Source: Lachnospiraceae bacterium FE2018 (lineage in GTDB: Bacteria; Bacillota; Clostridia; Lachnospirales; Lachnospiraceae). Taken from it: a stretch of 64,000 nucleotides of DNA. Below the pieces are notes generated by a model. The model searched no databases. It saw only the letters and a list, made by a program, of their open reading frames with translations, and was not told where the DNA came from. The position numbers were made by a program, and so were the translations under genes. This document shows, one piece after another, positions 1-64,000 of this stretch. The stretch spans positions 1 through 64,000 of the forward strand of contig JNKK01000004.1 in assembly GCA_000702845.1 (NCBI GenBank), written 5' to 3'. Within the stretch, counting starts at the first letter, position 1; the number at the start of each line of letters is the position of its first letter.

Positions 1-1
1 T

Positions 2-208
2 GATAATATCGAGAGCATGCTCGCTTCCCGGCATAATAAAGCCTTGATGCTCGACAACTTCATGCTTGAGATGAAGAAGCATAAGAAATTCATCGAAAAG
101 TTCGATGGGGCTATGTGGAGCAGCCTGGTTGATTACATCACGGTATACAGCCGGAAGGACATCAGAGTTACTTTCCGGGACGGAACAATAATAACCATAA
201 ACGAGTAA
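2..208 (+). CDS. Serine recombinase, C-terminal fragment (5' end outside window)
   Basis: The reading frame is open from the left edge to a TAA at 206-208, so only the last 68 residues are seen. The tail, with LWS/MWSSLVDYITVYS-like and VTFRDGT-like stretches, matches the C-terminal end I know from large serine recombinases carried by clostridial integrative elements, which act in DNA strand exchange at att sites. The catalytic serine domain is not in view. It is followed by a hairpin terminator and, about 100 bp on, by a yraN gene lacking its 5' part, which fits an integrase gene at the right end of an inserted element. The family call rests on C-terminal resemblance only; it could also be a leftover fragment. 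Confidence 0.7.
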   Translation, partial: DNIESMLASRHNKALMLDNFMLEMKKHKKFIEKFDGAMWSSLVDYITVYSRKDIRVTFRDGTIITINE

Positions 209-214
209 TTTCAT

Positions 215-259
215 AGAGCGGTATTTTGCGGCCAAGAACAGCAAAAGCCGCTCTTTTTG
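215..259 (+). terminator. Terminator of the recombinase gene
   Basis: AGAGCGG at 215-221 pairs with CCGCTCT at 248-254 and is followed by a T-run. It lies just after the recombinase stop codon. Confidence 0.6.
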
Positions 260-298
260 TACCTATTATATAGCCGCTCAAGTATGCGTATTTTCTGA

Positions 299-589
299 CT
301 ACCGTGTAATTGTATTAAAACCTGCGTCATAGGGGAGATTGACCTGGTGGCACAAGATCAGGATGTCATTGTATTTATAGAGGTGAAGTACCGCAGGACG
401 GCGGCGAAGGGACTTCCGGAAGAAGCAGTTTCCAGTAGGAAAATGCAGAAGATCTCCCGTGTGGCGGCGTTCTTTTTTGCAAGGTATCAGCTTTCGCCTG
501 ACACGGCCTCCCGTTTTGACGTAATCGCCATTGAGGGGAATTCACTCAGACATTACAGGGATGCATTTCCGTTTGCCGGTTCATTTTGA
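299..589 (+). pseudogene. yraN: yraN (UPF0102 nuclease-like) lacking its N-terminal part
   Basis: In frame from 299 the sequence reads GEIDLVAQD followed by VFIEVKYR, the conserved core of the YraN/UPF0102 family (restriction-endonuclease-like fold). It then runs to the normal C-terminus. Full YraN proteins are about 115-125 residues; the N-terminal segment of about 45 residues with its conserved Gly-Glu-Ala helix is missing. A stop lies just upstream at 296-298. A GTG at 347 could give an 80-residue product, but that starts inside the conserved core, so a working protein is unlikely. The break coincides with the end of a recombinase-bearing segment, suggesting that insertion of that segment cut the gene. 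The other half should lie at the far end of the element. Confidence 0.75.
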
Positions 590-606
590 AATTCTGATAA
601 AGAAAG

Positions 607-640
607 AGGTCCGGAGCAGTTTTTTTCTGCACCGGACCTT
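607..640. terminator. Bidirectional terminator between yraN remnant and prs
   Basis: AGGTCCGG at 607-614 pairs with CCGGACCT at 632-639, extended by GCAG/CTGC around a T-rich loop. It sits between the convergent yraN remnant and prs and can serve both. Confidence 0.7.
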
Positions 641-680
641 CCTTGTTTAAATACTGCATGAAAATCAGAAAACATCTGAA

Positions 681-1862
681 TCAGTGACGGGCGGCGCCAT
701 GATGCCGCTCCAGAAGCTGGTTGATCTTGTATGTGTTATCGCGAACCTTATCAATTGACACGTCGTGATTCAGGGTATCGATGATACTCGCAAGATAACG
801 TTCCATCTTGGCGGGGGTATACCATGGTTTCTCGAGCAGCTCCGGCTGCTGGTATACAAGGTCTGTCGTGATAACACGGGAAATCAGACCTTTTTCATAG
901 TATTCATCAAAGGTGTCAAATCCATCTGTAAAGAGCCCGAAGGTGGCACAGATGTACACACTGCGCGCACCGCGCGCCTTGAGCTGTGACGCGACGTCCA
1001 GCATACTGCCGCCGGAGGAGATCATGTCATCAATGACAACACAGTCTTTGCCGGAAACAGAATCACCGAGATATTCGTGCGCGACGATCGGGTTTTTCCC
1101 GTTGATAATCTGAGAATAATCACGGCGCTTATAGAACATGCCCATATCGACACCGAGAATGTTTGCAAAGAAAATTGCGCGGGACATTGCGCCTTCGTCC
1201 GGGCTGATGACAACGATACTGTCTTTGTCAAAGGAAATATCCGGATAAGCTTCAATTAATGCCTGCATGAACTGGTAGCTCGGAAAGAAGTTATCAAATC
1301 CGTGAAGCGGAATCGCATTCATAACACGCGGGTCGTGCGCGTCAAACGTCAGAATGTTGGCAACGCCCATATTTGCGAGCTCCTGCATTGCAACTGCGCA
1401 GTCGAGCGATTCGCGGGCACTTCTGCGGTGCTGGCGTCCTTCATAGAGGAACGGCATGATAACATTGATCCGGTGCGCCTTGCCTGTAACAGCGGAAATC
1501 ACACGTTTCAGATTCTGAAAGTGATCGTCAGGAGACATATGATTGATGCGGCCGAATGCTTTATAAGTTACACTGTAATTGCAGACATCGACCATAATAA
1601 AGAGGTCAGTTCCGCGGGCGGACTCATTTAAGATACCTTTTCCTTCACCGGTACCAAAACGCGGCAGAGAACATTCCACAATGTAGTTATCAGCGCAGCA
1701 GCCGTGAATGTCAGCTTTTTCGGGGAATTCCTGAATCAGCTCCTGTCTGGCCTCAACAAGATAGTCGTTGACCTGCTGTACTATTTCTTCACATCCTGGA
1801 AGTGCAATCAGCTTAAGCGGGCCGACCGGAACTGCGCCGGCGAGATGTTCAAAGTTCGACAT
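681..1862 (-). CDS. prs: Ribose-phosphate pyrophosphokinase (PRPP synthetase)
   Basis: It makes phosphoribosyl pyrophosphate from ribose-5-phosphate and ATP, the precursor for purines, pyrimidines, His, Trp, NAD and the CobT step of cobalamin assembly. The protein has 393 residues, longer than the classical ~315-residue enzyme. It shows the paired phosphoribosyltransferase-like halves, a FDAHDP stretch (173-178) and the PRPP loop VVIDDMISSGGSM (about 275-287). I chose the ATG at 1862 because GGAG lies about 8 nt upstream; an ATG 33 bp further out has no such site. The gene stands alone, divergent from the DUF512 gene, with a clear promoter at 1926-1954. The family call is secure; the longer form resembles that seen in many Lachnospiraceae. 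Confidence 0.92.
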   Translation of the reverse strand: MSNFEHLAGAVPVGPLKLIALPGCEEIVQQVNDYLVEARQELIQEFPEKADIHGCCADNYIVECSLPRFGTGEGKGILNESARGTDLFIMVDVCNYSVTYKAFGRINHMSPDDHFQNLKRVISAVTGKAHRINVIMPFLYEGRQHRRSARESLDCAVAMQELANMGVANILTFDAHDPRVMNAIPLHGFDNFFPSYQFMQALIEAYPDISFDKDSIVVISPDEGAMSRAIFFANILGVDMGMFYKRRDYSQIINGKNPIVAHEYLGDSVSGKDCVVIDDMISSGGSMLDVASQLKARGARSVYICATFGLFTDGFDTFDEYYEKGLISRVITTDLVYQQPELLEKPWYTPAKMERYLASIIDTLNHDVSIDKVRDNTYKINQLLERHHGAARH

Positions 1863-1925
1863 AAAAATCTCCGATCTGAAAAAGTAGTTTAACATTACCT
1901 GTGTTTGATCGAAACAGTTGCTTAT

Positions 1926-1954
1926 TTTATAGCATTATTCAATAAAAGTGTCAA
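1926..1954 (-). promoter_or_regulatory. prs promoter
   Basis: On the minus strand TTGACA (1949-1954) and TATAAA (1926-1931) are separated by 17 bp, a near-consensus housekeeping promoter. Confidence 0.8.
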
Positions 1955-1964
1955 CCTTCAGCGC

Positions 1965-1993
1965 TTGATTTTTTGGGTGGTCCTTGCTATTAT
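1965..1993 (+). promoter_or_regulatory. Promoter of the DUF512 gene
   Basis: TTGATT (1965-1970), 17 bp, then TATTAT (1988-1993). Transcription would begin near 2000, which argues for the ATG at 2027 rather than a start at 1973. Confidence 0.7.
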
Positions 1994-2026
1994 TGTGACA
2001 TCTGTGCAGTGCTTCGGGAGGATTGT

Positions 2027-3454
2027 ATGGCAGTGAAAAAACATATAATCAGCGGAATTGTTCCGGGCAGTATCGCGGAAGAACTTGAGATAGAACCCGG
2101 CGATGAGCTGTGCGAGATGAACGGTGCTGCGATTGATGACATATTTGATTATCAGTATCACATGGAAAATGAATATCTGGAGATTCTGATCCGCAAAGCG
2201 GGAGCAGGAGAGGAATGGCTTCTCGAAGTGGAAAAAGATGAAGACGAGGATCTTGGTCTGCTGTTTGACAGCGGTCTGATGGATGATTACCGGTCCTGCC
2301 GGAATCAGTGTGTCTTCTGCTTTATCGATCAGATGCCTCCGGGTATGCGGGATACACTCTACTTCAAGGATGATGACTCCCGTCTTTCCTTTTTGCAGGG
2401 CAACTATGTGACGCTTACCAACATGAGTGATCATGATATTGAGCGGATTATACGGTACCATCTGGGACCGATTAACATTTCTTTTCATACGACAAATCCG
2501 GAACTCCGATGCAGAATGCTGCACAACCGGTTTGCCGGTGAGGCGCTTCAAAAAGCAAAACAGCTTGCCGCTGCCGGCGTGCCGCTGAACGGACAGATTG
2601 TTCTGTGCCGCGGATTAAATGACGGTGCAGAACTGGACAGAACCATCGGAGATCTTTCCGATTATCTGCCGGCGCTCAGAAGTGTTTCGGTTGTCCCGGT
2701 CGGTCTGACAGATTACCGGGATGGTCTGTATCCGCTGGAACCATTTACAGAGACTGACGCAAAGCAGGTGCTGGAGCAGATAAACAAATGGCAGAACAGG
2801 TACCTGAAGGAATATGGAACACGGCTGATCCATGCATCAGACGAGTGGTATCTGCTTGCAGGGGAGGAATTGCCTGCCGCAGTTTCTTATGAAGGTTATC
2901 CGCAGCTGGAAAACGGTGTTGGAATGCTGCGTCTGCTGGCAGAAGAAGTAATGGAAGCCCTGGCAGAACGCGCCGGAAACAAACCTGTGTTCCGAAAGCG
3001 TACAGTTTCCATAGCGACCGGGCTGCTTGCCGCCCCGTTCCTGCGCACTCTGACCGGAAAGATCCGGGAACAGTATCCGGATCTGCGGGTTAATATTATC
3101 CCGGTCAGAAATGATTTTTTCGGAAATAAAATTACAGTTTCGGGTCTGATTACCGGACAGGATCTGATCCGGCAGATCAGGGAATTCGCTGATTCAGAGA
3201 ATCCGGGCGAAGCTGTACTGATACCCTGCAACATGCTGCGCAGCGGTGAAAATGTCTTTCTCGACGATGTGACAGTCGGGGATGTCATAGATGCCGTCGG
3301 CGTGCCGGTGCTGCCGGTAGACGCAGACGGTGAGGCTCTTGTGGCGGCGCTGCTGGCAGAAGAAACGAAACCATTGAAACGGAGACAACAATATGAGCAA
3401 ACCGATTGTGGCCGTGATCGGCCGGCCGAATGTAGGAAAATCGACGCTGTTTAA
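2027..3454 (+). CDS. DUF512 family radical SAM protein with PDZ-like N-terminus
   Basis: The protein has 475 residues. The first ~60 form a PDZ-like domain (GIVPGSIAEEL-type start). A CxxxCxxC cluster follows at C91, C95 and C98, the usual ligands of a radical SAM [4Fe-4S] cluster, then the DUF512 region with a YVTLTN stretch. The family is common in Clostridia and often sits just before der, as here; its substrate is not established. The start at 2027 is preceded by GGGAGG about 7 nt upstream and lies downstream of a good promoter. Its 3' end overlaps der by 62 bp in another frame, and the last ~20 residues read by that overlap look non-conserved. Confidence 0.88.
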   Translation: MAVKKHIISGIVPGSIAEELEIEPGDELCEMNGAAIDDIFDYQYHMENEYLEILIRKAGAGEEWLLEVEKDEDEDLGLLFDSGLMDDYRSCRNQCVFCFIDQMPPGMRDTLYFKDDDSRLSFLQGNYVTLTNMSDHDIERIIRYHLGPINISFHTTNPELRCRMLHNRFAGEALQKAKQLAAAGVPLNGQIVLCRGLNDGAELDRTIGDLSDYLPALRSVSVVPVGLTDYRDGLYPLEPFTETDAKQVLEQINKWQNRYLKEYGTRLIHASDEWYLLAGEELPAAVSYEGYPQLENGVGMLRLLAEEVMEALAERAGNKPVFRKRTVSIATGLLAAPFLRTLTGKIREQYPDLRVNIIPVRNDFFGNKITVSGLITGQDLIRQIREFADSENPGEAVLIPCNMLRSGENVFLDDVTVGDVIDAVGVPVLPVDADGEALVAALLAEETKPLKRRQQYEQTDCGRDRPAECRKIDAV

Positions 3455-4721
3455 TGCGCTGGCCGGTGAGCGGATTTCGATCGTCAAAGATACGCCGGGC
3501 GTCACGCGTGACAGAATCTACGCAGATGTGACCTGGCTCGATCGTTCTTTTACTATGATCGATACCGGAGGTATTGAGCCGGACAGCAATGATATTATTT
3601 TATCCCAGATGCGGGATCAGGCAATGATTGCCGTTGAGACCAGTGATGTAATCATCTTTATGGTAGATGCGCGCACGGGGATGGTGGATGCGGATCTTCA
3701 GGTTGCGGATCTGCTCAGAAGAAGCAGGCAGCCTGTTATCCTTGCCGTAAACAAGGTGGATTCATTTAAACGGCAGGAGATGGATGTCTATGAATTCTAT
3801 AATCTCGGCATCGGTGATCCTATTCCGATTTCTGCAGAAGGCAAGCAGGGGCTCGGTGAACTCCTGGATGCTGTAATTGCATATTTTCCGGACAAGAGCG
3901 CAGAGGAAGAGGAAAGTGATATTCCCCGGATTGCCATTGTTGGCAAGCCGAATGTCGGAAAGTCTTCTATTATTAATAAACTGCTCGGGGAAGAGCGGCT
4001 GATTGTCTCGGATATTGCCGGAACAACCCGCGATGCGATTGATACAACTGTCAGGTATAACAAACGGGAATATACGTTTATTGATACCGCAGGTCTTCGC
4101 AGAAAAAGCAAGGTCAAAGAAGATCTTGAGCGATACAGTATTATCCGTACGGTTGCAGCAGTCGAACGCTGTGATGTCGCAGTCGTTGTAATAGATGCAG
4201 CCGAAGGCGTGACAGAGCAGGATGCAAAAATCACCGGAATTGCGCATGACCGCGGCAAAGGGCTGATCATTGCAGTCAACAAGTGGGACGCGATAGAAAA
4301 AGATACGCATACCACGAAAAAATTTGAAGAAGATGTCAGGCAGATCCTGTCATTCTGTTCGTATGCAGAGATCATGTTTATCTCCGCGAAAACCGGTCAG
4401 CGCCTCGTTAAATTATATGATATGATAGATATGGTTCTGGACAACCAGAACATGAGAATCGCAACCGGTGTACTGAACGAACTTCTGACAGAGGCAGTTG
4501 CCATGCAGCAGCCGCCTTCAGACAAAGGGAAACGGCTTCGTATTTACTATATGACGCAGGTGGCTGTCGCGCCGCCGACGTTCGTGCTGTTTGTAAATGA
4601 CAAAGAATTAATGCATTTTTCTTATCTTCGCTATCTGGAGAACCAGATCAGGGATGCTTTCGGTTTCCGGGGAACGGCACTGCGCCTTCTGACACGGGAG
4701 CGGAAGGGAAAGGATCAGTAA
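3393..4721 (+). CDS. der: Ribosome biogenesis GTPase Der (EngA)
   Basis: A double GTPase needed for maturation of the large ribosomal subunit. Its 442 residues hold two tandem G domains: first P-loop GRPNVGKST at 10-18 with NKVD at 120-123, second P-loop GKPNVGKSS at 184-192 with DTAG at 231-234. A KH-like C-terminal domain follows. The length is normal for the family. The start codon lies inside the 3' end of the DUF512 gene, so translation may be coupled. plsY follows after 3 bp and gpsA after that, an arrangement often found in Firmicutes. Confidence 0.97.
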   Translation: MSKPIVAVIGRPNVGKSTLFNALAGERISIVKDTPGVTRDRIYADVTWLDRSFTMIDTGGIEPDSNDIILSQMRDQAMIAVETSDVIIFMVDARTGMVDADLQVADLLRRSRQPVILAVNKVDSFKRQEMDVYEFYNLGIGDPIPISAEGKQGLGELLDAVIAYFPDKSAEEEESDIPRIAIVGKPNVGKSSIINKLLGEERLIVSDIAGTTRDAIDTTVRYNKREYTFIDTAGLRRKSKVKEDLERYSIIRTVAAVERCDVAVVVIDAAEGVTEQDAKITGIAHDRGKGLIIAVNKWDAIEKDTHTTKKFEEDVRQILSFCSYAEIMFISAKTGQRLVKLYDMIDMVLDNQNMRIATGVLNELLTEAVAMQQPPSDKGKRLRIYYMTQVAVAPPTFVLFVNDKELMHFSYLRYLENQIRDAFGFRGTALRLLTRERKGKDQ

Positions 4722-4724
4722 ATT

Positions 4725-5375
4725 ATGATACGTCTTGTCGTATTTTTAATTGGATATGTATTCGGACTGATGCAGACTGGTTATATTTATGGCCGTCTGA
4801 ATGGAATTGATATCCGCAAACAGGGGAGCGGAAACGCCGGCACGACGAACGCGCTTCGCACGCTGGGGCTGAAAGCCGGACTGATTACACTTGCAGGTGA
4901 TCTCGGAAAATGTATTATAGCGGTCCTGTTTACCTGGCTGCTGTTTCATAAAAACTATCAGGATATCGTGCCCCTTTTAAAGATCTGGACTTCTGCCGGA
5001 GTTATTATCGGGCATGATTTTCCGTTCTATCTTGGATTCAGAGGCGGAAAGGGAATTGCTGCGACAGGCGGAATGATTATTGCATTTGGCGATCCGCTTC
5101 TGATTCTGATCGGACTGGCAACTTTTATCATTCTGTTTGTACTGACCCATTACGTATCGCTTGCCTCGCTGTGCCTGTCGATCGCTTTTCTTGCAGGTGT
5201 TATCATAAGAGGAAATCTTGGCAGATACGGGATGCTGCCTGCGCAGCGTCTGGAATTATATCTGATCGTTGTTGTGCTGACTGTGATTGCTTTTTACGGG
5301 CATCGCGGAAATATTGACCGTTTGCTGCACGGATGTGAGCGGAAAACATATCTGCGGAAAAAATCAGATCTGTAA
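4725..5375 (+). CDS. plsY: Acyl-phosphate:glycerol-3-phosphate acyltransferase PlsY
   Basis: An integral membrane enzyme that moves the acyl group from acyl-phosphate to sn-glycerol-3-phosphate, the first acylation in phospholipid synthesis. In its 216 residues I see several hydrophobic spans and the family's conserved blocks: GSGNAGTTNALR near residue 36, GHDFPFYLGFRGGKG near residue 95, and THYVSL-type residues near 140. The gene starts 3 bp after der and is followed by gpsA, which makes its substrate glycerol-3-phosphate, so the pair forms one pathway step. Confidence 0.95.
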   Translation: MIRLVVFLIGYVFGLMQTGYIYGRLNGIDIRKQGSGNAGTTNALRTLGLKAGLITLAGDLGKCIIAVLFTWLLFHKNYQDIVPLLKIWTSAGVIIGHDFPFYLGFRGGKGIAATGGMIIAFGDPLLILIGLATFIILFVLTHYVSLASLCLSIAFLAGVIIRGNLGRYGMLPAQRLELYLIVVVLTVIAFYGHRGNIDRLLHGCERKTYLRKKSDL

Positions 5376-5414
5376 TCACTTAGAATAATATGTATATGAA
5401 AGGGGATTATTCAC

Positions 5415-6419
5415 ATGGCAAAAATTGGTATGATCGGCTCGGGAAGCTGGGGAACTGCAATTGCCAGACTGCTTTCTGATAAAGGAAATGAACTGGTGGT
5501 CTGGTCTTTCCTTGATTCTGAAACAGAGATGTTCCGGAAGTATCATGAAAACACAGAGCGTCTGCCCGGTGTAAAACTGCCGGAAGATGTGCGTTTCACC
5601 AGCAGCCTGGAAGAAGCAATTCAGGACGCGGAACTGCTTGTATTTGCTGTTCCTTCTCCGGTTGTACGAAGCACAGCCCATAATATGAGCCGTTTTGTTA
5701 AAGAGAATATGCTGATCGTCAGTCTGGCAAAAGGCATTGAGGAAGAAACACTGATGACGATGAGCGATATTATCGAAGAAGAGATTCCGCAGGCGGATGT
5801 TGCGGTACTTTCGGGACCCAGCCATGCAGAAGAAGTCGGCCGCGGTCTGCCAACAACAATTGTCGCCGGCGCACATTCAAGAGAAACCGCAATGCGCGTT
5901 CAGGAATTGTTTATGTCACCGGTGTTCCGTGTATACACAAGTTCTGACATGCTTGGCATTCAGATCGGCGCAGCGCTGAAAAATGTCATTGCGCTTGCTG
6001 CAGGCATTGCTGACGGAATCGGATACGGCGATAATGTTAAGGCCGCATTGATTACCCGCGGGAGTACTGAAATTGCCCGCCTCGGCCGCGCGATGGGCGC
6101 AAACGAAAAGACTCTGTTCGGTCTCTCTGGCATCGGTGATCTGATTGTAACCTGTGCAAGCAAACACAGCCGTAACCGTATGGCAGGTTATCTTATGGGT
6201 CAGGGCCGCACCATGAAAGAAGCCATGGATGAAGTGCATCAGGTCGTTGAGGGCGTATACTCTGCAAAAGCAGGTCTTGCACTGGCAGAAAAGTATCAGA
6301 TCGAGGCCCCGATCATTACGGTCGTGAATCATGTCCTGTTCGACGGGTTATCCGCCGCAGATGCAGTGAATGAGCTGATGCTTCGCGAAGGCAAGGACGA
6401 GATTGACAGCTGGGATTAA
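5415..6419 (+). CDS. gpsA: Glycerol-3-phosphate dehydrogenase [NAD(P)+]
   Basis: It reduces dihydroxyacetone phosphate to sn-glycerol-3-phosphate for membrane lipid synthesis. The 334-residue protein has the N-terminal Rossmann motif GSGSWG at 8-13. Further on come the catalytic region with KNVIALAAGI and an NRMAGYLMGQG stretch typical of GpsA. The ATG at 5415 follows AAAGGGG with good spacing. It lies 39 bp after plsY in the same direction and is probably part of the same transcript. The last 20 bp of the gene contain the -35 box of the promoter for the next RNA gene. Confidence 0.96.
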   Translation: MAKIGMIGSGSWGTAIARLLSDKGNELVVWSFLDSETEMFRKYHENTERLPGVKLPEDVRFTSSLEEAIQDAELLVFAVPSPVVRSTAHNMSRFVKENMLIVSLAKGIEEETLMTMSDIIEEEIPQADVAVLSGPSHAEEVGRGLPTTIVAGAHSRETAMRVQELFMSPVFRVYTSSDMLGIQIGAALKNVIALAAGIADGIGYGDNVKAALITRGSTEIARLGRAMGANEKTLFGLSGIGDLIVTCASKHSRNRMAGYLMGQGRTMKEAMDEVHQVVEGVYSAKAGLALAEKYQIEAPIITVVNHVLFDGLSAADAVNELMLREGKDEIDSWD

Positions 6420-6432
6420 AGAATAGTATAAT
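6403..6432 (+). promoter_or_regulatory. Strong promoter inside the 3' end of gpsA
   Basis: TTGACA (6403-6408), 18 bp, TATAAT (6427-6432): both hexamers are perfect consensus. Transcription would start near 6440, at the 5' edge of the probable 6S RNA. Confidence 0.85.
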
Positions 6433-6438
6433 AATGGC

Positions 6439-6650
6439 AGCCCGAGATGTCCGGATTCCTGCAATTTTGAACCTACAATTTCTTTAAACAGGGTTTCCTA
6501 CATTGTCGTACTGATGTCAGGCCCCACAAGATCAGGGGAAGGCAGATGTACATCTGCGGTCACCCACTTGACTTCGCCTAGGAGTCAAAACGCAGGGAAC
6601 GGCATAGCGGGTTACTTTATGCTTTTAAACGCATAATGCACCCCGGACTG
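6439..6650 (+). ncRNA. ssrS: Probable 6S RNA (SsrS)
   Basis: No credible reading frame covers this stretch, yet it begins right behind a perfect -10/-35 promoter. The ends close by pairing GTCCGG (6449-6454) with CCGGAC (6643-6648). Between them lie internal hairpins, for example TTGACT...GAGTCAA near 6570-6590. A long imperfect duplex with a central open region is the form 6S RNA uses to imitate an open promoter and bind sigma70-type RNA polymerase. Length (about 210 nt) and a GAACC...GGGTTTCCTACA stretch resemble Firmicutes 6S RNAs as I remember them. A different structured RNA is possible; a covariance-model search would settle it. Confidence 0.6.
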
Positions 6651-6652
6651 TT

Positions 6653-6681
6653 TTAACAGTTTCGGTTCAGAACAATAGAAT
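6653..6681 (+). promoter_or_regulatory. Probable promoter of the pheST T-box transcript
   Basis: TTAACA (6653-6658), 17 bp, TAGAAT (6676-6681). It gives a start just before the T-box leader. Weaker than its neighbours, so part of the pheST message could come from read-through. Confidence 0.45.
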
Positions 6682-6686
6682 AATGA

Positions 6687-7043
6687 CAGGAGAGGCTGAG
6701 AAGGCGTTTGCGGATCACGGGGTTCGCATCAATCACATACTGCCGCAGAAGAGAGGTACATCCGAAGGCTGAGAGAAGTACCGGTAAAGGCAGTGTGTGA
6801 GAATTTCCCGCCTGAGCTTTTTTTCTGAAGGATACATGTATGACAGCATATTGAATCCCGCGCATGGATCTGGGTAGGAAAAAACGTATGCGCACGTAAC
6901 GCGCAGTCCAAGTGTCCGCAATTCTGATGCGTTTCAGATTCTGAAACGCTTTTGATATGCGGGAAACAGGGTGGTACCGCGGAAAAGATTCGTCCCTGGC
7001 AATGTGTCATAAAGAACACAGTGTCTGAGGGGCTTTTATTTTG
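6687..7043 (+). promoter_or_regulatory. T-box riboswitch (tRNA-Phe) of pheST
   Basis: The leader holds the canonical T-box sequence AGGGTGGTACCGCGG at 6968-6982, which pairs with the acceptor end of uncharged tRNA. A stem I region contains AGAGAAGTACC-type elements. The likely specifier is TTC at 6805-6807 (Phe), followed by CCGCCTGAGC; the Leu T-box later in this window shows the same context around CTC. An imperfect terminator hairpin with a T-rich tail ends near 7043. Uncharged tRNA-Phe should prevent termination and raise expression of phenylalanyl-tRNA synthetase. Confidence 0.92.
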
Positions 7044-7085
7044 CGCTTATAGCATTTTAAACAATAATACAGAGAGGAAGCAAAC

Positions 7086-8117
7086 ATGAACGAAGAACTC
7101 AGAAAGAAATTGTCACAGGTGGTTGAGAAAACCGTCAGCAATCTTCAAAGTGCCGGCAATCTCGAAACACTGAATGAAATCCGCGTCGGTGTTCTGGGCA
7201 AAAAAGGTGAATTGAAGCAGCTGATGAAAGGAATGAAAGACATTCCCGCTGAGGAGCGTCCAAGATTCGGACAGCTTGTAAATGAGGCGCGTGACAAGAT
7301 TGAGGAAAATATTGATTTTGTTAAAAAGAATCTCGAGAAGGCTGCAATGGAAGCGAAAATCGCGTCAGAATCAATCGATGTAACACTTCCGGCGAGAAGA
7401 CCGGAGATCGGTCATCGTCATCCGAACACCATTGCGCTGGAGGAAGTTCAGCGGATCTTTGTCGGAATGGGCTATGAGGTTGTTGAAGGACCGGAGATTG
7501 AATACGATGAATATAACTTTGAGAAGCTGAACATTCCGGCGAATCATCCGGCAAAGGATGAGCAGGATACATTTTATATTAACAAAGAGATTCTGCTGCG
7601 TACGCAGACTTCTCCGATTCAGGCGCGCGTTATGGAGCAGGGAAAACTCCCGATCCGTATGATTGCACCGGGACGCGTATTCCGCTCAGATGAAGTAGAT
7701 GCGACACATTCTCCTTCGTTCCATCAGATCGAAGGTCTTGTGGTCGATAAGCATATTACACTTTCCGATCTGAAAGGCACACTGGCAGAGTTTGCGAAAG
7801 AACTGTTCGGACCGGAGACAAAGACCAAATTCCGTCCGCATCACTTCCCGTTTACAGAGCCGAGCGCTGAGATGGATGTCAGCTGCTTCAAGTGCGGGGG
7901 CAAGGGATGCCGTTTCTGTAAAGGAGAAGGCTGGATCGAAATCCTCGGCTGCGGCATGGTTCACCCGCATGTATTCGAGATGTGCGGCATCGATCCGGAA
8001 GAATACACTGGTTTCGCATTTGGCGTAGGTCTCGAACGAATCGCACTTTTAAAATACGAGATCGACGATATGCGTCTTCTGTACGAAAACGATATCCGCT
8101 TCCTGAGACAGTTTTAG
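7086..8117 (+). CDS. pheS: Phenylalanyl-tRNA synthetase alpha subunit
   Basis: With PheT it charges tRNA-Phe. The protein has 343 residues: an N-terminal coiled-coil arm (about 1-90), then the class II catalytic core. Motif 2 is seen around RVFRSDEVDATHSPSFHQ and motif 3 around FGVGLERIALL near the C-terminus. The ATG at 7086 follows GAGAGGAAG closely. It is controlled by the Phe T-box just upstream. A 141-bp spacer with strong secondary structure separates it from pheT, longer than in most Firmicutes operons. Confidence 0.97.
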   Translation: MNEELRKKLSQVVEKTVSNLQSAGNLETLNEIRVGVLGKKGELKQLMKGMKDIPAEERPRFGQLVNEARDKIEENIDFVKKNLEKAAMEAKIASESIDVTLPARRPEIGHRHPNTIALEEVQRIFVGMGYEVVEGPEIEYDEYNFEKLNIPANHPAKDEQDTFYINKEILLRTQTSPIQARVMEQGKLPIRMIAPGRVFRSDEVDATHSPSFHQIEGLVVDKHITLSDLKGTLAEFAKELFGPETKTKFRPHHFPFTEPSAEMDVSCFKCGGKGCRFCKGEGWIEILGCGMVHPHVFEMCGIDPEEYTGFAFGVGLERIALLKYEIDDMRLLYENDIRFLRQF

Positions 8118-8119
8118 CG

Positions 8120-8214
8120 CATAAGCTCCCGGACAGTGTCTGAAGACCGATCGCATTTATGCGATTCCGGCTTCAGATACTGGACGGGGCAGCGGAGCGA
8201 TCCGTGAGCTTATG
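8120..8214 (+). repeat. Three-tier hairpin element in the pheS-pheT spacer
   Basis: CATAAGCTC (8120-8128) pairs perfectly with GAGCTTATG (8206-8214). Inside, AGTGTCTGAAG (8135-8145) pairs with CTTCAGATACT (8171-8181) with one G-U. Innermost, ATCGCA and TGCGAT close a 4-base loop (8150-8165). The element fills most of the gap between the two synthetase genes and carries no T-run, so it does not look like a terminator. It could be an RNA processing or stability element, or a small mobile palindrome. Confidence 0.65.
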
Positions 8215-8258
8215 GTTGGATTTTACACTGATAGACAAAAGAAAAAGGAGAAAACACT

Positions 8259-10688
8259 ATGAACACCTCCATGTCATGGATTAAAATGTATGTCCCGGAT
8301 CTGGATGTCACGCCGCAGGAGTATATGGACGGCATGACTCTGTCCGGTACGAAGGTTGAAAACTGGGCTGCGCTTGACGAGGATCTTGAGAAGATTATCG
8401 TCGGTCAGGTTAAGGAAATGGAAAAGCATCCGGATGCAGATCATCTGTATATCTGCCAGGTCGATATCGGAGGCGGGGAGACAACGCAGATCGTAACCGG
8501 TGCGCCGAATGTACACCTGGATATGCTGACACCGGTGGTGCTGCCCGGCGGAAAAGTTGCAGGCGGACATGACGGTACGACTACAAAGGGCGGCATTACA
8601 ATCAAAGACGGAAAGCTGCGCGGTGTAGAATCTCACGGAATGATGTGTTCCATCGAAGAACTGGGCACCAGCCGTGAGTTTTATCCGGAAGCACCGGAAT
8701 TCGGCCTCTATGAGTTCGAGGCAGATGCAGGCGTTAAGCCGGGAGACGATGCGATTCATGCGCTCGGCCTGGATGATGTGAATATTGAATACGAAGTAAC
8801 TTCTAACCGTGTGGACTGCTACAGCGTCATCGGAATTGCACGTGAGGCAGCAGCGACATTCGGAAAGAAATTCTGTCCGCCGGAAGTAAAAGTGACCGGA
8901 AATGACGAGAACGCTTCCGACTATATTTCCGTTGAAATCCGCAACCGGGAACTTTGTCTGCGTTACTGTGCCCGCGTGGTGAAAAATGTAAAAATCGGTC
9001 CGTCTCCGAAGTGGATGCAGCGCGCACTGGCGTCGAACGGAATCCGTCCGATAAATAATCTGGTCGACATTACCAACTATGTCATGGAAGAATACGGCCA
9101 GCCGATGCATGCGTATGATCTGGATAAGATTGCCGGCCGCAGGATCATTGTCAGCAATGCCGAAGACGGCGAAAAATTTGTCACACTTGACGGCCAGGAA
9201 CGTATCATGGATCACGATGTGCTGATGATTCGTGACGCTGAAAAGGCAGTCGGAATTGCCGGTATCATGGGCGGTGAAGATTCCATGATAACAGATGATG
9301 TGCAGAACCTTCTGTTTGAAGCGGCGAATTTTGACGGGACGAATATTCGTCTGTCTGCAAAGCGCATTGGTCTCAGAACAGATGCTTCCGGCAAGTTTGA
9401 AAAGGGTCTGGATCCGAATAATGCGGAAGCGGCCATCAACCGCGCATGCCAGCTGATTGAAGAATTCGGTGCCGGTGAAGTTGTCGGCGGTATCGTTGAT
9501 GATTACGAAAACCCTGTAGGAGAGCGGCGTGTGCCGTTTGAGCCGGAGAAGATTAACGCACTTCTCGGTACAGAACTCACGGAAGAAGCGATGTTGAAAT
9601 ATCTCGCGTCTGTCGAACTGTTTCAGGATCAGGAGACAAAGGAAATAATCGTGCCGACATTCCGGCAGGATGTATACCGTACCTGTGACATCGCGGAAGA
9701 GGTTGCCAGATTCTTCGGATATGATAATATTCCGACAACACTTCCGTCCGGCGAGGCCACAACAGGCAAGCTGCCGTTTAAACTGCGTATTGAAGAGAAG
9801 GCACGTGACGTTGCGGAATTCTGTGGATTCTCACAGGGAATGTGCTATTCTTTCGAGAGCCCGAAGGTATTTGACAAGCTGCGCCTTGATGCAGATGACC
9901 CGCTCCGTAATGCCATTCAGATTTCCAATCCGCTCGGAGACGATTTCTCGATTATGCGCACAACGCCTGTCAACGGGATTCTGACTTCGCTCTCGACCAA
10001 TTACAACCGCCGCAATAAAGATGTACGCCTCTATGAACTGGGCAACATTTATCTTGCAAAAGAATTGCCTTTGAAGGAACTGCCGGAAGAGCGGATGCAG
10101 TTTACACTCGGCATGTACGGTCACTGTGACTTTTATGACATGAAGGGAGTTGTCGAGGGGTTCTTTGCGCAGATCGGCATGCATAACCTCGTGCGGTATG
10201 ACAAAAACGCAGGGAAGAACTTCCTGCATCCGGGACGTCAGGCACTGATCATTTATGATGACGTGACCGTGGGATATCTCGGCGAACTTCATCCGGAAGT
10301 TGCGGCCGGCTATTCTCTGGCAGGAACAAGAACCTATCTGGCAGTACTGGATCTTCCGGCGATTCTTCCGTTTGCGACATTCGACAGAAAGTTTGTCGGC
10401 ATTGCGCGCTATCCGGCAGTCACCAGAGATCTTTCTATGGTTGTTCCGATGGTGATCGAGGCTGCGGCAATTGAAGATATGATTCGCCAGCGCGGCGGCA
10501 AGATTCTTGAGAGTCTGGATCTGTTCGACCTTTATGAAGGAGACCAGGTTGCAGAAGGCTACAAATCCATGGCATATTCGATTGTATTCCGTTCTTCTGA
10601 GAAAACGCTGGAAGAAGCGGATATTGCATCTGCCATGAAGAAAATCCTGAACGGACTGTCCAGCATGGGAATAGAGTTGAGACAGTAG
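8259..10688 (+). CDS. pheT: Phenylalanyl-tRNA synthetase beta subunit
   Basis: The 809-residue partner of PheS in the (alpha-beta)2 enzyme. Seen in order: an N-terminal OB-fold tRNA-binding domain (about 40-155, with HPDADHL), the B3/B4 editing domain, the B5 region, a catalytic-like core starting near INNLVDITNYVMEE, and a C-terminal FDX anticodon-binding domain (about 715-808, beginning FVGIARYPAVTRDLS). The length is normal. AAAAGGAGAAAAC precedes the ATG. It shares the T-box-controlled transcript with pheS. A repeat array begins about 65 bp after the stop. Confidence 0.97.
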   Translation: MNTSMSWIKMYVPDLDVTPQEYMDGMTLSGTKVENWAALDEDLEKIIVGQVKEMEKHPDADHLYICQVDIGGGETTQIVTGAPNVHLDMLTPVVLPGGKVAGGHDGTTTKGGITIKDGKLRGVESHGMMCSIEELGTSREFYPEAPEFGLYEFEADAGVKPGDDAIHALGLDDVNIEYEVTSNRVDCYSVIGIAREAAATFGKKFCPPEVKVTGNDENASDYISVEIRNRELCLRYCARVVKNVKIGPSPKWMQRALASNGIRPINNLVDITNYVMEEYGQPMHAYDLDKIAGRRIIVSNAEDGEKFVTLDGQERIMDHDVLMIRDAEKAVGIAGIMGGEDSMITDDVQNLLFEAANFDGTNIRLSAKRIGLRTDASGKFEKGLDPNNAEAAINRACQLIEEFGAGEVVGGIVDDYENPVGERRVPFEPEKINALLGTELTEEAMLKYLASVELFQDQETKEIIVPTFRQDVYRTCDIAEEVARFFGYDNIPTTLPSGEATTGKLPFKLRIEEKARDVAEFCGFSQGMCYSFESPKVFDKLRLDADDPLRNAIQISNPLGDDFSIMRTTPVNGILTSLSTNYNRRNKDVRLYELGNIYLAKELPLKELPEERMQFTLGMYGHCDFYDMKGVVEGFFAQIGMHNLVRYDKNAGKNFLHPGRQALIIYDDVTVGYLGELHPEVAAGYSLAGTRTYLAVLDLPAILPFATFDRKFVGIARYPAVTRDLSMVVPMVIEAAAIEDMIRQRGGKILESLDLFDLYEGDQVAEGYKSMAYSIVFRSSEKTLEEADIASAMKKILNGLSSMGIELRQ

Positions 10689-10752
10689 GATTGTTAATAT
10701 AAGGGTTCTTTAAGTGAGTACGCGCCCGGCAGATTCTTCAATTTTGGGAAAA

Positions 10753-11304
10753 TGCATCCGCAAAAGATAGTATGTCCAGGGTGCGGATGCACAAAAAATG
10801 AAAAACAACCTCAGCCAAAGAGAAAGAATCAAGAAAAGTGCATCCGCAAGCAAGAGTTTGCCAGGGATGCGGATGCCAGAAATCTGAAATCAATCCTCTG
10901 ACGAGGAGAAGAAATCAAGAAAAGTGCATCCGCAAGTGAGCGTTTGTCAGGTATGCGGATGCATAAAACATAGAAACAACCTTCAGGCGAAGGGAAACAA
11001 ACAAAAAAAGTGCATCCGCAAGTGAAGGTTTATCGGGAATGCGGATGCATAAAAACAGAAAGCAAGCCTGAGACGAAGAAAATCAAACAAGAAGAGTGCA
11101 TCCGCAGGCGAGCGTTTGTCCGGGATGCGGATGCACAAATGGTCAAAAAGCGCTGGTCAAGGATAGAAAAGCAAGAGGCTGAGAGACTGAGTCCGGAAAC
11201 GTATATTGTCACAAAATCACCCGAACGCAATTAAACCACCCTTTTGTAGTCAATTTCTCATTATATGCATCCGCAAGCGAGTGTTTGCCGGGAATTCGGA
11301 TGCA
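10753..11304. repeat. Tandem hairpin-repeat array, period about 86 bp (six palindromes)
   Basis: Six 39-bp units each have the arms TGCATCCGCA and TGCGGATGCA around a 19-bp loop. They lie at 10753-10791, 10839-10877, 10926-10964, 11011-11049, 11097-11135 and 11266-11304; units 2 and 6 have one altered base in the right arm. Start-to-start spacing is 86, 87, 85 and 86 bp, then 169 (about two periods). The 46-48-bp spacers between units 1-5 are themselves related and carry a small CCTTC...GAAGG-type hairpin. The segment after unit 5 (from 11134) recurs in altered form after unit 6 (from 11303). No gene is seen from 10689 to 11434. A diverged copy of the family is at 22138-22260. Confidence 0.9.
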
Positions 11305-11434
11305 CAAATAGTCAAAAGGCTCTGATCAAGGATAGAAAAGCAAGAGGCAGAGTCCGGAGACATATAGAATCACACAATCACCCGAACACAATTAAACCAC
11401 TCTTAAATACATAAAAAGAGGTATTACAAATGCT

Positions 11435-12088
11435 ATGAAGCTTTATGTCATTAGACACGGCCAGACAGACTGGAATAAAGAAGGCCGTCTGCAGGGGCAC
11501 AGCGGCGCGGATCTGAATGAGAACGGGGTTGCGCTGGCAGAGGAAACAGCGCAATATCTGCAGGATGTTCCATTTGACCTCTGCTTTACCAGCCCGGCGC
11601 TGCGCGCGGAGCATACTGCTCAGATCATTTTGAATAACCGGATAATTCCGGTGATTGAAGATGAGCGTCTGCTGGAGATCGGATTTGGTATCTGGGAAGG
11701 GATTCCCGCATTTAGCAAAGATGCTGAAATTAAATTCGAACCGGAAGTTTTTAAAGGATTTCTGAAAGATCCTCTTTCCTATATTCCGCCGGAGGGCGGG
11801 GAGTCAATTTCTGATGTGCTGGAACGTACCGGGAATTTTCTGGATGAGATTCTTGAAGAACCATCCTATCAGGACAAGACGATATTGATTTCCACACACG
11901 GATGTGCCTCCAGAGCACTGATGAACCGCATGTATGAGGAGCCGGACAAGTTCTGGCAGGAAGGTGTGCCTGCAAACTGTGCTGTCAGTATCATTGATGT
12001 TGAGAACGGAATTCCGAAGCTGACATTAAAGGACCATGTATACTGTACATCAGACACAGATGATATGTGGGCAAAACAGAAACTATGA
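11435..12088 (+). CDS. Histidine phosphatase family protein (phosphoglycerate mutase-like)
   Basis: The 217-residue protein begins with the family signature [11 protein letters not shown] (RHG motif, phospho-accepting His near residue 8) and has the second conserved His in [10 protein letters not shown] near residue 155. Members include phosphoglycerate mutase-like phosphatases and CobC-type alpha-ribazole phosphatases. The gene is far from the cobalamin cluster, so I leave the substrate open. It ends in an ATGA overlap with queA, implying coupled translation. An AGAGG ribosome site lies rather far (13 nt) from the ATG. Confidence 0.85.
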
Positions 12089-13110
12089 AAACAAGTGATT
12101 TTTACTATGATTTGCCGGAGGAACTGATTGCGCAGGATCCGCTGGAAGACAGAAGTGCATCGCGTATGATGGTGCTGAACCGCAGCACCGGTGAAACAGA
12201 GGATATGCATTTTCACCAGCTGCTGCAGTACCTCCATTCCGGCGACACACTGGTAATCAATGATACAAAAGTCATTCCTGCCCGTTTGTTTGGGAAACGT
12301 GAACCGACCGGCGGCGCTGTGGAGATTCTTCTTTTAAAGCGACACGCGGATGATATCTGGGAAACGCTTGTGCGGCCCGGAAAAAAATGCCGCCCGGGAA
12401 CAGATCTTTCCTTTGGGGAAGGATTGCTGCGCGGCAAGGTGCTGGACACAGTGGAAGATGGAAACAGACTAATTCAGTTCAGCTATTCTGGTATTTTTGA
12501 AGAAATCCTGGATCGGCTCGGCGAAATGCCGCTGCCGCCTTATATTACGCATAAGCTGCAGGACAAAAACAGGTATCAGACCGTTTATGCAAAGCATGAT
12601 GGATCTGCTGCCGCACCGACGGCAGGCCTGCATTTTACAAAAGAGCTTCTGCAGGAAGCTGAAGCTACAGGGATCCGGATTGCGCGCGTGACTCTGCATG
12701 TCGGGCTCGGAACATTTCGGCCGGTAAAAGTGGAGGATGTCACGCAGCATCACATGCATTCTGAATACTATGAAATCAGTTCTGAAGCAGCGGAACTGAT
12801 CAATGAAACGCATGAACGCGGCGGACGTGTGATCGCTGTGGGAACGACCAGCTGCCGGACACTGGAATCCGCAGCATCAGAGGATGGAACGATACAGCCG
12901 TGCAGCGGATGGACAGATATTTTCATTTATCCGGGTTATCGTTTTAAGGTGGTCGAAGGCCTGATCACAAACTTTCATCTTCCGGAATCGACTTTAATTA
13001 TGCTGGTTTCTGCATTTGCCGGAAAGGAGCATGTTCTTGATGCATATCGCCGCGCAGTGGAAGAGCGGTACAGATTTTTCTCCTTTGGAGATGCCATGCT
13101 GATTCTGTGA
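12085..13110 (+). CDS. queA: S-adenosylmethionine:tRNA ribosyltransferase-isomerase QueA
   Basis: It transfers and isomerises the ribosyl part of S-adenosylmethionine onto preQ1-modified tRNA to give epoxyqueuosine, a step of queuosine formation at the wobble position. The protein has 341 residues with the family start ([15 protein letters not shown]), the [10 protein letters not shown] stretch near residue 178, and TTSCRTLES near residue 256. I take the ATG at 12085, which overlaps the stop of the preceding gene, over the in-frame ATG at 12067, because homologues begin with the Lys-Thr-Ser-Asp-Phe stretch. Other queuosine genes are not in the window. Confidence 0.95.
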
Positions 13111-13135
13111 ATCAGCAAATATTATCTGAACAAAG

Positions 13136-13164
13136 AAGGTTGCAATCTGCGGCCTTTTTTGTTA
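13136..13164 (+). terminator. Terminator after queA
   Basis: AAGGTTGCA (13136-13144) pairs with TGCGGCCTT (13148-13156) with two G-U pairs, followed by a T-run. Confidence 0.75.
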
Positions 13165-13179
13165 TATTTGCTATGAAAA

Positions 13180-13197
13180 TTGTTAGAAAAAAAACAA
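13180..13197. promoter_or_regulatory. Candidate Rex operator upstream of the CoA-transferase gene
   Basis: The 18-bp stretch is TTGTTAG-AAAA-AAAACAA, set against the clostridial Rex consensus TTGTTAA-N4-TTAACAA: one mismatch in the left half and two in the right. It lies 159 bp before the start of but. The A-run makes a chance match easier, but a better Rex site lies before bcd, the next gene in the same pathway. No clear promoter was recognised between this site and the gene. Confidence 0.45.
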
Positions 13198-13355
13198 TCT
13201 GATCAGTAAGACAGATCGGCAGCTTCAGTTAGAAATACAAATAAGAAGTGTTTTATTCTCGCAGAGAGCGGATACGTAACCCTTAAAACAGTTTCAGCTT
13301 CTGCAGGCGGCAGAAGTAAGGAAACGTAATTGTGATGATTCCGGAGGAAAAAGAA

Positions 13356-14699
13356 ATGGATGTACAAAAACTGTATCAGCAGAAACTTGTATCAGCCAAA
13401 GAGGCTGTCAAGGTTGTAAAATCCGGTGACTGGGTTGATTATGGATGGTGCTGCAATCATCCGTACGATCTTGACATTGCGCTGGCGGCCAGAAAAGATG
13501 AACTCTATGATGTGAAGCTGCGCGGCGGCGTAACAATGTGGGTCCCGGAAGTCGCCAAAGCAGAAGATGCGGCAGATCATTTTACCTGGAATTCCTGGCA
13601 CTGCACTGGCGCAGACCGGAAAGTGATTCAGGCGGGTGTCGGATACTTTGCACCGATGCGTTACTCCGAACTTCCGCGTTTTTACCGCGACGGAAATGCC
13701 ACTGTAGACGTAGCAATGATCCAGGTAACGCCGATGGACGCCCACGGCAATTTTAACTATGGTCTTTCAGCTTCCCATCTGGCCGACATGCTTTCTGTGG
13801 CAAAGACGATCATCGTGGAAGTAAATGAGAATCAGCCATGGGTATATGGGCTTACAGGATCGGAGATTAACATCAGGGACGTAGATTTCGTTGTGGAAGG
13901 AAGCAATCCGCCGGTTGCAGCAATGGGAGCTGCCGGAGAGCCGACTGAGATCGACAAGGCAGTGGCACAGAAGATCGTGGAAGAGATTCCGGACGGTGCA
14001 TGCCTGCAGCTTGGAATCGGTGGTATGCCGAATGCTGTCGGCGCAATGATTGCACAGTCTGATTTGAAAGATCTCTCTGTTCACACGGAAATGTATGTAG
14101 ACAGCTTTTATGAAATTGCAAAGGCAGGCAAGATTACCGGAAAGCGCAAAGCACTCGATAAAGGCCGTCAGGTTTACGCGTTTGCGGCAGGAACGAAGGA
14201 GATGTATGACTACATCAATCGTAATCCGGATGTTATGTGCGCGCCGATTGACTACACCAATGATGTACGTGTTATTGCCCAGATTGACAATTTCATTTCA
14301 ATCAACAATGCGATTGACATGGATCTGTTCGGACAGGTCAATGCAGAGACGGCAGGTACCCGTCATATTTCCGGAACCGGCGGTCAGCTTGATTTCGTCA
14401 TGGGAGCATATCTTTCCAGGGGCGGCAAGAGCTTTGTCTGCATGTCTTCTACGATTACTGATAAGCAGGGCAATCTGAAAAGCCGTATTGCACCGGTCCT
14501 CAATTCCGGCAGTGTTGTGACGGACCCGCGCAGTTGTGTTCACTATCTTGTGACAGAATACGGCATGGTCAATCTGAAAGGTCTTGCAACCTGGGAGAGA
14601 GCGGAGCAGATTATTTCCATTGCGCATCCGGACTTCAGAGATGAACTGATTCAGGAAGCAGAGAAACTGCATATCTGGAGAAGAAGTAACAAGAGATAA
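13356..14699 (+). CDS. but: Butyryl-CoA:acetate CoA-transferase (acetyl-CoA hydrolase/transferase family)
   Basis: It exchanges CoA between butyryl-CoA and acetate, the last step of butyrate formation in many gut Clostridia. The 447-residue protein has SGDWVDYGW near residue 22, the GIGGMPNAV stretch (220-228), a probable catalytic Glu245 in HTEMYVDS, and GTGGQLDFV later on. It ends HIWRRSNK, as the Roseburia-type enzymes do. I chose the ATG at 13356, right behind GGAGGAAAAAGAA, over the upstream in-frame ATG at 13332. The adjacent bcd-etfBA supports a butyrate role. A 4-hydroxybutyrate or propionate CoA-transferase is the main alternative. Confidence 0.85.
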
Positions 14700-14713
14700 A
14701 GAGAGAAAGAAAA

Positions 14714-14740
14714 GGGCTGTTGGTTTCAACAGCTCTTTTA
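14714..14740 (+). terminator. Terminator after but
   Basis: GGGCTGTTG (14714-14722) pairs with CAACAGCTC (14727-14735), followed by TTTTA. It separates but from the bcd operon. Confidence 0.75.
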
Positions 14741-14808
14741 TACTGCACCTCGGATTTTATCAACATTTCCTCAGAAAAATTGTAAAAAAGATGAAAAACA
14801 CGAAAATA

Positions 14809-14826
14809 TTGTTTGACTATTAACAA
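14809..14826. promoter_or_regulatory. Rex operator over the bcd promoter
   Basis: TTGTTTG-ACTA-TTAACAA matches the clostridial Rex consensus TTGTTAA-N4-TTAACAA with the right half perfect and two changes in the left. It covers the -35 box of the bcd promoter, so bound Rex would block RNA polymerase. Rex senses the NADH/NAD+ ratio and is known to repress butyrate-pathway genes in clostridia. No rex gene lies in the window. Confidence 0.75.
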
Positions 14827-14841
14827 TCGAAATGTTATACT
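14813..14841 (+). promoter_or_regulatory. Promoter of bcd-etfB-etfA
   Basis: TTGACT (14813-14818), 17 bp, TATACT (14836-14841). It gives a short leader of about 65 nt before bcd. Confidence 0.85.
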
Positions 14842-14913
14842 GACCTCAGGTTAGTTAAAAAAATATCAATACGGGCGAAACAAGTAGTTAGACAATGTCA
14901 CGAGGAGGATAAA

Positions 14914-16065
14914 ATGGATTTTACATTAGACAAAAAACATGAAATGGCGAGATCGCTCTTTCGGGATTTTGCGCAGGCAGAAGTAAAGCCGCTTGCACAG
15001 GAAGTCGATGAAGAAGAGCGCTTTCCGGTTGAGACCGTCGAAAAGATGGCAAAGTACGGTTTTCTTGGAATTCCGATTCCGAGAGAATACGGCGGACAGG
15101 GCTGCGACATTCTGACTTACGCGATGTGCGTGGAAGAGCTTGCAAAAGTCTGCGCAACCACAGCTGTTATTGTTTCTGCACATACTTCTCTCTGCATGGA
15201 TCCGATTCTGACTTTCGGAACAGAAGAGCAGAAGCAGAAATTCCTGGTTCCGCTCGCAAAGGGTGAAAAACTCGGTGCATTCGGACTGACAGAGCCGGGC
15301 GCAGGTACTGACGCGCAGGGTCAGCAGACCAAGGCTGTTCTGGATGGTGACGAGTGGGTTCTGAACGGAACAAAGGTCTTCATCACAAACGGATATTATG
15401 CAGATATCTATATTGTGATTGCAGTTACCGGTACGGTCGAGAAGAACGGCAAAACCCGCAAAGAAATCTCCGCGTTTATCGTTGAAAAGGGAACACCGGG
15501 ATTCACATTCGGTACAAAAGAGAAGAAGATGGGTATCCGCGGTTCCGCTACTTACGAGCTGATCTTCACAGACTGCCGTATTCCGAAGGAAAATCTCCTT
15601 GGCCAGATCGGCAAGGGCTTTAACATCGCAATGCACACACTGGACGGCGGACGTATCGGTATCGCTTCACAGGCGGTTGGTATTGCAGAAGGCGCGCTTG
15701 ACGTAACGATTGATTATGTCAAAGAAAGAAAGCAGTTCGGAAAGTCGATTGCACAGTTCCAGAATACACAGTTCCAGCTCGCTGATCTGAAGACCAGATG
15801 TGACGCTGCGCAGCTTATGGTTTACCGCGCTGCAAAAGCAAAAGAGACCCAGAAGGATTATGGCATGGAATCTGCTATGGCGAAACTGTATGCAGCTGAA
15901 ACTGCAATGGCTGTTACGACAAAGTGTGTACAGTTGCACGGCGGATACGGCTATATCAGAGATTATGATGTCGAGCGTATGATGCGTGACGCGAAGATCA
16001 CAGAGATCTACGAGGGAACTTCTGAAGTACAGCGCATCGTTATTTCCAATGGACTGCTTAAGTAA
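14914..16065 (+). CDS. bcd: Butyryl-CoA dehydrogenase (short-chain acyl-CoA dehydrogenase)
   Basis: An FAD enzyme that reduces crotonyl-CoA to butyryl-CoA. With EtfAB it can bifurcate electrons from NADH to crotonyl-CoA and ferredoxin. The 383-residue protein has the acyl-CoA dehydrogenase fold with [12 protein letters not shown] near residue 125, GGYGYIRDY near residue 345 and the catalytic base Glu367 in IYEGTSEVQ, the usual place for short-chain enzymes. CGAGGAGG precedes the ATG. It heads a three-gene operon with its own promoter and Rex site. The crotonase, 3-hydroxybutyryl-CoA dehydrogenase and thiolase genes that often travel with it are not adjacent. Confidence 0.93.
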
Positions 16066-16080
16066 TAGGAGGATTGAATC

Positions 16081-16866
16081 GTGAAAATCGTTGTATGTAT
16101 CAAACAGGTACCGGATACGAAGGGCGGCGTTGCATTCAATCCGGACGGAACACTGAACAGAGGCGCTATGCTGGCAATCATGAATCCGGATGACAAGGCA
16201 GGTCTTGAGGCTGCACTTCGTCTGAAAGATCAGTATGGTGCACATGTAACAGTCCTGACCATGGGCCTTCCGAAGGCTGCCGATGTGCTTCGTGAAGCAC
16301 TTGCCATGGGAGCAGATGATGCTGTTCTGGTAACAGACCGTATTCTTGGCGGCGCTGATACCTGGGCAACGTCCACGACAATTGCCGGCGCACTGCGCAA
16401 CATCGACTATGATCTGATTATCACAGGCCGTCAGGCGATTGACGGTGATACCGCACAGGTCGGACCGCAGATCGCTGAGCACCTGAAGCTTCCGGTCATT
16501 TCTTATACACAAAGCATTGAGGTTCAGGGAGATGAACTCCTTGTAAAACGTCAGTTTGAAGACCGCTATCACATGATTCGCGTAAAAATGCCCTGCCTGC
16601 TGACAGCACTTGCAGAGCTCAACGATCCGCGCTACATGTCCCCGAAGGGCATCTGGGATGCAGTTGATGCAGAAATCACAACATGGGGCAGAAAAGACCT
16701 GAAAGACGTTGAGGATGAAAACCTCGGTCTCGCAGGATCTCCGACCAAGATTGCCAAAGCTTCCGACAAAGTCAGAAAAGGTGCCGGAACTGTTCTGAAA
16801 GATCTGGATCCGGACGGTGCGGCAGAGGCAATCTGCAACAAGTTGCTCGAAAAACACATTATTTGA
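16081..16866 (+). CDS. etfB: Electron transfer flavoprotein beta subunit
   Basis: The 261-residue small subunit of the ETF that hands electrons to or from Bcd. It begins KIVVCIKQVPDT, a standard EtfB start. The GREAL/ALAMGADDAVLV and ITGRQAIDGDTAQVGPQ regions that line the nucleotide site appear near residues 70-130. The start is a GTG at 16081 with AGGAGG about 8 nt upstream and only 15 bp after bcd. The order bcd-etfB-etfA is the usual one in butyrate formers and supports a complex that oxidises NADH and reduces ferredoxin. Confidence 0.95.
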   Translation: MKIVVCIKQVPDTKGGVAFNPDGTLNRGAMLAIMNPDDKAGLEAALRLKDQYGAHVTVLTMGLPKAADVLREALAMGADDAVLVTDRILGGADTWATSTTIAGALRNIDYDLIITGRQAIDGDTAQVGPQIAEHLKLPVISYTQSIEVQGDELLVKRQFEDRYHMIRVKMPCLLTALAELNDPRYMSPKGIWDAVDAEITTWGRKDLKDVEDENLGLAGSPTKIAKASDKVRKGAGTVLKDLDPDGAAEAICNKLLEKHII

Positions 16867-16884
16867 TAAAGGCGGTGGAATAGA

Positions 16885-17928
16885 ATGAATCTGGAAGAAT
16901 TTAAGGGCGTATATGTCTTTGCGCAGCAGGTTGATAATGAACTTGGAAACATTGCCTTCGAGCTTCTTGGTGAGGCGAGAAAGCTTGCAGCTCCCCTGAA
17001 CACACAGGTTACAGCCGTTCTGATCGGCCACAATGTCGGTCCTCTGACAGACCAGCTTGCGGCTTACGGTGCAGACCGTGTTATCGTAGTTGATGATCCG
17101 GAACTTGAAGTATACAGAACTGAGCCATACGCACATGCACTGGCATCTGTGATCCAGAAGTTCAAACCGGAGATCCTTCTGATCGGCGCGACCGCAATCG
17201 GCCGTGACCTCGGTCCGACTGTTTCTGCCCGTGTTGCAACCGGACTGACAGCTGACTGCACACAGCTCGACATCGGTGAATTCCCGATGATTCCGAGACC
17301 GGGTGTTGTACAGAGATCCAATCAGCTTCTGATGACACGTCCTGCATTCGGCGGCAATACAATTGCTACGATCGCATGCCCGGACAATCGTCCGCAGATG
17401 GCGACTGTCCGACCGGGCGTAATGCAGAAAATCGATCCGATTGAAGACGCAGAGGCTGAGATTATCGAATATAATCCGGGATTTATCAAGAACAACCGCT
17501 ATGTCGAGATTGAAGAAGTTGTTAAGGCAGTCAGTGATGTCGTAGATATTCAGGATGCCAAGATTCTTGTATCCGGCGGACGTGGTATGGGCGGTCCGGA
17601 AAACTTTGCAATGCTTCGTGAACTGGCAAAGGTTCTCGGCGGTGAAGTTTCCTGCTCCCGTGCAGTTGTTGATGCAGGCTGGATGCCGAAGGATATGCAG
17701 GTCGGCCAGACCGGTAAGACCGTCCGTCCGCAGCTTTACGTTGCAGTCGGTATTTCAGGTGCGATCCAGCACGTTGCAGGTATGGAAGAGTCTGATTACA
17801 TCATTGCAATTAACAAAGATGAAGACGCTCCGATCTTTGATGTGGCTGATTACGGTATTGTCGGCGATCTGAATAAGGTCGTTCCGAAACTGACCGCACA
17901 GATCAAGGAAGCGCTTGCGAAAAAGTAA
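16885..17928 (+). CDS. etfA: Electron transfer flavoprotein alpha subunit
   Basis: The 347-residue large subunit of the ETF. The N-terminal half is the EtfA-type alpha/beta domain. The C-terminal FAD-binding domain is visible from ILVSGGRGMGGPENF through GQTGKTVRPQLYVAVGISG, where the GQTGKTV loop contacts FAD. Spacing to etfB is 18 bp, with GGCGGTGG as the ribosome site. A strong terminator follows at 17971. In bifurcating ETFs a second FAD is held by EtfB; I cannot tell from reading alone whether this pair bifurcates, but its pairing with bcd in an anaerobe makes it likely. Confidence 0.95.
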   Translation: MNLEEFKGVYVFAQQVDNELGNIAFELLGEARKLAAPLNTQVTAVLIGHNVGPLTDQLAAYGADRVIVVDDPELEVYRTEPYAHALASVIQKFKPEILLIGATAIGRDLGPTVSARVATGLTADCTQLDIGEFPMIPRPGVVQRSNQLLMTRPAFGGNTIATIACPDNRPQMATVRPGVMQKIDPIEDAEAEIIEYNPGFIKNNRYVEIEEVVKAVSDVVDIQDAKILVSGGRGMGGPENFAMLRELAKVLGGEVSCSRAVVDAGWMPKDMQVGQTGKTVRPQLYVAVGISGAIQHVAGMEESDYIIAINKDEDAPIFDVADYGIVGDLNKVVPKLTAQIKEALAKK

Positions 17929-17970
17929 ATAGCCAGCGTTGTGATAACAAATCACTTCTATATACCCTCC

Positions 17971-18005
17971 GGAGCCATTCTGCAAATGCAGGATGGCTCC
18001 TTGCA
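17971..18005 (+). terminator. Terminator of the bcd-etfBA operon
   Basis: GGAGCCATTCTGC (17971-17983) and GCAGGATGGCTCC (17988-18000) form a near-perfect 13-bp stem with an AAAT loop, followed by TTGCATTTT. The 258-bp gap to ddh also holds a GC-rich inverted repeat near 18016-18043 and the ddh promoter. Confidence 0.85.
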
Positions 18006-18052
18006 TTTTCAGTCCGCCCGCCTGCAGGCAGGTCCGCGCGGGCTCATGACTT

Positions 18053-18081
18053 TTGACACTGTAATCATAATAGATTAAGAT
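18053..18081 (+). promoter_or_regulatory. ddh promoter
   Basis: TTGACA (18053-18058), 17 bp, TAAGAT (18076-18081). The leader to ddh is about 100 nt with no recognised riboswitch. Confidence 0.7.
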
Positions 18082-18186
18082 GGTTCGGTATCATTTTCAT
18101 ATGACTGAATTGAAATGCTTGTCTTGAAAGCACAATCAGGTTAAATTATAAGTTATAGAATTATATCAGCAGGAGGAAACAGATCA

Positions 18187-19173
18187 ATGAGTATTAAAAT
18201 CGGTATTATGGGTTACGGAAATCTGGGCCGGGGCGTTGAACTGGCTGTTAAGGAAGCGCCGGACATGGAACTGGCTGCTGTTTTTACAAGGCGTGATCCT
18301 TCCACTCTGAAGATCATGACGTCAGATGCGCAGGTATGCAGCGCGGATTCAGTACAGGACTGGGTCGGCAAGATCGATGTTCTCATGGTATGCGGCGGCA
18401 GTGCTACGGACCTTCCGGTTCAGACACCGAAATATGCATCCATGTTCAATGTGATTGACAGTTTTGATACACATGCGCGCATTCCGGAGCATTTTGCGAA
18501 TGTTGATGCTGCTGCGAAAGAGGCAGGAACGGTTGGTATCATTTCCTGTGGATGGGATCCGGGCATGTTTTCACTGGCACGCGTTTATGCAAACGCGATT
18601 CTTCCGGAAGGAAAAGATTACACCTTCTGGGGCAAAGGTGTCAGCCAGGGACATTCTGATGCGATCCGCCGGATTGACGGTGTCAGGGATGCGCGCCAGT
18701 ATACAATCCCGGTAGATGCGGCGCTTGAAGCAGTCAGAAGCGGACAGAACCCGGAATTGACAACGAGAGAGAAACATACCCGTGAGTGCTTTGTCGTTCT
18801 GGAAGACGGCGCAGATGCAGCTTCTGTTGAAAAGCAGATTAAAGAGATGCCGAACTATTTCTCGGATTATGACACGACCGTACATTTTATCAGTGCGGAA
18901 GAACTGGCTGCGAATCACAGTGGACTGGCACACGGCGGTTTTGTAATCCGGTCAGGAAAGACAGGCGTGGATCAGGAACACAATCACATTATTGAATACA
19001 GCCTGAAGCTGGATTCCAATCCTGAATTCACAACAAGTGTTCTGATTGCCTGTGCACGTGCGGCAAAACGCATGGCGGACGAGGGACAGAAAGGTGCAAA
19101 GACAATGCTGGATATTCCGCCGGCATATCTGTCAGCACAGAGCGGCGAGGATCTGCGCGCGCATCTGCTGTAA
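18187..19173 (+). CDS. ddh: meso-Diaminopimelate D-dehydrogenase
   Basis: It makes meso-diaminopimelate from tetrahydrodipicolinate, ammonia and NADPH in one step, bypassing the acyl and aminotransferase routes to peptidoglycan and lysine precursors. The 328-residue protein opens with the Rossmann motif GIMGYGNLGRGVE. It carries SCGWDPGMFS near residue 121, HGGFVIRSG near residue 250 and a C-terminal DIPPAYLS, all typical of Ddh. AGCAGGAGGAAAC precedes the ATG. It stands alone between terminators with its own promoter. Confidence 0.93.
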   Translation: MSIKIGIMGYGNLGRGVELAVKEAPDMELAAVFTRRDPSTLKIMTSDAQVCSADSVQDWVGKIDVLMVCGGSATDLPVQTPKYASMFNVIDSFDTHARIPEHFANVDAAAKEAGTVGIISCGWDPGMFSLARVYANAILPEGKDYTFWGKGVSQGHSDAIRRIDGVRDARQYTIPVDAALEAVRSGQNPELTTREKHTRECFVVLEDGADAASVEKQIKEMPNYFSDYDTTVHFISAEELAANHSGLAHGGFVIRSGKTGVDQEHNHIIEYSLKLDSNPEFTTSVLIACARAAKRMADEGQKGAKTMLDIPPAYLSAQSGEDLRAHLL

Positions 19174-19207
19174 GAAAGGTAAAAGATAATTATTCAAGAA
19201 CGCGTTC

Positions 19208-19240
19208 AGAGGCAGTCACAGACAGTGACTGCCTCTTTGC
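19208..19240 (+). terminator. Terminator after ddh
   Basis: AGAGGCAGTCAC (19208-19219) and GTGACTGCCTCT (19225-19236) make a perfect 12-bp stem with a 5-base loop, followed by TTTG. Confidence 0.8.
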
Positions 19241-19344
19241 GGTATAGGAAACACATCGGTCTTCCGATTTATAAAATACTCTGCCCGGTTCTTTTTTCAA
19301 AAATAACGGCTATATGATAATCATAAAAAGTCCACCGGCATACC

Positions 19345-19373
19345 TTGCCTCGCTCACATCGATAGGGTAAAAT
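19345..19373 (+). promoter_or_regulatory. pyrBI promoter
   Basis: TTGCCT (19345-19350), 17 bp, TAAAAT (19368-19373), about 58 bp before pyrB. I see no PyrR-binding loop or attenuator in the leader. Confidence 0.55.
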
Positions 19374-19430
19374 GAACAGGATGAAAACAACAGAGAATAA
19401 TACACGAAAACGTATGCAGGAGGGAAGAGC

Positions 19431-20357
19431 ATGAGACACCTGATGAGTCCGCTTGACTTTACGGTTGAGGAGCTGGAACAGATGATGGATCTCGCGCAGA
19501 AGATTGAGCGCAATCCGGACCGCTTTGCACATATTTGCGACAGAAAAAAACTGGCCACTTTGTTTTATGAGCCAAGTACACGGACACGTCTGAGTTTTGA
19601 GACGGCGATGCTGAATCTCGGCGGACAGATTATCGGATTTTCGAGCGCGGACAGCAGTTCCGCCGCAAAAGGCGAGAGTGTTGCCGATACAATCCGTGTC
19701 ATCAGTATTTTTGCCGACATCGCTGCGATGCGGCATCCGAAAGAGGGTGCTCCGCTTGTTGCTTCTCATAATTCCACGATTCCTGTGATCAATGCCGGTG
19801 ACGGCGGCCATCAGCATCCGACACAGACGCTTACGGATCTGCATACGATCCGCTCACTGAAAGGTTCGATCGGAAATATGACGATCGGTCTTTGCGGCGA
19901 CCTGAAATTCGGACGCACCGTACATTCGCTGATCACAGCGCTGATCCGTTACCCCAATGTGAAATTCATATTGATTTCACCGGAAGAGCTGCGGCTGCCT
20001 TCTTACATCAAAGATGATGTTCTGATCAGAAACAACATTGAATTTGAGGAAGTGATCCGTCTGGAAGAAGCACTTCCGCATCTGGATCTGCTCTATATGA
20101 CACGTGTTCAGCGGGAGCGTTTCTTTAATGAGGAAGATTACATCCGCATGAAGGATTTTTATATTCTGGACCGTGAAAAAATGAAACTGGCGCCGGAAGA
20201 CATGTATGTCCTGCATCCGCTTCCGCGTGTCAATGAAATCGCTGTCGACGTCGATAAGGATCCGCGCGCGGCATATTTCAAACAGGTGGAATACGGCATG
20301 TATATCCGCGAGGCACTGATTCTGACACTGCTTGAAATGGAGGTACCGGCATGCTGA
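19431..20357 (+). CDS. pyrB: Aspartate carbamoyltransferase catalytic subunit
   Basis: It joins carbamoyl phosphate and aspartate in the first committed step of pyrimidine synthesis. The 308-residue protein has the carbamoyl-phosphate loop STRTRLSFE at 49-57 and the [11 protein letters not shown] stretch near residue 125. The aspartate-side PLPRVNEI appears near residue 263. GGAGGG lies ahead of the ATG. pyrI overlaps its end by 7 bp, so the enzyme is the two-subunit, allosteric type. No other pyr genes are nearby. Confidence 0.97.
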
Positions 20358-20803
20358 ATGTAGGCGCAATCGAAAACGGATTTGTAATGGATCATATCCA
20401 GGCCGGCAAGGCCATGACTATCTACCATGATCTGCATCTGGAGGATCTGGACTGCACGGTCGCGATGATCATGAACGCGCGCAGCAACAAAATGGGGCGT
20501 AAGGATATTCTGAAAGTGGAGTGTCCGATTGACATGCTTAATGTTGATATTGTCGGATTTATTGATCATAATATTACGATCAATGTGATTGAAAACGGAG
20601 AAATCGTCGAAAAGAAGGAACTGACGCTTCCCAAAAAAATCGTGAACGTAATCAAGTGCCATAATCCGCGCTGCATCACGTCAATTGAGCAGGGGCTGGA
20701 TCAGGTTTTTTTCCTGGCAGATCCGGAGAAAGAAATATATAGGTGTCAGTATTGTGAAGAAAAATACAGCGGCAAACGCAAACGCTATCCATGGTCGAGG
20801 TAA
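20351..20803 (+). CDS. pyrI: Aspartate carbamoyltransferase regulatory subunit
   Basis: The 150-residue regulatory chain binds nucleotides in its N-terminal domain and contacts PyrB through a C-terminal zinc domain. The four zinc cysteines are present at 103, 108, 132 and 135 (CHNPRC and CQYC). The ATG lies within the last codons of pyrB. Many Firmicutes lack PyrI and regulate PyrB at the RNA level through PyrR, so allosteric control is the likely mode here. Confidence 0.95.
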
Positions 20804-20806
20804 AAT

Positions 20807-22123
20807 ATGGATCATATTGTTTCAAAGTTATTGATATACGGCAGCATGCCGGAAGACAGTATTCTGATGCAGGTGGCCGATATCTGCACAAAGACAAGAG
20901 ACGGATCACAGAGCAGGGATGAACTGATTACCAGATGTTTCCGCCAGGTGAAACGGATTCTGGTTGTTGCGACGGATTATGGGTTTGATGAGAATCTCTG
21001 GAACAATTATCTGACATTTCTCCTGATGACGGATGAAAATCCGTTCACACTCACCTGTGAGAAAGTCGGAGCGACGGCCGGCGGTTCAGTGAATTATTTT
21101 GCCAAAAATGATTTTGCCGCATTTCGGGAACTGTTTCACTATGATTTTTCCTGGCTGGAAGAAATACTCGGAATCGACTGTTTCTCACGTCTCCAGAATT
21201 ATCATGCGATTGGTAAGCCGGAGTTGATGTATAACAAGAACGTCAGTGAGAAAGTGCAGGCCCTGAGCCGTGTACTTACGGATGCACCGGATACGGATTC
21301 ATTTTTTGATGCCATTACCGGATTCTATAAAGACTTCGGTGTCGGCATGTTTGGCCTGAACAAGGCGTTTCGCCTGATTGAGCAGGATGATGTGTTCACC
21401 GGCTTCCATGCAATTAACAATATGGATACGGTGATGCTGGACGATCTGATCGGGTATGAGATTCAGAAAGAAAAACTGCTGGAGAACACCCGCGCGTTTG
21501 TAGAAGGCCGCAAGGCCAACAACTGCCTGCTCTTCGGTGATTCGGGAACGGGTAAATCCACCTGTATCAAGGCAATCGTCAATCAGTTCTACCCGCAGGG
21601 ACTGCGGATGATTGAGATCTACAAACACCAGTTCCATGATCTCTCCAATGTGATCGCGCAGATCAAAAACCGGAATTACAAGTTCATCATCTATATGGAT
21701 GATCTTTCCTTTGAGGAATTCGAAATCGAGTATAAATTTCTGAAAGCTGTCATCGAGGGCGGCGTTGAGACAAAACCGGAAAATGTGCTGATCTATGCGA
21801 CATCAAACCGCAGGCATCTGATCAAAGAAACCTGGGCGGACCGCGATGATGTGGAGATGAGCGCAGGAATCCACCGCTCCGATACGATGGAAGAGAAACT
21901 ATCGCTGGTTCACCGCTTTGGTGTCACCATCAGCTTCTCAAAACCGCGGCAGAAAGAATACTTCGAAATTGTTATCGGCCTTGCGCGCAGAGCGGGTATT
22001 TCAGAGGAAGTGATGCCGGATGAGGCACTGAAAGCCGGTGCAAATAAATGGGAACTGAGCCATGGCGGTATCTCGGGACGGACGGCACACCAGTACGTGA
22101 CGTATCTGCTGGGACAGTTATGA
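20807..22123 (+). CDS. DUF815 family AAA ATPase
   Basis: The 438-residue protein has an N-terminal helical region of unknown role (1-200) and an AAA-type ATPase domain. The Walker A motif GDSGTGKST is at 244-252 and Walker B YMDDL at 296-300, with an arginine-rich region near SNRRHLI. The domain arrangement matches the DUF815 family of P-loop ATPases found widely in bacteria; its physiological role is not established. It begins 3 bp after pyrI, so it is probably co-transcribed with pyrBI, though nothing in the sequence ties it to pyrimidines. A hairpin-repeat pair follows 15 bp after its stop. Confidence 0.85.
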   Translation: MDHIVSKLLIYGSMPEDSILMQVADICTKTRDGSQSRDELITRCFRQVKRILVVATDYGFDENLWNNYLTFLLMTDENPFTLTCEKVGATAGGSVNYFAKNDFAAFRELFHYDFSWLEEILGIDCFSRLQNYHAIGKPELMYNKNVSEKVQALSRVLTDAPDTDSFFDAITGFYKDFGVGMFGLNKAFRLIEQDDVFTGFHAINNMDTVMLDDLIGYEIQKEKLLENTRAFVEGRKANNCLLFGDSGTGKSTCIKAIVNQFYPQGLRMIEIYKHQFHDLSNVIAQIKNRNYKFIIYMDDLSFEEFEIEYKFLKAVIEGGVETKPENVLIYATSNRRHLIKETWADRDDVEMSAGIHRSDTMEEKLSLVHRFGVTISFSKPRQKEYFEIVIGLARRAGISEEVMPDEALKAGANKWELSHGGISGRTAHQYVTYLLGQL

Positions 22124-22137
22124 GCCGGGGGTTGATA

Positions 22138-22260
22138 TGCATCTGAAATCCCAGAAATAAGAGGATGCAGATGCACAATCAGATGAATTCCTGAAAGATC
22201 GAGCGTTCAGAGGCAAAAAATGTGCATCTGCATCTGTCAGAAAGCTAAGATGCGGATGCA
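22138..22260. repeat. Second, diverged copy of the hairpin-repeat family
   Basis: Two units start 85 bp apart, the same period as the array at 10753-11304. Unit A (22138-22175) has the arms TGCATCTG and CAGATGCA; unit B (22223-22260) has TGCATCTGCA and TGCGGATGCA. Compared with the first array, unit A changes both sides of the same base pair (C-G to T-A), and unit B shows the G-U intermediate. The loops are not conserved with the first array. The rest of the gap, 22261-22369, shows nothing I recognise. Confidence 0.8.
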
Positions 22261-22369
22261 GGATCAAATGAAATCGAGTATATACAGGCAATTCATGGAT
22301 GAAACATCGGAGACGTCCCCGACTAATCCCCTGGAAAGACGAAACCCGATTGACAAAGGTATATAAATT

Positions 22370-23500
22370 ATGGACGAATTAAGAAAACTGCGTGACGAAA
22401 TAGACGTTACAGACCAGGAAATTGTCCGGCTGTTTGAGAAGCGGATGCGCCTGGTAGAAGATGTCGCGCAGTATAAGATACGTACCGGCAAAAAGGTGCT
22501 GGATCCCGGCAGAGAAGCGGAAAAGCTGCAGACACTGGGAGCGCGTGCATCGTCGGATTTTAACAGGACCGGCGTACAGGAGGTGTTCCGGCAGATGATG
22601 GCGATCAGCCGGAAGCGGCAGTACCAGCTGCTGCTGGAAAAAGGTCTTCAGAGCATTCCGTCTTATACACAGTGCGAATCATTTGACTACACCGGAGCGA
22701 AGGTTGTCTTTCAGGGTGTGGAAGGAGCCTACAGCTTTGCAGCTATGAAGGCGTTTTTTGATCCTTCGATTAAAAGTACGCATGTCGCAACCTGGCGTGA
22801 GGCATTTGAAATGGTTGTAGACGGACGTGCAGATTATGCCGTACTGCCGATTGAAAACTCGACGGCCGGAAGTGTATCGGATATTTATGATCTGATGATT
22901 AACTATCCGGTCAGCATCATCGGGGAACAGATTATTCCGATCGATCATGTGCTGATGGGATTACCCGGCACAGTCCTGAGCGGAATCAGAAAAGTGTATT
23001 CACACCCGCAGGCACTGGCGCAGTGCAGAAAATATCTGGAACAGCATCCTGAATGGAAGACGGAACCGCTGCTGAATACGGCAATTGCCGCGAAGAAAGT
23101 GGCTGAGGACAGAGATTTTACACAGGCAGCTATTGCAAGCCGCACAGCGGCAAAGTACTTCGGGCTGGAGATTCTTGCATCAGAAGGACTCTCAGAACAG
23201 CATAACCAGACGCGGTTTATCATTATTTCCGGAACAAACTGTTACCGGAAGGACGCAAAGCATATCAGTATCTGTTTTGAGCTCCCGCATAAAATCGGTA
23301 CACTGTATAATATTCTGTCACATTTCATTTTTAACGATCTGAACATGACGCACATCGAGTCACGTCCGATTCCGGACAGGGGATGGGAGTACCGCTTTTT
23401 TGTTGATTTCGATGGAAATCTCGGAGATTCAGGAGTTCAGAATGCGCTGACGGGAATCCAGGCTGAGACGGCGGATCTGCGCGTGCTCGGCAACTATTAG
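22370..23500 (+). CDS. pheA: Bifunctional chorismate mutase / prephenate dehydratase (P-protein)
   Basis: It turns chorismate into prephenate and then phenylpyruvate, leading to phenylalanine. The 376-residue protein has an AroQ-type chorismate mutase (about 1-90, starting LRDEIDVTDQEIVRLFEKR) and a prephenate dehydratase (about 105-285, with VFQGVEGAYS, PIENSTAGSV and TRFIIIS). A C-terminal ACT domain (about 290-370, LPHKIGTLYNILSHF) binds phenylalanine for feedback. It lies in the same direction as ppx and ppk1. No T-box or leader peptide was seen upstream, so control is probably allosteric. Confidence 0.95.
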   Translation: MDELRKLRDEIDVTDQEIVRLFEKRMRLVEDVAQYKIRTGKKVLDPGREAEKLQTLGARASSDFNRTGVQEVFRQMMAISRKRQYQLLLEKGLQSIPSYTQCESFDYTGAKVVFQGVEGAYSFAAMKAFFDPSIKSTHVATWREAFEMVVDGRADYAVLPIENSTAGSVSDIYDLMINYPVSIIGEQIIPIDHVLMGLPGTVLSGIRKVYSHPQALAQCRKYLEQHPEWKTEPLLNTAIAAKKVAEDRDFTQAAIASRTAAKYFGLEILASEGLSEQHNQTRFIIISGTNCYRKDAKHISICFELPHKIGTLYNILSHFIFNDLNMTHIESRPIPDRGWEYRFFVDFDGNLGDSGVQNALTGIQAETADLRVLGNY

Positions 23501-23576
23501 ACGGATCGCTGCGAACGGAAGAAACGCCTCGCTGGCGTTGAGAAAGGCACCGGCGTATCTTTACGGAGGGAAAGGA

Positions 23577-25133
23577 ATGAGACTTACCATATTTGCATCT
23601 ATCTACATCGGTACTTACGATGTGACGCTGGAGATTTTCGAAGTAACAAAGAAAAGCGGAATCCGAAGCATAGACAGCATCCGGAAGCACCTGGAGATCG
23701 GGACGGATACGTATGCCACGGGAAAAATCCGAACGGAGAATATCAGTACGCTCTGTGAAATCCTGCAGGATTATATCAGAATTGCGGAAGGATACCAGGC
23801 GGAGGCGATCCGTGCGGTTGCGGCGAGTTCGCTGCGTGAAGCAGAAAACAATCTGTTTATCATCGGCCAGATTCAGCAGCAGACCGGGCTGAAGGTGGAA
23901 ATCTTAAGTAATTCAGAACAGCGTTTTATGAGTTATAAGGCGATCGCCGCATCGGATCCTCGTTTTCTGGAACTGATGGATCAGGGAACAGCGATTATTG
24001 ATGTAGGAGGCGGAAGTATTCAGGTATCCATTTTCGACGGAGGCGGGCTTGACACCACGCTGAATCTGCGAATCGGAAGTCTCAGAATCCGTGACCGGCT
24101 GAACCCGATCCGGGTTGGCACACCCAATTACGAGCGGCTGGTAGAAGAATATATTTCCAATAAGCTGCATACATTCCGAACGGTACATCTGAAACAGCGG
24201 ACATTTGAAAATGTTATCCTTAACGGTGATTTTATCACCGAGACGCTGTTTCGTGACATCGAGGCAAAACAGACGCATGCCGTGTCCAGGAAAAAGTTTA
24301 ATAACTGGTACAATCAGATCATTCAGAGTACAGACGAAGAGCTGGCAGAACAGCTGAATATTCCAGCCGAATTTGCGCCGATGATGCGCCCGACCGCCAT
24401 TTTGTACCATAAATTTGTCGATGAGATCGGAGCACAGCGGATTTACGCGGCAGGAGCGACGCTGTCCTACGCACAGGCGGTAGAATATGCCGAGACAACA
24501 AAAAAACTGATCCCGCAGCATAATTTTGAGGATGATATTATCTCGGCGTCCAGAAGCCTTTCAGTGCGTTACTGTGCGGAACAGAATCACATCGATAACG
24601 TCGATATGATTGCCATGGAACTGTTCAACGCGGTCAGGAAAATACACGGGCTGAAAAGCCGCGACCGGCTTCTTCTGCGGATTGCAGTCATTCTGCACGA
24701 GGTCGGTAAATATATCAGTCTGAACAGCAGCGGCGAATGTGCCTATCAGATTATTATGAACAATGAGATCATGGGACTGTCACACCGGGAGCGGGAAATG
24801 GTTGCGCTGGCCGTTAAGCACAATTCCTACTGGTTCCGCCGTTACGAGCAATTTGTACAGCAGTACAGTATTGATCAGAAGCGGTATCTCCGTATTGCGC
24901 AGATGACAGCGCTTCTGCGTGTCGCAAATGAGCTGGACCGCAGCCACATGCAGAAAATTAAGAAGGTAAAGGCCACGCTGAAAGAGAACCGACTTGTCAT
25001 CCGTGTATTCGTGGATGAACCGTTTGTACTGGAAGAAAATCTGATTACGCGTCAGCTTTCTTTCCTGAATGAAGTGTTTAACATCAAATCTGTTGTGAAG
25101 GTGACAAAAATAGACCGTCTGCAGGTGCAGTAG
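23577..25133 (+). CDS. ppx: Exopolyphosphatase / guanosine pentaphosphate phosphatase family (Ppx/GppA)
   Basis: The 518-residue protein belongs to the ASKHA-fold phosphatases that release phosphate from polyphosphate or pppGpp. The first domain has AVAASSLREAEN near residue 83 and the phosphate-binding IIDVGGGSIQVS near residue 140. The C-terminal half carries an HD-type domain (about 320-518, with ILHEVGKYI). I chose the ATG at 23577, which follows GGAGGG; the in-frame ATG 39 bp upstream lacks such a site. ppk1 follows, so the pair would make and break polyphosphate. The N-terminal stretch departs from the usual DxGSNS/T motif. Confidence 0.88.
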   Translation: MRLTIFASIYIGTYDVTLEIFEVTKKSGIRSIDSIRKHLEIGTDTYATGKIRTENISTLCEILQDYIRIAEGYQAEAIRAVAASSLREAENNLFIIGQIQQQTGLKVEILSNSEQRFMSYKAIAASDPRFLELMDQGTAIIDVGGGSIQVSIFDGGGLDTTLNLRIGSLRIRDRLNPIRVGTPNYERLVEEYISNKLHTFRTVHLKQRTFENVILNGDFITETLFRDIEAKQTHAVSRKKFNNWYNQIIQSTDEELAEQLNIPAEFAPMMRPTAILYHKFVDEIGAQRIYAAGATLSYAQAVEYAETTKKLIPQHNFEDDIISASRSLSVRYCAEQNHIDNVDMIAMELFNAVRKIHGLKSRDRLLLRIAVILHEVGKYISLNSSGECAYQIIMNNEIMGLSHREREMVALAVKHNSYWFRRYEQFVQQYSIDQKRYLRIAQMTALLRVANELDRSHMQKIKKVKATLKENRLVIRVFVDEPFVLEENLITRQLSFLNEVFNIKSVVKVTKIDRLQVQ

Positions 25134-25212
25134 ACATACCAAATGATCCTGCAGGCGGATCCTGCAGATACAGGCATTTAAACTTAGGGCTGAAATAAAA
25201 GGAGAATCTCAG

Positions 25213-27420
25213 ATGACAGATCTGACGCCATATTTAAAACCGGAATACTATAAAAACAGAGAACTATCCTGGATTCAGTTTAACGAACGTGTATTGAACG
25301 AAGCACGCAGCCGTGAGATTCCGCTTTTTGAGCGGCTGAAGTTTCTTGCAATTACATCTTCCAATCTGGATGAATTTTACATGGTGCGCGTGGCCTCGCT
25401 GAAGGATCAGGAGAAAGCGGAATACACGAAGCCGGATATCGCGGGAATGACGCCGACAGAACAGCTGACTGCCATTTCAAAAGCAGTTCATAAGCTGGTG
25501 GAAAAGCAGTACAGCACCTATAACAGATCACTGGTTCCTGCCCTGGATGAGGCCGGTCTGCATATCATTGACGAGCAGGAGCAGCTGACGGATGAGCAGA
25601 ATGCATATATCAGCCGGTATTTTGATGAGAACATCTATCCGGTACTGACACCGATGGCGCTGGATCAGTCAAGGCCGTTTCCGCTGATCCGGAACAAGAC
25701 GCTCAATATCGGCGCGCTGATTTCCAAATCCGGAAAACTCAAAAAGGCAGATTTTGCAACTGTTCAGGTTCCGTCTGTACTGCCGCGTTTTATCCATGTC
25801 CCGTCAGCAGACACTCCTTCTGCGGAGCATGCGGCGGATAAAGCGGAAGGGAATGCAGAAGACTCCGGCGTGAAAAGCACCGGACAGTCTGCTGTCAGAA
25901 GTATCATAATGCTCGAAACCGTGATTGAGAAGAACATTCATAAGCTGTTCCAGGGGTATCAGGTGCTTTGCGCGCATCCCTACCGGATCATGCGGAATGC
26001 GGAACTCGGCATTGATGAGGACGATGCATCCGATCTGCTTCTCGAGATCGAAAAATCTCTGAAGAAACGGCAGCGCGGTGAAGTAATCCGTCTGGAAATT
26101 GATGATGAAGTAAAACCGGAGCTTCTGGAGGTACTGCTGAAGGAATATGACATTGGAGACGCAGATCTGTTCCGGATTCCCGGGCCGCTGGATCTGACAT
26201 TCCTGATGAAGCTGTATGACCTGAAAGGCTATGATGCGCTGAAGGTCGCGTCTTATACACCGGCCCCGGTTCCCGCACTGTCAGGTGAGAAGAACATTTT
26301 CAAGGCAATCCGAAGGAAAGATATTTTTCTCCATCATCCGTATCTGTCGTTTGATCCGGTTGTGTCATTTGTACAGCAGGCAGCTTCCGATCCGGACGTT
26401 CTGGCTATCAAGCAGACACTGTATCGTGTCAGCGGAAATTCACCGATTATCGCAGCACTCGAAAACGCTGCGACGAACGGCAAACAGGTGACTGTTCTCG
26501 TTGAGCTGAAAGCACGTTTCGATGAAGAAAACAACATTGTATGGGCCCGTGAACTGGAGCGTGCCGGCTGCCATGTCATCTATGGCCTGGTCGGTCTGAA
26601 GACGCACAGTAAGATCACCCTTGTCGTGCGGCGTGAAAAAGACGGAATCCGCCGGTATGTACATCTTGGTACCGGAAACTATAATGACAAGACAGCCCGT
26701 CTCTATACCGACTGCGCGATTCTGACATGTGACGCCCGGATTGGTGAAGATGCGACAGCTGTGTTTAATATGATTTCAGGATATTCCGAACCGAGCAGAT
26801 GGAACAGCCTGATTGTCGCACCGTTCTGGCTTCGGAAACGTTTCCTGTATCTGATTGAGCGGGAAGAGAAGAATGCAAAAGCAGGAAAAGAAGCCCGTAT
26901 TATAGCGAAAATGAATTCCCTCTGCGACCGCGAGATTATTGCCGCACTTTATGCGGCATCCGCGGCAGGCGTTAAAATAGACCTGATCATCCGCGGCATC
27001 TGCTGCCTGAAAACCGGCATTCCGGGGGTCAGTGAGAATATCACAGTCCGCTCCATCGTCGGCAATTTCCTGGAGCATGCCAGAATCTTCTACTTCTGCA
27101 ACAATGGCGCAGAAGAGATCTACATGGGCAGTGCCGACTGGATGCCCAGAAACCTTGACCGGCGTGTGGAAATTGTATTCCCGCTTTATGATGAACAGAC
27201 CAGAGCGCAGGCAATGCATGTACTTGAAGTACAGCTCGCCGACAACGAGAAGGCACGCATCATGAACGCGGACGGAAAATATGAAAAAATCGACCGGCGC
27301 GGCAAGATTTCAGTCAATGCACAGGAGCAGTTCTGCGAGGAAGCACAGGCGGCAATTCCGGAAGAAACTGCACCGGCCGAAGGAAACCGCACATTCATAC
27401 CGCAGATGAAGGAAATATAA
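25213..27420 (+). CDS. ppk1: Polyphosphate kinase 1
   Basis: It polymerises the terminal phosphate of ATP into polyphosphate and can run in reverse. The 735-residue protein has the PPK N-terminal domain (NRELSWIQFNERVLNEA near residue 14), the middle domain, and two phospholipase-D-like C-terminal domains. The phospho-accepting His465 lies in GLKTHSKI, followed by LGTGNYND. A low-complexity Ala/Ser/Glu-rich stretch at about 198-229 interrupts the middle domain and looks like a linker insertion. AAAAGGAG precedes the ATG. It lies 79 bp after ppx. Confidence 0.95.
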   Translation: MTDLTPYLKPEYYKNRELSWIQFNERVLNEARSREIPLFERLKFLAITSSNLDEFYMVRVASLKDQEKAEYTKPDIAGMTPTEQLTAISKAVHKLVEKQYSTYNRSLVPALDEAGLHIIDEQEQLTDEQNAYISRYFDENIYPVLTPMALDQSRPFPLIRNKTLNIGALISKSGKLKKADFATVQVPSVLPRFIHVPSADTPSAEHAADKAEGNAEDSGVKSTGQSAVRSIIMLETVIEKNIHKLFQGYQVLCAHPYRIMRNAELGIDEDDASDLLLEIEKSLKKRQRGEVIRLEIDDEVKPELLEVLLKEYDIGDADLFRIPGPLDLTFLMKLYDLKGYDALKVASYTPAPVPALSGEKNIFKAIRRKDIFLHHPYLSFDPVVSFVQQAASDPDVLAIKQTLYRVSGNSPIIAALENAATNGKQVTVLVELKARFDEENNIVWARELERAGCHVIYGLVGLKTHSKITLVVRREKDGIRRYVHLGTGNYNDKTARLYTDCAILTCDARIGEDATAVFNMISGYSEPSRWNSLIVAPFWLRKRFLYLIEREEKNAKAGKEARIIAKMNSLCDREIIAALYAASAAGVKIDLIIRGICCLKTGIPGVSENITVRSIVGNFLEHARIFYFCNNGAEEIYMGSADWMPRNLDRRVEIVFPLYDEQTRAQAMHVLEVQLADNEKARIMNADGKYEKIDRRGKISVNAQEQFCEEAQAAIPEETAPAEGNRTFIPQMKEI

Positions 27421-27432
27421 AAGAACAATAAA

Positions 27433-27485
27433 AGAGCATACCATCACACAGTGAAACAGCCCTGGTGATGATATGCTCTTTTTCG
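27433..27485. terminator. Bidirectional terminator between ppk1 and PFOR
   Basis: AGAGCATACCATCAC pairs with GGTGATGATATGCTCT (one bulged base), closing a 15-base loop. A-runs and T-runs flank it on both sides. It sits between convergent ppk1 and the PFOR gene. Confidence 0.8.
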
Positions 27486-27516
27486 TTCGCTTAATTCTGA
27501 TGATCCGGATCAGAAA

Positions 27517-30500
27517 TCAGTCTTCCTGCGCTTTGAGTTTTTCGTAGCGTTCCTGTGCCTGTTCTGCACCGAGTGAGAAGAGTTCTTTTGCGTTCTCCGG
27601 GAAGGTGCGCTTCAGGGATGCGAAACGGACCTCGCCGTCCATGAAATCTTCGTAAGACATTGTCGGTGCCTTGGAATCCATGACAAACTTCGGTTCAGCG
27701 TTCGGGTTGTACCGGTACAGATTCCAGTAGCCGGATTCAACGGCACGCTTCATCTCATCCTGAACCTTGTCCATACCGCATTTCAGACCATGCGCGGTAC
27801 ATGGAGCATATGCGATGATGATACTCGGTCCCTTGAACTGTTCGGCTTCATGAATCGCTTTAACCAGCTGTGCGTTATCCGCGCCCATTGCAACCTGCGC
27901 GACGTAAACATTTCCGTAGGTCATCAGCATACCGCCGAGATCTTTCTTCGGGCGGCGTTTGCCGGATGCGGCAAATTCTGCGACAGCACCGATCTGGGTC
28001 GCCTTGGAAGACTGTCCGCCGGTGTTGGAGTAGACTTCTGTATCAACGATGAGGACATTCAGATCCTCGCCGGTTGAGAAGACATGGTCAAGGCCGCCGA
28101 ATCCGATATCGTATGCCCAGCCGTCTCCGCCGTACATCCAGAAAGTCTTCTTGGACAGCTGGTCTTTGCGCTTCAGGATAGCACGTGCCTGATCATCATC
28201 CTGCGTCTCAAGTGCTTCGACCAGTGCACGGCTTGCCGGTGCGGATGCATCAAAATCATCATAGGTGGCAAGCCAGTTGTCAATGGCAGCGAGAACTTTC
28301 TCATCCTTGCAGTCTGCGCGGTAATCCTCAATGCGCATTTTCTGCAGCGTCCGCTGCTGACGGACGGAGAGCAGCATACCGAGTGAGAACTCGGCGTTGT
28401 CTTCAAACAGGGAATTAGACCATGCCGGTCCGTGTCCGTTCTTGTTGGTCGTGTAGGAGATGCCCGGCATAGCGCTTGCCCATGCCTGTGAGCATCCGGT
28501 CGCATTTGCCCAGTATACACGGTCGCCGAAGAGCTGTGTCAGAAGCTTCGCATACGGAGTCTCGCCGCAGCCCGCGCATGCGCCGGAGAACTCAACGAGC
28601 GGCTGACGGAACTGACTTCCTTTTACGGTGTACGGGTTGAAGAGGTCGCCCTTGTCGGACAGTGTCAGAGCATAGTCCCAGGAAGCCGGTGTCGCAGGAT
28701 CATCCTGGATCGGAACCATCGTAAGTGCCTTGTCCTTTGCCGGACAGCTGTACGCACAGGATCCGCAGCCGGTGCAGTCCATCGTACTGATCTGCATGCT
28801 GTACCAGAGACCTTCTGCCTGTTTGCCTTTTGCCGGAACGAGTTTCATATCTGCCGGAGCAGCATTCTTTTCTTCTTCTGTCAGCAGGTACGGACGGATG
28901 ACCGCATGCGGACATACATACGCGCATTTATTGCACTGCAGACATTTCTCCGCATCCCAGACCGGGATGTGTGTCGCGATGCCGCGCTTTTCAAAAGCTG
29001 TGTATCCCATGTCAAATGCGCCGTCTTCATAGCCGGCAAAGGTACTGACCGGAAGGTCATCGCCTTTCAGCGCATTCATCGGATCAATCATATTTGCGAT
29101 GTAATCAGGAACATCTTTACGTGGCGCCGGAACCGCCGCATCCGCAGATTTCCAGGATTCCGGAACATCAACTTTTACAAGACCGTCTCTGCCTGCGTCA
29201 ATTGCAGCGAGATTCATCTGTACAACGTGGTCACCCTTTTTGAAATAACGTTTTTTCGCCGCATCCTTCATGTAACCGACTGCTTCTTCCGGCGGAACAA
29301 CAGGAACGAGATTGAAGAATGCCGCCTGCAGAACCATGTTGGCGTGGCTGCCAAGACCGAGTTCCTCAGAGATCTTCAGTGCATCAATAATGTACAGTTT
29401 TAAGTTTTTGTCCGCGATCTGGCGGCGTACATGTGCCGGGATGAAATGATCCAGCTCATCAACGCTCCACGGGCAGTTGATGAGGAACGTACCGCCCGGA
29501 TTAATCTCGGAAACTATATCATATTTGTGAATATAGGTCGCATTATGACAGGCAACGAAATCCGCGTGTTTAACATAGTAAGAGGAGCGGATCGGCTTAT
29601 CGCCGAAGCGCAGATGACTCTTGGTAATACCAAAGGATTTCTTAGTGTCATATTCAAAATAAGCCTGCGCAAATTTCGGGGTGTGTTCATTGATGATCAC
29701 AACTGTGTCCTTGTTGGCGCCGACCGTACCGTCGCTGCCAAGTCCCCAGAACTTGCAGGCAACGACATTTCCCTCACCCGGATTGACCGGTTCTTCCGGC
29801 AGGGAAAGATTGGTCACGTCATCAATGATACCGATGGTAAAGTGATCAAGCGGCGTATCCTGTTCCAGATTTTTGAAGACCGCGGCAATCTGTCCCGGTG
29901 TCGTATCCTTGGAGGAAAGACCGTAGCGCCCGCCGACAATGGTCAGATCAGAGCGGCCGAAGAGAGCGGTGCGGACATCCTGATACAGCGGTTCACCGGC
30001 ACTTCCTATTTCCTTTGTGCGGTCAAGCACCGCGATTTTCCTGCAGGTTTCCGGGATAGCATCCAGGAAACGCTTAATGTCAAACGGGCGGAACAGGTGA
30101 ACCTGCAGGAAACCGACCTTTTCACCTTTGGAATTCAGATAATCTACGGTTTCTTCGATCGGTCCTGCGACTGAGCCCATCGCAATGATGACGCGCTCAG
30201 CTTCCGGATCGCCGTAATAATTAAACAGGTGATATTCACGGCCGGTGATCTCACTGATCTTGCCCATATAGTCTTCAACGATATCAGGCAGTTCATTATA
30301 GGCGGTATTGTTCGCCTCGCGGATCTGGAAGTAGATATCGCCGTTCTGAACGGTGTTGCGCAGAAGCGGATGCTCCGGATTCAGCGCGTGATCACGGAAT
30401 GCATCGACAGCATCCATATCCAGAAGATCGTTAAGATCATCATAGTTCATCTGCTCGACCTTTGTGATCTCATGAGATGTACGGAAACCATCAAAGAAAT

Positions 30501-31026
30501 GGATGAAGGGGATCCTGCTCTTAATGGCAGCGAGATGTGCCACGCCGGCAAGGTCCATAACCTCCTGTACACTGCCGGTCGAGAACAGGGCAAAGCCTGT
30601 CTGACGGCAGTTCATAACGTCAGAGTGATCGCCGAAAATAGACATCGCGTGTGTCCCGACGGTTCGGGAAGCTACATGCAGAACTGCCGGGAGACGAGAG
30701 CCGGCGATGCGGTGCAGAACCGGAATCATCAGCATCAGTCCCTGTGCAGAGGTGAAACTCGTCGCAAGCGCACCGGTTTCCAGCGCACCGTGCACAGCGC
30801 CGATCGCACCGGCCTCAGACTGCATCTCAACCAGCCGGACAGGCTGTCCGAACATATTACGCTTGCCGTTTGCCGCCCAGACGTCCGTCTTACCGGCCAT
30901 CGGAGAGGAGGGTGTGATCGGATAAATCGCTGCCACCTCAGTAAAGGCATATGCAATATAAGCTGCGGCTTCGTTGCCGTCAACCGTAACGTATTTGCGA
31001 ACCTTATCGTTCGTAGTCGATCCCAT
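27517..31026 (-). CDS. nifJ: Pyruvate:ferredoxin (flavodoxin) oxidoreductase
   Basis: It oxidises pyruvate to acetyl-CoA and CO2 and reduces ferredoxin, the central carbon and electron step in anaerobes. All domains are in one 1169-residue chain. The N-terminal pyruvate-binding region includes YPITPSSPMA near residue 34. Two ferredoxin-type cluster motifs follow, CLQCNKCAYVCP near 693 and CTGCGSCAYSCP near 748. The TPP-binding C-terminal domain has CAGCGETPYAK and GDGWAYDIG near 965. The ATG at 31026 has AAAGGAATGG upstream. An AT-rich TTGACA/TATAAT-like region lies in the 98-bp gap before it, so it may have its own promoter as well as read-through from the upstream genes. Confidence 0.96.
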   Translation of the reverse strand: MGSTTNDKVRKYVTVDGNEAAAYIAYAFTEVAAIYPITPSSPMAGKTDVWAANGKRNMFGQPVRLVEMQSEAGAIGAVHGALETGALATSFTSAQGLMLMIPVLHRIAGSRLPAVLHVASRTVGTHAMSIFGDHSDVMNCRQTGFALFSTGSVQEVMDLAGVAHLAAIKSRIPFIHFFDGFRTSHEITKVEQMNYDDLNDLLDMDAVDAFRDHALNPEHPLLRNTVQNGDIYFQIREANNTAYNELPDIVEDYMGKISEITGREYHLFNYYGDPEAERVIIAMGSVAGPIEETVDYLNSKGEKVGFLQVHLFRPFDIKRFLDAIPETCRKIAVLDRTKEIGSAGEPLYQDVRTALFGRSDLTIVGGRYGLSSKDTTPGQIAAVFKNLEQDTPLDHFTIGIIDDVTNLSLPEEPVNPGEGNVVACKFWGLGSDGTVGANKDTVVIINEHTPKFAQAYFEYDTKKSFGITKSHLRFGDKPIRSSYYVKHADFVACHNATYIHKYDIVSEINPGGTFLINCPWSVDELDHFIPAHVRRQIADKNLKLYIIDALKISEELGLGSHANMVLQAAFFNLVPVVPPEEAVGYMKDAAKKRYFKKGDHVVQMNLAAIDAGRDGLVKVDVPESWKSADAAVPAPRKDVPDYIANMIDPMNALKGDDLPVSTFAGYEDGAFDMGYTAFEKRGIATHIPVWDAEKCLQCNKCAYVCPHAVIRPYLLTEEEKNAAPADMKLVPAKGKQAEGLWYSMQISTMDCTGCGSCAYSCPAKDKALTMVPIQDDPATPASWDYALTLSDKGDLFNPYTVKGSQFRQPLVEFSGACAGCGETPYAKLLTQLFGDRVYWANATGCSQAWASAMPGISYTTNKNGHGPAWSNSLFEDNAEFSLGMLLSVRQQRTLQKMRIEDYRADCKDEKVLAAIDNWLATYDDFDASAPASRALVEALETQDDDQARAILKRKDQLSKKTFWMYGGDGWAYDIGFGGLDHVFSTGEDLNVLIVDTEVYSNTGGQSSKATQIGAVAEFAASGKRRPKKDLGGMLMTYGNVYVAQVAMGADNAQLVKAIHEAEQFKGPSIIIAYAPCTAHGLKCGMDKVQDEMKRAVESGYWNLYRYNPNAEPKFVMDSKAPTMSYEDFMDGEVRFASLKRTFPENAKELFSLGAEQAQERYEKLKAQED

Positions 31027-31124
31027 TATTATCCATTCCTTTCTGTTTTAATATACAGTTATATATTATACATATTCTGTCAAACAAAAGCATGCCGCAA
31101 TGCATATTCTCTGAACACGACTTA

Positions 31125-33623
31125 TTAAGCTGTTTCAATAGCCGCATCCTGCTGCAGACCGAGACGTTCAACAGCCTGTTCACGCATCTTGTACTTCTGA
31201 ATCTTTCCGGCGTCGTTCATCGGGAAGCCGTCGACAAAATCGATATATTTCGGAACTTTATGCTTGGCCATGTGGTCCAGAATAAACTGTTTCATTTCTT
31301 CAACAGTCATTTCCTCATTTTCCTTGAGAATAATGCAGGCCATGATTTCTTCGCCCATCGCCTTGTCCGGAACGCCGATCACCTGTACATCGCTTACCTT
31401 CGGATGTGTATAGATGAATTCTTCGATTTCCTTCGGGTAAATGTTTTCGCCTCCGCGGATGATCATATCTTTCAGGCGGCCTGTGATGCGGTAATTACCT
31501 TCCGGTGTGCGGCAGGCAAGGTCTCCGGTATGGAGCCATCCATCTGCGTCGATAGCAGAGGAGGTTGCCTTCGGCATCTTGTAATAACCTTTCATGATGT
31601 TATAACCGCGCGCGACAAATTCGCCGATGACATCATCCGGGCAGTCTTCGCCGGTTTCCGGATCGATGATCTTGCACTCGACTTCCGGGAAAGCGCTGCC
31701 GACTGTGGAGACACGCACTTCAAGGGAGTCTGTCGTGCGGCTCATTGTGCAGCCCGGCGCAGCTTCTGTCTGTCCGTAGACGATGACGATTTCCTTCATG
31801 TTCATCTTGTCGACGACGTCTTTCATGACAGCAATCGGGCAGGGGCTTCCCGCCATAATGCCGGTCCGCATATAACTGAAATCAGTCTTTTCGAAGTCCG
31901 GATGATTCAGCATTGCGATAAACATCGTGGGCACGCCGTTAAATGCTGTGATGTGTTCGTCATTTACACACGCAAGCGATGACTTCGGAGAGAAGTACGG
32001 AATCGGCAGAATGGTTCCGCCGTGTGTCATGGTTGATGTCATCGAGAGGACCATGCCGAAGCAGTGGAACATCGGGACCTGGATCATCATGCGGTCTGCG
32101 GTGGAGAGATCCATGCTGTCGCCGATGGTCTTGCCGTTATTGATAATATTATAGTGGGTCAGCATGACGCCTTTCGGGAATCCTGTCGTACCGGATGTGT
32201 ACTGCATGTTGCAGACATCATTGACATCTACCTCGGCAGCCATACGGCGGACTTCTTCGATCGGCGTATTTTCTGCGTAAGCCCGGGTTTCTTCGAGCGT
32301 GAGCGCGCCCGGCATGCGGAAACCTACAGTGACAACGTTGCGCAGGAACGGCAGGCGTTTTGCGTGGAGCGGTTCACCGGGTTTCTTGCCTTTCAGTTCC
32401 GGACAGATCTCGTTGATGATTTCGACATAGTTGGAATCACGGTAGCCGTCAATCATGACCAGCGTATGTGTGTCAGACTGACGAAGCAGATACTCTGCCT
32501 CATGAATCTTATATGCGGTATTCATGGTTACCAGAACCGCACCGATTTTTGTCGCCGCCCAGAATGTAAGATACCACGCAGGAACATTTGTCGCCCAGAT
32601 CGAGACTTTCGAACCGGCCTTGACACCGAGCGAAACAAGTGCGCGCGCAAATTCATCGACGTCGTCACGGAACTGACTGTAGGTACGCGTATAATCCAGC
32701 GTTGTATATTTAATGGCAGTCTGATCCGGGAAGTTCTCGACCATTGTGTCAAGCACCTGTGAGAAGGTCTTGTCAATCAGGGCATATTTTTCCCATACGT
32801 AGTTGCCGGTGTGCCGGTTGTTCCAGTACAGATGTTTTTTTGCAAGCCTGGTGCTCTCATAGTTTTTGAGGCAGCGGTAGTAGTGGTTCAGAATAATCTC
32901 GATGTCCTCAAGTTCCGGCATCCAGTCCGGATTCCACTCCAGCGAGATAAATCCGTCATAATTAACCGAACGGAGTGCATTCATCATTTCCTGAATCGGG
33001 AGATCGCCTTCACCGATGAGTTCTGAGACATATTCATTGTCTTCCTTTCGGAAGTCATGAATATGGACATGATGAACATAGGCGCCGAGATTTGTGATGG
33101 TTACTTCCGGATTTTCGCCGCCGGTCACATAGGTGTGATGCATATCCCAGAGTGCGGCAAGACGGTCATCGGCAAAGCGGTCAAGCAGATCACGGAGATG
33201 TTCCGTGTTGCCGTAAAAGCCGTCTGTCTCGACAAGCAGTACAACCGGTGCGCTGCCGATCATTTCAAGATGTCTGCGGATTGCCTGTTCACAGATTTCA
33301 TGTTCAACACAGTGCGTGTGCATGCCGATGTTCGGGATGCCGAGATTTACAGCCACGTTGATGCTTTCCTGTAATTCTACAGCAAACTCAGGGGATGTAA
33401 AATCGGTGGATGTGCTGATGCAGGGAAGTGAGAGAGACTGTCCGGCGAGATTTCTTCTGGTCGATGCAGCCATCTCAGGGTTGGTCGGACTTACTTTTCC
33501 ATGAAAGACCGGTCCTCTGACGTTGTAAAGTTCGATGCCGTTCAGACGCGCATCTACTGCAGCTTCTACCATATTTGCCCAGCTGTAATCATTCCAGTAC
33601 TGGATGGAAAATGAAAGTTTCAC
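31125..33623 (-). CDS. Fusion of TIM-barrel epimerase-like domain and acyl-CoA synthetase
   Basis: The 832-residue protein joins two unrelated enzymes. Residues 1 to about 265 are a xylose-isomerase-type TIM barrel of the sugar phosphate isomerase/epimerase kind, with possible metal ligands in VETDGF, DMHHTYV and HIHDFR and in SLEWNPDW. Residues about 285-820 are an AMP-forming acyl-CoA synthetase: YTSGTTGFPKG near 474, YGQTEAAP near 620, TGDLACR and TGRLKDMIIRGGENI near 715, and a catalytic Lys in NDAGKIQKYKMRE. The start is GTG at 33623 with AGGAGGA upstream. No stop or frame change marks the junction, so it is one gene. Neither substrate is known; it lies 49 bp after the LeuA-like gene in one likely operon. 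Confidence 0.85.
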   Translation of the reverse strand: MKLSFSIQYWNDYSWANMVEAAVDARLNGIELYNVRGPVFHGKVSPTNPEMAASTRRNLAGQSLSLPCISTSTDFTSPEFAVELQESINVAVNLGIPNIGMHTHCVEHEICEQAIRRHLEMIGSAPVVLLVETDGFYGNTEHLRDLLDRFADDRLAALWDMHHTYVTGGENPEVTITNLGAYVHHVHIHDFRKEDNEYVSELIGEGDLPIQEMMNALRSVNYDGFISLEWNPDWMPELEDIEIILNHYYRCLKNYESTRLAKKHLYWNNRHTGNYVWEKYALIDKTFSQVLDTMVENFPDQTAIKYTTLDYTRTYSQFRDDVDEFARALVSLGVKAGSKVSIWATNVPAWYLTFWAATKIGAVLVTMNTAYKIHEAEYLLRQSDTHTLVMIDGYRDSNYVEIINEICPELKGKKPGEPLHAKRLPFLRNVVTVGFRMPGALTLEETRAYAENTPIEEVRRMAAEVDVNDVCNMQYTSGTTGFPKGVMLTHYNIINNGKTIGDSMDLSTADRMMIQVPMFHCFGMVLSMTSTMTHGGTILPIPYFSPKSSLACVNDEHITAFNGVPTMFIAMLNHPDFEKTDFSYMRTGIMAGSPCPIAVMKDVVDKMNMKEIVIVYGQTEAAPGCTMSRTTDSLEVRVSTVGSAFPEVECKIIDPETGEDCPDDVIGEFVARGYNIMKGYYKMPKATSSAIDADGWLHTGDLACRTPEGNYRITGRLKDMIIRGGENIYPKEIEEFIYTHPKVSDVQVIGVPDKAMGEEIMACIILKENEEMTVEEMKQFILDHMAKHKVPKYIDFVDGFPMNDAGKIQKYKMREQAVERLGLQQDAAIETA

Positions 33624-33672
33624 GTGTAATTCCTCCTGTTTATCGAAAACTGATCATGCAGTCAGATGTTTT

Positions 33673-35082
33673 TTATAATTCCTCTTCATAAACAATCTTG
33701 TTCAGCGCACTGATGTATGCACGGATCGAAGCGCCGATGATGTCGGTGGAAATTCCGTTTCCGGAATATACATGTCCGTGCGCACGCAGTTTCACAAGTG
33801 CGCTGCCCATCGCGTCGCGTCCTTCTGTAACAGTCTGAATCTGGAAATCATCGAGTTCATAATGGTGGCCGATAATCTGTTCAATTGCGAGAAATGCTGC
33901 ATCAATCGGTCCGTCGCCGACGCCGACGCCGCGAAGTTTCTCGCCTTTTTTATCGAGTACAATATTCGCAGTCGCAGTAATGATATTTCCACTGTTAATG
34001 ACATAGTTGTCGATCCGGTAAGTGGACGGAACCTGAAGGGCAGAGCTGGCAACAATCGCATCCAGTTCTCTGGTTCCGACGAACTGCTTCTTGACCGCAA
34101 CCCGGCAGAAAGCTTCATAAACCTTGGCATTGTCTTCTTCGCTCAGGTCATAGCCGAGCTGTCTGACAACCTTGGAGACCTCACTGATATCATCATTTAC
34201 ATCCAGTGTCACATTGGCAATATCGCCCATACCGATCGATGCGAATGAGGATTCTTCTTCTTTTGGCTGCAGCATCTTTTTCAGCTGTCCGACAGAACGG
34301 TTCAGTTCTGTTGTGCGCAGATTGGATGCGATATCCAGATCGGCACCTTTTGTCTGAATGAAGCGGGAAGCTTTTTCAACAGACGGGAATTCAGTCGGCA
34401 GAGCTGTACATTTGATTCCGGATGCACCGTTTTCAATTGCCGCAGCGGCACAGGCGATTCCCATATCCATGTGATCGCTGATCTGAACAAACAGTTTTAC
34501 ATCGGAAAGAGCAGGGACGTTCTCTTTGACACTGCTGACAAAACTGCCGAATTCATTCGGGAGCATAACACCTGCTGTATCACAGAGTGTGATCTTATTT
34601 GCACCGGCTTCAATTGCGGCCGCAACGATCGTATAAAGAAAATCAGATTCTGCGCGGGTAGCATCTGCAGCGATGAATTCCACGTGTTCACAGAGGGATT
34701 TGCATTTTGCGACCTGAGCCTTAACTGCCTCCAGCATCGCAGGCGCTTTTTTGTGACTCGCATATTCCATCTGAACCGTAGAGACAGGCGCGTATACAGC
34801 GAGACGCGGCTGCTTTGCCGCGCTGATGCTGTTCCAGGTCATTTCAACATCACCGGACGCCGCATCTACCTCAGCACACAGAATCACATTGACTGTTGCT
34901 GCAATTGTCTTATTTGTAAGTACTTCAGCCTTTGTTCCGGAGATCGGAGGAAGCTCGATAACGTCAACGTTCAGCCGGTCAAGTGTACGGGCTATTTCAA
35001 GCTTTTCCTTAAAGGAAAGCGCTGTGTTCTTCAGTGAACCGGATTCCCGAAGGGTTACATCGATGATTTTGATCGTTCTCAT
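33673..35082 (-). CDS. Divergent 2-isopropylmalate synthase-like protein (HMGL barrel + LeuA regulatory domain)
   Basis: The 469-residue protein has an N-terminal HMGL-like barrel (1 to about 280) and a C-terminal LeuA dimerisation/regulatory domain (about 360-465, with GVGDGPIDAAF, DAMGSALVKL and SGNGISTDII). The usual active-site signatures are altered. The RDG-x-Q loop reads LRESGSLKN (11-19), keeping Arg12 but with Glu13 for Asp. The metal-binding HxHND reads SDHMD (202-206), losing the first His. It may condense a different pair of substrates or be non-catalytic. A Leu-type T-box and promoter lie directly upstream, which ties expression to leucine. AAGGAG precedes the ATG at 35082. Confidence 0.75.
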   Translation of the reverse strand: MRTIKIIDVTLRESGSLKNTALSFKEKLEIARTLDRLNVDVIELPPISGTKAEVLTNKTIAATVNVILCAEVDAASGDVEMTWNSISAAKQPRLAVYAPVSTVQMEYASHKKAPAMLEAVKAQVAKCKSLCEHVEFIAADATRAESDFLYTIVAAAIEAGANKITLCDTAGVMLPNEFGSFVSSVKENVPALSDVKLFVQISDHMDMGIACAAAAIENGASGIKCTALPTEFPSVEKASRFIQTKGADLDIASNLRTTELNRSVGQLKKMLQPKEEESSFASIGMGDIANVTLDVNDDISEVSKVVRQLGYDLSEEDNAKVYEAFCRVAVKKQFVGTRELDAIVASSALQVPSTYRIDNYVINSGNIITATANIVLDKKGEKLRGVGVGDGPIDAAFLAIEQIIGHHYELDDFQIQTVTEGRDAMGSALVKLRAHGHVYSGNGISTDIIGASIRAYISALNKIVYEEEL

Positions 35083-35161
35083 GGTTTGATTCTCCTTTGC
35101 TTGATTGATTTCTTCTCCGGTAACTGATCAGACTGATGCAATCCGATCATTGCTGATGCGC

Positions 35162-35462
35162 AAAAAATCCCGGAGATCTAAACAAGTGTTTAAATCTCCG
35201 GGACGACAAAACTTAACTCTATCGCGGTACCACCCGGATTGCCGCAGGAAGTGCGGCCACTCAGCAGCGCTCATGTAAGCGCCCGGCCATGATTACGGAG
35301 CCAGCCGGATTTCCTTACTTGACACAACGTTTTCAGGAAATCTGCTCAGGCAGGAGACTGCGGACTCTGTTCGCACGCTGACTCGCATCAACCGTCAGCT
35401 TTCTGAAGTGGTAGACAGAACGCATAGTGCCGTCATCGCATTTATCTGGAAGAATCCAGCTA
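35162..35462 (-). promoter_or_regulatory. T-box riboswitch, Leu type, of the LeuA-like operon
   Basis: On the minus strand the T-box core CCGGGTGGTACCGCGAT lies at 35221-35237. The terminator hairpin CCCGGAGAT...ATCTCCGGG is at 35169-35202 with its T-run at 35162-35167. The likely specifier is CTC (Leu) at 35354-35356, followed by CTGCCTGAGC, the same frame of reference as TTC in the pheST T-box of this window. Uncharged tRNA-Leu would allow read-through into the LeuA-like gene and probably the two genes behind it. Confidence 0.88.
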
Positions 35463-35469
35463 AATAGGT

Positions 35470-35498
35470 ATTTTAATGGAACCACTGGAAAAAGTCAA
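35470..35498 (-). promoter_or_regulatory. Promoter of the Leu T-box operon
   Basis: On the minus strand TTGACT (35493-35498), 17 bp, TAAAAT (35470-35475). Transcription would begin near 35462. From 35499 to 35578 nothing else is recognised. Confidence 0.75.
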
Positions 35499-35578
35499 TA
35501 ATATTATCACTTTCTCTTGTTTCTTTTTTGATGCATCTGTAGAATAATAAACAAGCGTGCAGATTCAGTGAAAATTGA

Positions 35579-36754
35579 TTATGTGCAGAACTCTCTCAAG
35601 GAGAAGATTACTATCTGGTGCTCACCATAGAAATCAGGAGATATAGTTCCGGATACATTAATCTTAAGGATTTCATTCTTACAGATCACATTTGTGATTA
35701 TGTCGGACATCAGGTCACATATAAAGAAGCTGTTTCAGAAACTTGTACCGAGCCCGGCAATAACCCACATTATTTCTGCCCGGTTTGTGAAAAATGCTTT
35801 GCTGATAAAAACGCCGGACAGGAAATAGAGGATCCAGATACGCTTATTATTCCTGCACATCATAACTGGGGAGAGTGGGAAGAGTCGAAAGCGGCGACAT
35901 GTTCTGCAGACGGGGAGGAACAAAGAATCTGTACGTCAGATCCTTCTCATACGGAATCAAGAGAGATTCCGGCATCGGGTCATATATGGGGAGACTGGGA
36001 AACAGAGGTTCCGGCTACCTGTACTGAAGCGGGAACTGAAATCAGAGTCTGCAGCAAGGACGCGTCACATGTGGAAAGCAGAGAGATTCCGGCAACCGGA
36101 CACGACTGGGACGAATGGACGGTAACCAGAGCGGCGACGACGTCGAAAGAAGGAGAGGAAACCAGAATCTGCAAAAACGATTCGTCTCATATAGAGAGAA
36201 GAATCATTGAGAAACTGCCGCCGGAGTCAGTTGTTTCAGAACCGGATGCTGCTGCAGCCAAAGGTGGCAAGACAGCCGGAACTGTCGCATACGGGCAGGC
36301 TTCCACAGGCAGACAAGTGGAAAACGGACAGTCTGTTACGCAGCCGGAAGGTGTCTTTACAATTACTTCTGCAAGTACAGGCACAGTTGCTTTTACAGCT
36401 TCTGCCAACAAAAAAAGGGTGACAGTTCCTGATGAGATCTCAGTCAGCGGCAGACAATTTGCAGTGACAGAAGTAAGTCCCGGGGCTTTTGCAGGATCCA
36501 GAATACGAACAGTAACAATCGGAAAAAATGTCCGGAAGATCCGGAAGAATGCTTTTAAAAAATCGAAAGTAACAAAACTGGTAATCAAAAGCAAAAATCT
36601 TACAAAAGCATCAGTGAAAGGGTCGCTGAAGGGGTCTAAAATCAAGACCATTCAGATTAAGACAGGATCAAAAAAAGACAATAAAAAATATGTGAAAAAA
36701 TACAAGTCATTTTTCACAAAAAAGAATGCAGGCAAGAAAGTCACTGTAAAATAA
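35579..36754 (+). pseudogene. Remnant of a secreted repeat/BspA-type surface protein
   Basis: The frame is open from 35579, with a possible GTG start at 35618 giving 378 residues. It contains Cys/His-rich repeats of the kind H-x-W-x-x-W...ATC...G...R-x-C...H-x-E-x-R-x-I-P-A-x-GH, about three times (roughly residues 85-195). A BspA-like leucine-rich segment (FAGSRIRTVTIGKNVRKI) follows, then a Lys-rich tail. Such modules occur in large exported proteins of gut Clostridia. No signal peptide, convincing ribosome site or start is present, and the first ~40 residues begin mid-domain. I read it as the 3' part of a gene that lost its beginning, though a short expressed product cannot be excluded. 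Confidence 0.65.
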
Positions 36755-36806
36755 TGCATGGCTGAAAAGCCCCGGTCTTAAAAGAAGAACGGACTTCTGC
36801 CTGTGT

Positions 36807-36835
36807 TGACAAACAACAAAGCGAAGCGTAAAATA
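36807..36835 (+). promoter_or_regulatory. ilvN-ilvC promoter
   Basis: TTGACA (36807-36812), 17 bp, TAAAAT (36830-36835). A leader of about 85 nt precedes ilvN; no T-box core is present in it. Confidence 0.8.
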
Positions 36836-36927
36836 TGGTTCAATGCTGTTTCTATGCAGGCCTGTAAAAGCATCATTCTGCCGGCGGCACAGCAGGTATT
36901 AATTATAAATAAAGAAGGATTCATACC

Positions 36928-37425
36928 ATGAAAAAACGTATTTATCAGCTTCTTGTTGATAACGCATCCGGTGTTCTGAGCCGGATTGCAGGTCTGTTTT
37001 CAAGAAGAGGCTACAACATTGACAGCCTGACTGTCGGCGTTACGGCAGATCCCCGCTATTCACGCATGACCATTGTAAGCTCAGGGGATGATCTGACACT
37101 GGATCAGATCGGAAAGCAGCTTGAAAAGCTGGAAGATGTCCGCGACCTCAAAATTCTGCATGAGAACGAGAGTGTTACACGGGAGCTGGTACTGATCAAA
37201 ATCAAGGCATCACATGAAAACCGCCAGAACATAATCAGCATTGTCAATATCTTCCGCGCGAAGATTGTCGATGTCGGTGTAAATTCTCTTGTCATAGAAC
37301 TGATCGGCACGGACAGCAAACTGAAAGCGTTTTCCGAACTGCTTGAGGGCTATGAGATTCTGGAACTGGCCAGAACCGGACTGACCGGACTGTCCCGCGG
37401 TATGGACGATGTAACTTATCTTTAA
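36928..37425 (+). CDS. ilvN: Acetolactate synthase small (regulatory) subunit
   Basis: It binds valine and controls the large catalytic subunit that makes acetolactate for branched-chain amino acids. The 165-residue protein has an N-terminal ACT domain (about 3-78, starting YQLLVDNASGVLSRIAGLF and including RRGYNIDSL) and the C-terminal small-subunit domain, the normal size. AAAGAAGGA precedes the ATG. ilvC follows after 76 bp. The large subunit (ilvB) is not adjacent, so the partner must be encoded elsewhere. Confidence 0.93.
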   Translation: MKKRIYQLLVDNASGVLSRIAGLFSRRGYNIDSLTVGVTADPRYSRMTIVSSGDDLTLDQIGKQLEKLEDVRDLKILHENESVTRELVLIKIKASHENRQNIISIVNIFRAKIVDVGVNSLVIELIGTDSKLKAFSELLEGYEILELARTGLTGLSRGMDDVTYL

Positions 37426-37498
37426 TTGATCAATAAGTGTGCAAAAGAGAAGCAACTCTTTCACAATAGAGAAACTGACAAAGCAAGTGGAGGAATAA

Positions 37499-38518
<1,020 letters not shown>

Positions 38519-38528
38519 CGCGAAGGCA

Positions 38529-38655
38529 ATGAGCCCTGCCGGGACGAAAAAGACGGCTGTGCACGCTTGCGTGCAAACAGACGGATTTGAGTACCGATGG
38601 GGCGAAGCCCGCGTGCGAGCGTCTGAAAGACGCGAGAGACGCGAGCAGGGCTCAT
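38529..38655 (+). repeat. 127-bp multi-hairpin palindromic element after ilvC
   Basis: Perfect 11-bp outer arms, ATGAGCCCTGC (38529-38539) and GCAGGGCTCAT (38645-38655), enclose three separate hairpins: GCACGC-TT-GCGTGC (38561-38574), GGGC-GAA-GCCC (38600-38610) and GCGTCT-GAA-AGACGC (38619-38633). The cloverleaf-like layout is unlike a terminator, and a proper terminator follows at 38673. It has no reading frame of note. It resembles the pheS-pheT element in plan, though not clearly in sequence. Confidence 0.75.
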
Positions 38656-38672
38656 ATGTAATTGATTTAAGA

Positions 38673-38699
38673 AAAGGCAGCTTTGGCTGCCTTTTTCTT
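38673..38699 (+). terminator. Terminator of ilvN-ilvC
   Basis: AAAGGCAGC-TTTG-GCTGCCTTT followed by TTCTTT. It comes after the palindromic element. Confidence 0.8.
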
Positions 38700-38817
38700 T
38701 GTATAATTACCTTTCTGGAGGAAATGAATATTGGCAACAGATTACAGCGGGTGTTATCATATTCATATCAGAGGAATTGTGTGATTATGATCTGATGTTT
38801 TGAAAGGAGAGACGGTA

Positions 38818-39966
38818 ATGGCACTGAAATTTGGTATGGTTGGCGGCGGAATCGGTTCTTATATCGGAGATCATCATTATCTGGGCGCGACAATGGACAA
38901 TCTTGCGGAACTGGCTGCGGGATGCTTTTCAAGAAATCCGGAGAAAAACCGTGCATCCGCAGAAAAGCGGCTGATCAAAGATATGGACAGAGTCTACACC
39001 AGTTATCAGGAAATGGCTGAAAAAGAATCTGCGCGTCCGGACGGGATTGACTTTGTTTCAATTCTGACGCCGAACAATTCTCACTATGAGATAGCGAAAT
39101 GCTTTATTGAGCACGGCATCAGTGTCATGTGCGATAAGCCGCTCGCAAATACGATCGAGCAGGGCGAGGAACTTGTTCGTCTGGTGGAGGAAAACAATGT
39201 CCAGTTTGGTATGACATATACCTATACCGGATTTGCGGCATTCCGCCAGGGCCGGGAGATGATTAAAAAGGGTATGATCGGCGATATTCTGTACATCCGG
39301 GCAGAGTATCCGGAAGACTTTGGCATGAATATGGTTAACGATGACGGAAATCTGATTGAAACGGATGCGTGGCGTTTTGATCCGAAGCAGGTCGGCGCAT
39401 CGCTTGCGACGGCTGACATCGGCACGCATGCCGAGCAGGTGATTGCACAGTTTACAGGATTGTATATCAAGCGCGTGATTGCGAAGATGGACAATTATCC
39501 GAAGAATCTTGCACTGGACACCAATTCGACAATTTTGCTGGATTTTGGCGGCGGAATCAGCGGAGAGATCTGGGCTTCGATCATCGCGAGCGGACATGAG
39601 TGCGGAATGAAGATTTATGTGATCGGCACAAAGGGTTCGCTGGAGTGGTCAAATGAAACGCCGGAACGTTTGCTGTATACGCCAAAAGGACAGCCGACAC
39701 AGATTTACTCTTCCGGAACCGGAAGAGGATATCTGGAACCGGTTACACGGGAACTGGCGCGTGTAGCTTCGGGGCATCACGAAGGATATTTTGAAACCTT
39801 CGCGAATATATACCGGTCCTACATGGAGACGATGATTGCGAAAAAAGAAGGGCGGGATCCGGGACCGTTTACTTATCCGAACGTAAAAGACGGACTCCAT
39901 GGCATACGATTTGTACAGGCATGTGTGGAAAGCAACCGGAATGGGAATGTGTGGGTTGATGTCTGA
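38818..39966 (+). CDS. Gfo/Idh/MocA family oxidoreductase
   Basis: The 382-residue protein has an N-terminal Rossmann domain (FGMVGGGIGSYIG at about 5-17) and the family's CDKPLA motif near residue 107, where the Lys is usually catalytic. The C-terminal alpha/beta domain (about 130-370) has ADIGTHAEQV with a likely active-site His. The family oxidises or reduces sugars and sugar derivatives, usually with NAD(P); the substrate cannot be read from the sequence. I took the ATG at 38818 because GAAAGGAGAG precedes it. It stands alone, with no sugar genes beside it. Confidence 0.88.
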   Translation: MALKFGMVGGGIGSYIGDHHYLGATMDNLAELAAGCFSRNPEKNRASAEKRLIKDMDRVYTSYQEMAEKESARPDGIDFVSILTPNNSHYEIAKCFIEHGISVMCDKPLANTIEQGEELVRLVEENNVQFGMTYTYTGFAAFRQGREMIKKGMIGDILYIRAEYPEDFGMNMVNDDGNLIETDAWRFDPKQVGASLATADIGTHAEQVIAQFTGLYIKRVIAKMDNYPKNLALDTNSTILLDFGGGISGEIWASIIASGHECGMKIYVIGTKGSLEWSNETPERLLYTPKGQPTQIYSSGTGRGYLEPVTRELARVASGHHEGYFETFANIYRSYMETMIAKKEGRDPGPFTYPNVKDGLHGIRFVQACVESNRNGNVWVDV

Positions 39967-40022
39967 TACGGTCTGTCGGAAGCGAAAACGATGACGGTGA
40001 TTATAAAAGTGAAATAATCGGA

Positions 40023-40051
40023 TTGACTTAAAAGAAAAACCGGAGTATATT
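40023..40051 (+). promoter_or_regulatory. tRNA-Pro promoter
   Basis: TTGACT (40023-40028), 17 bp, TATATT (40046-40051), about 65 bp before the mature tRNA. Confidence 0.65.
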
Positions 40052-40116
40052 CCTATGTATGCAGTGTTGTTTACGATGCATACGTTAACTGTCCGGATCT
40101 GATTGCCGGACAGTAC

Positions 40117-40191
40117 CGGGGTGTGGCTCAGTTTGGTTAGAGCGCACGGCTGGGGGCCGTGAGGTCGCAGGTTCGAATCCTGTCACCCCGA
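40117..40191 (+). tRNA. tRNA-Pro (anticodon GGG)
   Basis: A 7-bp acceptor stem CGGGGTG/CACCCCG with discriminator A closes a standard cloverleaf. The D-arm reads GCTC...GAGC and the T-arm GCAGG-TTCGAAT-CCTGT. The anticodon stem CACGG/CCGTG encloses CTGGGGG, giving anticodon GGG for proline. CCA is not encoded. It is a single tRNA gene with its own promoter and terminator. Confidence 0.95.
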
Positions 40192-40196
40192 TACAG

Positions 40197-40247
40197 AAAA
40201 ACCCCTCACAGGTATCCATACAGCGATTCCTATGAGGGTGTTTTTGT
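40197..40247 (+). terminator. Terminator after tRNA-Pro
   Basis: AAAAACCCCTCA-x-AGG pairs with CCT-x-TGAGGG...TTTTT (one internal mismatch), with a T-run at the end. Confidence 0.7.
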
Positions 40248-40277
40248 ATCTGTCGTTGTAAAAAACAGAGAAGTACT

Positions 40278-41465
40278 ATGAATGAAAAAGCAAAAAAATA
40301 TCTGATCACCGATATCAGTCTGACGTTTCTTGCGCTCGGGATTTTTCATCTGATTCCCGGGACAGAGCTGCCCCTGATCCGTTCAGACTACGGGCTCACC
40401 TATCAGTTTGGCGGATTTATGCTGTCCGCGCAATCTGTCGGCGTACTGGCCGGCGGTCTGCTCGCAGGCATTCCGGCGAAATTGATCGGCGCGAAAAAAA
40501 CTTATCTGATATTCGAAATGGCTGCAATTTCAGGTCTTGTTCTGACCGTGCTGACCGGGCACCCTGCCGTGCTGATCATTTCGATGATCTGTCTCGGTAT
40601 GTCCAAGGGGAGCACCACCTATTTTGGAAATCAGATCACAAACAACCTCTCGGAAGATGCAAGCCTGACGAATCTGGTCAATGCCTTTTTTGCCGCGGGA
40701 GCATGTATCGCTCCGTTTATCGGCATACTTTGCGGCGCTTCCTGGCGCAAAGCCTATCTGATTACCATTGCATTCTGTTGCGCAGGTTTTCTGCACGGAC
40801 TCCGGACGGAAATCGGACCGGATGCCTACCGGGCAATCGGAGAGACAGACCAGAATGAACTTGCAGAGGATGGTGGTCATGCCGGTTCGGCATGGGGATT
40901 CCTGAAATCCGGCCAGTTCTGGCTCTGCGCAGTTATCATGTTCACATATATGTCACTTGAAGCGTCTATCATAGGGTGGATGGTTACATATCTGATGGAC
41001 TACGGTCAGACATCCAGAGGGTTTGCGCAGATGCTGGTCACGGTTCTCTGGGGTGTTCTTCTCATCGGAAGATTTATCTCGACGGCAGCTTCCAGACGTT
41101 ATCAGCCGCATCAGATGCTGGCGGTCATGTCTGCCGGGACAGCAGTGTTTTTCACCCTGATGATGTTCGGGCATTCAGTTGGAATTCTGACAGCCGGCGT
41201 GCTGGGACTGGGTCTGTCCATGGCAGGTATGTACGCGAGCTGTGTCGCGGGCACCGGCAGTCTTATGACAAAATATCCGCTGTGTATGGGCATTATGATC
41301 GCTTTGCCGGGAATCGGTCCGATTATTATGCCATCTGTAATCGGCAGTATTGCAGATCTTGTGGGAATTCACGCGGGTATGATGTATCTGTATAGTATGC
41401 TTGCGGTTATGCTGGCGGCGACGGCGCTTTATGTGCGGTATGCCGGCAGATTAAAAGGAGAGTGA
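40278..41465 (+). CDS. MFS transporter
   Basis: A 395-residue membrane protein with about twelve hydrophobic spans, a central polar loop near residues 185-205 and a short charged C-terminus. The pattern of Gly-rich helices (SVGVLAGGLLAGIPAKLIGAKK after helix 2) fits the major facilitator superfamily, closest in feel to sugar or efflux carriers. The substrate cannot be inferred. The small gene at 41473 begins 7 bp after the stop, with the ribosome site AAAAGGAG lying in the end of this gene, so the two are probably translated from one message. Confidence 0.85.
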   Translation: MNEKAKKYLITDISLTFLALGIFHLIPGTELPLIRSDYGLTYQFGGFMLSAQSVGVLAGGLLAGIPAKLIGAKKTYLIFEMAAISGLVLTVLTGHPAVLIISMICLGMSKGSTTYFGNQITNNLSEDASLTNLVNAFFAAGACIAPFIGILCGASWRKAYLITIAFCCAGFLHGLRTEIGPDAYRAIGETDQNELAEDGGHAGSAWGFLKSGQFWLCAVIMFTYMSLEASIIGWMVTYLMDYGQTSRGFAQMLVTVLWGVLLIGRFISTAASRRYQPHQMLAVMSAGTAVFFTLMMFGHSVGILTAGVLGLGLSMAGMYASCVAGTGSLMTKYPLCMGIMIALPGIGPIIMPSVIGSIADLVGIHAGMMYLYSMLAVMLAATALYVRYAGRLKGE

Positions 41466-41472
41466 AACGAAT

Positions 41473-41736
41473 ATGACGATTTATGAGTGGAATCTGAAGG
41501 GGAGAAGAATCTGTGGTTATCTGGAAGGAAGCGACCGGTATCCGGACGGAACCTATGTAGAGACTTCCGATATTATTTCGGCAGCTTTTGACGGCGCGCT
41601 GTTTCTTGTGAGAACGGAAAACTCGCTTTATGAATGTGAAGCGGATGATTACTGCGGAACGGAAGAAGAACTGGAGGCGTTTATCAGGAAAATCACACGG
41701 GAAAATACAAAGGATAACACCCGGGCGATCAAATAA
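41473..41736 (+). CDS. Small hypothetical protein
   Basis: An 87-residue soluble, acidic protein that I do not recognise. It has no signal peptide, membrane span or Cys cluster; two Cys (CEADDYC) lie near residues 55-61. The middle (ISAAFDGALFLVRTENSLYEC) looks like alternating beta strands, and the tail is charged and probably helical. A good ribosome site (AAAAGGAGAG) overlaps the end of the MFS gene, which it follows by 7 bp, so it is likely a real co-transcribed gene. Confidence 0.7.
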   Translation: MTIYEWNLKGRRICGYLEGSDRYPDGTYVETSDIISAAFDGALFLVRTENSLYECEADDYCGTEEELEAFIRKITRENTKDNTRAIK

Positions 41737-41804
41737 AGATTGTCTTTTCTACGTTCCTGTGATAAACTGTTAAAGTTATTGTTTCACGGGAGGAGATGTA
41801 GAGT

Positions 41805-43340
41805 ATGCAATCATCAACTATTGGTATCTTATTGGTAATGATCATTTATCTGGCCGGTATGATTACGATCGGATTTATGATGGCAAAGAAAAATGAAACG
41901 GTCAGCGACTTTTATCTCGGCGGCCGTAAGCTTGGTCCGTTTGTAACTGCCATGAGTGCAGAAGCGTCGGATATGAGCAGCTATCTGCTGATGGGTCTGC
42001 CGGGCCTTGCTTATATTTCGGGTGTCGCGGATGTCGGCTGGACAGCGATCGGTCTTGCTGTCGGAACATATTTAAACTGGCTGTTTGTGGCAAAACCGCT
42101 GCGCCGCTACACAGAGCGGACGAAGTCCATTACACTTCCGGCATTTTTCTCGGACCGCTACAAGGATGACAAGCGTATCCTGATGCTGATCGCCGCGGTC
42201 ATCATTATCATTTTCTTTATTCCGTATACAGGCTCCGGATTTGCAGCCTGCGGCAAGCTGTTTGCAAGTCTGTTTCATATGGATTATCATACGGCAATGA
42301 TTATCAGTGCCATTGTCATTATGGTTTATACGACGCTGGGCGGCTTTCTTGCAGCAAGTACGACGGACTTTCTGCAGAGCATTATCATGACAGTCGCGCT
42401 GATCGTGATCACGTTCTTTGGAATCAGTGTAGCCGGCGGAATGGGTGCAGTGATTGAAAACGCGAAGGCACTTCCGGGATATCTGAGTCTGTCACAGACA
42501 TATGATGCTGTCAGCGGAACTGCTTCACCATACGGACCGATCACAGTGCTTTCCACATGCGCATGGGGTCTGGGATATTTTGGTATGCCTCATATTCTGC
42601 TTCGCTTTATGGCGATTGAGGATGACGAGAAGCTTACGCTCTCAAGACGCGTCGCTTCCATCTGGGTTGTCATTTCCATGGGCGTTGCGATTCTGATTGG
42701 TGTCATCGGTCTTGCCATGTCCGCAAAAGGTGTCATCCCGGCACTGGAAGGCAACAACTCTGAGACGATTATCGTTGAAATTTCCGCTTTTCTGAGTCAG
42801 CATGGCATCCTGGCTGCAGTCATTGCAGGTATTGTTCTTTCCGGTATCCTTGCGGCTACGATGTCTACGGCAGATTCCCAGCTGCTCGCTGCTTCTTCGT
42901 CTGTCACGCATAATATTATGCATGAGTTTTTCCATGTGGAAATGACACCGAAGAAGATGATGAATGTTGCCCGTCTGAGTCTGCTCGGCATCGCAATTAT
43001 CGGTGTCGTAATTGCATGGAATCCTGACAGTTCTGTCTTCCAGATCGTATCTTTTGCATGGGCAGGATTCGGCGCGTCCTTCGGTCCGATCGTGCTGCTC
43101 GCGCTGTTCTGGAGACGTTCTAATAAATACGGGGCGCTTGCAGGACTGATTACAGGAAGCGTGATGATTTTTGTGTGGAAATACCTGGTCCGTCCGATCG
43201 GCGGTGCATGGAATATTTATGAGCTGCTTCCGGCTTTCATCCTTGCGATTGTTGTCAACGTGATTGTCAGCCTGGCGACTCCGGCACCTGAAAAAGCAGT
43301 CACCGACATTTACGACGAAGTGAGAGGCATGGGAAAGTAA
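41805..43340 (+). CDS. putP: Sodium:solute symporter, PutP (sodium/proline) type
   Basis: The 511-residue protein has the solute:sodium symporter fold with about 13 hydrophobic spans. Typical early blocks are NETVSDFYLGGRKLGPFVTA (near residue 30), AMSAEASDMSSYLLMGLPG (near 47) with the Na+-binding Ser/Asp region, and SGILAATMSTADSQLLAASS (near 345), as in PutP. These support Na+-coupled uptake of proline; another amino acid is possible. GGGAGGAG precedes the ATG. No proline catabolic gene is near, although a tRNA-Pro lies 1.6 kb upstream, which is probably chance. Confidence 0.88.
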   Translation: MQSSTIGILLVMIIYLAGMITIGFMMAKKNETVSDFYLGGRKLGPFVTAMSAEASDMSSYLLMGLPGLAYISGVADVGWTAIGLAVGTYLNWLFVAKPLRRYTERTKSITLPAFFSDRYKDDKRILMLIAAVIIIIFFIPYTGSGFAACGKLFASLFHMDYHTAMIISAIVIMVYTTLGGFLAASTTDFLQSIIMTVALIVITFFGISVAGGMGAVIENAKALPGYLSLSQTYDAVSGTASPYGPITVLSTCAWGLGYFGMPHILLRFMAIEDDEKLTLSRRVASIWVVISMGVAILIGVIGLAMSAKGVIPALEGNNSETIIVEISAFLSQHGILAAVIAGIVLSGILAATMSTADSQLLAASSSVTHNIMHEFFHVEMTPKKMMNVARLSLLGIAIIGVVIAWNPDSSVFQIVSFAWAGFGASFGPIVLLALFWRRSNKYGALAGLITGSVMIFVWKYLVRPIGGAWNIYELLPAFILAIVVNVIVSLATPAPEKAVTDIYDEVRGMGK

Positions 43341-43393
43341 GCAAGAAATCATAATTGGTTTATTGACTTGGAATACAATTTCATGGGCATCTG

Positions 43394-43402
43394 TGGTATA
43401 AT
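43394..43402 (+). promoter_or_regulatory. thrC promoter (extended -10)
   Basis: TGGTATAAT at 43394-43402 is a consensus extended -10. A TTGACT at 43363-43368 is too far upstream (28 bp) to act as its -35. The leader that follows (about 43409-43579, 170 nt) holds two short hairpins, CCTGC/GCAGG at 43453-43466 and GCGGTC/GACCGC at 43491-43505, but no riboswitch class I recognise. Confidence 0.55.
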
Positions 43403-43579
43403 CAGGTGGGATTTTGTCCGCTGCACATCCGGCAGGGCGGAGGCGGTCAGGTCCTGCTGCCGCAGGTGTCTTTTTACGTGTATACAATGCGCGGTCATAG
43501 ACCGCAGACATGTCAGCCTGTCAAAGTGCGGGTGAAAAGCACTTACGGACATATATTTAGAAAACAAACGGAGGATCCT

Positions 43580-45070
43580 ATGGATATTTTATATCACAGC
43601 ACCCGGGGTGACGCTTCTGAAATCACCGCTTCCCAGGCAGTTCTGAACGGTCTTGCACCAGACGGCGGCCTTTACGTACCGGCGCAGATCCCTCTGCTGG
43701 AGACAGCACCGGAGGCAATGACAGCAATGTCTTATCAGGAAGTTGCATACGAAGTGATGCATCGTTTTCTGACTGACTATACGGAAGAAGAACTGAAGCA
43801 GTGTATCGCAGGTGCATATGACAGCAAGTTTGACACACCGGAGATTGCTCCGCTGAAGAAAGCAGGCAGCGCATATTATCTGGAGCTGTTCCACGGCGCG
43901 ACGATCGCATTTAAGGATATGGCGCTGTCAATTCTGCCGCATCTGATGACGACAGCGGCCAGAAAGAACGGTGTCACGGATAAAATCGTAATCCTGACAG
44001 CTACTTCCGGAGATACCGGAAAGGCGGCGATGGCAGGTTTTGCAGATGTGCCGGGCACTGAGATTATTGTGTTCTATCCGAAAGACGGTGTAAGTCCTGT
44101 ACAGGAACGTCAGATGGTTACCCAGAAGGGCGAAAACACACACGTCGTCGCGATCCGCGGCAATTTCGATGACGCACAGACAGGCGTCAAGAAGCTGTTC
44201 GGAGATGCTGCGCTGGCAGAACAGCTTTCCGCCGCAGGCATGCGTTTCAGTTCGGCGAATTCCATCAACATCGGACGTCTGGTACCTCAGATCGCCTATT
44301 ACGTCTACGCCTATGTAAGACTGCTTGCAGACGGAAAGATCCAGGCAGGCGAAGTCATTAACGTCGTTGTTCCGACCGGAAATTTCGGCAATATTCTTGC
44401 GGCTTATTATGCAAAGCAGATGGGAATGCCATTCGGAAAACTGATCTGCGCATCCAATCAGAATAATGTGCTCTCGGATTTCTTCAAGGGCGGAACCTAC
44501 GATAAAAACAGACCGTTTTATACTTCTTCTTCTCCTTCTATGGACATTCTTGTGTCCAGCAATCTGGAGCGTCTGCTTTACCGCATCTGCGGTGATGACA
44601 CCGGAACAGTAGCAGAATGGATGCGGCAGCTGACTTCCGACGGCGTTTATTCCGTTCCGGCACAGATGCAGGAGGGGCTGGCGGATTTCTACGGAAATTA
44701 CGCAGGAGAAGACGCTGTATCCGAACGGATTCACGCGCTGTATCAGGAGACCGGTTATGTGCTGGATCCTCACACGGCAGTCGCATCTGCTGTATATGAG
44801 ATGTACCGCAAAGAAACCGGAGATGATAAACCTGCAGTGATCGCTTCTACCGCAAGCCCGTTCAAATTTGCGCGCAGTGTTCTGCATGCAATTGATGCAG
44901 AGAGATATGATGCGATGACAGATCTGGAACAGTTTGATGCACTTGCAGATGTTGCAGGTCTGAAGACACCGGCTGCAATCGAAGAGATCAAGACAGCGCC
45001 GGTCCGCCACGACATGGTAGTGGATATTCCGGAAATGAGAGATGCAGTCTGCAGCATTCTGAAGCTGTAA
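43580..45070 (+). CDS. thrC: Threonine synthase
   Basis: A PLP enzyme that converts O-phosphohomoserine to threonine. The 496-residue protein has the family start (LYHSTRGD), the PLP lysine K112 in HGATIAFKDMALS, TSGDTGKAA near residue 150, and the Gly-rich VVPTGNFGNILA near residue 267, which holds the cofactor phosphate. I chose the ATG at 43580 (behind CGGAGG) rather than the in-frame ATG at 43406, which would add 58 unrelated residues read from the leader. No terminator was found before cobT, 67 bp on, so read-through into the cobalamin genes is possible. Threonine also feeds the CobD branch. Confidence 0.95.
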   Translation: MDILYHSTRGDASEITASQAVLNGLAPDGGLYVPAQIPLLETAPEAMTAMSYQEVAYEVMHRFLTDYTEEELKQCIAGAYDSKFDTPEIAPLKKAGSAYYLELFHGATIAFKDMALSILPHLMTTAARKNGVTDKIVILTATSGDTGKAAMAGFADVPGTEIIVFYPKDGVSPVQERQMVTQKGENTHVVAIRGNFDDAQTGVKKLFGDAALAEQLSAAGMRFSSANSINIGRLVPQIAYYVYAYVRLLADGKIQAGEVINVVVPTGNFGNILAAYYAKQMGMPFGKLICASNQNNVLSDFFKGGTYDKNRPFYTSSSPSMDILVSSNLERLLYRICGDDTGTVAEWMRQLTSDGVYSVPAQMQEGLADFYGNYAGEDAVSERIHALYQETGYVLDPHTAVASAVYEMYRKETGDDKPAVIASTASPFKFARSVLHAIDAERYDAMTDLEQFDALADVAGLKTPAAIEEIKTAPVRHDMVVDIPEMRDAVCSILKL

Positions 45071-45137
45071 TCATCTGTGTGCTCCGTAGCGCAGCATTGT
45101 AATACTATATTTTTCGAGAGGAAATGATACGTCAGTC

Positions 45138-46217
45138 ATGATAACAGAACAGAATCTGACAGCGCTGATTGCTGATACAATCCGTGCTGTCAGGCCTTCG
45201 GACCAGAGGGCAGTGGAAGGTACAAAAAAGCGGTGGGATGCAATTGCAAAGCCGCTGAACAGTCTGGGAATGTTTGAGAAAATCATTTCGGGGATTGCCG
45301 GCACCCAGGGTTCTCCGTCTGTCACACTGCGGGACCGCACACTGGTTGTTTTCTGCGCAGATAACGGAATTGTGGAAGAAAATGTGACGCAGACAGGGCA
45401 GGATGTTACAGCCAAAGTCGCTGCAAACCTTGCAGGCGGGCAGGCGACAGCAGCGATTTTCTGCCGGGAGTCAGACGTCAGGATTCTTCCTGTTGATGTC
45501 GGTATGGTTCAGGATGTTGCAATCCGCACCGAAAAGCAGGCATACGGTACAAAGAACTTTGCCAAAACAGATGCCATGACGAGAGAAGAAGCTCTGCAGA
45601 CCATCGAGACTGGAATCCGGCTCGCACAGGAACTGGCTGCAGAAGGCAATCACATCCTGATGATCGGCGAGATGGGTATCGGAAACACTTCGACAAGCAG
45701 TGCGATAACGGCTGTTCTGCTTGATATCCCGGCTGCAGAGATTACCGGCCGCGGTGCCGGACTGTCGGATGCAGGTCTTCTTCACAAGCAGGAGGTTCTT
45801 ACCCGGGCAATTGCTGCACGCAGAGCAGATCCGTCAGATCCGGTCGATGTACTGGCAAAGGTGGGTGGATTTGATATTGCTGCCATGACAGGATTGATCC
45901 TTGGCGCAGCATCGCTTCACATTCCGGTGATTCTGGACGGATTTATCTCTGCTGTCGGTGCACTTCTGGCCGTCAGACTTTGCCCGGCTGCGAAGGAGTG
46001 TCTGGTTCCGTCCCACAGCTCCAGCGAACCCGGCGCCAATATCGTGCTGGATGCACTGCAGCTGAATGCGCCGCTGCAGGCGGATATGCGTCCGGGTGAG
46101 GGATGCGGTGCCGTTATGATGCTGCGGATGCTGGATATGATTCTGCATATTTATCAGGAAATGCCGACATTCGAAGATATATCGATAGACGCATATCAGT
46201 CTTATACAGAGAGGTGA
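45138..46217 (+). CDS. cobT: Nicotinate-nucleotide:dimethylbenzimidazole phosphoribosyltransferase
   Basis: It activates the lower ligand base of cobalamin as alpha-ribazole phosphate. The 359-residue protein has the family's Asn/Asp-rich VVFCADNGIVEENV near residue 73, GEMGIGNTSTSSA near residue 177 and SHSSSEPGA near residue 295 before the catalytic Glu region. GAGAGG lies 13 bp before the ATG. It opens a run of fourteen cobalamin genes in one direction, mostly overlapping or a few bases apart, and is followed by cobU after 3 bp. Confidence 0.95.
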   Translation: MITEQNLTALIADTIRAVRPSDQRAVEGTKKRWDAIAKPLNSLGMFEKIISGIAGTQGSPSVTLRDRTLVVFCADNGIVEENVTQTGQDVTAKVAANLAGGQATAAIFCRESDVRILPVDVGMVQDVAIRTEKQAYGTKNFAKTDAMTREEALQTIETGIRLAQELAAEGNHILMIGEMGIGNTSTSSAITAVLLDIPAAEITGRGAGLSDAGLLHKQEVLTRAIAARRADPSDPVDVLAKVGGFDIAAMTGLILGAASLHIPVILDGFISAVGALLAVRLCPAAKECLVPSHSSSEPGANIVLDALQLNAPLQADMRPGEGCGAVMMLRMLDMILHIYQEMPTFEDISIDAYQSYTER

Positions 46218-46220
46218 GTT

Positions 46221-46790
46221 ATGGTACATCTTGTTACGGGCGGATCCGGAAGCGGAAAATCCGCGTATGCGGAGGAGCAGGTCCTTCAGCTCGGGGAAGG
46301 CAGACGGATTTATCTGGCAACGATGCAGGTAAATGATGAGGAGAGTGTTCTGCGCGTCGCAAAGCACCGTGAAATGCGGAAAGAGAAAACGTTTGAGACA
46401 ATTGAGCGCACAGATACACTGGAGAACCTGGAGATTCCTGATGACAGTATCGTATTACTGGAGTGTGTCTCCAATCTGTTGGCAAATGAAATGTTTATGC
46501 CCGGAAAATCCGGCATTCACGCGGTCAGCGCCGTGATTGACGGGATCGAGCACATCCAAAGACATGCAAGGCACCTGGTAATTGTCACGAACGAAGTTTT
46601 TTCTTCGGGCGTCGCGTACGGCGGTATGACGCGTGTCTACCTGGAGTTTCTCGGTATTATCAATCAGCATCTGGGGAGAACAGCGGATATGGTCACGGAA
46701 GTGGTTTTCGGCATTCCAATTCCGGTAAAGCGTCCGGGAGAAGGAATTATCCGACAGAACAGATTGTTCCATGAGGTCGCGGCAAAATGA
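46221..46790 (+). CDS. cobU: Adenosylcobinamide kinase / adenosylcobinamide-phosphate guanylyltransferase
   Basis: It phosphorylates adenosylcobinamide and then adds GMP, preparing it for loop assembly by CobS. The 189-residue protein has the P-loop GGSGSGKS at 7-14, a His in VAKHREMR near residue 53 that would carry the GMP, and IVTNEVFSSGV near residue 119. It ends with the GIPIPVKR stretch. Full length for the family. It overlaps cobS by 4 bp (ATGA). Confidence 0.93.
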   Translation: MVHLVTGGSGSGKSAYAEEQVLQLGEGRRIYLATMQVNDEESVLRVAKHREMRKEKTFETIERTDTLENLEIPDDSIVLLECVSNLLANEMFMPGKSGIHAVSAVIDGIEHIQRHARHLVIVTNEVFSSGVAYGGMTRVYLEFLGIINQHLGRTADMVTEVVFGIPIPVKRPGEGIIRQNRLFHEVAAK

Positions 46791-47545
46791 GAAGGCTTTT
46801 GAAAAGCTGTATTCTGGCATTTTCCTATTATACGAAGATCCCGATGCCGGAACTGCAGTACGGGGAGCATGACGGAGACTATATGTTCTGTTTTTTTCCG
46901 TTGATCGGGATTCTGATCGGCGCGGCGGAAACACTGTGGCTGCGGATCAGCCAGGCGGCCGGTTCGGGAATGCTCCTGACGGCAGCAATCGCCGTGGCTC
47001 TTCCGGTTCTGATCACCGGCGGAATCCATCTGGACGGACTTCTGGACGCATCTGATGCAATTGCTTCCTGGAAATCAAGAGAAGAGCGGCTTGAAATCAT
47101 GCACGATACGCATCCCGGTGCATTTGCGGTGATCACCTGTGCGGTCTTTCTGATCCTTGCACTCGGCGGGGCGGCAGATGCATCCGTTAATTTTCCGGAA
47201 TCAGCATGGTTTATTTTCACATCCGGCAGAGTGTTCACTTCCATTCTTGTCGTCTTTGAACCGCCGGCAGGCAAATCCGGCATGTTATACAGCTGCACAA
47301 AACAGGCAGCTTCGAAAGCAGTTCTTCTCAGTACAGCTGTATACGCTGCAGTGCTCACTGTCATATCATTCCGACTGATGGTTCTGATTCTGTGGCTGAA
47401 ACTGGTAATTGCCGGCCTGATTGTCTTTTTTATTTACAAATACTATATCCGGCGGACATTCGGCGGCATTACCGGCGATCTGGCCGGGTGCTTTCTGTCG
47501 GTTTACGAACTGATACTGGTTTTAACAGCAGCATTTCTCCATTGA
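46787..47545 (+). CDS. cobS: Adenosylcobinamide-GDP ribazoletransferase (cobalamin synthase)
   Basis: A membrane enzyme that joins adenosylcobinamide-GDP with alpha-ribazole (phosphate), closing the nucleotide loop. The 252-residue protein begins with SFYYTKIPMP-like SYYTKIPMP. It carries the Mg-binding GGIHLDGLLDASDA near residue 77 and ends with FGGITGDLAGCFLSVYEL near residue 225; several hydrophobic spans lie between. Normal family length. It starts within the end of cobU and is followed after 20 bp by the short CobU-like gene. Confidence 0.93.
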   Translation: MRRLLKSCILAFSYYTKIPMPELQYGEHDGDYMFCFFPLIGILIGAAETLWLRISQAAGSGMLLTAAIAVALPVLITGGIHLDGLLDASDAIASWKSREERLEIMHDTHPGAFAVITCAVFLILALGGAADASVNFPESAWFIFTSGRVFTSILVVFEPPAGKSGMLYSCTKQAASKAVLLSTAVYAAVLTVISFRLMVLILWLKLVIAGLIVFFIYKYYIRRTFGGITGDLAGCFLSVYELILVLTAAFLH

Positions 47546-47565
47546 TTTTAGAAAAGAGGTAACAT

Positions 47566-47961
47566 ATGATTCTGGTAATAGGCGGCGCATTTCAGGGAAA
47601 ATACACATTCGCATTCGAGGAACTGGGAATAAAAGACGGCTGGGCAGACGGTGATTTCTGCAGGTTCCACGAGATCTATGAATGCCGTGCAATTCATCAT
47701 TTCCATGATTACGTTAAACGTGCACTGGAAGATCATTATGACCTTTCAAAACTTGTACCAAACCTGCTGGAGAAGAACCCTGATATCTGCATCCTGACCA
47801 ATGAGATGGGATACGGTGTTGTTCCGACAGATGCGTTTGAGCGGGAACTCCGGGACCGGCTCGGCAGTATCTGCATTGAACTTGCAGAAAATTCCGATGT
47901 TGTATACCGGATGATCTGCGGCATTCCGACGATCATCAAAGAAAAAGCAGACCGGACATGA
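47566..47961 (+). CDS. Short CobU-like protein
   Basis: The 131-residue protein resembles CobU at both ends but is about 50 residues shorter than CobU. The start VIGGAFQGKYTFA is a P-loop in which the usual Ser/Thr after Lys is Tyr. The end has LTNEMGYGVVPTDAFERELR and VYRMICGIPTIIK, typical of CobU. The middle part with the guanylylated His is missing. A full cobU lies 1.3 kb upstream, so this is a paralogue that may keep partial function or a regulatory role. GAAAAGAGG precedes the ATG; it overlaps cbiD by 4 bp. Confidence 0.8.
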   Translation: MILVIGGAFQGKYTFAFEELGIKDGWADGDFCRFHEIYECRAIHHFHDYVKRALEDHYDLSKLVPNLLEKNPDICILTNEMGYGVVPTDAFERELRDRLGSICIELAENSDVVYRMICGIPTIIKEKADRT

Positions 47962-49223
47962 ATCATAATGCGCAATATACACTCATAAATCATAAACTGC
48001 TGCGCAGCGGTTATACAACCGGGAGCTGTGCGGCGGCCGCAGCGAAAGCCGCTGTTTTTATGCTTCTGACCGGCAGACAGGTGGAAGAAATGCCGCTGCA
48101 GACACCTGCGGGCATTCTGCTGCATCTGTCGATCGAAGATATTCTGTTTGATTATGAAAAAACAGAATATTCCGGTAAGCAGAAGAAGGCGGCACAGTGC
48201 GCTCCTGAAGGAGATACAGCATGTGAAAAACTGCCGCGTTCGGTGCGCTGTGCCGTGCGGAAAGACGGCGGTGATGACATCGATGCGACTGACGGCATGC
48301 TGATCTATGCAGATGTCAGGAAAACTGTCGGACCGGAGATTCTGATCACCGGCGGCGAAGGAATCGGAATCGTTACACGCCCCGGGCTGGATCAGCCGCC
48401 CGGTAATTATGCCATCAACTCAACGCCGCGTGCCATGATTCTGAAGGAAGCGCAGGAACTCTGTGAACAGCACGGATACAGAGGCGGGCTCGAGATTGTG
48501 ATTTCCGCGCCGGAAGGCAGGAAAGTGGCTGAGAAAACATTTAACAGCCATATGGGAATACAGGGAGGCATCTCGATTCTCGGCACAAGCGGGATCGTTA
48601 TGCCGATGAGTCAGAAAGCACTTCTTGATTCGATTGAACTGGAAATCAAAATGCTGCGGGCATCCGGTTACACCTGTCTCATCATGTCGCCCGGCAATTA
48701 CGGTGCGCGTTTTCTGAGAGAGGAAACCGGGCTGGATCCTTCCTGTTCCATGAAGTGCAGCAATTTCGTGGGAGAGACACTGGATCTGGCTGAAGCCCAC
48801 GGAGTAGAGGGGATTCTGTTTGTCGCGCATATCGGAAAATTCATCAAGCTGGCAGGCGGTATCATGAATACGCACTCACGTGAATCGGATGCGCGCATGG
48901 AACTGCTTGCGGGAGCGGCACTGCGCGCCGGCGCGGACGCAGACACCTGCAGAAGACTTCTGGAAGCACTGACGACAGATGAGGCTTTGCTGATCCTGCA
49001 GAAAACGGATCCTGCGCGATATGATGCTGCAATTCATATTGCTGCGAAGCAGATTCAGTACCATCTGGACCGGCGCACGGCCGGAAAGATCAGAACGGGT
49101 GTAATTCTGTTTGCAGGAAAACAGACATTTCTGACAGAGACAGAACCGGTACCGGAACTGCGCAGGATGCTGGAGAAACAGGCGGCATCCATGCAAAAAA
49201 TCAACCACCGACAGGAGGATTAA
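47958..49223 (+). CDS. cbiD: Cobalt-precorrin-5B C1-methyltransferase CbiD
   Basis: It methylates C1 of cobalt-precorrin-5B, a step specific to the anaerobic route. The 421-residue protein has the conserved start LRSGYTTGSCAAAAAKAA (16-33), KDGGDDIDATDG near residue 102, GEGIGIVTRPGL near 132, and a later GYTCLIMSPGNYGA. An extra charged stretch near residues 70-90 is longer than in most CbiD proteins. The cbiD start overlaps the preceding gene, and cbiF follows after 1 bp. Confidence 0.94.
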   Translation: MNHNAQYTLINHKLLRSGYTTGSCAAAAAKAAVFMLLTGRQVEEMPLQTPAGILLHLSIEDILFDYEKTEYSGKQKKAAQCAPEGDTACEKLPRSVRCAVRKDGGDDIDATDGMLIYADVRKTVGPEILITGGEGIGIVTRPGLDQPPGNYAINSTPRAMILKEAQELCEQHGYRGGLEIVISAPEGRKVAEKTFNSHMGIQGGISILGTSGIVMPMSQKALLDSIELEIKMLRASGYTCLIMSPGNYGARFLREETGLDPSCSMKCSNFVGETLDLAEAHGVEGILFVAHIGKFIKLAGGIMNTHSRESDARMELLAGAALRAGADADTCRRLLEALTTDEALLILQKTDPARYDAAIHIAAKQIQYHLDRRTAGKIRTGVILFAGKQTFLTETEPVPELRRMLEKQAASMQKINHRQED

Positions 49224-49224
49224 C

Positions 49225-49980
49225 ATGATACATTTTGTGGGCGCCGGTCCGGGCGCCGCTGATCTGATCACTGTCCGCGGACAGAAACTGCTGGAAGCAG
49301 CAGATGTGATTATTTACGCCGGATCTCTTGTGAATCCGGCACTTCTTGAAGCTGCAAAAGAAGAATGTAAAATCTATAATTCCGCTTATATGACACTGGA
49401 TGAAGTGCTTGCAGTTATGTTTGAAGCGGAAGCGGAAGAAAAGATGACGGTTCGTCTCCACACCGGAGATCCTTCTGTTTACGGAGCGATCCGGGAGCAG
49501 ATGGATGCGCTGGACAGAAAAAATATTGCCTATGATGTGTGTCCGGGAGTGAGTTCGTTTTTCGGCGCTGCTGCCGCGCTGCATCTTGAATATACGCTGC
49601 CGGAAGTTTCACAGAGTATTATTCTGACACGCGCCGCCGGAAGAACCGAGATGCCGGAGAAAGAAACCATTCAGTCATTTGCGGCGCATCATGCCACAAT
49701 GGTGCTGTTTCTTTCCGCAGGACTTCTTCACCAGACTGCAGCCGATCTGATTGCGGGCGGATATAGTGCGGATACTCCTGCTGCGATTGTTTACAGGGCG
49801 ACATGGCCGGATGAAAAGAAAATAATCTGTACGGTCGGCACACTGGAACGCGCCGCCGAAGAAGCAGGGATCACCAAAACAGCACTGATCATCGTGGGCG
49901 ATGTCATTGCTCCTTCCGCCTATGCTTTGTCGAAACTATATGACCCTGGTTTTTCAACGGAGTATCGGGAAAAGAAATGA
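49225..49980 (+). CDS. cbiF: Cobalt-precorrin-4 C11-methyltransferase
   Basis: A SAM-dependent methyltransferase acting at C11 of cobalt-precorrin-4. The 251-residue protein starts IHFVGAGPGAADLITVRG, the tetrapyrrole methylase signature. It shows ADVIIYAGSLVNP near residue 30, HTGDPSVYGAIREQ near 86 for SAM binding, and VCPGVSSFFGAAA near 106. These blocks match CbiF/CobM. An AGGAGG site overlaps the end of cbiD; cbiG overlaps its end by 4 bp. Confidence 0.94.
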   Translation: MIHFVGAGPGAADLITVRGQKLLEAADVIIYAGSLVNPALLEAAKEECKIYNSAYMTLDEVLAVMFEAEAEEKMTVRLHTGDPSVYGAIREQMDALDRKNIAYDVCPGVSSFFGAAAALHLEYTLPEVSQSIILTRAAGRTEMPEKETIQSFAAHHATMVLFLSAGLLHQTAADLIAGGYSADTPAAIVYRATWPDEKKIICTVGTLERAAEEAGITKTALIIVGDVIAPSAYALSKLYDPGFSTEYREKK

Positions 49981-51080
49981 GAATAAACGGAATCTGTTTT
50001 TCAAAGGACGGAATTGCGCTTGCGGAAAAAATCCAGAAGGTTTTTGAAGAGAATCCCTGTCAGCAGGATGCAGAACTAAAATGGCACTGCAAAAGCAACC
50101 GCAATCCTGAAAAAAAATCCCCGGTGAAGCCGCTGCACCGTTCCCTTCATGACTGGACAGGAGAAGCATTTGCCAATTCCGAGGTGTTGATTTTCATATC
50201 AGCGCTCGGGATCGCGGTGCGCGCAATTGCGCCGTTTGTACGGGATAAACGCAGTGATCCTGCTGTTGTTGTGCTGGATGAAAAAGGAACGTTCTGTATT
50301 GCAGTGCTCTCCGGACATATCGGCGGAGCAAATCATTTTACCAAAGTCCTCGCAGAAAAGCTGGGCAGTATTCCGGTTATTACAACTGCAACCGATATAC
50401 ACGGGAAATTTGCTGTCGATGTCTATGCGGCGGAACATGATTATGTTCTTTCCAATATGACTTACGCCAAAGAGGTATCTGCTGCGCTGATCGGCGGTGA
50501 AACAGTCGGTTTTTACACGCCGTTTCCGGTCTCCGGCAGTCTTCCGGAGGGACTTGTGTGGTCTGAAAAACTTCATGAAGACGGATCTGTTTCAGACCAC
50601 TCCGGCGGGATTTCGCTGGGAATTTATATCAGTCCATCCTTCAGCCGCGCGTATTTTGACCATACACTCTGGCTGATCCCAAAGTGTCTGACACTGGGAA
50701 TCGGATGTAAAAAAGGCACGAAGGCACGTGTGATCGAGGAAGTTGTGAAAGAGATGCTTGACCGGAACTGTTTTTATCAGGAAGCAGTAAACGCTGTGGC
50801 ATCAATCGATCTGAAGGAAAACGAACAGGGACTTCTCCGGTTCTGCCATGAGAAGGGACTTCCGCTTCACGTTTATACGGCAGATGAACTCAGAGAAGCA
50901 GAAGGCAGCTTCACCGGTTCCGATTTTGTAGAGGAGATGACAGGCGTCGATAACGTCTGTGAGCGGGCAGCAGTACTCGACAGCGGGAACGGCAAACTGA
51001 TCGTGAAGAAACACAGCCGTGACGGTGTTACCTGCGCGCTTGCGATTACAGACTGGACGGTCGAATTTGATGCCGGCTGA
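49977..51080 (+). CDS. cbiG: Cobalt-precorrin-5A hydrolase CbiG
   Basis: It opens the delta-lactone ring of cobalt-precorrin-5A, releasing acetaldehyde. The 367-residue protein has an N-terminal domain, a middle region with FISALGIAVRAIAPFVRDK and VLSGHIGGANH near residues 65-115, and the C-terminal CbiG domain (LTLGIGCKKGTK near residue 238). Overlaps cbiF at its start. CbiH follows after 13 bp. The presence of cbiG with cbiD fixes the pathway as the anaerobic one. Confidence 0.93.
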   Translation: MRINGICFSKDGIALAEKIQKVFEENPCQQDAELKWHCKSNRNPEKKSPVKPLHRSLHDWTGEAFANSEVLIFISALGIAVRAIAPFVRDKRSDPAVVVLDEKGTFCIAVLSGHIGGANHFTKVLAEKLGSIPVITTATDIHGKFAVDVYAAEHDYVLSNMTYAKEVSAALIGGETVGFYTPFPVSGSLPEGLVWSEKLHEDGSVSDHSGGISLGIYISPSFSRAYFDHTLWLIPKCLTLGIGCKKGTKARVIEEVVKEMLDRNCFYQEAVNAVASIDLKENEQGLLRFCHEKGLPLHVYTADELREAEGSFTGSDFVEEMTGVDNVCERAAVLDSGNGKLIVKKHSRDGVTCALAITDWTVEFDAG

Positions 51081-51093
51081 TGGAGGTGTGATT

Positions 51094-51825
51094 TTGAAAC
51101 GTATTGATGTGGTCGGCATGGGACCGGGAAGCCGTGAGAAAATGACAGAAGAGGCATATCAGGCCATGCTGAACAGTGATGTTATCATCGGCTATACGGT
51201 ATATGTGGATCTGGTGCGGGATCTGTTTCCGGACAAACCATTTCTCACGACACCGATGCTGCGGGAGACAGAGCGGTGCCGGATGGCATTTGAAGAAGCA
51301 CAGAAGGACCAGTGTGTCGCTATGATCTGCAGCGGTGACGCAGGCGTATATGGCATGGCGGGACTGATCTATGAATTAAAAGAGTCCTGGCCGGATGTTG
51401 CAGTCCGGATTATCCCGGGAATTACGGCTGCAACGGGCGGAGCGGCAGAACTTGGCGCGCCTCTGATGCATGATTTTGCAGTGATCAGCCTGAGTGACCG
51501 CCTGACACCCTGGGAGAAAATCGAGAAGCGGCTGATTGCGGCGGCATCTGCCGATTTTGCAATCTGTCTTTACAATCCTTCCAGCAAAAAGCGCAGTGAC
51601 TATCTGCAGCGCGCCTGCGAAGTGATGGCACCATATAAGAATCCGGAGACGGTCTGTGGAATTGTTCGAAACATCGGGCGTGAAGGAACCGAGACAAAAG
51701 TCATGACCTTTGCGGAACTTTGCGGGTGGAAAGCCGATATGTTCACAACGGTTTTCATCGGAAACACAGAGACGCGTATTATCGACGGAAAGATGGTAAC
51801 TCCCCGCGGGTATCATGTATCTTAA
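51094..51825 (+). CDS. cbiH: Cobalt-precorrin-3 C17-methyltransferase
   Basis: It methylates C17 and contracts the ring of cobalt-precorrin-3. The 243-residue protein opens RIDVVGMGPGSREKMT and shows DVIIGYTVYVDLV near residue 30, MICSGDAGVYGMAGL near 77 and IPGITAATGGAAELGAPL near 107, all CbiH/CobJ features. I place the start at the TTG at 51094: GGAGG lies 7 nt upstream and homologues begin with this stretch. The ATG at 51019 would lie inside cbiG. A 50-bp gap with a small GC-rich inverted repeat precedes the next gene. Confidence 0.93.
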   Translation: MKRIDVVGMGPGSREKMTEEAYQAMLNSDVIIGYTVYVDLVRDLFPDKPFLTTPMLRETERCRMAFEEAQKDQCVAMICSGDAGVYGMAGLIYELKESWPDVAVRIIPGITAATGGAAELGAPLMHDFAVISLSDRLTPWEKIEKRLIAAASADFAICLYNPSSKKRSDYLQRACEVMAPYKNPETVCGIVRNIGREGTETKVMTFAELCGWKADMFTTVFIGNTETRIIDGKMVTPRGYHVS

Positions 51826-51875
51826 TGAAAATGCCTCCGCCGCTGCAGGCGGCAGGAGACTGTGAGGATGCTTGC

Positions 51876-53918
51876 ATGTACAAATATCTATTATTTGCCG
51901 GCACAACAGAAGGCCGGCAGATTGCAGAATTCCTGAAAACGCAGTCCATTCCGGTCTGCGTTTTTACTGCAACGGAATATGGAAGCGAATTGATTGATGT
52001 TTCCGATACGCTGCATGTTGTAAGCGGAAGACTTGACCGGGAACAGATGTATGACTGTTTTACGAATAATCGTGCGTGCACTGTGATCGATGCGACGCAT
52101 CCGTATGCCACTGCAGTATCAGAGAATCTCCGGTCTGCATCAGAAGCTGCCGGCTGCCGCTATATCCGCGTCTGCAGGGAGCAGGATGCAGCAGACTGGC
52201 GTCTTCGTCAGGGAATTGTAACCGCTGCCTCTGTTGAGGAGGCAGTTTCTTTTCTTGCAGGGACAACCGGAAGAATTCTTCTGACGACCGGGAGCAAAAA
52301 CCTGAAAGATTTTGCAAGACTTCCTGACTTTGAACAGCGTGTGTATGCGAGGATTTTATCCATTCCTGCCTCCATGGAACTTGCGGCAGAAGCAGGACTT
52401 GCAGGAGAACATCTCATGTGCATGCAGGGACCGTTTTCGCAGGAGATGAACGAAGCCTGTATCCGGCATGTCAATGCATCCTGGCTGGTAACAAAAGAAA
52501 CCGGAACTGCCGGCGGCTTTCTGGAAAAGCTGGATGCCGCGCAGGCCTGCGGATGCAAAACACTGGTAATCGGACGTCCGCAGGAGACAGGGGGAATTTC
52601 GGTCGCACAATGTGTGGCGGAAATAGCTGCCGCTTCCGGTTCAGATGCGAGACGCATTGCCCTCATCGGAACGGGTGTCGGCGCAGATCTGACAGAATCG
52701 GCTGCTGCATTTCTGGAGCAGTCCGACCTGATCATCGGTGCCGGACGGATCGTCGAAGAAGTGCTCAAAAGACGGCAGTCACGAAAAACATCTGCTGATC
52801 TTATCTATGAATACCGCGCATCTGAAATACGGGAAATACTGCGTGCTGATCAGACACACAGACAGATTGCAATCCTGTTTTCCGGAGATACCGGATTCTT
52901 CAGCGGCGCGGCTGCGTTTTCTGAAGAAATCCGTTCAGGGGAAATGGTTTGTTTTCCGGGGATTTCCTCCCTGTCTGCGTTTGCGGCACGGATCGGATTC
53001 TCCTGGAATGAAGTGAAAATTGTGAGCATTCACGGGCGCCGCGCAAATGTAATCGCTCAAGTCAGAAAAAACAGGTATGTTTTCTGCCTGCTCGGCAGGC
53101 CGGACGATGTCCGGAACATCTGTACCGGGCTGATACGTTTCTGCGGTTCGGCGGATGAACAGCAGGATACTGCACTGCGTTTATCAGCTTTAACGGTCTC
53201 TGTCGGAGAGAAAATGGGCACACCGGACGAAAAAATCATCTCCGGTACACCTGAATCATTTCTCACTTATGAAAATGATCCGATTGCTGTTATGCTGATT
53301 GAAAACACGCTGCCTGACCGGCAGACCGTTCCCGGGATTGCAGATGAAGCCTTTCAGCGCGGAAATGTCCCGATGACAAAGGAAGAAATCCGGACACTGG
53401 CAGTCTCCAAGCTGCGTCTGTGTTCTTCTGACATCGTGTATGACATTGGGGCGGGAACAGGTTCTATTTCCATTGAGGCCGCCCGCATGGTTCCGGACGG
53501 AACTGTGTATGCGGTTGAGGTAAATCCCGAGGGAACTGCGCTGATTCGCAGCAACCGGAATGCGTTCGGCACCGATAATCTTCAGGTTATCGAGGGACAT
53601 GCACCGGAGGCACTGGAAGATCTTCCGGCACCGGATGCCGCACTGATCGGCGGAAGCAAAGGCACCATCGGCGAACTGATCCGGCTGCTGTACGAAAAGA
53701 ATCCATCTTTGCGGATTGTTGTGACAGCGATTACACTGGAGACGGTAGCGGCGGTTCTGGCGGCTGTACAGGAATTAAAAGAGACGGCAGAATTAAAAGA
53801 TACTGCAGCGATTCAGCATGAAGTCGTACAGGTGTCTGTCGCACGGTCGCGCCAGGTCGGGAACACACATATGATGATGGGACAGAATCCGATTTTTCTG
53901 ATTACACTGTGGAGATAA
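51876..53918 (+). CDS. Three-domain fusion CbiJ-CbiE-CbiT
   Basis: One 680-residue chain carries three corrin enzymes. Residues 1 to about 250 are cobalt-precorrin-6A reductase (CbiJ/CobK; FAGTTEGRQIAEFL at the start, VIDATHPYA near 70). About 259-460 are the C5-methyltransferase CbiE (ALIGTGVGADL, FSGDTGFFSGAA, FPGISSLSAFAARIG). About 490-680 are the decarboxylating C15-methyltransferase CbiT (DIGAGTGSISIEAA near 522). CbiE-CbiT fusions (CobL type) are well known; adding the reductase in front links consecutive steps. The ATG at 51876 has GAGG upstream; an in-frame ATG at 51720 lies inside cbiH and is unlikely. Confidence 0.92.
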   Translation: MYKYLLFAGTTEGRQIAEFLKTQSIPVCVFTATEYGSELIDVSDTLHVVSGRLDREQMYDCFTNNRACTVIDATHPYATAVSENLRSASEAAGCRYIRVCREQDAADWRLRQGIVTAASVEEAVSFLAGTTGRILLTTGSKNLKDFARLPDFEQRVYARILSIPASMELAAEAGLAGEHLMCMQGPFSQEMNEACIRHVNASWLVTKETGTAGGFLEKLDAAQACGCKTLVIGRPQETGGISVAQCVAEIAAASGSDARRIALIGTGVGADLTESAAAFLEQSDLIIGAGRIVEEVLKRRQSRKTSADLIYEYRASEIREILRADQTHRQIAILFSGDTGFFSGAAAFSEEIRSGEMVCFPGISSLSAFAARIGFSWNEVKIVSIHGRRANVIAQVRKNRYVFCLLGRPDDVRNICTGLIRFCGSADEQQDTALRLSALTVSVGEKMGTPDEKIISGTPESFLTYENDPIAVMLIENTLPDRQTVPGIADEAFQRGNVPMTKEEIRTLAVSKLRLCSSDIVYDIGAGTGSISIEAARMVPDGTVYAVEVNPEGTALIRSNRNAFGTDNLQVIEGHAPEALEDLPAPDAALIGGSKGTIGELIRLLYEKNPSLRIVVTAITLETVAAVLAAVQELKETAELKDTAAIQHEVVQVSVARSRQVGNTHMMMGQNPIFLITLWR

Positions 53919-53945
53919 ACTAGGGCTGTTCAAAGAGGAACTGCG

Positions 53946-55325
53946 ATGTCACAAACACGTTTTATGATCGCCGCACCGGCGAGCGGCAGCGGTAAAACAC
54001 TGATTACCTGCGGCCTGATGCATCTCCTGAAGCGAAAGGGTTATCAGGTGCAGTCATTCAAATGCGGTCCGGACTTTATTGATCCGATGTTTCATGCCTA
54101 TATTACGGGTCGTCCGTCAGGCAATCTGGATGCGTTTATGGCAGAACCTGAGGTGGTCAGAAATCTTCTGGCTGCAGGGATGAAAGATGCAGACTGCACA
54201 GTTGTGGAGGCTGTCATGGGCTTTTTTGACGGCATCGGGTTTGGCGATCCCAGAGCCAGCAGTTCTGATGTTGCTGCCGGGACAGGGACACCGGTCATTC
54301 TGGTTATGAACGGCCGCGGTGTGAGCACCAGTATTCTCCCGCAGATTCAGGGCATGCTTTCCTATCCGGGCGGAGAGATGATCCGCGGGATCATCCTGAA
54401 CAGGGTTTCAAAAGGCGTATATCCCGCGATGAAGCAGATGATTGAAAATGTACTTCCGGTCAAAGTAACCGGTTATCTGCCGGAGTTGCCGGATGTGCAT
54501 CTTGACAGCCGGCATCTGGGACTGATGATGCCATCTGAAATAGATGACCTGGGGCATCAGCTGGATGTACTGGCAGACGTTATGGATGAAACGATTTGTC
54601 TGGAAGATCTGGCAGCGCTTGCGGAAACGGCAGAAAGCCTGGAAGAAGAGCAGGAAAATCGCCGTACCTGCAGTCAGAGGAAAGGAACCCTGCGGATTGC
54701 CGCGGCAAAAGATGAAGCCTTCTGTTTCTTTTATCAGGAAAACCTCCGGATGCTGGAAGAAAACGGTGCCGAACTGGTCTGGTTTTCTCCGGTGCACGAC
54801 AGGATGCTGCCGGAAGATATTGATGCAATATTGCTCGTCGGCGGCTATCCGGAGCTGAAGGCATGTGAATTATCAAAGAATACAGCTATGAGGCAGGCGA
54901 TTTCGGATGCGCACAGAAGCGGGATTCCGATTCTCGCAGAATGCGGCGGATTTCTGTATCTCCACGAATCACTGGAAGATCCGGAAGGCACCGCATGGCC
55001 GATGTGCGGCATTATTCATGCTGATGCATATCACAACCACCGCCTGACGCGATTTGGTTATATAACGCTGCAGAACGGGACATTTTTCGGAGAAGATATC
55101 GGTCCTGTCCGGGCACATGAATTCCATCACTATGACTCAACAGATCCCGGCAGCAGTTTTCTGGCGGTTAAACCATCAGGAAAACGACACTGGAACTGCA
55201 TTCACAGTACGGAGAATATGTATGCCGGATTCCCGCATCTGTACTACCCGGCCAATCCGGGAATCGTACATGCATTTCTCGCAGCGGCAGAAAAATACAG
55301 GTATCGTTCAACAACCCCTTTTTGA
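53946..55325 (+). CDS. cbiA: Cobyrinate a,c-diamide synthase CbiA
   Basis: It amidates the a and c side chains of cobyrinate with glutamine and ATP. The 459-residue protein has the P-loop-like APASGSGKTLITCGLM near residue 10, FKCGPDFIDPMFH near 38, and a C-terminal class I glutaminase domain. There the nucleophile Cys is in ILAECGGFLYL near residue 330 and the His in GPVRAHEFHHYD. Family length is normal. It lies 27 bp after the cbiJ-E-T fusion. Confidence 0.95.
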   Translation: MSQTRFMIAAPASGSGKTLITCGLMHLLKRKGYQVQSFKCGPDFIDPMFHAYITGRPSGNLDAFMAEPEVVRNLLAAGMKDADCTVVEAVMGFFDGIGFGDPRASSSDVAAGTGTPVILVMNGRGVSTSILPQIQGMLSYPGGEMIRGIILNRVSKGVYPAMKQMIENVLPVKVTGYLPELPDVHLDSRHLGLMMPSEIDDLGHQLDVLADVMDETICLEDLAALAETAESLEEEQENRRTCSQRKGTLRIAAAKDEAFCFFYQENLRMLEENGAELVWFSPVHDRMLPEDIDAILLVGGYPELKACELSKNTAMRQAISDAHRSGIPILAECGGFLYLHESLEDPEGTAWPMCGIIHADAYHNHRLTRFGYITLQNGTFFGEDIGPVRAHEFHHYDSTDPGSSFLAVKPSGKRHWNCIHSTENMYAGFPHLYYPANPGIVHAFLAAAEKYRYRSTTPF

Positions 55326-55346
55326 CAGATATAAGAGGATGATTGC

Positions 55347-56327
55347 GTGAAAGCACTTTTGATCATAATTGCAGTTGCTGCTGCATTTTGTCTGGACCTT
55401 CTGTTCGGAGACCCCAGAAGACTTTACCATCCGGTTCGTCTGATCGGCAATCTGATCAGTGTTCTGGAACGGGTTCTGAGAAAAATCTTTCGTAAGACAA
55501 AAAAAGGAGAGCGGGCGGCAGGTATTGTTCTGGCAATTCTGGTTATACTTCTATCCGGAGGAATCCCGTTTGCCGCACTTTATTTTTGCTTTCGTGTTCA
55601 TTTTCTGCTCGGATTTGCGCTGGAAATATTCTGGTGCTGGCAGCTGCTCGCCTGCAGGTCGCTGCAGGTTGAGAGCATGCGTGTCTATCACGATTTGAAG
55701 CGGGAAGAAATAGAGGACGCGCGGGAATCACTGGGGAGAATCGTCGGCCGGGATACGGATTTTCTGGATGAACAGGCGATTATACGGGCAGCCGTAGAAA
55801 CAGTCGCTGAAAATGCGTCCGACGGCGTCATCGCGCCCATGCTGTATATGATGATCGGAGGCGCTGCAGGCGGCTTTATCTATAAATCAATCAACACAAT
55901 GGACTCCATGATCGGATACCGGAATGACCGGTACAAGTGGTTCGGAACCTTTGCCGCACGTCTTGACGATCTGTTCAACCTGATCCCTTCACGGCTGACA
56001 GCAATTCTGATGATTCTGACAGCATTTGGAAAAGACTACAGCAGATCCCGCGCGTGGCGGATTTTCAGACGGGACCGGAAAAAACATCCGTCCCCGAATT
56101 CCGCACAACCCGAGTCGGCAATGGCAGGAGCCCTTGGAATTGCGCTTGGAGGAGACGCCAGCTACTTTGGTTCCATACATCATAAGTCTACGCTGGGAGA
56201 TCCCGAGCGTCCCTGCGAGGCGGCGGATATTCTCCGCGCGAACCGGCTGATGCAGCGGGCATCTGCCGCGGCGCTGGTTCTTTACGCTTTGCTCCGTGTA
56301 CTGGTTGTCTTTCTGATTCTGCATTAA
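55347..56327 (+). CDS. cbiB: Adenosylcobinamide-phosphate synthase CbiB
   Basis: A membrane protein that attaches the aminopropanol arm to adenosylcobyric acid. The 326-residue protein begins with a hydrophobic span and the family motif FCLDLLFGDPRRLYHPVRLIG near residue 14. It carries AVETVAENASDGVIAPM near residue 147 and MDSMIGYRNDRYKWFG near 185. The start is GTG at 55347 behind AAGAGGATG. cobD, which supplies aminopropanol phosphate, follows after 21 bp. Confidence 0.94.
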   Translation: MKALLIIIAVAAAFCLDLLFGDPRRLYHPVRLIGNLISVLERVLRKIFRKTKKGERAAGIVLAILVILLSGGIPFAALYFCFRVHFLLGFALEIFWCWQLLACRSLQVESMRVYHDLKREEIEDARESLGRIVGRDTDFLDEQAIIRAAVETVAENASDGVIAPMLYMMIGGAAGGFIYKSINTMDSMIGYRNDRYKWFGTFAARLDDLFNLIPSRLTAILMILTAFGKDYSRSRAWRIFRRDRKKHPSPNSAQPESAMAGALGIALGGDASYFGSIHHKSTLGDPERPCEAADILRANRLMQRASAAALVLYALLRVLVVFLILH

Positions 56328-56348
56328 TAAAAATGAACTAAGATCAAT

Positions 56349-57398
56349 ATGAACAAAGATTATTTACACGGCGGTGATGTCTATCATCACGCAGTCCGCC
56401 TTGATTATTCTGTCAATCTGAATCCGCTCGGGACACCGGCATCTGTTATTCAGGCTGCCCGGGACAGCATCGGGCAGATTCAGCAATACCCTGATCCGGA
56501 ACAGGCTGCGCTGACAGAAGCGCTGGGGAAAACACTTCATATCCCGCAGGAACAGCTGCTGTTTGGAAACGGAGCTGCAGAACTGATTGACGCCTTCCTG
56601 GCCTCAGCTGCACCCCGGCGGATTCTGCTGCCGGAGCCGTCTTTTTCAGAATACCGGAGAATTCCCGAGCTGGAGCAGTGTGAGATCATTCCTTTTTCTC
56701 TGAGAGAAGCGGATCAGTTTCAGATCATGGAAGAAGACATTCTTTCAGCAATCGGGCCATCAGTCGATCTTGTGATTCTCTGTACGCCCAATAATCCGAA
56801 CGGTGCGATGATCCGCCCGGAACTGCTCAAAAAGATTCTGGAACGCTGCAGGATCACCCGGACGCGCGTTCTGCTGGACGAATGTTTTGTGATGCTCTCC
56901 GAACATCCTGAATATGCGGCCGGCTCTGATCTTTTACAGGCGTTTCCGCATCTGTTCGTTCTGCGTACGTTTACAAAATCATTTGCCATACCGGGCCTTC
57001 GTCTTGGGTATGGAATGACTTCTGACAGAGCGCTGGTCAAAAAGATGAGAAAGCGCCTGCAGCCGTGGAATATTTCCATTCCGGCAACTGCAGCCGGTAT
57101 CGCGGCGCTGCAGGAAACTGCGCATGTCGCAGAAGCACGTGAGCTGATCCGGAAGGAGAGAGTGTATCTGTCTGACGGACTTTGCAGCTGTGGATTAACC
57201 GTCTATGAAAGTGACAGCAATTACCTGTTGTTCCGGGGGCCGGAAACACTGAAGGAAGACCTGCAGAAACAGGAAATCCTGATCCGGGACTGCTCAAATT
57301 ATCACGGCCTCTGCCGCGGTTTTTTCCGCATTGCGGTGCGGAATCACGAAGATAACATCCAGCTGCTGGATGCACTTGGGAGAATCATTCATGGCTAA
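56349..57398 (+). CDS. cobD: Threonine-phosphate decarboxylase CobD
   Basis: A PLP enzyme of the histidinol-phosphate aminotransferase fold that makes (R)-1-amino-2-propanol phosphate from L-threonine phosphate. The 349-residue protein has HGGDVYHHAV near the start, YPDPEQAALTEAL near residue 50, FGNGAAELIDAF near 75, CTPNNPNGAMI near 143, and the PLP lysine in FTKSFAIPGLRLGY near 217. Its position between cbiB and cbiP favours the CobD role over HisC. It overlaps cbiP by 8 bp. No threonine kinase (PduX) was seen nearby. Confidence 0.92.
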   Translation: MNKDYLHGGDVYHHAVRLDYSVNLNPLGTPASVIQAARDSIGQIQQYPDPEQAALTEALGKTLHIPQEQLLFGNGAAELIDAFLASAAPRRILLPEPSFSEYRRIPELEQCEIIPFSLREADQFQIMEEDILSAIGPSVDLVILCTPNNPNGAMIRPELLKKILERCRITRTRVLLDECFVMLSEHPEYAAGSDLLQAFPHLFVLRTFTKSFAIPGLRLGYGMTSDRALVKKMRKRLQPWNISIPATAAGIAALQETAHVAEARELIRKERVYLSDGLCSCGLTVYESDSNYLLFRGPETLKEDLQKQEILIRDCSNYHGLCRGFFRIAVRNHEDNIQLLDALGRIIHG

Positions 57399-58875
57399 AG
57401 CGATTATGATACAGGGAACGATGTCAAATGTGGGGAAAAGCCTGGTAGCTGCAGGACTCTGCCGCATTTTTCATCAGGACGGATATAAATGCGCTCCGTT
57501 TAAAGCTCAGAATATGGCACTGAATTCGTATGTGACCGACGAAGGCCTTGAGATGGGCCGCGCGCAGGTTATGCAGGCAGAAGCAGCCGGTGTCCGTCCG
57601 CGGGCGGAGATGAATCCGATTCTCCTGAAGCCGACAAATGATACCGGATCCCAGGTCATCGTGAACGGAAGGAGCATCGGCAACTACAATGCAAGAGATT
57701 ATTTCTCTTACAAAAAAGAACTGATTCCGAACGTGATGGAAGCCTACCGGACGCTGGCGGAAGAATATGATGTGATTGTAATCGAAGGCGCGGGAAGTCC
57801 GGCGGAAATCAATCTGAAAGACGCGGATCACTTTGTCAATATGGACATGGCAAAACTTGCGGAAGCACCGGTTCTCCTGGTCGGTGATATCGACCGGGGC
57901 GGGGTGTTCGCGCAGCTGTACGGAACCACCGCACTGCTGACAGAAGAAGAGCAGAAGCGGATCCGCGGTTATATCATCAATAAATTCCGGGGCGATGTGA
58001 CGCTGCTTTCACCCGGACCGGAGATGCTGGAAGAAAAAACTGGCATTCCCGTGGTCGGAACCGTTCCGATGATGCCGCTGAAACTGGATGATGAAGACAG
58101 TCTGACAGACCGTTTTGGAAACAGACAGGTGACAGGTACGGTCGATCTTGCGGTGGTTCGTCTGCCCCGTATTTCCAACTTCTCTGATTTCAGTGTGTTC
58201 GACATGCTTCCGGAGACATCCGTGCGTTACGTCGGAAAACCATCGGAACTCGGGAACCCGGATCTGATCATTCTTCCGGGCAGCAAGGATACGATTGGTG
58301 ATCTGACCTGGCTGAAACAGTCCGGTCTTGCCGGCCTGATTCTGGAAAAGGCTGCAGACGGTACGCCTGTTTTCGGCATCTGCGGCGGTTTTCAGATGCT
58401 CGGAAAAAGTATTTCAGACCCGGAAGGCGCCGAGCGGAAAGGAACGACCGAAGGACTTGGTCTTCTGCCGCATGATACGGTTTATGAAACGGAGAAGCAT
58501 CAGACAAAAATTACGGGAACACTTCCTGTATTTGAAGGCGAGCTGAGCGATCTTTCCGGTATGGATTTCACAGGGTATGAAATTCATATGGGGGTCAGTT
58601 CGATCACGGAAAACGGCATCCGTCGTCAGCTGGAACAGCCGTTTCTGCAAAAAAATAATATTTACGGCACATATGTACATGGAATTTTTGATGCGGCAGG
58701 CATTGCAGCTGCCACGGTACGTGCGCTGGCTGCCCGGAAAGGATTTGCGATTGATGATCTGCCGGACGGCGATTATGCCGCATTCAAGGAGACGCAGTAT
58801 GATCTGCTCGCGGATACGCTGCGCAGTTCACTGGACATGGACCGGATTTATCAGATTTTAGAGGAGGGGTTATAA
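57391..58875 (+). CDS. cbiP: Cobyric acid synthase CbiP
   Basis: It amidates the b, d, e and g side chains of adenosylcobyrinate diamide. The 494-residue protein starts with the ATPase motif MIQGTMSNVGKSLVAAGLCR, followed by FKAQNMALNSYVT. The glutaminase domain has the nucleophile Cys in VFGICGGFQMLGK near residue 335 and GTYVHGIFD near 428. I chose the ATG at 57391, which overlaps the end of cobD and has GGGAG upstream; the in-frame ATG at 57331 falls inside cobD. cbiC follows after 1 bp. Confidence 0.95.
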   Translation: MAKAIMIQGTMSNVGKSLVAAGLCRIFHQDGYKCAPFKAQNMALNSYVTDEGLEMGRAQVMQAEAAGVRPRAEMNPILLKPTNDTGSQVIVNGRSIGNYNARDYFSYKKELIPNVMEAYRTLAEEYDVIVIEGAGSPAEINLKDADHFVNMDMAKLAEAPVLLVGDIDRGGVFAQLYGTTALLTEEEQKRIRGYIINKFRGDVTLLSPGPEMLEEKTGIPVVGTVPMMPLKLDDEDSLTDRFGNRQVTGTVDLAVVRLPRISNFSDFSVFDMLPETSVRYVGKPSELGNPDLIILPGSKDTIGDLTWLKQSGLAGLILEKAADGTPVFGICGGFQMLGKSISDPEGAERKGTTEGLGLLPHDTVYETEKHQTKITGTLPVFEGELSDLSGMDFTGYEIHMGVSSITENGIRRQLEQPFLQKNNIYGTYVHGIFDAAGIAAATVRALAARKGFAIDDLPDGDYAAFKETQYDLLADTLRSSLDMDRIYQILEEGL

Positions 58876-58876
58876 A

Positions 58877-59491
58877 ATGCGTCATCAGCCCGGAACAATC
58901 GAACAGGAAAGTTTTGCAATCATCCGGAAAGAACTTGCAGAGCGCGGGATCACTCTGGATCCGAAGACAGAAGATATTGTCATGCGCTGTATTCATACAA
59001 GTGCGGACTTTGATTACGCGGATATTCTTGCTGTCAGCGAAGGTGCTGACGATGCGGCTATCAAGGCGCTGCAGAACGGTGCGCATATTGTAACCGATAC
59101 AAAGATGGCAATGTCCGGTATCAATAAGCGTATGCTGGAACAGTATGGCGGGGAAGTACACTGTTTTATTTCCGATGAGGATGTGATCAAAGAAGCCTCG
59201 GAACGGGGAACGACACGTGCAGTCGTCTCCATGGAGCACGCGTCAAAACTGGAGCAGCAGCTGATTTTTGCCATCGGAAATGCGCCGACAGCGCTGATGC
59301 GGCTGTGCGAACTGATCGATGAAGGAAAAGTCCGCCCGGCACTTGTCATCGGTGTGCCGGTCGGCTTTGTCAATGTAGTCAGATCAAAAGAAATGCTGAT
59401 GGAGCGGGATGTTCCGTATATCGTATCCCGCGGCAATAAAGGCGGCAGCAACATCGCGGCATGTATCTGCAATGCGCTGCTGTACCGGTAA
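58877..59491 (+). CDS. cbiC: Cobalt-precorrin-8 methylmutase CbiC
   Basis: It moves a methyl group from C11 to C12 to give cobyrinate. The 204-residue protein has the conserved ESFAII start, RCIHTSADFDYADIL near residue 37 with the catalytic His42, and VIGVPVGFVN and SRGNKGGSN toward the end. AGGAGGGG precedes the ATG. It is the last gene of the cobalamin run; its stop touches the stop of the convergent HicB-like gene with no clear terminator between. Confidence 0.95.
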   Translation: MRHQPGTIEQESFAIIRKELAERGITLDPKTEDIVMRCIHTSADFDYADILAVSEGADDAAIKALQNGAHIVTDTKMAMSGINKRMLEQYGGEVHCFISDEDVIKEASERGTTRAVVSMEHASKLEQQLIFAIGNAPTALMRLCELIDEGKVRPALVIGVPVGFVNVVRSKEMLMERDVPYIVSRGNKGGSNIAACICNALLYR

Positions 59492-59770
59492 TCACTCGTC
59501 GAAGCCGGGCATGAGCCGCATATTGACGAGAATCATGCGCATCTCCTCACCTTCAGCGAGATTCATGTCCTCGTGGTCGGTAACAGACGGAAGCTCAGGT
59601 TCATCTTCCTGCAGTTCCAGTTCAATCCAGTCATAGGCTGCCTCTGTGGCCGCCCCCAGACAGTCGTCCATGGTATCGCCGTAGGCTTCGCACATGGTCA
59701 GGTCCGGAAATACCGCATGATATCTGCCGTCATTTTCCTGTTTTACAATTACGGGATAGTAAAATTTCAT
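59492..59770 (-). CDS. Solitary HicB-family protein
   Basis: The 92-residue protein starts KFYYPVIVKQENDGRYHAVF followed by PDL and a Gly/Asp/Cys turn, then the EAAYDWIELEL helix: the HicB partial RNase-H-like fold. In toxin-antitoxin pairs HicB neutralises the small RNA-cutting HicA. No HicA-like frame is beside it, and no DNA-binding tail is obvious, so it may be an orphan regulator of unknown role. I chose the ATG at 59770 because AGGAGG lies 6-7 nt upstream; an earlier ATG at 59791 overlaps that site. Its stop abuts the stop of cbiC. Confidence 0.8.
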   Translation of the reverse strand: MKFYYPVIVKQENDGRYHAVFPDLTMCEAYGDTMDDCLGAATEAAYDWIELELQEDEPELPSVTDHEDMNLAEGEEMRMILVNMRLMPGFDE

Positions 59771-59809
59771 GTCAGCCTCCTGATATTTCATTCTTCAACG
59801 CAGCTCGCG

Positions 59810-59826
59810 CGCGATCGGAGATCGCG
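59810..59826. promoter_or_regulatory. Palindrome upstream of the HicB-like gene (possible operator)
   Basis: CGCGATC-GGA-GATCGCG is a perfect 7-bp inverted repeat about 40 bp before the HicB start. A second inverted repeat, CAGCGGC/GCCGCTG, spans 59839-59898. No promoter was identified between them and the gene. Confidence 0.4.
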
Positions 59827-59970
59827 ATTTCCTTTACACAGCGGCTCATTCCGGCGCTTCCCGCCAGACCGGGAATTCCGGCTGAAACTTCGCCGCTGCA
59901 TAGAATTGTACTTGATGCGGGATAGAAAATCAACTTTGCAGATTACATTTGTCGTGCTATGATGAAATCT

Positions 59971-61860
59971 ATGAAAAATAACACATTAAAAGAAGAGCGG
60001 CGTCTGGCCCTACCGGAAGAAATTCTGCTGCAGGTATCGAAACCTGAGCGTTATATCGGAAATGAGATCAATGCAGTCATGAAACAGGCGGATCAGGTAA
60101 AGATCCGCTTTGCCTTTGCGTTCCCGGATGTCTATGAGATCGGTATGTCACATCTGGGAATTCAGATTCTGTATGACATGTTTAACAGGCGTGATGATAT
60201 CTGGTGCGAGCGTGTTTATTCGCCCTGGCCGGATCTGGACCGGATTATGCGGGATGAAAATATTCCGCTGTTTGCGCTGGAATCACAGGATCCGGTCCGG
60301 AACTTCGATTTTCTTGGCATCACCCTGCAGTATGAAATGTGTTATACGAATATCCTGCAGATTCTTGATCTGTCCGGAATTCCTCTGAATGCGGAAGACA
60401 GGACAGAGGAGGACCCGATCGTGATCGGCGGCGGCCCGTGTACCTACAATCCGGAGCCTGTCGCGCCGTTCTTTGATCTGTTTTACATCGGTGAGGGAGA
60501 AGTTGTTTACGACAGGGTTTTTGATCTGTATCTGGCCTGCAGAGAAGAAGGCGCAGACAGACATACGTTTTTGCGCCGCGCGGCCTCGCTGCCGGGCATT
60601 TATGTACCTTCACTCTATGAAGTATCTTATCATGAAGACGGAACACTTGCCGATTTCCGTCCGCTGTATGATGATGTTCCGGCTGTTGTCGAAAAACAGC
60701 TTGTCCGGGATTTCGATCAGGTCACGTATCCCGAAAAACAGGTAGTTCCCTTTGTTCAGGCGACGCAGGACAGAGTGGTTCTGGAGGTACAGCGCGGCTG
60801 CATCCGCGGATGCCGTTTTTGTCAGGCAGGTATGGTTTACCGTCCGTTAAGAGAGAAACATCTGCCGACACTGATGCGCGACGCAAAGGCATTGCTTGCC
60901 AGTACGGGATATGATGAGATTTCTTTAAGTTCTCTTTCTACCAGCGATTTTTCGGAACTGAAGCCGCTGATTGATTTTCTGATGGAATTCTGTCCCGCGC
61001 GCGGCATTAATATCTCCCTGCCGTCCCTGCGCATCGACGCATTCTCACTTGACGTGATGTCAAAGGTGCAGGATGTCAAAAAAAGCAGTCTTACGTTTGC
61101 GCCGGAAGCCGGTACACAGCGCATGCGCAATGTCATCAACAAGGGTCTGACAGAAGCAGATATTCTGAAAGGAGCGGGAGAGGCTTTTGCCGGCGGCTGG
61201 AATAAAGTCAAACTCTATTTTATGATGGGACTCCCGTTTGAAACAGAAGAAGACGTCCGCGGCATCGCACAGCTCTGTCAGAAAATTGCAGAGGAATATT
61301 ACGAGATTCCGAAGGAATCCAGAAACGGAAAAATCCAGATTACCGCCAGCTGTTCCTATTTCGTGCCGAAACCCTTTACGCCGTTCCAGTGGGCGGCTAT
61401 GGATACGGTGGATTCCTATCTGGAAAAAGCCGCGGCAGCCAAACAGGAAGTGCGCGCGCAGACCAACCAGAGAAGCATCCGTTTCACGTATCACGCAAGC
61501 GGCGTATCCATGCTTGAAGGCGTATTCGCGCGAGGCGACAGACGCTGTGCCGAAGTGCTGCGTCATGCATATCAGAATGGTGCGATTTTCGATGCCTGGA
61601 CGGAAAATTTCCGGCAGGAGATCTGGGACAGGGCATTTGATGAATGCGGGATTGATCCGTCCTTTTATGCACACCGGGAGCGGCCGCTGGATGAAAAGCT
61701 TCCCTGGGATTTTATCGATATCGGCGTGACAAAGGCATTTCTTGCGCGGGAGTGGGAAAATGCAAAGGAAGCCCGTGTGACCCCAAACTGCCGGCAGGCC
61801 TGCAGCGGGTGCGGCGCCAGAAAATATAAAGGGGGTGTCTGTTTTGAAACTAAGAATTAA
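59971..61860 (+). CDS. Radical SAM protein, TIGR03960 type (B12-binding-like N-terminus)
   Basis: The protein has 629 residues from this start. The N-terminal ~250 resemble the B12-binding fold found in this family (FAFPDVYEIGMSHLGIQILY). The radical SAM core has CIRGCRFC near residue 272, the CxxxCxxC ligands of the cluster. Later come LTFAPEAGTQRMRNVINKG and a Cys-rich C-terminus (CRQACSGCGARKY). The family is usually paired with the DUF2344 gene, as here. The function is not established. A TTGCAG-16-TATGAT promoter lies so close that the ATG at 59959 would fall inside the -10 box, so I prefer 59971, with a very short or absent leader. Confidence 0.85.
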   Translation: MKNNTLKEERRLALPEEILLQVSKPERYIGNEINAVMKQADQVKIRFAFAFPDVYEIGMSHLGIQILYDMFNRRDDIWCERVYSPWPDLDRIMRDENIPLFALESQDPVRNFDFLGITLQYEMCYTNILQILDLSGIPLNAEDRTEEDPIVIGGGPCTYNPEPVAPFFDLFYIGEGEVVYDRVFDLYLACREEGADRHTFLRRAASLPGIYVPSLYEVSYHEDGTLADFRPLYDDVPAVVEKQLVRDFDQVTYPEKQVVPFVQATQDRVVLEVQRGCIRGCRFCQAGMVYRPLREKHLPTLMRDAKALLASTGYDEISLSSLSTSDFSELKPLIDFLMEFCPARGINISLPSLRIDAFSLDVMSKVQDVKKSSLTFAPEAGTQRMRNVINKGLTEADILKGAGEAFAGGWNKVKLYFMMGLPFETEEDVRGIAQLCQKIAEEYYEIPKESRNGKIQITASCSYFVPKPFTPFQWAAMDTVDSYLEKAAAAKQEVRAQTNQRSIRFTYHASGVSMLEGVFARGDRRCAEVLRHAYQNGAIFDAWTENFRQEIWDRAFDECGIDPSFYAHRERPLDEKLPWDFIDIGVTKAFLAREWENAKEARVTPNCRQACSGCGARKYKGGVCFETKN

Positions 61861-62545
61861 ATTCTCCAAGACAGGCATCATGAAATATATCGGGCATCTT
61901 GATGTCATGCGCTATTTCCAGAAAGCACTGCGGCGCGCGGAATTTGACACAACACTGTCCGGAGGCTTCAGTCCGCATATGATCATGTCATTTGCGGCCC
62001 CGCTTGGTGTCGGCATTACCAGTGAAGGAGAATACTTTGATCTGGAAGTAGCGAGTGTTATGCCATCGGAAGAAATGGAACGGCGTCTGAATGACGTCAT
62101 GGCGGACGGGATTTCCGTTCTTTCTGTCCGGCAGATTCCGGACGATAAAAAATTTGGCGGCATGCGTCTGCTGGCGGCAGCGGATTATCTTGTCACCCCA
62201 AAATATCTCCCGCATCCCGATGTTGCAGAGAGCATCCCCGCATTTCTCGAACAGACAGAAATTCTGCTGGAGAAGAAGACCAAAAAGGGAAGTAAAACCA
62301 TGGATATCCGCCCGCTGATTTATCGTCTTGAAGCAAGAGAAGATGCTTTTTATCTCTTTGTTTCACAGGGCAGCGCAAACAATCTGCGGCCGGAATATGT
62401 TGTTGAAAAACTGTTCGCTTTTGCAGGAAAAACGCTTCCGGAACACAGCCTTAAAATTCACAGGCTGGATCTTTACGCAGATGCCGGAAAAGATATGCAG
62501 CAGCGTTTTGTGTCGCTTGAATCCTTTGGAGAAATCTGTAAATGA
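61844..62545 (+). CDS. DUF2344 / TIGR03936 family protein
   Basis: The 233-residue protein begins KLRIKFSKTGIMKYIGHLDV, the family signature. GFSPHMIMSFAAPLGVGITS follows near residue 44 and EYFDLEV near 67. The family is found next to, or fused with, the TIGR03960 radical SAM protein and then RNase E/G, the same order as here; it may help place a substrate, but the role is not known. I take the TTG at 61844 as start, with GGGGG 8 nt upstream; a GTG at 61835 is in frame but overlaps that site. It overlaps the end of the radical SAM gene. Confidence 0.83.
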   Translation: MKLRIKFSKTGIMKYIGHLDVMRYFQKALRRAEFDTTLSGGFSPHMIMSFAAPLGVGITSEGEYFDLEVASVMPSEEMERRLNDVMADGISVLSVRQIPDDKKFGGMRLLAAADYLVTPKYLPHPDVAESIPAFLEQTEILLEKKTKKGSKTMDIRPLIYRLEAREDAFYLFVSQGSANNLRPEYVVEKLFAFAGKTLPEHSLKIHRLDLYADAGKDMQQRFVSLESFGEICK

Positions 62546-63756
62546 GTTCCAGACGCCTGATCCTGACAAACATGCCGGTGCGGCATCATGAAATGCTGGT
62601 CTGTGTGATACAAGGGAAAGAAAACGGAAAAGCGGAGGATTTCTTTCTTTACCCGCCGGCTGACGGACAGCCTGTTCCCGGGGAAATATATGTCGGCAGA
62701 ATCGACCGGATGCACCGGCAGACAGACGGAGCTTTTGTCCGGCTGTCAGGCAGACAAATGGTTTACCTTCCTGTAAAAGGTAATACCGGCTGTGATTATT
62801 ATTCAATGAAGACACGCCGGGAAGAAGGTGCACGGCTTCGGGAGGGAGATGAACTTCTGCTTCAGATCGACGTAAATGCCCAGAAGACAAAACTTCCCCG
62901 CGCAGATGGTGAATTAAATCTGCCCGGAAGGTATCTTGCTTTTACCACAAGAGATCCGGGCTGGCATGTTTCAAGAAAACTGAAGCCGGAAGAAAAAGAC
63001 AGGGTTCTCGCGGCGTTTTCCGCACAGAACTGTGATCCGGAAGACTTCGGCGTGATCGTCCGTACAAATGCCGCGCAGGCAGACGATGAGACGCTGATCA
63101 GTGAGTTTTATTCGCTGCGGGAACAGCTTCGACAGATTCTTCAGAGCGGGAGGACATCTGCTGCCGGAACCTGTATCTACCGGCCGCCGGCATTGTGGGC
63201 GCATCTGCTTGACAGGATTCCGTGTACGACGGATACTGTGATTGAATCAGATCATCCGGAATTGCTTGATCAGATCCGCCGGATGCTCGCAAAAGAAACG
63301 GAACAGCCTGTTTACAAACTGTATCAGGAGCAGGAACTGCCGCTCTGGCAGATGTACGGGCTCGGAAAAACCCTGGAACAACTCACTGCAAAACGTGTCT
63401 GGCTGAAATCGGGTGCTTCTGTTATCATTGAGCCGACAGAAGCGTTTGTATCAGTTGATGTAAACAGCGGAAAGTTCAGCAGAAAGCTGTCACGTGAAGA
63501 GACGGCCCGTAAAATCAATCTGGAAGCCGCGCCTGAAATTTTGCGGCAGATCCGTCTGCGTCAGCTGTCAGGGACCATTCTGATTGATTTTATCAATATG
63601 AAAGAGGCCGGGCATATACAGGAACTGATGCAGTGCCTGAAAGATAAAGCGGCAGAGGATCCCGTCAAAACAACAATTGTAGATATGACTGCACTCGGGA
63701 TTGTCGAGGCAACACGCGAAAAGAGGTATCCGCCGCTGACGGAACAAATTGAATGA
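62542..63756 (+). CDS. rng: Ribonuclease E/G family protein (short form)
   Basis: An endoribonuclease family acting in rRNA and mRNA processing. The 404-residue protein has an S1-like RNA-binding domain (about 40-130, GRIDRMHRQTDGAFVRL) and the catalytic domain, with the metal-binding Asp residues expected in VSVDVNSGKF (near 310) and TILIDFINMK (near 350). It ends soon after LGIVEATREKRYPPL, so the Cys-x-x-Cys zinc link and tail of the longer E. coli enzymes are missing. It overlaps the DUF2344 gene by 4 bp. Confidence 0.9.
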   Translation: MSSRRLILTNMPVRHHEMLVCVIQGKENGKAEDFFLYPPADGQPVPGEIYVGRIDRMHRQTDGAFVRLSGRQMVYLPVKGNTGCDYYSMKTRREEGARLREGDELLLQIDVNAQKTKLPRADGELNLPGRYLAFTTRDPGWHVSRKLKPEEKDRVLAAFSAQNCDPEDFGVIVRTNAAQADDETLISEFYSLREQLRQILQSGRTSAAGTCIYRPPALWAHLLDRIPCTTDTVIESDHPELLDQIRRMLAKETEQPVYKLYQEQELPLWQMYGLGKTLEQLTAKRVWLKSGASVIIEPTEAFVSVDVNSGKFSRKLSREETARKINLEAAPEILRQIRLRQLSGTILIDFINMKEAGHIQELMQCLKDKAAEDPVKTTIVDMTALGIVEATREKRYPPLTEQIE

Positions 63757-64000
63757 ATTACTATGAATTAAAACACAGCGCCCCGCGGGGCCTGCGAAAA
63801 AAGAAAACAAAGAGAATACTGACACCGGCGGCTGTTATGGTGTTTTTTGCCGTGGAGACGCTTCTGTTTCTGGTTTTCGGTAGCATCGTACAGCTGCGCT
63901 TCGGTCTCGGCGGCGTCGCGATCACGGAACTGGGTATGCTGGTTCTTTCCGTTGTATTCGTTCTGATGTACCGTGCCGATCTGCGTTCGGTTTTTCCGGT
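63753..64000 (+). CDS. CPBP-family intramembrane metalloprotease, N-terminal part
   Basis: The gene begins at the ATG at 63753, overlapping the rng stop by 4 bp (ATGA), and runs off the right edge after 82 full codons. A basic stretch (RKKKTKR) is followed by two hydrophobic spans and then YRADLRSVFP, a junction I associate with CPBP-family membrane proteases. The catalytic EExxxR and HxxxB motifs would lie beyond the window, so the family call is tentative. Confidence 0.6.
   Translation, partial: MNYYELKHSAPRGLRKKKTKRILTPAAVMVFFAVETLLFLVFGSIVQLRFGLGGVAITELGMLVLSVVFVLMYRADLRSVFP

Follow-up and report, generated by a model that had tools for sequence, protein, structure and literature searches.

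A leucine T-box operon of gut and rumen Clostridia pairs a catalytically degenerate LeuA homologue with an acyl-CoA ligase and probably makes leucine from isovalerate

In isopropylmalate synthase (LeuA), the residues of the RDG, HxH, GERAGN and HESGIHQDG motifs bind the metal and catalyse. We analyzed a homologue of this enzyme, referred to below as LeuA*, in a 64,000-nucleotide stretch of the genome of Lachnospiraceae bacterium FE2018 (the window; Table 1). The AlphaFold (AF2) model of LeuA* (pLDDT 85.3) matches LeuA structures: the barrel fold is shared with the proteins of Neisseria (3rmj), Mycobacterium (3fig), and Listeria (3ewb) at TM-scores of 0.84-0.92, and the LeuA_dimer domain is shared as well. 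Unlike LeuA, however, LeuA* is without the RDG aspartate, the HxH motif, the GERAGN loop, and the HESGIHQDG segment, is about 40 aa shorter, and is found in genomes that usually have no leuB.

Dead enzymes that control a pathway have been described before. HisZ, the regulatory subunit of the short ATP-phosphoribosyltransferase, is a dead paralogue of an amino-acid enzyme that serves as a feedback subunit. The mode of action that we propose for LeuA* would be alike, although HisZ derives from histidyl-tRNA synthetase, acts on HisG, and has no sequence relation to LeuA*. Similarly, the trypanosome prozyme is a dead AdoMetDC paralogue that controls the active enzyme (PMC6221367), but there the controlled enzyme is its own paralogue, whereas LeuA* would control an unrelated ligase.

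That rumen bacteria require branched-chain acids has been recognised since the early 1960s, and ruminants are fed isoacids. A 2020 paper refers to Allison and co-workers (1962, 1966) for a rumen route that carboxylates isovalerate to give leucine (PMC7356843). The reactions assigned here to the operon would match this route, since a ligase, an oxidoreductase, and an aminotransferase correspond to activation, reductive carboxylation, and transamination. The pathway itself has been known physiologically since Allison's work on rumen bacteria in the 1960s. A search of open papers, which is not proof of absence, retrieved neither a gene assignment for the isovalerate-to-leucine route nor a LeuA pseudoenzyme.

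Table 1. Features of the LeuA* locus, in positions of the window
Feature	Position	Strand	Evidence and remarks
PFOR-type 2-oxoacid:ferredoxin oxidoreductase, 1169 aa	27517..31026	-	TIGR02176, 1701 bits; operon-specific clade
Fusion protein, 832 aa, TIM-barrel domain + AMP-forming acyl-CoA ligase	31125..33623	-	AP_endonuc_2, AMP-binding, AMP-binding_C
Acyl-CoA ligase domain	31155..32768	-	PF00501 + PF13193; core motifs YTSGTTGFPKG, YGQTE, GKIQK intact
Sugar isomerase/epimerase-like TIM barrel of the fusion	32874..33623	-	PF01261; metal site incompletely conserved among family members
LeuA*, pseudo-isopropylmalate synthase (supported from sequence), 469 aa	33673..35082	-	Pfam HMGL-like (1e-34) + LeuA_dimer (3.9e-31)
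LeuA_dimer (leucine regulatory) domain of LeuA*, residues 338-463	33694..34071	-	PF08502, 108.1 bits; best-conserved part
Degenerate HMGL-like TIM barrel of LeuA*, residues 4-226	34405..35073	-	Pfam match; motif losses
Leu T-box leader	35196..35445	-	RF00230, 100.4 bits (gathering score 93), E 5.8e-21; conserved before orthologues
T-box specifier codon CTC (Leu)	35354..35356	-	Rfam alignment; CUC in the same register in relatives
ilvN, acetolactate synthase small subunit	36928..37425	+	NF008864 over cut-off; divergent neighbour
ilvC, ketol-acid reductoisomerase	37502..38518	+	NF004017 over cut-off; divergent neighbour

A preliminary description of the window had reported an intact LeuA regulatory domain together with an altered active site, in which LRESG and SDHMD take the place of the usual motifs. 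The domain is indeed recovered by its Pfam profile, and the two motifs lie at residues 11-15 and 202-206. The damage is nevertheless larger than described, as it extends to the GERAGN loop and the HESGIHQDG segment, and both the lack of conservation of H204 and the continuation of the operon into an acyl-CoA ligase and a PFOR had been missed. In line with these losses, LeuA* scores 262.9 bits against the TIGR00973 equivalog model, far under its cut-off of 598.7.

Relatives of LeuA* were collected from genomes of the same family and from 80 loci of named records, nearly all of them MAGs of gut and rumen Clostridia. One record with the operon is titled Abditibacteriota (L161:72-1478), representing either gene transfer or a mis-binned contig. 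We aligned 86 LeuA* members, with two canonical LeuA sequences as reference. The RDG metal aspartate was never an aspartate in any of the 86 (38 E, 34 Q, and others including K; E in the window protein), and the RDG arginine was a lysine in 31 of them. Neither HxHxD nor the HESGIHQDG segment that carries the catalytic histidine was found in a single member, and the GERAGN loop was deleted. H204 of the window protein pairs with the second metal histidine in a pairwise alignment but is not conserved among relatives; neither metal histidine is conserved, and the family therefore keeps none. Substitutions at the former ligand positions are unconstrained (D to E/Q/K, H to S/Q/E). With its metal and catalytic residues gone, LeuA* is not expected to carry out the known isopropylmalate synthase reaction, and judged by its sequence it is very probably not an isopropylmalate synthase.

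We then looked at how the protein is maintained. Mean column identity was 0.78 in LeuA_dimer versus 0.58 in the barrel, and dN/dS against a 93%-identical relative (L086) was 0.034 over the whole gene, 0.014 in its C-terminal part, and 0.048 elsewhere, values that are rough because dS reached 1.3 in this comparison. The loss of the catalytic motifs could suggest a decaying, functionless leuA pseudogene, but the full-length reading frame kept in 86 relatives, the low dN/dS, and the conservation of both T-box and neighbouring gene already refute this reading, whose probability is next to nil.

A rebuilt active site must also be weighed, with LeuA* performing another acyl transfer or condensation, for instance on isovaleryl-CoA made by the ligase. 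Indeed, the barrel is under purifying selection, and residues D8, T10, S101, Q104-M105-E106, D140-A141-R143, D168, and E177 stay conserved. Against this, no member keeps the metal ligands, the HESGIHQDG segment, or the GERAGN loop, the ligand positions drift as described above, even the RDG arginine is not constant, and conservation is higher in the regulatory domain than in the barrel. The preliminary description had offered a different condensation reaction as one of two options; with the metal ligands and the catalytic-histidine segment absent from 86/86 members, this option found no support, and an enzyme with a rebuilt site appears improbable. We rejected an altered but active condensing enzyme on the basis of this motif loss across 86 members. 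Because the catalytic residues are lost throughout the family and purifying selection is nevertheless strong, the sequences support LeuA* as a conserved pseudoenzyme rather than a condensing enzyme. The other option, a leucine-sensing protein without catalysis, is supported by the finding that LeuA_dimer is the best-conserved part and that dN/dS is lowest in the C-terminal part, although what would be controlled, a coupled acyl-CoA ligase and a carboxylation pathway, had not been seen. Searching the PDB with the sequence of the regulatory domain by itself returned chance hits only.

T-boxes switch genes on when charged tRNA-Leu is scarce. The T-box with specifier CTC noted earlier upstream of LeuA* proved to match its Rfam family above the gathering score. 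In the same family, a T-box precedes the LeuA* orthologue in five relatives, with CUC as the aligned specifier. Among 77 further loci, 52 had a T-box core at most 700 bp from the gene; leucine specifiers could be parsed in 34 of these, 21 reading CTC and 13 CTG, both of them leucine codons. Since Leu T-boxes recur before LeuA* in relatives and in these further loci, the CTC specifier is not a chance occurrence. A recognisable T-box is absent from about one third of LeuA* loci, which counts against our preferred explanation. Searching further upstream of the T-box-less loci yielded at most one clear extra T-box (L095), and the Rfam search returned none in loci L104 and L123. Divergent from the T-box of the window lies an ORF of 378 aa (35618..36754, plus strand) with a repeat of about 45 residues, GHxWGxWE..ATC..G.E.RxCxxDxSHxExRxIPAxGH, and a C-terminal part resembling a surface leucine-rich repeat protein. 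Farther along, a tRNA gene was detected at 40117..40191 on the plus strand (65.7 bits), whose anticodon we read by eye as GGG (Pro).

The gene for the ligase fusion starts with GTG 49 bp past LeuA*. It was the next gene after LeuA* in every one of the 74 loci whose sequence extends 900 bp or more downstream, and a 4-bp overlap between the two genes is common among loci. Mean column identity was 0.83 in the ligase domain, above that of LeuA*, and 0.57 in the fused TIM domain, whose AF2 model (pLDDT 91.3) has an isomerase/epimerase fold and matches 3tva, 2zds, and UlaE. In a mirror-tree comparison, the distances of the LeuA* barrel and of the TIM domain of the ligase correlated beyond the ligase domain (partial r 0.63), a value that we do not take to indicate contact, since fast evolution of both regions could produce it. 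The ligase is immediately followed by an Amidohydro_2 gene (about 270 aa) in 11 of 42 loci (for example L104:11081-11914, L099, L127, L134, and L136). Separate AMP-ligase-like proteins of about 755-790 aa are encoded near the LeuA* operon in L136 (15121-17391), L146, L149, L154, L155, and L158, and the copy in L136 starts with an XRE-like HTH stretch.

Because LeuA* appears catalytically dead, retains an intact leucine domain, and is always paired with the first committed enzyme of the proposed pathway, it would most simply be a feedback subunit, and we consider with moderate confidence that it is the leucine-feedback partner of the ligase. Leucine sensing could instead serve a target other than the ligase, with LeuA* as a free regulator or as a scaffold for the whole pathway. 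We infer the contact between the two proteins, and the mirror-tree signal can arise from the fast evolution of both, which leaves this reading some room. However, adjacency to the ligase is invariant and often accompanied by translational coupling, while the other pathway genes come and go, making a target other than the ligase rather unlikely.

These other genes encode an oxidoreductase and an aminotransferase. PFOR, VorB, or IlvE (the branched-chain aminotransferase) is encoded on the same strand within 9 kb downstream in 22 of 42 loci, and an IlvE-type aminotransferase gene lies upstream of LeuA* in about 10 loci. In locus L123 the gene order is LeuA*, ligase, IlvE, P-loop ATPase, VorB, VorA, with IlvE and VorB both above curated cut-offs. 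A small P-loop ATPase directly before VorB is seen in L123 (15022-15717) and in the VOR cluster of the genome of the window (L190:5504-6226, on C14), and it fits every curated family compared poorly. In the window itself, ligase and PFOR are in the operon, and the BCAT gene is on another contig of that genome.

Genes of VOR (VorABC, 2-oxoisovalerate:ferredoxin oxidoreductase) are co-located in several loci, with VorB over the curated cut-off, whereas in the window their place is taken by a single-chain PFOR from a distinct clade. The operon PFOR shares its architecture with pyruvate:ferredoxin oxidoreductase (PDB 6cin, 1b0p), but the operon PFORs of different species form one clade of their own (support 100/100), separated from the housekeeping clade by a branch of 0.49. 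One PFOR copy of genome G115, encoded on another contig, also falls within this clade. The substrate pocket, SSIW in the pyruvate enzyme, is SQAW in all 14 full-length operon copies. In the Desulfovibrio africanus enzyme the isoleucine of SSIW (I843) borders the space that takes up the pyruvate methyl group, and alanine in its place would leave room for a larger side chain; this is only suggestive, because two other paralogues in the genome of the window also carry alanine there. That genome has four PFOR-type genes. Two paralogues on long branches with an SSAY pocket, at G000:C5 (L189:1369-4920) and G000:C6 (L188:1898-5407), are possibly misannotated as pyruvate enzymes.

The operon PFOR occurs in 17 of 57 carrier genomes. 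None of these 17 has a VorB above 500 bits, compared to 32 of the 40 others (p 8e-9), a threshold picked after the scores were seen; the curated cut-off gives 4/17 versus 32/40. In the 8 remaining genomes of the 40, loci were cut short or VorB was partial. The VorB of the window's own genome (NF005507, at G000:C14) scores 414.2 bits, above the curated cut-off of 399, and the VorB proteins of relatives without operon PFOR, at 511-560 bits, are clearly above it. Such an either-or pattern is as expected of two enzymes for one step. The operon PFOR seems to replace VorB, and this "pyruvate" oxidoreductase is probably not one.

The preliminary description had proposed a comparison with other leuA copies of the genome; a search of the assembly found none, and no normal leuA, while the search for leuC gave an aconitase-like match only. 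In the same family, leuB over cut-off was missing in 8 of 9 LeuA* genomes versus 13 of 191 others (Fisher p 3e-8), and in a second family it was present in 4 of 33 LeuA* genomes versus 82 of 117 others (p 2e-9). Both tests assume independent species, an assumption that does not hold here, but the repeat in a second family helps. The absences are less certain because most of the genomes are draft MAGs, and leuB is kept in 6 of the 50 genomes behind the named LeuA* loci, which counts against our preferred explanation. So does the retention of ilvNC in the genome of the window, since 2-oxoisovalerate is therefore available there by the usual route.

ilvC is missing from 32 of the 57 carriers, as expected for users of branched acids, and these carriers may build leucine, valine, and isoleucine alike from acids. 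Isobutyrate and 2-methylbutyrate may thus be required as their sources of valine and isoleucine, and VorB enzymes are often broad. Both points would fit an operon that activates and carboxylates several branched (or aromatic) acids, with isovalerate not special and leucine only the signal. On the other hand, the T-box is leucine-specific, with CTC or CTG as specifier, and the sensor domain is of the LeuA type, so that we regard this reading as unlikely, though not negligible.

The direction of flux can be considered in the same manner. In Stickland-type metabolism these oxidoreductases and aminotransferases run in reverse, and the operon could accordingly break leucine down from 2-oxoisocaproate via isovaleryl-CoA to isovalerate. 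This is very unlikely, as the T-box activates at scarce charged tRNA-Leu, the carriers are mostly without leuB, and an AMP-forming ligase favours acyl-CoA formation.

We therefore prefer an operon for synthesis. When charged tRNA-Leu runs short, the T-box would let transcription through into the operon. The fused ligase would convert isovalerate, ATP, and CoA to isovaleryl-CoA, which a ferredoxin-dependent 2-oxoacid oxidoreductase (the operon PFOR here, VorAB in relatives) would reductively carboxylate to 2-oxoisocaproate, and IlvE would transaminate the latter to leucine. LeuA*, presumably descended from an isopropylmalate synthase whose catalysis was lost while its leucine-binding domain persisted, would most likely bind the ligase, perhaps barrel to barrel, and shut it down when leucine is plentiful, adding allosteric feedback to the control by the T-box. 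The pathway is well supported by genomic context, and we infer the regulatory role of LeuA*. It is likely that the operon functions in making leucine from a branched acid; that the acid is isovalerate and LeuA* the leucine-feedback partner of the ligase, taken together, is our favoured and somewhat probable reading. The chances are about even for the broadest claim, namely that an isopropylmalate synthase no longer used for catalysis was recruited as the leucine-feedback subunit of an unrelated acyl-CoA ligase, that a PFOR clade annotated as pyruvate-specific turned into a branched-chain 2-oxoacid synthase, and that these supply the genes so far lacking for the isovalerate-to-leucine pathway in many Clostridia of gut and rumen.

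Named genes would make the branched-acid requirement of these bacteria predictable from genomes and testable by mutation. Annotations would be corrected, the "LeuA" being no synthase and the "pyruvate" oxidoreductase probably not one, and calls of leucine auxotrophy for gut bacteria would change. Overall, the retention of a dead enzyme solely for its sensor domain, with an unrelated enzyme as its partner, would be a clear case of regulatory reuse.
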